Shown: positions 1 to 32,700 of the stretch, piece by piece
How the letters are laid out: each line of letters begins with the position of its first letter
Position numbering within the stretch: position 1 is the first letter of the stretch
Assembly (NCBI GenBank): GCA_902386205.1
Contig: CABMIH010000015.1
Location: forward strand, 1 to 32,700
Source: an uncultured archaeon
GTDB taxonomy: Archaea > Halobacteriota > Methanosarcinia > Methanosarcinales > Methanoperedenaceae
Reading direction: 5' to 3'
Length of the DNA: 32,700 nt
The notes under the pieces: model-generated
What the model was told of the DNA's origin: nothing
The model's database searches: none
The model's input: the letters and a program-made list of their open reading frames with translations, nothing else
Program-made: the position numbers and the translations under genes

Positions 1-1
1 A

Positions 2-55
2 GCGCTTGCAGTGCTTGAACCGGGAGAATCTGAGATCCTTTCCCTGGGAGCATGA
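2..55 (+). CDS. rpl30e: C-terminal end of ribosomal protein L30e (partial)
   Basis: An open frame enters from the left edge and ends at TGA 53-55. It encodes only the last 17 residues, ALAVLEPGESEILSLGA. The position directly upstream of nusA-rps12-rps7 is where archaeal genomes usually carry rpl30e, after the RNA polymerase subunit genes. The tail resembles the acidic, glycine-containing C-terminus of archaeal L30e. The identification rests on this short tail plus gene order, so it is moderate. Confidence 0.6.
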   Translation, partial: ALAVLEPGESEILSLGA

Positions 56-136
56 ATGTTTGGTGTACCTTTGATCGATCCGTTAAAAAATAATGGAAAT
101 CATTGGTTATCAAGTATCATGAAGGAGTGATTGACA

Positions 137-577
137 TTGGGTTCAAAGGGTGAAATCAAGCTGAGCACTGAAGGGATAAGATATATCGCATTATTTGAAA
201 GTTTCACAGGCGCCAGGGCAAAGGACTGCTACGAGGATGATGATAACAAGAGATTGATTTTCGTGGTCAAGAGCGGCGATATGGGACTTGCCATCGGAAA
301 GGGTGGAGACCACATAAACAGGGTCAAGAAAGCTATTGGAAAACATATCGAAATAATCGAACATTCCGAAGACCCTCTTGAATTCGTCAAAAATGCTTTC
401 CATCCGGTTTCTATAAAAAATGTCAATCTTGCGGTAAAGGATGACAAGCGCATAGCTTATGTAGAGGTACTTACTAAAGAGAAGGGGCTTGCCATCGGGA
501 GAGACGGCAAAAACATTGAAAAGGTAAAAAAACTCTCCTTGAGGCACCACAATATAGATGATGTGATTATTCAATAA
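137..577 (+). CDS. nusA: NusA-like transcription termination/antitermination factor, archaeal short form
   Basis: This is a protein of about 146 residues made only of two KH RNA-binding domains, as in archaeal NusA. It lacks the S1 and RNA-polymerase-binding N-terminal domains of bacterial NusA. Two GxxG-type KH loops are visible, [11 protein letters not shown] near residue 50 and [11 protein letters not shown] near residue 120. It should bind nascent RNA in the transcription or rRNA-processing machinery. The frame opens at TTG 131, but the Shine-Dalgarno-like GGAGTGA (124-130) touches that codon and sits 6 bases before TTG 137, so I prefer 137. It lies 10 bases before rps12 and is probably cotranscribed with rpl30e-rps12-rps7. 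Confidence 0.9.
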
Positions 578-587
578 GAGGAAAAAC

Positions 588-1016
588 ATGGGAAAAGGAA
601 TGTATTCTGCTCGTAAACTAAAGAACGATCATAAGAACTTCAGGTGGAGCGACCGCAATTTCAGCAGGAGGGCTTTGAATCTTGATGTAAAGGCCGACCC
701 GCTCGGAGGCGCTCCCCAGGCAAGGGGTATTGCACTTGAAAAAGTCGGGGTTGAGGCAAAACAGCCAAACTCAGGCATACGAAAATGCATAAGGCTCCAG
801 CTCATCAAGAATGGCAAACAGATAACTGCTTTCTGTCCTAATGACGGAGCTATCAATTTCATCGATGAACATGATGAAGTTGTTGTAGAGCGCATTGGCG
901 GACGGATGGGCGGTGCCATGGGAGATATCCCGGGTGTACGCTGGAAGGTAATTGCCGTGAACAACGTGAACCTGGGACAGATGGTAATGGGTAAGAAGGA
1001 AAAACCGGTGAGATAA
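588..1016 (+). CDS. rps12: 30S ribosomal protein S12 (uS12)
   Basis: 142 residues, the usual archaeal/eukaryal S12 length. The decoding-centre loop is visible in the stretch [20 protein letters not shown], the archaeal form of the PNSA(L)RK loop. It is followed by the [17 protein letters not shown] and [10 protein letters not shown] segments that contact 16S rRNA. The ATG has a purine-rich AGAGGA leader 6 bases upstream. It sits between nusA (10-base gap) and rps7 (1-base gap), so the genes are almost certainly cotranscribed and translationally linked. Confidence 0.97.
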
Positions 1017-1017
1017 T

Positions 1018-1578
1018 ATGCACAAATTGTTCGGTAAATGGGATTTTTCTGAAGTCGAAGTAAAAGACCCGAGTGTCAAGAATTATGTAACTCTTACACC
1101 GATATTTGTTCCGCATTCAGGCGGCAGGAACGCAAAACAACAGTTCAGCAAATCCAACCTGAACCTGGTTGAGCGGCTTGTTAACAAACTGATGCGGGAA
1201 GAGAATAACACAGGCCAGAAGATCACAGTTTGCAAGACCGTTAAGGAATCTTTTGAAATAATCAATAAAAAAACCGGGCAGAACCCGATCCAGGTGCTTG
1301 TCAATGCCGTTACGAACGCAGGACCAAGGGAAGAGACTGTAAGACTTCAGTACGGCGGTATCGCAGTACCAAAATCAGTCGATACTGCGCCGCAGCGCCG
1401 TGTCGATACTGCGCTTCGCCTTATCGCGCAGGGTGCCCAGCAGGCGGCTTTCGGCACAAAGAAGACCCTTGTCGATGCTCTTGCAGAAGAAATAATCGCG
1501 GCAGCCAACTACGATGTCAAAGGCTTTGCCATGGGCAAGAAGGATAATATCGAAAGAGTTGCAAAAGCTGCAAGGTAA
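1018..1578 (+). CDS. rps7: 30S ribosomal protein S7 (uS7)
   Basis: 186 residues, a typical archaeal S7. Recognisable segments include [18 protein letters not shown] at the N-terminus, [18 protein letters not shown] in the middle, and the [19 protein letters not shown] helix that packs on the 3' major domain of 16S rRNA. It organises the small-subunit head. It starts one base after the rps12 stop and is the last plus-strand gene before a hairpin/T-run terminator and a convergent peptidase gene. The elongation factor genes that follow rps7 in many archaeal str-type operons are absent. Confidence 0.97.
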
Positions 1579-1591
1579 AAATTTTGGATAA

Positions 1592-1640
1592 GGTTATAGC
1601 AGTAATATTTGTTGTGCTATAACCCGAAAAACTTTTTTTT
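1592..1640 (+). terminator. Hairpin plus T-run terminator after rps7
   Basis: A perfect 10-bp inverted repeat, GGTTATAGCA (1592-1601) with TGCTATAACC (1615-1624), has a 13-base loop. It is followed by CGAAAAAC and a run of eight T (1633-1640). It lies between the convergent rps7 and M20 peptidase genes. The T-run favours the plus strand, that is, the ribosomal operon. On the minus strand a shorter T-run (1580-1584 complement) follows the stem, so bidirectional use is possible. Confidence 0.7.
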
Positions 1641-1651
1641 AGTGTCTTTTT

Positions 1652-2908
1652 TCACCCGCAGATCAATTTCCCCAGAAACTTCGTGTACATCTTAAGATCC
1701 TCTATCGAGATGTTCTCATCATCTGCATGTGCATTGCTTCTGGTTCTTCTCCCTATCCCGAAACAACATGCAGGCAATCCCGTGGCCTTCACGGCATAAG
1801 CAACATCAAGGCTTCCCTGCGCCCCTGCAAGCCTCAGTTCTTTTCCTGTCACTTCATATGCTACTCTCTTTACTTCCTTTATCCAGGGGTGTTCCATATC
1901 CGTAAGCATCGGGCCATAAATCTCATCACAGCTCCATTTAAGATCTATATCCGGGTTCTTATTCCTCACATTTGATATGGCGCCGGAGAATTCCCTGCAT
2001 ACCTCATCGTATTTCTCCTCTGGAATAAAACGTCGATCGCCTTTCAGTGTGCACCTGTCAGGCACGATATTCTGTTTTACTCCCCCATTAATTACCGTAA
2101 TATTAAGAACAGGCATAAGAGTATCGATCCCTGTCTTCTGGCTTATTATTCCGCTGGCAGGCACATTTGAGCGCCTTTTCTCGACCATGGCCTTCAGCTC
2201 CAGCAATTCGTTCATCACAGGCACGGATTTCTCTATGGCGTTCACGCCAAGGAAACTGCTTCCACTGTGGTAAGATTTCCCGAAAACGTCTATCTGCCAG
2301 TCCACGTTCCCATTCGAGGCAATCGTGATATCATCGCTGTCCCCGTCCATGCTCAGGAAATAATCAGCTTCAAGTTTCCCGAGGTCTGCAAGGTAACAAA
2401 GACCTGAATACGGCCCCATTTCCTCATCAGTGGTCAGGGCTATGTTAAGGTTGTACTTCGGTTTTATGCCGAGTTCCTTCATGGCCGAAAGCACAGTTAA
2501 GAGCGCGGCCGGCCCTCCTTTTGAATCTGCAACGCCGCGCCCGAAGATATGTCCGTCCCTGACAGTGCATTCAAAAGGTGGCACGCTCCAGCCGTCACTT
2601 GCAGGGACCACGTCAAGGTGAGTGTTGATCAACATGGTTTTTTTGGCGCCTGCGTCCAATTTTGCGGATAAGTTCACCCTTTCCCCCTTAAGATGCATAA
2701 GCCTGGGATTTTTCTTCTCGAATAATTCACGCGGCATGGTGAGCGTCTCAACATCAAAATCCAGTTCATGCAGTTTTCCTGCCATGAACTCCACTGCTTT
2801 TCCATAGTTCTCACCAGGCGGGACATGCGTGGGAATGCGAACAAGTTCATCAAGCGTCTTTATTGTTTCTTCAGTTTTTGAACCAAGATGTTCTAATAAT
2901 GCCTTCAT
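1652..2908 (-). CDS. M20 family metallopeptidase/deacylase (ArgE/DapE type)
   Basis: A 418-residue zinc-dependent amidohydrolase of the M20 ArgE/DapE/CPG2 group, probably cytosolic. Metal ligands are visible: H97 and D99 in the THLDVV motif, D128 in GRGVADSKGG, the catalytic/ligand pair E162-E163 in TTDEEMG, and a late His in the SNAHADDE motif. A dimerisation (lid) domain fills roughly residues 205-310, where SYHSGSSFLG supplies the conserved His. Substrate cannot be told from sequence; acetylornithine, succinyl-diaminopimelate and dipeptides are all possible. It is divergent from the DRG GTPase gene with about 60 bases between starts, and convergent with rps7. No strong ribosome site precedes the ATG. 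Confidence 0.88.
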   Translation of the reverse strand: MKALLEHLGSKTEETIKTLDELVRIPTHVPPGENYGKAVEFMAGKLHELDFDVETLTMPRELFEKKNPRLMHLKGERVNLSAKLDAGAKKTMLINTHLDVVPASDGWSVPPFECTVRDGHIFGRGVADSKGGPAALLTVLSAMKELGIKPKYNLNIALTTDEEMGPYSGLCYLADLGKLEADYFLSMDGDSDDITIASNGNVDWQIDVFGKSYHSGSSFLGVNAIEKSVPVMNELLELKAMVEKRRSNVPASGIISQKTGIDTLMPVLNITVINGGVKQNIVPDRCTLKGDRRFIPEEKYDEVCREFSGAISNVRNKNPDIDLKWSCDEIYGPMLTDMEHPWIKEVKRVAYEVTGKELRLAGAQGSLDVAYAVKATGLPACCFGIGRRTRSNAHADDENISIEDLKMYTKFLGKLICG

Positions 2909-2971
2909 CCATGTCCCAAATGGTCGTTTCTACCCAAATCCTTTTTGCCTTGCTTATATCTATTAGAGCCG

Positions 2972-4063
2972 ATGACGCTGGAAGAAGACATAAAGGCAGT
3001 CGAAGATGAAATTTCAAAAACGAAATATAATAAGGCTACCGAAGGCCATATCGGCCGCCTGAAAGCAAAAGTTGCCAGGCTCAAGGACGAAGCCCAGAAA
3101 AGGGCCTCCTCAAAATCGGGTGGTGAGGGTTTTTCTGTTAAAAAATCCGGCGATGCATCGGTCGTACTTGTCGGCTTCCCGTCCGTTGGAAAAAGCACAC
3201 TTTTAAATAGTCTTACAGGAACCGAATCAGAGGTTGCAGCCTACGAATTTACGACCCTTGACGTTGTGCCCGGGGCACTGGAATATAAAGGGGCAACAAT
3301 CCAGATACTGGACGTGCCAGGTATCCTGAAAGGAGCAGCGTCAGGAAGGGGGCGGGGCAAGGAAGTCCTGGCTGTAGTAAGGAACGCCGACCTTGCGGTG
3401 ATAATGCTGGATGTTTTCCAGCTCGTCCACTATGATGTGCTTGTCGAGGAATTAAATTATGCAGGTATCCGCATCAATACAAAACCCCCTGAAGTTACGA
3501 TCTGGAAAAAACCTAAAGGGGGTGTCAGCGTCAACAGCACAGTCGGGCTTGACCTGGATGAAGATACGATCAAATCCATTCTGGGAGAGTACAGGATACA
3601 TAATGCCAATGTGGTGATACGCGAAAATATCACTATCGACCAGTTGATCGATGCTATCCTTGGCAACAGGAAATATATCCCCGCGATAGTTGTCATAAAT
3701 AAGATCGATCTTGCAGATGAATATACGCTGCGCAAATGCAGGGAAAAATTCCCGAATGCGCTGCTTGTCTCGGCAGATAAAAAAGTCCATATCGAAGAAC
3801 TTAAAGAAGTGCTGTATGAAGAACTCGGATTTATCAGGATTTACTTAAAGCCGCAGGGTAAACCTGCTGATATGGATGAACCCCTCATAGTCAGGTACGG
3901 CTCCACAATCGGGGACATATGTGACAGGCTTCACCGTGATTTCAGGAACAGGTTCAGGTACGCCCAGGTCTGGGGTGATTCAGCAAAGCATAAAGGCCAG
4001 CGTGCAGGCATAGACCATGTGCTTTACGATAATGATATACTTACGATAATCTTGAGGAAATAA
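2972..4063 (+). CDS. DRG-family GTPase with TGS domain
   Basis: A 363-residue protein of the developmentally regulated GTP-binding (Obg/DRG) family. Order: an N-terminal helical segment with the conserved [19 protein letters not shown] motif, a G domain with P-loop [12 protein letters not shown]2 threonines in EFTTLD, G3 DVPG, G4 NKID, and a C-terminal TGS domain (about residues 290-363, ending in the [12 protein letters not shown] pattern). Family members act with translating ribosomes. The frame continues upstream to TTG 2945, but the conserved N-terminus begins at ATG 2972, which I take as the start. Its TAA overlaps the next gene's ATG by one base. Confidence 0.93.
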
Positions 4064-4500
4064 TGAAACCCGTAACCCCGCTTTTGACAGTGGACGCGTT
4101 GATCATATTTAAAGGGAAGCTTGTCCTTATAAGGCGGAAAAATCCCCCTTTCAAGGATCAATTCGCGCTTCCTGGCGGCTTTGTTGAGATAGGCGAGACC
4201 GTTGAGACCGCGGCTTCGCGCGAGGCAAAAGAGGAAACCGGGCTTGACATAAATATCGTGAAGCTTCTTGGCGTTTATTCTAACCCTTCTCGCGACCCGC
4301 GTGGACATACAGTTTCCGTGTGCTTTCTTGCAAAAGGTAATGGAAACCTTAAAGCTGGTTCTGACGCTAAAGACACATGGCTTTTTAGCTTAAATGAAAT
4401 ACCTGAACTGGCATTCGACCATAATAAGATCGTAGAAGATGCTAGGAGTGATATAAATGGAATTTTGTCCGAAATGCAAGAGCATGATGATGCCCGCTAA
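4063..4500 (+). CDS. Nudix hydrolase (MutT/ADP-ribose pyrophosphatase-like)
   Basis: 145 residues with a complete Nudix box, from [18 protein letters not shown] through KEETGLDI, giving the metal-binding REAKEE core. Members hydrolyse nucleoside diphosphates linked to another moiety, such as ADP-ribose, oxidised dNTPs or NDP-sugars. The specificity is not readable here. Its ATG shares an A with the DRG stop (TAATGA), and its last 44 bases overlap the transcription factor S gene in another frame. Both arrangements point to translational coupling within one operon. The N-terminal [21 protein letters not shown] strand pattern is typical of small archaeal Nudix proteins. Confidence 0.9.
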
Positions 4501-4759
4501 AAATGTTTTCAAATGCAGGAAATGCGGGTTTGAAAAGGAAATCCAAAAAAGTGTTATCTCAAAGACCGAAAGAAAGGAGCGCGAGGTCACGGTACTGGAA
4601 GAGCGGGAGATGGGAATGCCAACGACCCGCGCCAGATGCGAAGATTGCGGAAACGATACTGCATACTGGTGGATGCGGCAGCTAAGGTCAGCAGATGAGA
4701 GCGAGGTAAGGTTTTTCAGGTGCACGAAATGCGGGAAGACCTGGAGAGAATATAACTGA
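4457..4759 (+). CDS. tfs: Transcription factor S (TFS), RNA polymerase cleavage factor
   Basis: 100 residues, the family's usual length. The N-terminal RPB9-like zinc ribbon has C4/C7 and C20/C23. The C-terminal TFIIS-like ribbon has C61/C64 and C89/C92. The catalytic acidic pair D80-E81 in RSADES inserts into the polymerase secondary channel and stimulates cleavage of backtracked RNA. Both active-site acids are intact, so this should be a functional cleavage factor rather than an inhibitory paralogue. The ATG lies inside the end of the Nudix gene, preceded by an AGGAGTGAT ribosome site (4443-4451). Confidence 0.95.
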
Positions 4760-4799
4760 ACTTCGATCTGCAAAAAAATCTGTGATCTGGAAGAACAGT

Positions 4800-5672
4800 A
4801 TGTTCGGGAAATTGAGATTATACACTGATTTTGTAGTACTCAAGCATACCCTGTTCGCAATCCCTTTTGCTTACCTTGGTGCCTTTCTTGCAAGCAGGGG
4901 AGTCCCGGAGCTTGGGATATTGTTCTGGGTCGGACTGGCATTCCTCGGCGCAAGGAGTGCTGCAATGGCGCTGAATAACCTTGTTGATAAGGATATCGAT
5001 GCAAGAAATCCGAGGACAGCAGGACGTGAACTGCCAACAGGGAGGATAAAGCAGTGGGAGGTATGGGGAATTATTCTGGTTTCTTATTTCCTGCTTTTCT
5101 ATTCCTCTTACAAGCTGAACTGGCTCTGCCTGTTACTTGCGCCTGTTATTCCGCTGACTTCGGTTATTTACCCATATCTTAAAAGATTCACCCCAGTATC
5201 GCATTTTGTCCTCGGTCTCAACCTTGGTTACGCGCCTGTGGGAGGATGGCTTGCAGTCAGGGGTGTGATCGATTATCCCTTCGGCGTGCCTGAGCTTGCA
5301 ATGCTTCTCCTGCTGCTTGCGGTCACGTTCTGGGTCGCCGGGTTTGATATCATTTATTCTCTTCTCGACCTGGATTTTGACAGGAAGAACAGGCTCTATT
5401 CAGTGCCATCTTTTTTCGGTGTGAAGAACGCACTCCTGTTATCGTTCGCGTCGCATGTTTTGATGCTTGTGTTCCTGATCGGGTTGATGTATGTGCTGGA
5501 CCTTGGCGTGATTTTTAAGGCCGGGCTGGTTATAATTGCGGCTCTGATATTGTATGAGCATACGCTTGTTAAGGCAGATGATTTTATGAATATTCCCGTG
5601 GCCTTCTTCAACGTGAATGCGGCTGTGAGTTTGAGCATGCTGTTTTTTACCGCGGCGGATGTGCTTTTGTAA
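4800..5672 (+). CDS. mqnP: UbiA-family polyprenyltransferase, MqnP-like
   Basis: An integral membrane prenyltransferase of about 290 residues with multiple hydrophobic segments. The first Asp-rich motif is NNLVDKDIDARNPRT (about residues 59-73). The second is in SLLDLDFDRKNRLYSVP (about 190-205). The stretch KHTLFAIPFAYLGAFLASRG plus GARSAAMALN matches the group that includes MqnP, the prenyltransferase of the futalosine menaquinone route. The frame is open from GTG 4782, but GGAAG at 4788-4792 is placed for ATG 4800. Another lipid-quinone or methanophenazine prenyltransferase role is possible. It follows tfs by 40 bases and probably ends the operon. Confidence 0.8.
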   Translation: MFGKLRLYTDFVVLKHTLFAIPFAYLGAFLASRGVPELGILFWVGLAFLGARSAAMALNNLVDKDIDARNPRTAGRELPTGRIKQWEVWGIILVSYFLLFYSSYKLNWLCLLLAPVIPLTSVIYPYLKRFTPVSHFVLGLNLGYAPVGGWLAVRGVIDYPFGVPELAMLLLLLAVTFWVAGFDIIYSLLDLDFDRKNRLYSVPSFFGVKNALLLSFASHVLMLVFLIGLMYVLDLGVIFKAGLVIIAALILYEHTLVKADDFMNIPVAFFNVNAAVSLSMLFFTAADVLL

Positions 5673-5708
5673 ACCAGAAAGTATCGGCAGAAATAATATT
5701 CCAGTAAC

Positions 5709-6368
5709 TTACGAAATCACTTTCCCGTCTTTTATCCTTATTATCCTGTCCGCCTTCTGGCCAAGATCAGGCTCATGCGTCACCATCACAATCGTTTGCC
5801 CCCTGTCGTTCAATCGCCTGAAAAGGTCAACTATCTGCTGCGAGGATTCAGTGTCCAGATTGGCTGTAGGTTCATCAGCCAAAAGTATCGCCGGCTCATT
5901 CGCAAGTGCCCGGGCAATGGCCACCCGCTGCTGCTGCCCGCCTGAAAGCTCGTTTGGCGTGTGGGTGATCCTGTCTCCCACCCCGACAAGTTCAAGCAGC
6001 GTTGCAGCCCTGTCATACTTGCGATCATCCATTATCATCGGAAGCGCCACATTCTCCATAGCATTCAACTCCATAAGCAGACTGAAGAACTGGAAAACAA
6101 AGCCGAGTTTTTTCAGCCTGAAATCCGCCCTCTCATTTTCGTTCAGGGAAGATACGTCAGTGCCGTCAATTACGATTTTCCCTGATGTGGGTGAATCCAG
6201 GAGCCCCATCATGTTAAGCAGCGTGGACTTTCCGCTCCCGGATGGACCCATGAGCGCTACGAATTCACCGCTTTCGATATTTATATCTACGCCTCGCAGG
6301 GCAGGCACTTCTATCTTGCCCATATAATATATCTTCTTGATTCCCTCAAGCTCAATCAACCTATCCAC
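5709..6368 (-). CDS. ABC transporter ATP-binding protein (LolD/MacB type)
   Basis: 219 residues, the standard size for a LolD/MacB/FtsE-type ATPase. Walker A is GPSGSGKST, the Q-loop is in FVFQFFSLL, the signature is LSGGQQQRVAIARALA, Walker B is ILLADEPTANLD, and the switch His is in VMVTHEPD. It powers the FtsX-type permease encoded just upstream. The first codon appears to be GTG at 6368, overlapping the permease stop by 8 bases; TTG 6359 is an alternative. The substrate is unknown. Systems of this type mostly extrude lipids, lipoproteins, peptides or drugs, or act as mechanotransmitters, rather than importing solutes. Confidence 0.92.
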   Translation of the reverse strand: MDRLIELEGIKKIYYMGKIEVPALRGVDINIESGEFVALMGPSGSGKSTLLNMMGLLDSPTSGKIVIDGTDVSSLNENERADFRLKKLGFVFQFFSLLMELNAMENVALPMIMDDRKYDRAATLLELVGVGDRITHTPNELSGGQQQRVAIARALANEPAILLADEPTANLDTESSQQIVDLFRRLNDRGQTIVMVTHEPDLGQKADRIIRIKDGKVIS

Positions 6369-7530
6369 CCCATATGGCTTTAATAATATTCGTCTTAGCA
6401 GCTACGGATGCGGGATAAATCCCGCCTATGATGCATGTCAGGAGGATGGCCGAATCTGTTGCAAGAATTGAATTAATTGATATCCAGGGGATTATTACAA
6501 GCTTCATGCCGTACTCGGGTGACATTATAAGTGGATTTTGCTGCATGCCGTTTATCAGGAACAGGCCGAATACTGTGCCCAGAGTTGTTCCTGTGATTCC
6601 GATGAAAAGCGCTTCAGTGAGATAGATTTTGAGTATCATTGAGCCTCTTGCACCTATCGCCTTGAGCACTCCGATCTCTCGTATCTTGTTTTTAACAGTT
6701 GTATATATTATAAGGCTGATGGCGATGGCGGCGACGAATACGGAAATGGCGGCGGTCATCAGGGAAATTGCACCGAACGTTTCAATCATCCCGGCCATGC
6801 CTGCCGAAAGTTCCTGCCAGGTCTTTACATTGGGAAGCGTGGTCTCTTTCTGGATGATCGTTTTATACCTTATCGAGTCATCTGGATTTTCAAGACGAAT
6901 GATAATAGTGGAAGCTTCATTTTTCTCGGCGATTTCCTTGACCGTATCATAAGTTGCTATGATAGCATACCGGTCAAGTTCAAAGGTGCCGGTGCTTATG
7001 ATACCTTTGATCCTGAACTCGACGGGCCGCCTGTCCTGATACTGGACAAGAACAGTATCCACTACATCAACTTTCAGCAATTCTGAAAGGGAAGTGCCTA
7101 TAAGCAGTTCATATTTGTCTTTATCGTCAAGGAAATCTCCTCTTTCAACCGTTTGCGCCAGTGTGGAAGCTTTTTCTTCTGATGAAGGTCTGACACCGAA
7201 TATGATAATCCCTATCTTTTCTGTTTTTGATTCTATTTCAACACCAGTATTGATCCTGGGTGAAGCCCCCGCGATACCTTTTATATCAATAACCTTTGAG
7301 ATGACGCTTTCAGATTTTGCGATTTCGCTATCTCCCGTATTTGGTTGTATCTGCAGATGCCCCGTGTACACATTCACCGTGTTCCCCACGAATGCATTCT
7401 GCATCCCGTTGTTTAGCGCAGTCGTGAAAAGCGGGCCCACGACACCTATAGTGATGGCAAGGATTACCATCAGGGTCTCGCGCCTTCTTTTTGACATGTC
7501 CTTGATCGCAAGGAACAAAAAGGCTTTCAT
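6361..7530 (-). CDS. ABC transporter permease, FtsX/MacB (LolC/E) type
   Basis: 389 residues with the classic topology. One N-terminal membrane segment (about residues 17-40) is followed by a large extracytoplasmic MacB_PCD-like domain (about 40-240) and three C-terminal membrane helices making the FtsX domain (about 260-385). The coupling segment KIREIGVLKAIGARGSMILK precedes the penultimate helices and is characteristic. It works with the ATPase downstream (8-base overlap) and the secreted accessory protein upstream (3-base gap), all probably under the adjacent TetR regulator. Confidence 0.9.
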   Translation of the reverse strand: MKAFLFLAIKDMSKRRRETLMVILAITIGVVGPLFTTALNNGMQNAFVGNTVNVYTGHLQIQPNTGDSEIAKSESVISKVIDIKGIAGASPRINTGVEIESKTEKIGIIIFGVRPSSEEKASTLAQTVERGDFLDDKDKYELLIGTSLSELLKVDVVDTVLVQYQDRRPVEFRIKGIISTGTFELDRYAIIATYDTVKEIAEKNEASTIIIRLENPDDSIRYKTIIQKETTLPNVKTWQELSAGMAGMIETFGAISLMTAAISVFVAAIAISLIIYTTVKNKIREIGVLKAIGARGSMILKIYLTEALFIGITGTTLGTVFGLFLINGMQQNPLIMSPEYGMKLVIIPWISINSILATDSAILLTCIIGGIYPASVAAKTNIIKAIWGG

Positions 7531-7533
7531 GAC

Positions 7534-8547
7534 TTATGCTTTCCTTCGCTTCCAGATGAATACCACCGCTACTATCGCTATAATTCCAATAGCAAAAGGA
7601 AGCGGATTTGTTGCACCCGAAGGGCTGACTATAAGTATCAGATCTTTCTGGATCTCATGCTTTCCGAAATCATCTTCATAATTGATACGCAAAACACCCG
7701 AATTTTTTCCGCTCTTTGCGCCATCCAGAGTAAAGATAGCGTTGGAATAATCATCTTTTTTGATCTCGCCAAGATATGCAAGCGTGTCGCCTTCAAACCC
7801 GGACTCAAGACTTGCGGTTACGCCTTTTGCATCTCCTGTTCCGGTGTTCTCGATCTTCACTGTGAGCGAGAAAGGCTCATTTTCTTTTATTCTTGCAGGT
7901 TCAGTTATCTTTTTTGCGATCTCAAGACCTGCCCTGCCGGCTGCGACTATGCCAACGAGTTTTGTTTCATTGTATTCTTCACCCCTCTCATCCATGTAAT
8001 TAAGTGAAAGATCTATCGGATAGTTCCTTGCCTGGGCATCCTTTTCAAGGGAGAACATGAATTCCGTGTCCTGTATCGATCCCTGCGGGATATCCTTGAA
8101 AACACGCTCTGAATCAGAAGACAGGGGTACAAGCATCTTGTCTCTCGGGTTCAACGTGAGCTTGACCCATTTGAGACCGTTATCACCAACGTTCTCGAAC
8201 GAAACGTCTATCTTGAAAACCTCGCCCGGCTCCACAAGAGAGTTATTTGATGCGACCTGGACGTTCCTTATCTCTATGAGAGTGTTCCCCTTGACAGCCA
8301 GCGTGATCTTGCCGCTGTACTGGCTATTCTGGCCGTAGAAGATTGTATATGGTACGTCATAGAGCCCGTATTTTGCGTTCCTGTCAACATCTATCCTGAA
8401 AAATATCCTGTGCGATGTCTTTGGACCAAGATTGAAATACGGTGTGTATTCATCCCCTGAACCTCCTGCTGAAATAAGATATCCCGGATAGGTGAGGTCC
8501 CCGAGTTTATTGTTGGGCGATATGGAGGAGGAAAAGGGATATCTCAT
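7534..8547 (-). CDS. Secreted COG1361/NEW3-like beta-repeat protein, C-terminal part of an interrupted gene
   Basis: 337 residues from ATG 8547, but the reading frame continues in phase through a TAA (8556-8554) into the 64-codon signal-peptide fragment upstream. This looks like one gene of about 405 codons split by a nonsense codon. It contains repeated Ig-like beta-sandwich units with motifs such as VEPGEVFKIDVSFENVGDNG and EPFSLTVKIENTGTGDAKG, typical of archaeal S-layer-related COG1361/NEW3 domains. It ends in a membrane helix (LPFAIGIIAIVAVVFIW) and a KRRK stop-transfer tail. Read alone, this part lacks a signal peptide, so it would not be exported without readthrough. It is adjacent to the exporter permease. 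Confidence 0.75.
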   Translation of the reverse strand: MRYPFSSSISPNNKLGDLTYPGYLISAGGSGDEYTPYFNLGPKTSHRIFFRIDVDRNAKYGLYDVPYTIFYGQNSQYSGKITLAVKGNTLIEIRNVQVASNNSLVEPGEVFKIDVSFENVGDNGLKWVKLTLNPRDKMLVPLSSDSERVFKDIPQGSIQDTEFMFSLEKDAQARNYPIDLSLNYMDERGEEYNETKLVGIVAAGRAGLEIAKKITEPARIKENEPFSLTVKIENTGTGDAKGVTASLESGFEGDTLAYLGEIKKDDYSNAIFTLDGAKSGKNSGVLRINYEDDFGKHEIQKDLILIVSPSGATNPLPFAIGIIAIVAVVFIWKRRKA

Positions 8548-8553
8548 ATAAAG

Positions 8554-8748
8554 TTATGTTTTTAAATTTTCGATAGCAGCATCGTTATTATTTTGTACTG
8601 TTAACTCTATTCCTATGTTCCTGTCACCGGGCGCAAGATGCGGGACCGAAATGACGGTGGTAACATTGAAAGGAGGCTGTTCAGGTTGTGCCTGCGAATT
8701 TACTGCCAGTACCAATATTACAATTAAACCCAGTTCATAGATTTTCAT
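8554..8748 (-). CDS. N-terminal signal-peptide fragment of the interrupted COG1361-like gene
   Basis: A 64-residue reading that begins MKIYELGLIVILVLAVNSQA, a clear signal peptide (charged start, hydrophobic core, small residues before the cut). It continues with the first strands of a beta-sandwich domain (APGDRNIGIELTVQNNND) and stops at TAA 8556-8554 after ENLKT. The next in-phase codons are CTT TAT ATG AGA, leading straight into the downstream 337-residue protein, so only the stop codon separates them. A CAA-to-TAA change would explain it. GGAGA about 7 bases upstream makes the ATG a good start. It is 31 bases from the tetR stop. Confidence 0.7.
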   Translation of the reverse strand: MKIYELGLIVILVLAVNSQAQPEQPPFNVTTVISVPHLAPGDRNIGIELTVQNNNDAAIENLKT

Positions 8749-8779
8749 ATAATTTCTCCAATTATTAAACTCCCTTTAT

Positions 8780-9409
8780 TCATGATTTAATTTCGACCTT
8801 ATTATCAAACATAGTACCCAGCATAAAATCAAGAGCCTCATCAACGATATTCCTGATCTTATCTTCCGGGAACATTGTGCACCTGTCCCTGATTATGAGT
8901 GAGACTATTCCGTGTGCATACGACCACAAAGAAAATGTCGCAATATCAATATTCGCCTCCGGAAACAATCCCGCTTCCATGCATTCTTTTATATTTTGCC
9001 TGAGGAATTCAAAGGAACGGAAGCCTATGTCCCATTCTTTCATTTCTTTTATTTTCTTGACAGGGCCTCTCATTATGAACATCAAATCGTAGTATTCGGG
9101 ATTTTCCATGGCAAATGAAACATATACTTCACCCTGCTTCCTGAGCCGTTCCAGCGGATCCCTGATGGAAAGTGTTGTTTGCTGAAGTTTGTATAATTGT
9201 TCAAACCCTTCGCGGTGGAGGGTGTAAATGATGTCATCCTTATCCTTGAAATACAGGTAAATGGTCGCAGGGCTGTATTCGATTTTTTCTGCGATGTGGC
9301 GTATAGTAACATTCTCGAGCCCTTTTTCGAGGAACAGCTTCATCGCCGTATCGAGGATGAGCCTTCGCATCTCCTGCTTTTCGAGTTCTTTTCTTTCTTT
9401 GATTCCCAT
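8780..9409 (-). CDS. TetR/AcrR-family transcriptional repressor
   Basis: About 209 residues from ATG 9409 (the frame opens at GTG 9424). The N-terminal helix-turn-helix is clear: ILDTAMKLFLEKGLENVTIR, then IAEKIEYSPATIYLYFKDKD, the standard TetR DNA-binding signature. The rest is the helical ligand/dimerisation domain, including the RDPLERLRKQGEVYVSFAMEN segment common in archaeal members. It is first in a minus-strand run with the secreted protein, permease and ATPase, and probably represses that run and itself. A near-perfect palindrome with an adjacent TATA box lies just upstream. The inducer is unknown. Confidence 0.9.
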   Translation of the reverse strand: MGIKERKELEKQEMRRLILDTAMKLFLEKGLENVTIRHIAEKIEYSPATIYLYFKDKDDIIYTLHREGFEQLYKLQQTTLSIRDPLERLRKQGEVYVSFAMENPEYYDLMFIMRGPVKKIKEMKEWDIGFRSFEFLRQNIKECMEAGLFPEANIDIATFSLWSYAHGIVSLIIRDRCTMFPEDKIRNIVDEALDFMLGTMFDNKVEIKS

Positions 9410-9429
9410 AATCCTTTGAACCACGTTAA

Positions 9430-9452
9430 TTAACTTAACAGTGTTCAGTTAA
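9430..9452. promoter_or_regulatory. Palindromic operator, probable TetR binding site
   Basis: A 23-bp imperfect palindrome centred on 9441 reads TTAACT-x-AACA-x-TGTT-x-AGTTAA. Twenty of the 22 off-centre positions are symmetric; only one mirrored pair fails. It lies between the tetR start (9409) and a TATA box (9469-9477), over the expected transcription start, which is the usual position for autorepression. A second shorter inverted repeat, GTTCA-N5-TGAAC (9443-9457), overlaps it. Confidence 0.7.
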
Positions 9453-9468
9453 TGAACTGACATAAAAC

Positions 9469-9477
9469 TATATAAAG
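9469..9477 (-). promoter_or_regulatory. TATA box of the tetR-exporter operon
   Basis: On the minus strand this reads TTTATATAG within an A/T-rich archaeal-type promoter. A start about 25 bases downstream would fall near 9447, inside the palindrome at 9430-9452, leaving a leader of roughly 40 bases before ATG 9409. No other comparably placed TATA element is seen. Confidence 0.55.
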
Positions 9478-9618
9478 ATTTCGACAAAATTTTTTGATTA
9501 TTTTGTTGCGTTTTTATATAAAAAAACAAGTTTCAAACCGAATTTTCTTCCAGTATAATCTTTCAGACCATCGGCAGTCTCCCCTATATCAGATGCTTAT
9601 AAAAAAGTCCCAAAAAAC

Positions 9619-10812
9619 CTATCGTTGCCTGCGCCTGCTATGCTGCTGCCCTCTTCTGAGTAAAGGCTTATTCAATCTTCCTTCCGACTTCCTGATTACA
9701 GCCTTCTCCATGACAGGCATTGCCTCTTCCTTTATCTCCACATCATTTTCCTTCAATACTCTTGAGAAATTATCGTAGTCATTTCTTGAAAGGATATTAA
9801 CTGCCTTGCCTTCTGCGCCGGCTCTTGCGGTCCTTCCGATCCTGTGGATGTACTGCTTGCTCTCCCGTGGAATATCATAATTGTAAACATGGGAAACACC
9901 CTGGATATCAAGCCCTCTTGCAGCCACGTCTGTGCATACAAGGACACAGGTTTTCCCGGAATGGAACAGCCTCATTACATTGTTCCGTTTGCCCTGGGTC
10001 AACCCGCCATGAATCGCCAGGGAATCGATGCCTGAAAACCTTAAGTTTTTTGCAACCTTGTCCGTATTTCTTTTAGTATTACAGAAAACCATCACAAGCC
10101 CGGAGTTTTCATGTTTCAGGAGATGCACCAGTAATGAAAATTTCATATCATCGCCAGTTTCATAATAAACCTGTATAAGTTTTTTCGGGTCAACATAAGA
10201 CTCTACTGAAACCTGGAGTGGTTTTTTCATGTGATTGCGTGAAAGCCTGACGACATCTTTTGAGATAGTTGCCGAGAATAGTAAGGTCTGTCTCTCTTGC
10301 GGGCATTTTTTGATTATTCTTTCTACGTCCTCGATAAATCCCATATCAAACATCCGGTCTGCCTCATCAAGCACAAGGGTTTTCACTTTGCCCAATTTAA
10401 TGGTGTTTCTCCCGATATGGTCAAGTATCCTGCCTGGTGTCCCTACGACAACATCCGCGGTGCGCAATTCCCTGATTTGCTGGAATATCCCTGCACCCCC
10501 GTAGACCGCAATTATCTCCAGGGGCTTGTACTTTGAAAATTTTGACAGGGCCTGTGCCACCTGCTCGGCCAGTTCTCTTGTGGGAACCAGGACTAAAGCC
10601 TGAATGCCTTTTCCCCGTTCTGAACTCTGTATTATACCGGAAGCGAATGCAAGCGTCTTTCCCGAACCTGTGGCAGACCCGGCTATAACATCTTTCCCGG
10701 AAAGGATAGGGGGGATGGATTTTTCTTGTATCTCACTTGGGATTTCGAATTTCTCATCATTTATTGATCTCAAAACGGGCTCACTGATGCCCAGATTTTT
10801 AAAACTTATCAT
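9619..10812 (-). CDS. DEAD-box ATP-dependent RNA helicase
   Basis: 397 residues, a minimal two-RecA-domain helicase. Visible motifs in order: Q-motif (Q29), motif I GSATGSGKT (45-53), Ia PTRELAEQ, Ib TPGR, II DEADRMFDMGF, III SAT, IV MVFCNTKRN, V CTDVAARGLDI, VI HRIGRTARAG. A short basic tail (RRGQQHSRRRQR) probably aids RNA binding. Likely roles are RNA structure remodelling in ribosome assembly or cold adaptation. It stands alone on the minus strand with a possible TATA element, CTTTTATAAAG, at 10899-10909, which would give a leader of about 65 bases. Confidence 0.95.
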   Translation of the reverse strand: MISFKNLGISEPVLRSINDEKFEIPSEIQEKSIPPILSGKDVIAGSATGSGKTLAFASGIIQSSERGKGIQALVLVPTRELAEQVAQALSKFSKYKPLEIIAVYGGAGIFQQIRELRTADVVVGTPGRILDHIGRNTIKLGKVKTLVLDEADRMFDMGFIEDVERIIKKCPQERQTLLFSATISKDVVRLSRNHMKKPLQVSVESYVDPKKLIQVYYETGDDMKFSLLVHLLKHENSGLVMVFCNTKRNTDKVAKNLRFSGIDSLAIHGGLTQGKRNNVMRLFHSGKTCVLVCTDVAARGLDIQGVSHVYNYDIPRESKQYIHRIGRTARAGAEGKAVNILSRNDYDNFSRVLKENDVEIKEEAMPVMEKAVIRKSEGRLNKPLLRRGQQHSRRRQR

Positions 10813-10987
10813 AATTTTTTTGAAAAAGCGTAATGCAATTTCTAATTAACCTCGTTTACTTTATTTATTTAGAACAATTAAGAGCTATAAAACACAACTT
10901 TATAAAAGTTTAGATTGATTTACCACTTAAAAGTTTATTTATATATTGCTTAACTACTATTATTTGTATAGTGAAGCAGGACGTATC

Positions 10988-11146
10988 ATGAACCTCAATG
11001 TAGATAAAGCCTATGTAGATTGGATAAAGAACCTCAAACACAAGACCGCATCGGCGTACTTGTATGGACTAATAAGATCTTGTGAATACACTGGCAAGAC
11101 ACCCACCAACCTCATTAATGAAGCGAGGATTATCCTAATAGAGTAG
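10988..11146 (+). pseudogene. Integrase N-terminal (SAM-like core-binding) stub
   Basis: A 52-residue reading from ATG 10988 with a TATA-like TTTATATA (10936-10943) about 45 bases upstream. The sequence VDWIKNLKHKTASAYLYGLI followed by CEYTGKTPTNLINEA resembles the N-terminal four-helix core-binding domain of tyrosine recombinases common in Methanosarcinales. It stops where the linker to the catalytic domain would begin. No catalytic R..HxxR..Y domain follows on either strand. I read it as a truncated remnant; a stand-alone small protein is less likely. Confidence 0.45.
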
Positions 11147-11299
11147 CACCCTGGGAAGTGCCACATGTCAAGGATATTACTGACTTTACTAACCCATATT
11201 TGGATTCATGATTATTAACATCATAATATAAATGCATAGATATATGCCAGTTGTATGATGTCAAATACATTTCTCAGTATTTGAATCAGAGGGTATAAT

Positions 11300-11431
11300 A
11301 TGAAAATAGAATTAGAAGAAGACCCAGACTGGATTTATAAGCCAATTTTGAATACAAATACCAGGACAACATACGACAGCGAAGGAATACAACAGAACAT
11401 ACTAGAAGAGTATGAACAGTTTGATGATTGA
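11300..11431 (+). CDS. Small hypothetical protein, 43 residues
   Basis: An acidic ORF, MKIELEEDPDWIYKPILNTN and onward to EEYEQFDD, that I do not recognise. A purine-rich AGAGGG is 7 bases upstream of the ATG, and a TATA-like ATAATATAAA lies near 11223-11232. No domain, signal peptide or membrane segment is visible. It lies in a gene-poor stretch with an integrase stub, so it could be a leftover accessory gene or chance. Low confidence. Confidence 0.25.
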   Translation: MKIELEEDPDWIYKPILNTNTRTTYDSEGIQQNILEEYEQFDD

Positions 11432-11809
11432 TATGAGAGCATAACCAGTAATAATAACAGAACGACGTGAACGCCTCGATTTCTACCTGCGATCCTTCTT
11501 TGAAGCTTATCGTCTCCCCTTTATTTCTACTGGAATATTATAAAACCATGTTAATTATATACATTTGAATGATAGACGACTTATTAAAATAACGCTTAAT
11601 ATTATAAATGTATTATTTTTGTTTTAGACACGCCCATTTATATTTTTGCCTTTTTTGAATAAATATTTTTCTCGTTTAACAGTATCTCCGAAGAAAAATG
11701 ACACCATTGAAAATATCCCCTGATTGGCATTCGTCTCAAACTAATGCAGATGTGGGTATATTACCGAAAGACGTCTGTGATGAGAGCAGGGTGAAACTGA
11801 TCATGAATT
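11432..11809. other. Gene-free AT-rich interval
   Basis: No convincing gene on either strand. A minus-strand reading near 11450-11540 contains KGETISFKEGSQVEIEAF, which looks vaguely like an AbrB-type antitoxin piece but has no start codon. T-rich tracts near 11617-11665 could end plus-strand transcription. No repeats or RNA gene recognised. The interval separates older core genes from the glycan locus. Confidence 0.4.
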
Positions 11810-12430
11810 TCAGGAATTCCTCTGGAACAACGTATACACATACGGCCTCGGCACGCCCGCAGGGGTATGATAAGTGTAATCAAAATGATCAAGAAGGATA
11901 AACTCCTTTCCTAAGAATTCCGCCAGCATATTATGGTCATAGTTCCTGACCTCAAGACCTGTGCATTTTTTTGCACCAGTTAACGAAAAAGCCGCGATGA
12001 TGACATAACCGCCTTTTTTAACTGCTTTCTTTAGCGTAGATAAATACACGCGCCGCTGGTTCTCCTCTAACAGGAAATGTAATACCGCCCTGTCATGCCA
12101 CAAGGCAATATCCCTTAAATCCTGGATATGGATTGGCTGAGTAATATCATCCGCTATCCATCTTACCAGGGAGGCTTTTTCTTTACCTAACCTTGCTCTT
12201 AGCTTGCCCAGGGCTATTTCACTTATATCGGCAGCAATGATATTACTGAATCCCTGATTAATAAGATAATCGATGAATGTTGATGCCCCTGCCCCTACAT
12301 CTAATACAGGTTCGTCCTTATTTATATGACATTGAGAAAGTAATTTTATAGACGGCTCAGGTATTTCCTCGTACCAGGTCAGCTCATCCACATCCAGTGC
12401 CTCATATATTTCATCCCAGTGTTCTTTCAT
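11810..12430 (-). CDS. Class I SAM-dependent methyltransferase
   Basis: 206 residues. It opens with HWDEIYEALDVDELTWYEEI, the signature of a common small methyltransferase group related to TehB/thiopurine-methyltransferase folds. Motif I is VLDVGAGAS (near residue 43), the acidic end of strand 2 is in IIAADIS, and a later motif sits in DIALWHDRAVLHFL. The acceptor is unknown. It starts 3 bases after the GT15 gene ends and is the last gene of the glycan array. It may therefore methylate a glycan, although close relatives also occur as solitary genes acting on small molecules or metalloids. Confidence 0.8.
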   Translation of the reverse strand: MKEHWDEIYEALDVDELTWYEEIPEPSIKLLSQCHINKDEPVLDVGAGASTFIDYLINQGFSNIIAADISEIALGKLRARLGKEKASLVRWIADDITQPIHIQDLRDIALWHDRAVLHFLLEENQRRVYLSTLKKAVKKGGYVIIAAFSLTGAKKCTGLEVRNYDHNMLAEFLGKEFILLDHFDYTYHTPAGVPRPYVYTLFQRNS

Positions 12431-12433
12431 TGC

Positions 12434-13381
12434 CTATGATTCCCTTTTGATCAGTTTTATAAATTTCCTGTACAATCCCGATTTTCTCTTGAGGCTGGTA
12501 GACGCTTTCACAAAATGGTTCATGATAATCCCTTTCAAGTTTCTTAACCTTCTAAAATTATCCGGATCCATTGAATAATTGTTTATGAAACCCTGGTGCT
12601 GATAAGCAATATCGCTGAACCTGTGAACCTTGTTCTCAGGAACGAAAATCGAGATCGCAAGGAGATGAATGACATGGTCTCCCCATCGATATTTATAAAT
12701 CCCCCCGGATCGGTCTAAATATTCGAAATAATTCATAAACTCATCAGAGCGCCAGAAATCAAGTTTTGCTATTTCAAAATTTGTATAGTAATAACTTCTA
12801 TCCCATACTCCATTCGACGTGAATTTATGCAAGAATTCCGGCTTTATGTTATTGTCTTCTATATATTTTTTTGTAGTATCCCACAAGCCTTTGCTGGCTG
12901 GCTCATCTTTAAATATATCGATATAACCATACTCCAAATCTCTCTCTTGCATGAACTGGAACACATCATAATTTATATTATCAAGCAAAAAAGAGTCTGT
13001 ATCCAGCCGCCAATAATAATCGTAATCTTCTAGAGCAGGATGATGAAAAATAATACCGCTGAAAAACCGGCACATATGACGGTATCCCATTGAAAAACAA
13101 TCTCCATCCACATAGACTAATTCCGGGATTTCCTCTTTATTTAAAAAATCGGGAATTTCAAATATAACCTTTTCAAATTGTACTTTTGAACGTGTGGCTT
13201 CGCGGATTTTTTTCATAAGGTTTTCATTGATGTCTTCATGAAAAATAATAACAGGATACTTGAATTTATCATTGAAATTAACATCCAGGAGTGATAAGCT
13301 GCGTTTCAGATTTGCTATATCTCCTGATTTTGACCTTGCCAGATATACGATTGCTGCCTTAACGGATTTTTCATCTTTCAT
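12434..13381 (-). CDS. GT15 (KRE2/MNT1/KTR)-like alpha-1,2-mannosyltransferase
   Basis: 315 residues with signature segments of glycosyltransferase family 15, best known from fungal Golgi mannosyltransferases. These are YPVIIFHED (42-50), YRHMCRFFSG (100-109), YYWRLDTDSFL (122-132, equivalent to the acidic nucleotide/metal site), TNFEIAKLDFWRS (200-212), YLDRSGGIYKYRWGDHVIH (221-239) and IAYQH (258-262). These carry the family's conserved Glu, Asp and His. Family members move mannose from GDP-mannose to an alpha-mannoside. Unlike the fungal type II membrane enzymes it has no N-terminal anchor, so it is probably cytosolic. It overlaps the upstream FkbM gene by 11 bases. Confidence 0.85.
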   Translation of the reverse strand: MKDEKSVKAAIVYLARSKSGDIANLKRSLSLLDVNFNDKFKYPVIIFHEDINENLMKKIREATRSKVQFEKVIFEIPDFLNKEEIPELVYVDGDCFSMGYRHMCRFFSGIIFHHPALEDYDYYWRLDTDSFLLDNINYDVFQFMQERDLEYGYIDIFKDEPASKGLWDTTKKYIEDNNIKPEFLHKFTSNGVWDRSYYYTNFEIAKLDFWRSDEFMNYFEYLDRSGGIYKYRWGDHVIHLLAISIFVPENKVHRFSDIAYQHQGFINNYSMDPDNFRRLRNLKGIIMNHFVKASTSLKRKSGLYRKFIKLIKRES

Positions 13382-14300
13382 TATTCAGCCCTGCTTTTGG
13401 TCTTGCGACAAAAAATTCATTAGTTTTTAGAATTCGCTTAAGATTATCCGGCATGACAAGAACTCCGCCAAGTGTTTTCAGGTAATAATTATGTTTATCA
13501 AGCCATACCAGAATATCTCTGGCTCCATACGGATAAACATGAAGATTCAACGGATTAATTTCTAAAAAAATCGTTGGTTTGCAGGTTGATAAGAATTCAG
13601 TTCCGCCCTGCAATATCCAGAGTTCTGCGCCTTCAGTGTCCATTTTTACAACATTTACTTCTGGCTTTCCTGCTATTTTCCACCAATTATCTACAGTCTG
13701 GACATGGACAGTAGTTTGTTTCTGCCTGCCCAATCCTCTGCCTGTATCTAAAAGTCCGTTATTCATGGACCAATCAGCATCCGGGGATTCCTGACTGATA
13801 AAAGATGTTGTTCCTGTTTCCTTCCCTAAAGCTTCCTTGTAAAGGGTTACTTTATCTGTTAATTTATTCGCTTCTATGGTTTTTTCAAATAGTGTGCTTT
13901 GGTACTGTCCCGGCTCGAAAGCAAATACCTGTGCGGACGGAATTTTCGCAAGGACATTCAGTGTCATAAAACCGGTGTGTGCGCCTATATCTACGAAGAT
14001 TGGACAATCTGCTTTGGATAATTCATCAGTTATGACTGGAGTGATCTCTTCGTCATATGACCATTCACCGGACTTAAGTGAATTTGTACGAATGCCATCA
14101 TTATTGTAATAAAATTTGAATCCTTTATAATTGAAAACCCCGAAATCCTTATCTGAAATTTTTAAGGATTTAAAAGTTATGGGAGTTTTTTTAAAAAAAT
14201 TATCGAAATTTGCTAAAAATGACACGAATTTCAGTCTTATGATTTCGAATTTGGTGGATATACTCAAGTCACCTGACAACATTATACGTATGATATTCAT
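13371..14300 (-). CDS. FkbM-family methyltransferase
   Basis: 309 residues. After a variable N-terminal 90 residues comes a Rossmann methyltransferase core with motif I FVDIGAHTGFMT, motif II VFAFEPGQYQ, and the FkbM hallmark VVKMDTEGAELWILQGG followed by a strand with IFLEINP. FkbM proteins O-methylate sugars or polyketides, and are frequent in archaeal and bacterial surface-glycan clusters. Its end overlaps the GT15 start by 11 bases, so the two are probably translated together. A methylated glycan residue is likely. The identity of the sugar is not readable. Confidence 0.88.
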   Translation of the reverse strand: MNIIRIMLSGDLSISTKFEIIRLKFVSFLANFDNFFKKTPITFKSLKISDKDFGVFNYKGFKFYYNNDGIRTNSLKSGEWSYDEEITPVITDELSKADCPIFVDIGAHTGFMTLNVLAKIPSAQVFAFEPGQYQSTLFEKTIEANKLTDKVTLYKEALGKETGTTSFISQESPDADWSMNNGLLDTGRGLGRQKQTTVHVQTVDNWWKIAGKPEVNVVKMDTEGAELWILQGGTEFLSTCKPTIFLEINPLNLHVYPYGARDILVWLDKHNYYLKTLGGVLVMPDNLKRILKTNEFFVARPKAGLNNER

Positions 14301-14351
14301 ATCATTTTCACCATCAACCTGATTGAACTGAAAGCAATTATTTTTTATCTT

Positions 14352-15386
14352 CTAAACTTTAGTATTATTGCGAGTGAAATTATTTAATAGTTTATATCTG
14401 GAATAGATTCCCCCGATAGAAAAATTTCCTTTTAACGCATGATTGGAACTCAAATAAAATAGGAAAGGGGCTCTTACTAAAGCCTTAGGCAAAACGACCG
14501 CAATAACTAATAGAAGTGTTTTGAAATTTATATTTTTTCCCAATTTAGCCAGTAAATGCCAACGAGCATCATCGGCATTAAGGAAGAATCGCAGACCAGC
14601 ACGATGAATCAAAATCATTAACAAAGATTCTTTATATGCCAGATCGAGCAACGGCGCTTTATTCACACGATATTCTTTTTCTAAAAACAGTATTACGTCA
14701 TAAAGGTCAGTATAAAATTTATAAATATTCATCCAATGATTTGTTTCCCGATATTCTATGACTGGTACATCCAGAAACCGCAATCGGGATTCAGGTCTAA
14801 GCATGCTTAAAAAAAGTGGTATATTCAAAATATTATTTCCTTGGAACTCCTTCTCCACCCAGTCTAATCGTTTTTTATTCAAACGAAGAACCGAGGCAGC
14901 AAAATATCCAAAAGGGACCGTATGTAAGTTATTCAAATATTTTTCAATTTCAATATCACAATTACTGATCAAATCATACTTATGATTTATAAGTTCTCCC
15001 ATATTATTGCGATAATTAATTGGAAGATTAAGACAATCGATACCCTCTTCATTGGCAGTTGGTAGACAGCTCATAAGCCGTTTAAATCCATCCATAAGGA
15101 TTAAATCATCATCTGAAATAATCCAGATAAATTGTCCATTAGCGTCCCTGACCAACCTTATCTGACTTCCACAAAAACCAACATTTGTCTCGTTTTTATA
15201 ATAACGCACTTCAGGCGCAAGCAAAGAACGGTTTATGCTGGCAATTTTATCTTCTGAATTGTCACGAACAATTATCTCTATTTGATCACCATATTCATTA
15301 AGGGCAAGGCGAAGAAAGGTTTGATTAAGCTCTTTTAACTTTTCAGGCCGGTTATAAGTTGGAATGCAGATACTTAGGAGTTTCAT
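14352..15386 (-). CDS. GT2 family glycosyltransferase (copy A)
   Basis: 344 residues. A GT-A fold begins at the N-terminus with [15 protein letters not shown], followed by IEIIVRDNSED and the acidic [14 protein letters not shown], the equivalent of the DxD site. The C-terminal half is hydrophobic near 285-325 (LLLVIAVVLPKALVRAPFLF), suggesting membrane association. The arrangement resembles abequosyltransferase-type GT2 enzymes of O-antigen loci. That would fit the nearby 3,6-dideoxyhexose gene, but this is inference. It is clearly paralogous to the GT2 at 16954-18015, with the radical SAM gene between them. Confidence 0.88.
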   Translation of the reverse strand: MKLLSICIPTYNRPEKLKELNQTFLRLALNEYGDQIEIIVRDNSEDKIASINRSLLAPEVRYYKNETNVGFCGSQIRLVRDANGQFIWIISDDDLILMDGFKRLMSCLPTANEEGIDCLNLPINYRNNMGELINHKYDLISNCDIEIEKYLNNLHTVPFGYFAASVLRLNKKRLDWVEKEFQGNNILNIPLFLSMLRPESRLRFLDVPVIEYRETNHWMNIYKFYTDLYDVILFLEKEYRVNKAPLLDLAYKESLLMILIHRAGLRFFLNADDARWHLLAKLGKNINFKTLLLVIAVVLPKALVRAPFLFYLSSNHALKGNFSIGGIYSRYKLLNNFTRNNTKV

Positions 15387-15398
15387 ATTACCTTTGAA

Positions 15399-16877
15399 TT
15401 ATATTCCCTTTGCTTCTTTATATTTTTTGATCAGGCGATTGTATAGAAAATCAGGACAAACAAACCGAACTACGGAATGAATCATGTAATCAAAACCTTT
15501 CTGTTCTATGCAATACTTAATGATGTAAAATAGCATAGGAGTTTGGTAATAAATTTTTTCCCACGACAACGGATTAAATGATATTCTATCTATCAAAACA
15601 TGCTTTAATTTTATCAATTCATCTATGGAATAATCTAAAGTATACGCTGGTGTTGGTCCATCTGATAGCCAATACTCATCCGTAATATTACCTGAGTTTT
15701 TCATTAATTCATATATTTCAGTTCCAGGATATACGGATATAATCGTAGGCCCATGATTATAAAATGCTATGTATTTAATTTTTTGAATCTTTTGAATAAA
15801 ATGTGCAGTTTCTATAACGGTTTCCTTTGTTTCTCCTGGAAGTCCGACTATTAAAAAGATATGTAAACTCATTTTTGAATCTTTTAGTAAAGTTATTGTA
15901 TCAATTGCATCTTGTATTTTAATGTTTTTATGACATGTTTTTAGTATATTTTCATTTGCACTTTCTAATCCAAACATTAAACTTACGAACCCGGCTTCTT
16001 TTAGATAAGGCAATAATTCCTTCTTAAATGGTTTGAATCTTGAAGAGCAAAAATATTGGAGATGATTAATTTTGCGTTTTATTATTTCCTTACATATTTC
16101 AATTACTCTGTCGTTGTTTAACATAAAGGCATCGTCAGCAAAAAATATCGACTTTAATCTTGGATAAAAATTTATTAAATACTCAATTTCATCAACTACG
16201 TTTTTAACAGATCGCATTCTTTGTATTCTTTTTGAATGAGGGTTAAGTACGCAAAATGAACATGAATAAGAACACCCTCTACTTGATAATACAATAGCTA
16301 ATGTTCTATTATCTTGCACAGGATGTTTTGGAAATGGTAAAATATCTAAATTATTTATCAATTCTCTATTTTCAGTTTTGATTACTCCTTTATCATAAAA
16401 TGCAATTCCTTTTACAGTATATAAATTATTAGTATCCATTATCTCATTAAAGGTTATCTCACCTTCCCCTATTACTGCAATAACATATGGATATTTTTCA
16501 ACTAATTGTTTATGCATTATAGTTACGTGTATCCCGCCAATAATGATTTTAATCCCAGGATATACTGCATGAATGTATTCTATCATTCTATATGTATTTA
16601 CCCTGTTTTGTGTAACCATAGAAAATCCAATATAATCTGGTGAAAATGTTAAGATCTTATTTTCAATAATATCCTTACTTTTATCAAAATCTAATGTAGG
16701 GTGATTGATGTGTATTACGCTATGCCCTTTAGATTCTAAATATGCGTGTATATATGGTAATCCAAGAGCATAAAAACTTTCAGAATTTTCCACATGTTTG
16801 TATCCATGAGGATGTTTTTTGTCAGCATCCGTATAAGATATTGGTTCATAACCTAATGACGCTAAAATTATTTTCAT
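15399..16877 (-). CDS. B12-binding-type radical SAM protein
   Basis: About 492 residues from ATG 16877. The frame opens at 16901; GGATGG upstream favours the inner ATG. The N-terminal Rossmann-like domain (1-165) has the shape of a cobalamin-binding domain (YIGFSMVTQNR, IIIGGIHVT, IGEGEITF), but I see no clear DxHxxG motif. The radical SAM core has RGCSYSCSFC (cluster cysteines C202, C206, C209), the SAM-contacting FADDAFMLN, and GLPGETKET. It could methylate or rearrange a sugar or lipid within the glycan. The precise reaction cannot be deduced. It is sandwiched between two paralogous GT2 genes. Confidence 0.88.
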   Translation of the reverse strand: MKIILASLGYEPISYTDADKKHPHGYKHVENSESFYALGLPYIHAYLESKGHSVIHINHPTLDFDKSKDIIENKILTFSPDYIGFSMVTQNRVNTYRMIEYIHAVYPGIKIIIGGIHVTIMHKQLVEKYPYVIAVIGEGEITFNEIMDTNNLYTVKGIAFYDKGVIKTENRELINNLDILPFPKHPVQDNRTLAIVLSSRGCSYSCSFCVLNPHSKRIQRMRSVKNVVDEIEYLINFYPRLKSIFFADDAFMLNNDRVIEICKEIIKRKINHLQYFCSSRFKPFKKELLPYLKEAGFVSLMFGLESANENILKTCHKNIKIQDAIDTITLLKDSKMSLHIFLIVGLPGETKETVIETAHFIQKIQKIKYIAFYNHGPTIISVYPGTEIYELMKNSGNITDEYWLSDGPTPAYTLDYSIDELIKLKHVLIDRISFNPLSWEKIYYQTPMLFYIIKYCIEQKGFDYMIHSVVRFVCPDFLYNRLIKKYKEAKGI

Positions 16878-16953
16878 ATCAACCATCCGCTTATATGACA
16901 CTGGCTGTATTTCAAATTAATGAGATTTTCGAAAACCCGGAGGGTTTGTTCCT

Positions 16954-18015
16954 TCATATATATTTTTTATTCTTAAGACTAATAGAATGATGCAATTCAT
17001 TGAAATTGGAAATGACCTTTTTTATTGAAAGCTCGTCGTTAGCATATGCATAATGAATACTTAGATAAAATATGTACGGTATCCTGATCAAAATCCCTGG
17101 CATGACGACCATAAAGGCTAAAATAACCGTTTTAATATGCAGATGTTGAGGAAGTTTGGTCAATAAAGACCAGCGCAGGCGATCTGTATTTTTGTAATTA
17201 CAAATTCCGACACGATGAGCCATTATGAGGGATAATATTTTGTTGTATAATAGATCCGATGCCTTTGTTACATCAACTCCATATTCTCTTCCTATGAATA
17301 ATAGTACGTCCTTCATGCTTTTGTAGAAAGTTGGGAGTGGCAGCCCAATGTGATAGGTTGCTGTATATTGTATGACAACTGTATCTAGAAAATGTAATCT
17401 TGATTCTGGTTTAAGCATACACAGGAAAAGTGGTATTTGGATATTATAATTGCCTTGGAACTCATTCGCTACCCAATCCAATCGTTTTTTGTTCAATCGA
17501 ATAACTGCATTCGAAAAAAGACAAAACGGGGCATGATTATATGAATAACCAACTGCATTCAAAAGTATTAAAAGATTCGTATCTTTCTCCACGCCCCATT
17601 CATGCTGATCATTTAATATTTGATTTTTATTAAAATCATCGTTACGATACGGCAGCATAATACAATCAATACATTCATTGCTTGCATGTGGCAAATAATC
17701 CATTAAGCTTTGAAAACCATTCCACAAAATAAGATCGTCATCTGAAATTATCCAGATAAACTGACCATTAGCCAATTTTGCACATTGTATTATGTTGCCA
17801 TGAAAATCAATATTTACTTTATTTTTGTAATAATGCACTTTGGGTCCAAGATTTGACCGGTTCAAAGAGGCTTCTTCGTCATCAGAATTATCACAAACGA
17901 TTATTTCAATTTGACTACCATACTCATGAAAGGCACGGGATAAAAATGTCTGATAAAGTGTTTTTATTTGTTCAGGTCTATTATAAGTCGGGATACATAT
18001 GCTCAAGAGAGTCAC
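16954..18015 (-). CDS. GT2 family glycosyltransferase (copy B)
   Basis: 353 residues with the same build as the GT2 at 14352-15386: [53 protein letters not shown], a [10 protein letters not shown] segment, and a hydrophobic stretch near 295-325 ([20 protein letters not shown]). The conserved order of these blocks shows a duplication with divergence in the central acceptor-facing region. Its start overlaps the RfbH-type gene's end by 4 bases (ATGA type), linking its translation to 3,6-dideoxyhexose formation. A dideoxyhexosyl donor is therefore plausible but unproven. Confidence 0.88.
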
Positions 18016-19346
18016 GCTAATTCACCATCATCAATTTTAATCAGAAAATTATCGAAACAGATCAAAATATATCTGATCATCTCTTCAGTCATGTCAGGAT
18101 AAACACCAATCCAGAAGGTATCATTCATTATACAATCCGTATTCATGAGATCACCATAAATACGATAATTTACATCTTTAAAACCAGGATGTCGAATGAT
18201 ATTCCCCGCGAAAAGCATTCGTGTGGCTATTTTATGTTCTTCAAGGTATTTTACTATATCAATTTTATCGAATCCTGCATTTTCACGAACAGTCAATAGA
18301 AACCCAAACCAACTGGGCTCTGCTTCCAACTCAACTTCAGGGAGAATAAAGTATTTTTTGTATTTTTTCAAACCATCATACAGAAGTTTAAAGTTTCTCT
18401 TTCGTGCTTCTATAAACGAAGGCAATTTTTTTAGCTGTTCGACCCCAACCGCTGCCTGCATATCTGTAACCTTCAAATTATATCCAATATGCGAATAAAT
18501 ATATTTGTGATCATAGCCATATGGCAATTCACCTAACTGCCAATCAAACCTTTTTCCACAAGAGTTATCGCATCCTGGTTCGCACCAGCAGTCGCGTCCC
18601 CAGTCCCTGAAGGATTCTATGAGCCTCTTTAACTTCGTATCATTCGTAACAAGCGCGCCCCCTTCACCCATTGTAATATGGTGGGGCGGGTAAAAACTGA
18701 AAGTAGCTATATGACCGAAAGTCCCTGTATATTTCCCATTGTATTTTGATCCCAGAGCGTCGCAGTTATCCTCTATTAACCAGAGGTCGTGCTTTTTCAC
18801 GATTTCCATCACAGCATCGAGATTGTAAGGATTGCCCATCGTATGTGCAATAAAAATAGCTTTTGTCCTGTCTGAAATCGCATCTTCGATTTTATCATAC
18901 TGAATATTATATGTACCAAAATTTACATCTATAAAAACCGGGATTAGATTATTCTGTATGATCGGATTGACGGTAGTTGGGAAGCCAGCAGCCACCGCAA
19001 TTACTTCATCACCTGGTTTCAACTGCTTTTCTCCAAGACTTGGTGAAGTTAAAGCGGAAACAGCAAGCAGATTGGCAGAGGAACCTGAATTTGTGAGAAG
19101 ACAATGTTTTGCACCTAAAAATTCAGCAAATTCTTTTTCGAACTGTTTGGCAAATCTGCCTGCTGTAAGCCAAAAATCAAGAGCAGAGTCTACCAGACTA
19201 ATCAATTCTTTTTCATCATATACTCTGCCTGAGTAAGGAATATTTGATTTGCCTGGTATAAATATGTCTTTTTTATGGGCCAATAAATAGTAATCTTTTA
19301 CTTTGTCAAAAATTTCTTTTTTAAGTTCTTCATTAATCGCCATCAA
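18012..19346 (-). CDS. rfbH: CDP-4-keto-6-deoxyglucose 3-dehydrase (E1), [2Fe-2S] PMP enzyme
   Basis: 444 residues of the DegT/DnrJ/EryC1 fold. The lysine of aminotransferases is replaced by His: [13 protein letters not shown] puts H222 where SHK-type lysine would be, as in E1/DdhC. The iron-sulfur ligands fit the E1 pattern C-X57-C-X-C-X7-C exactly (C195, C253, C255, C263). This identifies a PMP- and [2Fe-2S]-dependent C3 dehydrase making CDP-4-keto-3,6-dideoxyglucose rather than an amino sugar. It normally needs an NADH reductase partner (E3/DdhD), and CDP-glucose made by DdhA and DdhB; none of these is in the window. It sits between an SDR and a GT2 gene. Confidence 0.93.
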
Positions 19347-19372
19347 TATCCTGTCATCGTTAATTTAGTATA

Positions 19373-20326
19373 TTATTTGTATAAAGCCAAATTATTTTCA
19401 AACCACATTATCGTATCGGCTATTCCTTCGTCTATGTGATATTTTGGTTGCCAATTAAAATATTTTCTAACCTTTTCTATGTCTGCTTCCCATTTATCAG
19501 TGTCATGTTCTCTTCCTGGAAATGAATCCCATTTTATATCACTTTCAGATTTTGTTATTTCAATTATTTTATTTACAATGTAAGAGGTCGCTTTTTGCGA
19601 ACCATTTCCAACATTAAAAATTTCACCTTTAAATTCAGATGCAAATTCTATGCTTTGCTCATACAAATCCAATACATCTTCGATATAAATATAATCTCTT
19701 ACACTATTGGGATTTGCGAGCATTAATGTTTTATTCTGAAGTGCATTTGTTATAGCATAGGTCATTAATCGGCTTTTATCATCGTATGGTCCAAATGGGG
19801 AAAAGAGTCGAAATGTGATTATAGGCTTGCCCTTTGTTCTGGCAATAAGATTTCCATACAAAGTTGCAGAACATTTTGAGATGCCGTAGATGTTTACAGG
19901 CTCGCATAAATCAGTTTCTTTCATAGGGTACTTTTTTGGACCATACTCGGAAGAACTGCCAGTATTAACAAAACACTTATAATCAATATCTTTGCATGCA
20001 TTAATCAAATTGACAGTTCCTAAAAAATTTGTCTCTATAACTTCCTTTTCAGATGCGTGGACTCCCCCATACATGCCAGAAGTTGCAAGGTGGAATATCA
20101 CCTCTGGTTTAATCTGCTTTACCAAATCTTTTAATTTTTCTTCATTGAGCAAATCCACCGTATGATCTTTTAAATCCGATAAAATGTTGGTTAATCTCCA
20201 TTTATCTGATGACATACGAGTGATAATGTGAACTTCGTTTCCTTCTATAAGTCTCCTCACCAGATTAGCTCCGATAAAACCAGTAGCACCGATTACTAAT
20301 ATTTTATAAGATTTTGGCACAGTCAT
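19373..20326 (-). CDS. NAD(P)-dependent nucleotide-sugar SDR (epimerase/reductase)
   Basis: 317 residues of the extended short-chain dehydrogenase family. The cofactor motif GATGFIGANL is near residue 13. Catalytic Ser is in TGSSSEYG and Tyr/Lys in YGISK. The C-terminal substrate region has FNVGNGSQKATSY. In 3,6-dideoxyhexose pathways an enzyme like this reduces or epimerises C4 (abequose, paratose or tyvelose), or reduces the acetyl branch in yersiniose formation (YerF role). The gene neighbours are the RfbH-type dehydrase and a ThDP enzyme; its 5' end overlaps the ThDP gene's stop by 4 bases. Product stereochemistry is not readable. Confidence 0.85.
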   Translation of the reverse strand: MTVPKSYKILVIGATGFIGANLVRRLIEGNEVHIITRMSSDKWRLTNILSDLKDHTVDLLNEEKLKDLVKQIKPEVIFHLATSGMYGGVHASEKEVIETNFLGTVNLINACKDIDYKCFVNTGSSSEYGPKKYPMKETDLCEPVNIYGISKCSATLYGNLIARTKGKPIITFRLFSPFGPYDDKSRLMTYAITNALQNKTLMLANPNSVRDYIYIEDVLDLYEQSIEFASEFKGEIFNVGNGSQKATSYIVNKIIEITKSESDIKWDSFPGREHDTDKWEADIEKVRKYFNWQPKYHIDEGIADTIMWFENNLALYK

Positions 20327-22107
20327 TTTTTATCATTTATTCTTTGATTCCTGATTGATAGTAGCGATTCTAACTGTTCTCGACTTATATATGGTGATTG
20401 GTCTTCAATCGGTCTATTAAACTCTAATTTTGGATCAACATTTGATTCCATAGGGATAATTACCTCAACAAAAAGATGAAACGAGTCATTTAATTTTGAG
20501 GTAATGATCTCTTTCAAATCACTAAATGTACTGATGCTTTCTGATTGGATTCCGTAGGCTTGAACAACTTTGGTAAAATCGGGACAATCATACCCGATTA
20601 AAGTTGATAGAAAGCGTTTCTTAAAATAAAGTTCCTGGAATTGTCTGACCATCCCAAGACTTTTATTATTCAATAGAAATATCTTAATAGGTAATTTATT
20701 TCTGACAATCGTCTGAAGTTCTTGAATGTTCATCTGAAAACCACCATCACCAACGATTGCAATCACCTGTTTTCCGGGTTCTGCAAGAGATGCCCCAATT
20801 GCAGCTGGTAATCCAAAACCCATCGATCCCATCCCCCCGGAAATAATCATCCTTTGATTTTTTTTAATCTCAAATGATTGAGCTGCCCACATTTCATGCT
20901 GTCCGACGTCCAGGCAAATAATCGCATCGTCAGCGGCTTTGCCTGAAAGATATTTCATAAAAAAATTGGGAAGAATCGGATCTTTCTCTTTTTCAGGAAA
21001 AATATAAGAAGGAAATTTTTTCTTATATCTTTTGATAGATTCATACCAATCATTTAAAGAATTTGTATTTTTGGGCTTTAATTTTTTATTGCTGTCAGAT
21101 AAAAATTGTTTTAAATCAGATTTTATACTCAAAAATGATTTGACTTTACTATTCAATTCATTTTCATCAATATCAATATGTATGATTTTTGCTGATACTG
21201 CAAAAGTCTCAGGTCTTGTTCCTGTTTGTCTCATATCCAATCTTGAACCAAGGACAATTAATAAATCGCTATTTGCAACAGCCAGATTACTGTAGCGATT
21301 ACCGTATGCCCCGATCATTCCGAAAAAAAGCGGATGATCATGTGGAAAAGCATCTAATCCCATCAATGAGGAGACGACCGGTATTTTAGTTTTTTGGATA
21401 AACTCAAATAGTTCATTAGTAGCGCCTGAGCTTCTAATCCCTCCCCCAATCAGGACAACCGGTCTTTCTGAATGTTCAATCAGATCAAGAATGACCTTAA
21501 TTTTGGAATCATCATTTTCATTCTTCAGTTCTTCTTTGATATTGCTGCACTCCTCACTATCAAAGAACTCTGGCAATTCATCAGGATTTATCTCTGTTCT
21601 CTGGATATTCATGGGAATATCCAGCAACACCGGGCCAGGCCGACCTGATTTCGCTATATATATAGCTTTCTGCAGTTGATATTTTATCGAGGTGGGCTCA
21701 GTAATCATACACGCATATTTTGTGATTGGTTTGACGATATTTACTATATCTGTTTCCTGAAATCCCAGTTGTCTTATTTTTTTATTGAATTTGTATTCGT
21801 ATGTATTTACCTGACCTGTAATGTATAAGCATGGAATTGAATCAAAATAGGCACTACCAATTCCCGTAATCAGATTAGTCGCCCCGGGGCCGCTTGTTGC
21901 CATTGCGACTCCTATGTTCGAAGTTACACGCGAATAAGCTTCAGCAGCAAATGCAGCTGCCTGCTCATGATGTGTAACAATGCAGGCGATATCTTTTCTA
22001 CCATATGTTGAGTCAACCAGATGAGTTATCGCACCGCCTATGACCTCAAATATATATCTGATATTATTCTCAATGAGAAAATCTATCACATAATCTGATA
22101 TTTTCAT
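20323..22107 (-). CDS. ThDP-dependent enzyme of the acetolactate synthase family, YerE-like (copy 1)
   Basis: 594 residues with the full three-domain PYR, central and PP layout. The activating glutamate is E48 in THHEQAAAFAAEAY. The ThDP/Mg motif is GDGGFQMNIQEL followed by LNNKS. The central domain has RPVVLIGGGIRSSG. True valine/isoleucine acetolactate synthases look similar, but this gene is locked between NeuB and an RfbH/SDR pair. In yersiniose A synthesis the homologue YerE transfers an acetyl unit from pyruvate to the C4 ketone of a CDP-3,6-dideoxyhexulose. A similar C-C bond-forming role is my inference. It is paralogous to the protein at 27656-29464. Confidence 0.85.
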   Translation of the reverse strand: MKISDYVIDFLIENNIRYIFEVIGGAITHLVDSTYGRKDIACIVTHHEQAAAFAAEAYSRVTSNIGVAMATSGPGATNLITGIGSAYFDSIPCLYITGQVNTYEYKFNKKIRQLGFQETDIVNIVKPITKYACMITEPTSIKYQLQKAIYIAKSGRPGPVLLDIPMNIQRTEINPDELPEFFDSEECSNIKEELKNENDDSKIKVILDLIEHSERPVVLIGGGIRSSGATNELFEFIQKTKIPVVSSLMGLDAFPHDHPLFFGMIGAYGNRYSNLAVANSDLLIVLGSRLDMRQTGTRPETFAVSAKIIHIDIDENELNSKVKSFLSIKSDLKQFLSDSNKKLKPKNTNSLNDWYESIKRYKKKFPSYIFPEKEKDPILPNFFMKYLSGKAADDAIICLDVGQHEMWAAQSFEIKKNQRMIISGGMGSMGFGLPAAIGASLAEPGKQVIAIVGDGGFQMNIQELQTIVRNKLPIKIFLLNNKSLGMVRQFQELYFKKRFLSTLIGYDCPDFTKVVQAYGIQSESISTFSDLKEIITSKLNDSFHLFVEVIIPMESNVDPKLEFNRPIEDQSPYISREQLESLLSIRNQRINDKK

Positions 22108-22129
22108 ATTTTAAACTTGGAACTCTAAA

Positions 22130-23656
22130 TTATGATGGTCTGACCAACCAGTCAGACCAAAAAGTCATCGCAGTTTTACGATTTTTATTATTTGTGATTT
22201 TCGCGTCTTCATAGAAAGAGTCATTGATATAATGAGTAGTTGAGATTTCTTCAAAAACCATTCCATTCTTAGAACTGAAACTATGCTTGACACCTCTTTC
22301 AACGATAATGATCTCCCCGGGTTTATATTCTTTTTCAATACCATCCAGGTTTATGGTAACATCTCCATAAAGAACATGGAATGTTTCCTCTTTCTTTTCA
22401 TGATGATGTACTGGATGTTTCTGGCCGGGAAGCATTATTATTAATTTTTTACAATATTCCCTGTTGATGCAACTAATTATTACAGCGCCCCACTGTTCAA
22501 AATTTTCAATACCATAGTGGTGAGACAATTCAAGTTCCATCTTGTTTGGAAGATTTATCTTACTATCTATAAGGATTTGCCTGACACTCTGGCTTATTTG
22601 CATAAATTTCTCTCTCAGGTTCTTTGCTTTTATATCATTTAACAATACTGGTTTATTTATATCTATTTCTTTATTTGCAGTGAATTCCATATATTTAGAG
22701 AAATCATTGGCAAGAACCTGATTATCAACATTTGGTATGGCAAAAAACGTATTCAAAAGATCTATTTTTTCACCCCCCCTTATTCTCCTTCTTGCAAAAA
22801 CCCCTCTTTTCAAACCTCTTAAGTCAGTCGTTTCCTTTTCTGAGCAATCTCTTCTAATATTTGAAACCCCGCACATAATAAATGCTTCCTGGGCTGCTGA
22901 CAACCATTTATTAATTTGTTCAGGCATCGAAGAATAATCATTTAGGCTATATTTATCACTCTTCAATCCAACATGTCTCTCAAAAACAGTTGCTCCTTTA
23001 CCAATGGCTATCTTAATTGCATCAAAATTACCAGGATCTTCATGTGTTGAATAGCCAATTGAAACATCAGGATATCTCTGACGTAGAAAATCAATCTGAC
23101 TTAGTTCTAAATTATTTTTACATGTAGGATACTCACCTACACAATGCATCAGGCAGAAATTTTTTCTTCTATGTTCAAAAAAAGATACTACCTTATCTAT
23201 ATCCTCTAAGGAAGCGCCCGCCGTAGATGTAATAATTGGTTTTTCAGTTTTTGCTATTCTTTCCAATAAAGGCCAGTCTGTAAATGAACTGCTTCCTATT
23301 TTTATTATATCAAAACCGTGTTTTTCAATGAGATCAACTGATTTTTCATCGAAGGGTGTGCATATGGGTATGAAGTTGTATTTTTTGATTTCATCTATTA
23401 ATATTAGAAATTCATTCTCGGTTAATCTTGTTTCTGAAAAACGTTTTACATATTTTATATCCATTCTTTTTTTGTAATCTGGATGAATAAATGTATCCAG
23501 ATCCCTGTATTGGAGTTTAAAACCAAAATTAAAATCAAATTTCTTACTAACTTCATGGAATTCTCTTATTATCTTCAATCCATGTTCCACACTTCCCATA
23601 TGGTTGTTAGCCATTTCAAAAATAAATAAATTTTTGAATATTTCGTTTGTAACCAT
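22130..23656 (-). CDS. NeuB-type nonulosonate synthase fused to SAF and cupin domains
   Basis: 508 residues. A NeuB TIM barrel (about 1-260) has FEMANNHMGSVEHGL, GFKLQYRD, CTPFDEKSVDLIEKHGFDII, and a FERHVGL strand end. An SAF (antifreeze-like) domain (about 285-350) has RGVFARRRIRGGEKI. A C-terminal cupin (about 400-480) has PVHHHEKKEETFHVLYG and a late His in ERGVKHSF. The barrel condenses PEP with an aldose to give a nine-carbon or related ulosonic acid. The cupin could bind metal and isomerise or sense a sugar. A HAD phosphatase gene lies 9 bases upstream, suggesting a phosphorylated product. No NeuC or NeuA homologue is present in the window. Confidence 0.88.
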   Translation of the reverse strand: MVTNEIFKNLFIFEMANNHMGSVEHGLKIIREFHEVSKKFDFNFGFKLQYRDLDTFIHPDYKKRMDIKYVKRFSETRLTENEFLILIDEIKKYNFIPICTPFDEKSVDLIEKHGFDIIKIGSSSFTDWPLLERIAKTEKPIITSTAGASLEDIDKVVSFFEHRRKNFCLMHCVGEYPTCKNNLELSQIDFLRQRYPDVSIGYSTHEDPGNFDAIKIAIGKGATVFERHVGLKSDKYSLNDYSSMPEQINKWLSAAQEAFIMCGVSNIRRDCSEKETTDLRGLKRGVFARRRIRGGEKIDLLNTFFAIPNVDNQVLANDFSKYMEFTANKEIDINKPVLLNDIKAKNLREKFMQISQSVRQILIDSKINLPNKMELELSHHYGIENFEQWGAVIISCINREYCKKLIIMLPGQKHPVHHHEKKEETFHVLYGDVTINLDGIEKEYKPGEIIIVERGVKHSFSSKNGMVFEEISTTHYINDSFYEDAKITNNKNRKTAMTFWSDWLVRPS

Positions 23657-23665
23657 TTTTGACCC

Positions 23666-24340
23666 TCATTGTATATTTCTTTTATATTTGGTTAATAAAT
23701 TATTAAAATCATTAATTGAGTTTAAAACATATAATGGTTTGGCTTCATTTATTGTATTTGCATTGCCATAACCATCTAATATAGCCACTGCACTCATGTC
23801 ATTGTTATGCGCAGCAATAATGTCTGATGCATCATCTCCCACCATTAAAGTGGTATCCATATGAAGATTCCATTTTTTAATAATATAAGATATCATTTCT
23901 GTTTTGTTCATTTTTTTTCCTGCTAACGCATCTAAAGAAACCACATCGTCAAAAACATCGATCTTTAAATTTGTCAATATTTTTTTCGTGACAAGAATTG
24001 GTTTATTCGTCGCAATAAATATTTTAATGTTCAGGTGTTTCAGATCTTGAATTAGTTTGTAAACGCCATCATTTAATATTGTTTTCGAAAAAGAGCTATT
24101 GTCGTAACAGTTCCTGAATTCTTTGGTTACTATTTGAGTTTGTTCCTCAGTTATGTCCGGTGTAATTTTTTTTATCAATTCGTTTAGTGGGGGTCCTATG
24201 AAAGCCGAACTGATCTCCACATTTGAATATTCAGGAATTGAAAAATATGCTTTTTTTAAACAATGGATTATATCTCCTGCTGAATCAATTAAAGTTCCAT
24301 CCAGGTCGAATATTATATTATCTATTTTAAACTTATACAT
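23666..24340 (-). CDS. HAD-superfamily phosphatase (Gph-like)
   Basis: 224 residues, subclass I HAD with a helical cap. Motif I is FDLDGTLIDSAG (nucleophile and acid D13/D15 region), motif II is IFIATNKP, motif III is the Lys in GKKMNKTE, and motif IV is LMVGDDASDIIAA. This resembles phosphoglycolate phosphatase, but the place just before the NeuB-type gene suggests it removes phosphate from a nonulosonate 9-phosphate, as in the phosphorylated sialic-acid/KDN route. That assignment is inference from neighbours. The ATG is followed at 9 bases after its stop by the synthase, so the two are probably cotranscribed. Confidence 0.87.
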   Translation of the reverse strand: MYKFKIDNIIFDLDGTLIDSAGDIIHCLKKAYFSIPEYSNVEISSAFIGPPLNELIKKITPDITEEQTQIVTKEFRNCYDNSSFSKTILNDGVYKLIQDLKHLNIKIFIATNKPILVTKKILTNLKIDVFDDVVSLDALAGKKMNKTEMISYIIKKWNLHMDTTLMVGDDASDIIAAHNNDMSAVAILDGYGNANTINEAKPLYVLNSINDFNNLLTKYKRNIQ

Positions 24341-24422
24341 TTATGCTCCAATTAACAAATTCCTCGAATTTGAATACCTCAAAATAAGGTGTTGGGGGTG
24401 GTTTATAGCAATAATACTTTTC

Positions 24423-24704
24423 TCATGCGCCCATATTTAGCAATGCCTCGGTTCTGCAATCCAAGGTTGTGTCATTGTCTGACGATAGAAGTCCCACCTG
24501 CGTGAGTTTTTTGTTTTTTGCTTGTATTAGCATTAGTTCTCTAGTTATTATTTCTTTTTCATATTCAAATCCAGCTTTTTTTAATATTGAATAAAACAAA
24601 CTAAAATCGTGGTTGCCATCAAAATTATGCACCTCCATTTCTATACGCCTAATATTTTCAAGTTCGTGAGATTGAATACTCCACTCCCCCCTCACAATCA
24701 CCAT
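24423..24704 (-). pseudogene. C-terminal remnant of an FkbM-type methyltransferase
   Basis: An open reading ends at 24423 and contains GEWSIQSHELENIRRIEMEV followed by HNFDGNHDFSLFYSILKKAG. This matches the last third of FkbM proteins (the strand with iEvH and the final helix). The SAM-binding motifs are missing. In the same frame the reading extends into the downstream end of the neighbouring SDR gene, but its recognisable homology starts only just after that gene's stop at 24721. The simplest reading is a methyltransferase gene whose 5' part was replaced when the SDR/radical SAM block arrived. ATG 24704 could still start a 93-residue product. Confidence 0.55.
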
Positions 24705-24720
24705 TTCAAAAGCTTCATGG

Positions 24721-25641
24721 CTACTGGACTTTTTTCCTTGTGTATTCAATGGTTTCCTTGATTCCGGCCTCAAATGAATACTCCGGCATAAAACCTGTGT
24801 CTTTCGTCAATACGGTAATATCTGCACATAAGTGCATGGTCTGCCCATCCTGATATTGCTTATCGCCAATTCCGAGCGGGAGTGAAGGATTGATGCAGTC
24901 CCGTATACACTCGAAATATTCACGCAAGGGTCGCGCTTGTCCCGATCCGACTGGATACGCCACGCCATGCTTTCCCTTTTCGGCAATCATGCACAGCGCT
25001 TTTGCACAATCGACACTGTAAATATAATCCCACATCTGCTCTGCCTTGGTCAGCACAGGCTTCTGTCCTTTCAATAGAGAAGTGATGCAATACATAATTC
25101 CGGTAGTTTCCCTGTCAAATGGCCCGTAGATACTTAAAATCCTACACCAACAATGCCGGATACCGAATGTCTCGCACAGTTGTCGGCTGAGCTTTCCGGC
25201 TGCATATTTTGAAATACCATAGCTTTCTTCCGGGTTTGCTGGAGTATCTACCGCAAGCAGTCCTTCTACTCGCCCGTATTCCGCCTGTGATCCAGCCCCA
25301 ACAAACACTTTACAGCCTAGCTGATGGGCGAGCTGCACCGCTTCCAATGTATGAAGAATATTGAGCGCCTGAGCGTAAGGATCTTTTGTAATTTCGCGAG
25401 ATGCAGTATTCCATCCCAGATGGAAAAATACATCATACTCCTGTGATAACCGCCCCGCAAGTGATGACAATGCCGCAAAATCACACTCTACAGTATGGAT
25501 TTTATCAGAAATAGGAACATCAGCATTTCTCTTGGAACCGGGACGAACCACTGCAGTAATAAGGATTCCAATTTCTGCAAGGTATTTAGCAAGAGCAATG
25601 CCAAGTGGACCTGTAACACCAGTAATGATGGCCCTTTTCAT
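24721..25641 (-). CDS. NAD(P)-dependent epimerase/dehydratase (extended SDR)
   Basis: 306 residues. The cofactor motif ITGVTGPLGIALAKYLAE is at the N-terminus. The active site has GAGSQAEYG and the Tyr/Lys motif YGISKYAAGKL. The substrate region has WDYIYSVDCAKAL. It acts on a nucleotide sugar, but which one is unclear; related proteins occur in O-antigen loci as epimerases or reductases. Its codon use is noticeably more GC-rich than the AT-rich genes downstream in the array. It sits 43 bases after a radical SAM gene of the same character, so the pair probably arrived together. Its 3' end abuts a truncated FkbM remnant. Confidence 0.85.
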   Translation of the reverse strand: MKRAIITGVTGPLGIALAKYLAEIGILITAVVRPGSKRNADVPISDKIHTVECDFAALSSLAGRLSQEYDVFFHLGWNTASREITKDPYAQALNILHTLEAVQLAHQLGCKVFVGAGSQAEYGRVEGLLAVDTPANPEESYGISKYAAGKLSRQLCETFGIRHCWCRILSIYGPFDRETTGIMYCITSLLKGQKPVLTKAEQMWDYIYSVDCAKALCMIAEKGKHGVAYPVGSGQARPLREYFECIRDCINPSLPLGIGDKQYQDGQTMHLCADITVLTKDTGFMPEYSFEAGIKETIEYTRKKVQ

Positions 25642-25684
25642 GTTATTGCAGTCTTATTTTTGTGAAGGTTACGGCTGTTCCTAC

Positions 25685-26746
25685 TCATTTAATAAAGTCC
25701 TCTTTTGTAAAAACCTCATCATACGGAACCGGGAATGGTTTTCCGCTCATTTTACAAATGTAATTTCGTAAGAATTCCCCATCGATGCTCCCGAGGCATG
25801 TTTCCATACGCTTTCCGAAGAACTTAATATTCATGCCTCGTTCAAGAATAATCTTAAGCGGCTCCTCAAAAAAATTACCAAGTGAAATATGAATCCAGGG
25901 ACATGGCATCACATCTCCATACCTTGTGATGGACACCATCCGCTTGACAGCGATACAGCCCAGATCAAGACCATAGGCCGGGACCAGGTGCGTGAAGGCA
26001 TTATAGCGCTTCTCCAGTTCGCGCAAAAATGCCAGATCCTCTGTATTGAGTATGACATCCAAGTTATTCTCCCACGACCCCGCAGGTTTGGCAAGCATCA
26101 TAACCACTCCCACCCCAAGATTTTTCGTGAATTCCAGAAAGTCTATGAATTCCTGTGAATGAACACGTTGCTTCGTTACCACGGTATTTAGTAACACAGA
26201 GAGTCCGGCTCCTCGTGCCGCATTAATAGCTTTCAACACACGTTCATGGGAACCGTCCTTGCGCCTAAAGTCATCGTGGTCGACCGCAGATATGCTATCA
26301 AGACTCAAGTGAACTTTTTCTATACCAATACTTTTCAGATGTTTCGCTTTTTTGTTGTCTAACAACCAACCGTTCGAATCCATTGCAATGTAGAACTTGC
26401 ACGGATCAATAGCTTTTACCAACTCTTCGATATCAGGGAACAGCAACGGCTCACCACCCGTAATCGTAACGTGCGCCAAGCCTATCTCATCTGCTTGCCG
26501 GGAAAGTTCAATTACATCTTCAATTAAGAAGTGACGCGTTTTCTTTTCCATTTTGCTGGTGCAACAATGTTGGCATCGAAAATTGCATCGGTAATCATAC
26601 TGAAACTGGAGAATGGCAATGCTTTCTCCTTTCTTAATTTTTTCAGCGTATTTCATGACCTTCTCATAGACACGTGGTTTTGTGCTTTTAAGCAGATCAC
26701 GCTTTTGGGTCTCGACTTCACTTAAATTGTCTTGTTCACAAATCAT
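25685..26746 (-). CDS. Radical SAM protein with SPASM-like C-terminus
   Basis: 353 residues from ATG 26746, preceded by AAGGAGA (26756-26762 on the minus strand); the TTG just before is less likely. The cluster motif is DYRCNFRCQHC. SAM-binding features are ITGGEPLLFPD and LSLDS. C-terminal cysteines around LDLGCIAVKR, GDVMPCPW and ETCLGS suggest an auxiliary iron-sulfur cluster, as in SPASM/twitch proteins. Such enzymes modify peptides or sugars; AprD4/BtrN-type sugar dehydrations and dehydrogenations are known examples. The tight pairing with an SDR in a glycan locus favours a sugar substrate. It shares the more GC-rich composition of the SDR. Confidence 0.87.
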   Translation of the reverse strand: MICEQDNLSEVETQKRDLLKSTKPRVYEKVMKYAEKIKKGESIAILQFQYDYRCNFRCQHCCTSKMEKKTRHFLIEDVIELSRQADEIGLAHVTITGGEPLLFPDIEELVKAIDPCKFYIAMDSNGWLLDNKKAKHLKSIGIEKVHLSLDSISAVDHDDFRRKDGSHERVLKAINAARGAGLSVLLNTVVTKQRVHSQEFIDFLEFTKNLGVGVVMMLAKPAGSWENNLDVILNTEDLAFLRELEKRYNAFTHLVPAYGLDLGCIAVKRMVSITRYGDVMPCPWIHISLGNFFEEPLKIILERGMNIKFFGKRMETCLGSIDGEFLRNYICKMSGKPFPVPYDEVFTKEDFIK

Positions 26747-26749
26747 CAA

Positions 26750-27029
26750 GCAATCTCCTTTTCAGTTTCAATTTGCGATTGATATTTATTAAAATGTAAT
26801 GTGTCCAGCTCTTTCATTTTATATATAATAAAATAAATTATATACTATTCATGCCATGCTTAATTATGTTTAATATTTCATAACCATTAAGATTTAATGA
26901 TGTATTTAAAGTTTTCTTGGTAATATAAAATAAATGATATCATATAAATTTAGTGAATAATTTGTTTCGCAAAATCATATCAAAAATAGTGTACTTCGAT
27001 AAGCCATAAAATACAATAAATAAAATATA
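26750..27029. other. AT-rich intergenic region with probable minus-strand promoter
   Basis: About 280 bases of very AT-rich sequence between two minus-strand genes, breaking an otherwise tight array. A minus-strand TATATATAAA element at about 26818-26827 could serve the radical SAM gene, whose ATG lies about 70 bases downstream. A 23-codon reading (26746-26817) ends by overlapping that ATG, but it has no separate support. No RNA gene, repeat array or insertion-sequence end is seen. Confidence 0.4.
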
Positions 27030-27524
27030 TTATATATATTTTCTATATATTTCATGCACATTTATCAGGTTTGCAGGGCAAACATCATGCCACATAAGAT
27101 ACCCATTATCAATCTTATTTAACCCTGTATTCTTAGGGATAAATTTACTGGAAAGAAAGCAATCATATAATATTGAAATATAATGTCCTCTCGTCGTATT
27201 GTGATTACAGATAAGCTCATTCATTGCTATTGGAACGGGATTAAATTCAACACCAGTACCAATTTCTTTTTCTGCAACTTTCATAAGTCTTTGTTCCATT
27301 TTTTCCTTAAATCGAACAATACCACCGGGTAAATGCCAACCTGCACCAACAAATTTATCCTCTCGCCATGATAAAAGTACACGACCATTTTCATCCTTTA
27401 TTAGGAGATCAACATTTACCAAAGGTGTAAGTCGACTAACAAAGAGAAATACCTCTTCAGGCAATCCTTTTGAAGGATTTGTGATATGTTTATTCAGGAA
27501 TTTGATTGCATCATTCATGTTCAT
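27030..27524 (-). CDS. Nudix hydrolase, GDP-mannose mannosyl hydrolase-like
   Basis: 164 residues from ATG 27524, preceded by CAGGAA at 7 bases; the frame opens at 27545. It contains LTPLVNVDLLIKDENGRVLL, SWREDKFVGAGWHLPGG and a Nudix helix IVRFKEKMEQRLMKVAEKEIG. The GLPEEVF start, the LVNVDLL strand and the GxGWxLPGG loop resemble GDP-mannose mannosyl hydrolase (Gmm). The helix has QRLMKVAEKEIG where a canonical Nudix box has REUxEExGU, which is how Gmm-type proteins also differ. A role in tuning GDP-mannose for the GT15 enzyme is plausible. It is isolated by gaps of about 110 and 280 bases. Confidence 0.78.
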   Translation of the reverse strand: MNMNDAIKFLNKHITNPSKGLPEEVFLFVSRLTPLVNVDLLIKDENGRVLLSWREDKFVGAGWHLPGGIVRFKEKMEQRLMKVAEKEIGTGVEFNPVPIAMNELICNHNTTRGHYISILYDCFLSSKFIPKNTGLNKIDNGYLMWHDVCPANLINVHEIYRKYI

Positions 27525-27655
27525 AAATTTTCCTGTAATATTCATTTTTTTATAGGTTTATTTAACTATACCAATATAAATCTTTGATTGCATTATCAAA
27601 ATATGTTTATAGCAATAAATCCTTCCCAACCGGTTATCAATACTTTCATTATACT

Positions 27656-29464
27656 TTATTCCTCTAAGGGTTCAATGATCATATTTGCTTTAAATTCCTC
27701 CCTGTCCAAAAAGGGCCATAAGTCTTCCAGGGGTTTAGACACCATCGAACCATCGGGTTTTGCTATTGAGGACATTTTCGGAGCTGTCTGTATATCCGGG
27801 TCGATCATCACTTCACAAACTACCGGGCCTTCCGTTTCAAGAACATCCTGTACATCCTTTTTCAAATTTTCCTGGTTCGATATCTTTACTGTATTCAGCC
27901 CGTAGGCAGAAGCGACTTTACATGTATCCGGAAGGGTCAGGCCGCTTGATGGGTCACAGCAAACCAGCCGCCCATTAAAAATTTTCATATGGGTATTTCT
28001 AATTGATGCATATCCGTTATTATTAAGAATGAATAGTTTTATCGGAAGATTTAATCTCTTCAGTGTTTCTAATTCCTGGATATTATGCTGCAACCCCCCG
28101 TCGCCGATAATGCTGATCGTTCGTTTTTTTCCGCTTGCAAGACATGCCCCGATACTGGCCGGAAGCCCAAACCCCATGGATCCCAATCCCGGTGTATTAA
28201 AAATACGCTGTCCCTTTTTAGCCCTGAATGCCTGCATCGTTATCTCGGCACAGCCGCCGGAACTCCCGGGGACAAGAACATCTGTTTCCATCAATAATTC
28301 CGACAGGACATCTATTAACGCATAGGTATTCACGGGTTCTTTTTGATTCCAGTATTCTGGAATTATCACAGGATATTTATTCTTCCATGATGCACACCTG
28401 GACATCCAGTCCGGCCGGTCTTTATATTGCACCATATCCAGATTATCGATCAATTCCTGCATGAAGGCTTTTGCATCTGAACATACGGGAACATCAATAT
28501 CCATTTTCATCTTCCTGATTTCAGCTTCATCAATATCCACTATCACTTTTTTGGCCATGCGTGCAAAATTGTTATAATTAAAACCAATCTGGGCCAGGTC
28601 AAGACGGGCGCCTATAGTAAGTATGAGATCAGAGTTCTGCTGGATGAAATTAGCTCCCCGCTGTCCCACTGAACCCGGTCTCCCGAAAAAAAGCTCATGA
28701 TCCTCAGGTAAAAAGTCTATGGCTTTCCATGTTGTAAGCACGGGGATTTTAAGAGAAGATATCAAATATAAAAATTCTTTTTCCGCTTTTGAAAGCCGTA
28801 TCCCGTTCCCGGCCAAGATCACAGGTCTTTCTGATTTGTTTAGCAAACTGATAACTTCCTCCACTTTTGTTTTCAGTTCTTTCAGGTTATCCGTATGCTC
28901 TATCTCTGATTGATCAAATCCCTTCATATTATCTTCATCAATACTAGCGCCCTGGACATCCAGAGGTATATCGATCCATACCGGCCCCGGCCGTCCGTTG
29001 CGTGCAAGATATGCTGCTTTTTCCAGATGGTATTTTATACTGAGAGGATCCGTAACTGTTACAGCATATTTTGTAACAGGATTTACTAATTTGACTATAT
29101 CCACTTCCTGGATTCCCATCTGCCTGACCCCGCTGGCACCTATCATATCAGAACGTTTTGCCTGCCCGGAAATAACAAGGACAGGCGTGGAATCGATCCA
29201 TGCCCCGGCAACACCTGTGATAGCGTTGGTTCCCCCGGGCCCTGTTGTTACAAGTGCAACCCCGATATTATTGGTATATTGTCCGTAAGCTTCGGCCGCT
29301 ATAGCCGCTGCCTGTTCGTGAAGACAACAAACATGTTCAAAATCATTGCACCTGCCAAGAGAATCGACAAGATGCATACAACCCCCGCCAGGCAGCAAAA
29401 AAACATATTTAATATCAAGCCTGGAAATAAAATCAATTACATAATCAGATAATTTAATAATCAT
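27656..29464 (-). CDS. ThDP-dependent enzyme of the acetolactate synthase family (copy 2)
   Basis: 602 residues with PYR, central and PP domains. The activating glutamate is E50 in LHEQAAAIAAEAYGQ. The substrate loop is in VTTGPGGTNAITGV. The ThDP/Mg motif is GDGGLQHNIQEL, ending in FILNNNGYASIR. It is paralogous to the enzyme at 20323-22107, both starting with a SDYVIDF helix and sharing the IQELxTxxRxxLPIK block, yet it is clearly diverged and of higher GC content. It follows the Rpe-like gene by 53 bases. A decarboxylase/ligase making a branched or chain-extended sugar, or a stand-alone acetohydroxyacid synthase, are the two options. The locus favours the former. Confidence 0.82.
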   Translation of the reverse strand: MIIKLSDYVIDFISRLDIKYVFLLPGGGCMHLVDSLGRCNDFEHVCCLHEQAAAIAAEAYGQYTNNIGVALVTTGPGGTNAITGVAGAWIDSTPVLVISGQAKRSDMIGASGVRQMGIQEVDIVKLVNPVTKYAVTVTDPLSIKYHLEKAAYLARNGRPGPVWIDIPLDVQGASIDEDNMKGFDQSEIEHTDNLKELKTKVEEVISLLNKSERPVILAGNGIRLSKAEKEFLYLISSLKIPVLTTWKAIDFLPEDHELFFGRPGSVGQRGANFIQQNSDLILTIGARLDLAQIGFNYNNFARMAKKVIVDIDEAEIRKMKMDIDVPVCSDAKAFMQELIDNLDMVQYKDRPDWMSRCASWKNKYPVIIPEYWNQKEPVNTYALIDVLSELLMETDVLVPGSSGGCAEITMQAFRAKKGQRIFNTPGLGSMGFGLPASIGACLASGKKRTISIIGDGGLQHNIQELETLKRLNLPIKLFILNNNGYASIRNTHMKIFNGRLVCCDPSSGLTLPDTCKVASAYGLNTVKISNQENLKKDVQDVLETEGPVVCEVMIDPDIQTAPKMSSIAKPDGSMVSKPLEDLWPFLDREEFKANMIIEPLEE

Positions 29465-29517
29465 TTTCTGTTATAACGGAGCTTTCCATCATTTAAATTT
29501 TTCGCTCATTTTAATTT

Positions 29518-30153
29518 TCATCGTAACAGGTTTCTTAATATAGCAATAGAATCTTTAACGCTATCTGATTTTATTATATATGATCCTGAGACGAACATAT
29601 TTGCTCCTGCCTCATGTACTAATTTGATCGTATCAGGCGTAACGCCGCCGTCAACTTCTATATCCAGGCCCGGTTTTATCTGTCTTGCCTCACTTATTTT
29701 ACTGATTGTTTCAGGCAGGAATTTACTACCGTAGAATCCTGGATTAACGGTCATTATCAACAACTGGTCGATATCATCCAGGAAAGCTTTTACATTATGA
29801 ACCTTTGTCCCTGGAGTGATTGCAAACCCGATTTTCTTGCCTTTGTTCCTTACGAACCTTATAGTATCCTCCGGGTTTTCACATGATTCAAAATGAACCA
29901 GGATGGTATTGACTTTCCACCAGTTTTCCTCGATCCACTCCATGGGATTATTGATCATCAAATGGGCTTCAAACCCGATATTGCTGCCCGATACATCAAA
30001 ATCGAAATCAAGGGAACTGTTTGGGACGAATGTCCCATCAATGATGTCAAGCTGGATTAATTCTGAAAAATCCTTGACTTTGCCCAGGTGTTCATTTAAT
30101 TCTTTTTGCGTCTTCGCAATTATCGCAGGAATTATTATTTTTTCATTTTTCAT
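29518..30153 (-). CDS. Ribulose-phosphate 3-epimerase-like TIM-barrel protein
   Basis: 211 residues, close to the usual Rpe length. Conserved blocks: IQLDIIDGTFVPN (31-45), EAHLMI (H64), MTVNPGFYGSKF (134-145) and EVDGG (D168). The two catalytic Asp (D36, D168) and one metal His (H64) are present. The other metal His of the usual HxDxMDG motif is Gln34 here. The Ser of the N-terminal PSIL motif is Ala (PAIIA). This points to a divergent epimerase acting on another ketose phosphate, or one with altered metal use. It starts 6 bases after the L11 stop and opens the glycan array. Confidence 0.85.
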   Translation of the reverse strand: MKNEKIIIPAIIAKTQKELNEHLGKVKDFSELIQLDIIDGTFVPNSSLDFDFDVSGSNIGFEAHLMINNPMEWIEENWWKVNTILVHFESCENPEDTIRFVRNKGKKIGFAITPGTKVHNVKAFLDDIDQLLIMTVNPGFYGSKFLPETISKISEARQIKPGLDIEVDGGVTPDTIKLVHEAGANMFVSGSYIIKSDSVKDSIAILRNLLR

Positions 30154-30159
30154 GAAAAA

Positions 30160-30642
30160 TTAGAGCGGCTCGGAGAGATCCGAGTCGAATTTTCCACTAT
30201 TTATAGCCGCAATGGCTTCCTTGGGCTTCAGGCCCTCAACGTTCACGCCAAGGGGAACACACGAGCCGACTACCTCTTTTACTGCGTTCTTCAAAGACTT
30301 CGCAAGAGTATCGTTCTTTTTCATGCGCGCGATCTTAACTGCCTGTTTTACAGTGAGATTGCCGACAGTGTTCGTGTTCGGTGTGCCTGAACCTGTTTCA
30401 ATTCCCAATTCTTTCTTTATGAGCGCAGATGTCGGCGGGGTGCCAACCTGTACTGTGAATTGTTTTTTGTCATCCACTATTACTTTGACAGGAACCTGCA
30501 TTCCACTGAATGCTTTTGTCTGCTCATTGATCTTATCTATGATCGCTTTTACGTTCACGCCAAGCGGCCCAAGTGCTGGGCCAAGTGGCGGGCCGGGGGT
30601 GGCTGTGCCGCCCGGGACTAATGCTTCTACAACGCTCACCAT
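30160..30642 (-). CDS. rpl11: 50S ribosomal protein L11 (uL11)
   Basis: 160 residues, archaeal L11 length. The N-terminal domain has GPPLGPALGPLGVNVKAIID, the proline-rich linker region and the PPTSALIKKELG segment. The C-terminal RNA-binding domain has NLTVKQAVKIARMKK and GSCVPLGVNVEG. It binds the GTPase-associated centre of 23S rRNA. It lies 26 bases after spt5. In many archaea L1, L10 and L12 follow; here a sugar-phosphate epimerase follows after 6 bases. The ATG has a GGAGA site about 9 bases upstream. Confidence 0.97.
   Translation of the reverse strand: MVSVVEALVPGGTATPGPPLGPALGPLGVNVKAIIDKINEQTKAFSGMQVPVKVIVDDKKQFTVQVGTPPTSALIKKELGIETGSGTPNTNTVGNLTVKQAVKIARMKKNDTLAKSLKNAVKEVVGSCVPLGVNVEGLKPKEAIAAINSGKFDSDLSEPL
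30169..30184 (-). other. Short perfect hairpin at the end of rpl11
   Basis: On the minus strand CTCGGA-TCTC-TCCGAG forms a 6-bp stem with a 4-base loop inside the last codons of rpl11. A T5 run follows 10 bases later, just before the Rpe-like start codon. This could attenuate transcription into the glycan locus, or be a chance result of codon choice. The spacing between stem and T-run is longer than in a standard intrinsic terminator. Confidence 0.3.
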
Positions 30643-30668
30643 TTTTAATTCTCCTTATTTAATAATAA

Positions 30669-31145
30669 TTATTTCTCTATTTCTTCCCGTTTCAATATTC
30701 TCACATTATCACCGCGCACTGTTACGGGTATAGGAACCATCGCTTCGAACAGTTCGACAGTGATCTCTTCATGAGTTTCATCAATCCGTTTTACTCTTGC
30801 TTTTTCGCCTTTGAAAGGTCCTGATATCAGTTCAACTATACTGCCTTCGGTAATACCTGTAACAGTAAGTTTGGGCGTAAGGAAATGCTCGATCTCGGAA
30901 AAACTGGACTTTCCTTTCACAAGGGTGCGCGCATGGGGCAGGGTCTGGATGACCTGTTCCACGATTTCAGGGCCCGCAGCCTCAACAAGAATGTATCCTT
31001 TCAGTTCATCAGGCGCAAGGACTGCACGGATGTCAAGATGTTCTTTTTTTGCCACTTTCTCTATAAGATTTGCGACGGCCCTTTCCTGGTTCGCAGTAGT
31101 CTTTACAACATAGATAGCTGCGTCTTCTGCCACCGCATCGTTCAT
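30669..31145 (-). CDS. spt5: Transcription elongation factor Spt5 (archaeal NusG)
   Basis: 158 residues: an NGN domain (about 10-90, with [18 protein letters not shown] and [10 protein letters not shown]) and a KOW domain (about 100-150, with [20 protein letters not shown]). It pairs with Spt4 on the RNA polymerase clamp to raise processivity. The frame is open to 31154, but the ATG at 31145 forms a 4-base ATGA overlap with the secE stop, the usual archaeal coupling, so I choose it. Rpl11 follows by 26 bases. Confidence 0.95.
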
Positions 31146-31342
31146 TTGAACCATCCCGGTATTACGGTTATCAACAGGTAAATAATAAAACCAATAAATC
31201 CTATCAACAGTATGCCTGCCCCGGCTACTTTTGCGATCACTGTAAACTCTTCCCTTGATGGTTTCCTTGTCAGTTTCAACACCCTGACATATTCGCCAAG
31301 CCTCAACGGCACATTTCCCGGCGCTTCATTATCTTCTGACAA
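31142..31342 (-). CDS. secE: Protein translocase subunit SecE (Sec61 gamma)
   Basis: 66 residues, the typical size. A cytosolic amphipathic region ([20 protein letters not shown]) is followed by a single membrane helix ([20 protein letters not shown]), the Sec61-gamma layout. It clamps SecY in the membrane. The start appears to be TTG 31342 and no strong ribosome site is seen. A TATA box at 31381-31391 would give a leader of about 15 bases. The stop overlaps the spt5 start. The ftsZ gene often found upstream in archaea is absent here. Confidence 0.92.
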
Positions 31343-31380
31343 TATTTTTCACGTCCGTAATTTGAATGATTATGATAACT

Positions 31381-31391
31381 GATATAAAAGC
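31381..31391 (-). promoter_or_regulatory. TATA box of the secE-spt5-rpl11 operon
   Basis: The minus strand reads GCTTTTATATC. The expected start, about 25 bases downstream (near 31358), leaves a short leader before the secE TTG at 31342. It is the best promoter-like element in the 110 bases between secE and the MFS remnant. It may also drive the first genes of the glycan locus by read-through. Confidence 0.5.
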
Positions 31392-31453
31392 TATCCCAAA
31401 ATAATAGCAGCCTTCAATTATACTCCACATAAAAATAGTTTTCGATTACCCCC

Positions 31454-31672
31454 TCAATTCACCCGGTTCAATTTTGGCAAAAGCGCAACCATCATCACAG
31501 CAGCCGCGAATGCCGTTCCCCCGCTGAACAGGAAAGTGGCCTGGGGACCGATATAATCCCAGAGCAGCCCCGCTATTATGCTTGAAAAAAGGGCGAGAAG
31601 CCCGGTGGCAGTATAATAGAGGCCAATAGCTGTCCCTCTTTATACCTTTGATGAAGTCTCTGGCCATGTTAT
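31454..31672 (-). pseudogene. Decayed C-terminal fragment of an MFS transporter
   Basis: In one minus-strand frame 31639-31456 reads RGTAIGLYYTATGLLALFSS, then IIAGLLWDYIGPQATFLFSG, then GTAFAAAVMMVALLPKLNRV and a final N before TGA. This is the last two membrane helices of a major facilitator transporter. A TAA at 31642-31640 stops the frame upstream. The preceding residues continue in a neighbouring frame (RDFIKGIK), so a frameshift is likely. Everything N-terminal to this is missing, with carB ending at 31686. Confidence 0.7.
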
Positions 31673-31685
31673 CTTATAAATACCA

Positions 31686-32700
31686 TCATCTTCCAGCGTG
31701 GTATTCTCCCATTGATTTTATAGTGATCTCATCTTTCTTCATTGCCTCGATCGCATCAGCGGCAGCAAGAGCCGCCTGTATCGTGGTAATATAAGGTACC
31801 TTAAAGTCAACTGCCGCACGCCTTATCTGGAACCCGTCCTTTACGGTCTGTTTGCTTGTTGGAGTATTTACTATAAGATTCACTTCCTTGTTATGGACCA
31901 GGTCAATGATGTTGGGCTCTCCTTCACTCACTTTTTTAATGACTTCCATCCTTATCCCGTTCTTTGAAAGGAACATGGCCGTACCCCTGGTTCCTATCAG
32001 GCGCAAACCCGCATCCTGCATTTTTTTTGCCACTTTGACTATGAGAGGTTTATCTTCATCGCGTATGGACATAAACACGGTCCCGGAAAGAGGAAGGGAA
32101 TTATCAGCCCCCCATTCGGCTTTAAAAAAAGCTCTCCCGAAATCATAATCTATTCCCATCACTTCACCTGTGCTTTTCATTTCCGGCCCAAGCACGGGGT
32201 CGGCGCCCGGGAGCTTATCAAATGGCAGCAGGACCTCTTTGACAGACACATGCTTCGGGACCGGGTCGCCTTTGTACCCGAGTTCTTTGAACGTATGTCC
32301 TGCCATGACCTTTGCCGCTATCTTGGCAAGCGGCAGGCCCACGGCTTTGCTGACAAAAGGTATCGTCCGGCTTGACCTCGGGTTTGCCTCAAGCACATAA
32401 ACAACCCCGTTCTTCGTTGCCATCTGGATGTTCACTATCCCGACAACGTGAAGCGCAAGGGCTATCTTTTTCACATAGTCGCGGACAATGGCAAGTATTT
32501 CGGGTTTCAGGGATTGGGGCGGTATGACACAGGCCGAATCGCCGGAATGTATCCCCGCCTCTTCTATGTGTTCCATTATCGCGCCGATGAGAACCTCTTT
32601 TCCGTCTGATATGGCATCCACATCTATCTCTGTGGCATTAACGAGCAAATCGTCGATAAGCACACGATCCTCGTTAGAAAATTTTACGGCCTCCTTGAGG
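31686..32700 (-). CDS. carB: Carbamoyl-phosphate synthase large subunit, C-terminal part (5' end outside window)
   Basis: The frame runs off the right edge; the reading upstream of GTG 32663 continues as LKEAVKFSNEDRVLIDDLL, so that GTG is not the start. Present are the end of the second ATP-grasp domain (DSACVIPPQSL, NIQMATKNGVVYVLEANPRS, SRTIPFVSKAVG) and the C-terminal MGS-like allosteric domain (GTRGTAMFLSKNG, VNLIVNTPTS, IRRAAVDFKVPYITTIQAA). The enzyme makes carbamoyl phosphate from glutamine-derived ammonia for pyrimidines and arginine. About 338 codons are visible, roughly a third of the usual protein. Confidence 0.95.
   Translation of the reverse strand, partial: LKEAVKFSNEDRVLIDDLLVNATEIDVDAISDGKEVLIGAIMEHIEEAGIHSGDSACVIPPQSLKPEILAIVRDYVKKIALALHVVGIVNIQMATKNGVVYVLEANPRSSRTIPFVSKAVGLPLAKIAAKVMAGHTFKELGYKGDPVPKHVSVKEVLLPFDKLPGADPVLGPEMKSTGEVMGIDYDFGRAFFKAEWGADNSLPLSGTVFMSIRDEDKPLIVKVAKKMQDAGLRLIGTRGTAMFLSKNGIRMEVIKKVSEGEPNIIDLVHNKEVNLIVNTPTSKQTVKDGFQIRRAAVDFKVPYITTIQAALAAADAIEAMKKDEITIKSMGEYHAGR

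Follow-up and report, generated by a model that had tools for sequence, protein, structure and literature searches.

Introduction

Among surveyed plants, animals and fungi, the Pfam family PF01793 occurs in fungi alone, and glycosyltransferase family 15 (GT15) has been called fungus-specific (PMC5225481); in soil metagenomes, PF01793 has been taken as a eukaryotic signal (PMC11237643). The closest described systems are the yeast GT15 enzyme Kre2p/Mnt1p (PDB 1s4n, 1s4o and 1s4p) and the Golgi-lumenal fungal Ktr4 (PDB 5a07 and 7boo). The fungal Golgi KTR enzymes are recognised by a type II membrane anchor with a stalk, an EPx motif, a Trp at the guanine and disulfide Cys residues. For Ktr4p, the contacts with GDP and Mn are published, E262 being an Mn ligand (PMC4546622), and in modelled CaMnt1, an Asp holds O6 of the donor (PMC11077754). 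We considered Cgm1 of Cryptococcus (PMC12493134) as a GT15 enzyme making another linkage and set it aside, as that source did not establish its family. In the open-licence literature searched, we found no report of an archaeal or phage branch of the family. To our knowledge, no activity is known for any non-fungal GT15 member.

A GT15 Gene in Candidatus Methanoperedens

The window, i.e., the whole stretch of 32,700 nucleotides analysed (contig CABMIH010000015.1), is DNA of Candidatus Methanoperedens. Its minus strand carries, at 12434–13381 (read 13381→12434), an open reading frame of 315 amino acids. The initial annotation, which stated no coding strand, was right in placing this frame and in assigning the product to GT15. 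PF01793 (Glyco_transf_15) is its sole Pfam family, matched with 190.1 bits (E = 9e-56; cut-off 25) over profile positions 52–324 of 325, and with phmmer, only GT15 structures were matched in the PDB (Kre2 1s4n, 5.8e-47; Aspergillus fumigatus Ktr4 7boo, 4.8e-43; yeast Ktr4p 5a07, 4.4e-34), while NCBIfam and PHROGs yielded no match to the protein. All of the ordered signature blocks quoted from the sequence are present (FHED at residues 47–50, MCRFFSG at 103–109, NFEI at 201–204, FWRS at 209–212, RWGDxxxH at 232–239 and YQH at 260–262), and so is the altered acidic site, WRLDTD, at 124–129. The fungal membrane anchor is absent, as had been proposed: the protein has no hydrophobic segment, its most hydrophobic 19-mer averages 0.89, and the N-terminus is the first beta strand. 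This soluble protein ends in a strongly basic tail (residues 273–315; 13 K/R, 2 D/E), modelled as a low-confidence helix.

Two objections were considered and rejected. A TGA in the whole-genome match could be read as the mark of a broken gene; it precedes the start codon and comes from an over-extended match. The DxD signature could likewise be taken as a sign of a family other than GT15; fold and profile are unambiguous for GT15.

Predicted Structure and Active Site

An AlphaFold model built from 51 window and locus sequences (mean pLDDT 86.9, pTM 0.83; the linker at residues ~81–100 and the tail past ~265 are less certain) has the GT-A fold of the Kre2 kind. With this model as the Foldseek query against the PDB, the 11 top matches are all GT15 (E from 1e-27 to 3e-22), the best being the Kre2–GDP–Mn complex 1s4o (E = 1.1e-27, TM 0.78, 33% identity); the next family listed, xyloside xylosyltransferase 1 (XXYLT1), follows at a distance with 2e-9. 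A structural comparison with Mnt1 had been suggested earlier; here, the GT15 fold fits best, and a fit to some other GT family only was not seen.

Residues were mapped by alignment onto the Ktr4p contacts (PMC4546622) and the modelled CaMnt1 contacts (PMC11077754), Kre2 numbers corresponding to CaMnt1 numbers plus 11, an offset deduced from the alignment. At the metal site, D127-T128-D129 (12995–13003, minus strand) replaces the fungal EPD, EPN or EPK, with D127 at the position of Kre2 E247 and Ktr4p E262. The predicted second Mn ligand is H262 (12596–12598, minus strand; Kre2 H388, Ktr4p H411), the equivalent of which is invariant in 49 of 49 viral rows. Y100 completes the aligned metal and phosphate residues, and Tyr229 of Ktr4p, a beta-phosphate ligand, has no counterpart in the window protein. 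The guanine and ribose are matched by L14, R16, E49 (Asp in fungi), F74 (Trp in fungi) and M103, with H48 in the place of Ktr4p N172. For the donor sugar, R125, T200, N201 and D235 are retained; D235 (Kre2 Asp361) occurs without exception in the 51 archaeal and phage rows, and the neighbouring Kre2 A362 is H236 in the window protein but Ala in the sister species. Because the GDP, metal and donor-sugar residues are retained, a GDP-sugar as donor is a well-supported prediction. The conserved family residues D127, H262, Y100 (Kre2 Tyr220), E203 and D235 are all present, the acidic ligand being Asp, not Glu; E203 (Kre2 Glu329) is not universal in the family, as Glu is missing there in eight of the 49 viral rows.

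At the acceptor site, R232 (Kre2 Arg358) and Y100 are kept, and D159 keeps Kre2 Glu279 in kind, but Tyr197 and Tyr199 take the place of Kre2 His323 and Trp325 in the window protein, so the acceptor likely differs from the fungal one. Since these acceptor residues are replaced and the fungal family also contains mannosylphosphate transferases (PMC4546622), the alpha-1,2-mannose first predicted for the surface glycan is not established, and we do not predict the linkage with confidence.

Set beside Kre2p/Mnt1p, the window protein has in common the fold, the YRHMCR, RWGD and YxH blocks, the GDP, metal and donor-sugar residues, and the Glu at E203. It differs by lacking anchor and stalk, by DTD for EPD, by Phe for Trp at the guanine, by its replaced acceptor His and Trp, by its basic C-terminal tail and by the absence of the disulfide Cys (D134, S196 and N268 stand at the Cys positions tested). 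Fungal Ktr4, of the same family and fold, has matching ligands (E262 and H411 for D127 and H262) and differs in its EPN/EPK motif, its Tyr229 phosphate contact and its lumenal location. The archaeal and phage proteins have in common D[ST]D versus the fungal EPx, Phe74 for Trp and no fungal Cys.

The Glycan Cassette and a Second Species

The GT15 gene stands at the end of a low-GC glycan island (12434–24340, minus strand), in which the genes have 29–38% GC as against mostly 41–50% in the flanking core genes. Its start codon overlaps by 11 bases the end of the upstream gene for an FkbM-type methyltransferase (13371–14300; PF05050, 60 bits). Upstream on the same strand follow a GT2-type glycosyltransferase (14352–15386; PF00535, 54.8 bits), a B12-binding radical SAM protein (15399–16901; Pfam), a second GT2-type glycosyltransferase (16954–18015; PF00535, 51 bits), an RfbH/E1-type CDP-4-keto-6-deoxyglucose 3-dehydrase (18012–19346; NF011936, 746.7 bits, cut-off 423; 582 bits to PDB 3bcx), an SDR protein resembling sugar-nucleotide epimerases/dehydratases (19373–20326; PF01370, 154.7 bits, below every NCBIfam equivalog cut-off) and a thiamine-diphosphate enzyme of the acetolactate synthase type (20323–22107; Pfam, NCBIfam and PDB, with 445 bits to a solved structure), a candidate for carbon branching. 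A NeuB-like synthase with a C-terminal cupin domain (22130–23656; Pfam) also lies inside the island. A second acetolactate-synthase-like enzyme is encoded at 27656–29464, in the same run of co-oriented glycan genes.

Given the strong RfbH match, a 3,6-dideoxyhexose is probably part of the glycan, and the acetolactate-synthase-like enzyme may possibly extend this sugar with a two-carbon branch; RfbH, SDR and this enzyme in a row (18012–22107) presumably follow a YerE-like logic for a branched sugar. No CDP-glucose 4,6-dehydratase above its cut-off was found in the genome. The cassette sugar genes point to the dideoxy sugar, and no gene for GDP-mannose synthesis was found among them; a GMP_PMI enzyme (465 bits, cut-off 373) is encoded on another contig of the same genome.

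The archaeal host assumed in the initial annotation is borne out by a congeneric metagenome-assembled genome (MAG), Candidatus Methanoperedens sp. MnB_21, with a GT15 ~80–81% identical to the window copy. Its cassette (locus L073) has the order of the window, i.e., thiamine-diphosphate enzyme, SDR, RfbH, GT2, GT2, FkbM and GT15, with counterparts of both GT2 genes and of the FkbM–GT15 pair, and is also set off by GC content (36–41% vs. 46–49%). The window has two genes more: the NeuB-cupin gene, upstream and absent from the L073 stretch, and the radical SAM gene, of 29% GC, between the two GT2 genes. Low GC indicates that the cassette is probably foreign to its host, and the same GC drop might also mean that viral or fungal DNA had contaminated the assembly or been wrongly joined to it; we consider this exceedingly improbable, as archaeal core genes bracket the cassette within one contig and MnB_21 has the same cassette, with its 81% identical GT15, between different flanking genes.

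Distribution and Relatives in Tailed Phages

Within the genus, two of 31 genomes carry GT15, and the same two are the only ones among 393 genomes of the phylum; it was absent from 14 control genomes. When 84,980 species genomes were scanned with two exact motif patterns (MGYRHMC and the RLD[TSC]DS block), which fungal-like or divergent forms would escape, one relative was found, that of MnB_21. GT15 is thus very rare in cellular prokaryotes beyond the two Methanoperedens species. The window protein had no match in GenBank phages or PLSDB plasmids, nor had two phage GT15s in GenBank phages.

Relatives abound in uncultivated viruses. Pattern scans of IMG/VR gave 70 loci for YRHMC and 61 for a C-terminal-half pattern, the two sets overlapping; a single-protein scan and a first alignment scan of IMG/VR found nothing, such negative scans being pattern-dependent. 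With a profile built in this analysis, the fetched virus loci contain 109 distinct GT15-like open reading frames. Three of four viral contigs checked have hallmark genes of tailed phages: among contigs of 140–197 kb, terminase is present in G438, G442 and G440, tail sheath and baseplate in G438 and G442, and a tail protein and a DNA polymerase alone were seen in G443. UvsX is encoded near GT15 in L012. In a divergent viral set (L123–L150), PF01793 scored 39–70 bits in the four proteins tested; members of this set are ~300 amino acids long, many with RWGDNE or RWGDND, lack YRHMCR and lie on contigs of up to 194 kb. A structure search of BFVD returned one giant-virus protein (TM 0.68). An under-recognised prokaryotic branch, as had been surmised, is supported; however, it consists mainly of uncultivated phages, and just two archaeal species were found in it.

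The tailed-phage GT15s (L003, L005, L012 and others), which have no PHROG family, resemble the window protein in the D[ST]D motif, the absence of an anchor, a core identity of up to 47% and the deoxysugar and FkbM genes nearby, and they differ in forming separate supported clades, the window cassette being chromosomal and archaeal. A PF05050 methyltransferase adjoins GT15 in 16 of the 70 first viral loci (a raw count that includes several near-copies), and in one viral-contig protein, the two are fused (L067:7116–8525; PF05050 at residues 28–179, PF01793 at 216–466). FkbM–GT15 pairing is therefore common to archaeal cassettes and phage loci, although the phage loci hold no close relative of the archaeal GT2 or FkbM proteins (for FkbM, none in 70 at E < 1e-8, within the same Pfam family). 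Adjacency and fusion suggest a transfer-then-methylate step, in which mannose would be added and then O-methylated.

Other arrangements were seen in viral contigs. L027:5443–7215 encodes a 591-residue protein with an N-terminal GT15 followed by ~330 residues without a Pfam match, and two different GT15 genes adjoin or lie close on a single phage contig in L011/L012, L009, L018, L020 and L017.

Phylogeny and Origin

Trees without an outgroup, in which fungi were represented by three sequences, were inferred from 54 rows, and from 50 after four long-branch rows were left out. Both trees support the fungal group and the archaeal group, and phage groups A and B each gain support once the long-branch rows are removed. 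The clade of the three fungal sequences, in which both the Kre2 and the Ktr4 type are represented, has 100/100 support; the archaeal pair falls outside these sampled fungi and outside both phage groups. It pairs with the fungi at a support of 57/11, and none of the alternative pairings tested is rejected (AU p 0.31–0.38).

Recent horizontal transfer from a fungus to Methanoperedens, as the initial annotation had envisaged, would agree with the description of GT15 as fungal (PMC5225481) and with the low-GC island, which is probably foreign. We regard it as very unlikely: the 100/100 fungal clade excludes the archaeal pair, the closest sequences are from phages (core identity up to 46.7%, against 33–36% for fungal proteins), the gene sits among glycan genes of prokaryotic kind, and the protein retains neither a fungal disulfide nor an anchor.

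An origin of the gene in a tailed phage, or in a shared environmental pool of glycan genes, is a serious possibility, to which we give somewhat less than even weight. The closest sequences being from phages, the common FkbM pairing and the company that GT15 keeps in loci L007 and L025 (RfbH-like and thiamine-diphosphate genes in both, NeuB-like too in L025) speak for it. The position of the archaeal pair outside both phage groups, with the tested alternatives at AU p 0.31–0.38, speaks against it, as do the scores of the phage RfbH and thiamine enzymes, which match the archaeal ones with 390 and 402 bits, less than the archaeal enzymes score against solved structures (582 and 445 bits). This origin is compatible with the function proposed below.

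Proposed Function

We consider it fairly probable, taken as a whole, that the window GT15 is a cytoplasmic, retaining GT-A enzyme of the D[ST]D-type archaeal and phage assemblage, acting at the end of a surface-glycan cassette that Candidatus Methanoperedens has acquired. Most likely, it would bind GDP-mannose and Mn2+ via D127 and H262, hold the donor sugar by R125, T200, N201 and D235, and transfer mannose in alpha linkage, at the membrane face, to an acceptor other than mannan, which is probably a glycan on a lipid carrier; the FkbM methyltransferase of the pair would then likely O-methylate the mannose terminus. GDP-mannose itself is a plausible donor because the donor residues are kept and GMP_PMI is encoded in the genome.

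An enzyme of the same class could instead use a derivative of GDP-mannose, e.g., a GDP-6-deoxy sugar. Homologues of GDP-mannose 4,6-dehydratase (at least 236 bits) lie near GT15 in eight phage loci, some of them on near-identical contigs, and deoxysugar genes are abundant in the cassette. We nevertheless judge such a donor unlikely, though worth keeping in mind, since Asp235, which corresponds to the Asp described for CaMnt1 as holding the donor O6 (PMC11077754), does not vary in the archaeal and phage rows, and RfbH speaks for a CDP-linked rather than a GDP-linked sugar. GDP-mannose remains our preferred donor.

Conclusions

The archaeal and phage GT15 assemblage with a DxD site is largely unrecognised. 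GT15 is not a fungal hallmark, and the GT15 genes of metagenomes need not be of fungal source, which undermines the reading of PF01793 as a eukaryotic or fungus-specific signal. A more speculative reading, which we regard as doubtful, is that GT15 belongs first of all to archaea and the viruses of prokaryotes, with the canonical DxD; the fungal Golgi enzymes, with EPx, anchor and disulfides, would be derived, and in archaea and phages, GT15 paired with FkbM would cap glycans of the surface or the virion with O-methylated mannose. How the fungal mannan machinery arose becomes a testable question, and the archaeal and phage GT15s, as small soluble enzymes without the fungal disulfides, are useful for biochemistry. 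For the organism itself, an anaerobic methane oxidiser, the cassette predicts an unusual surface glycan.
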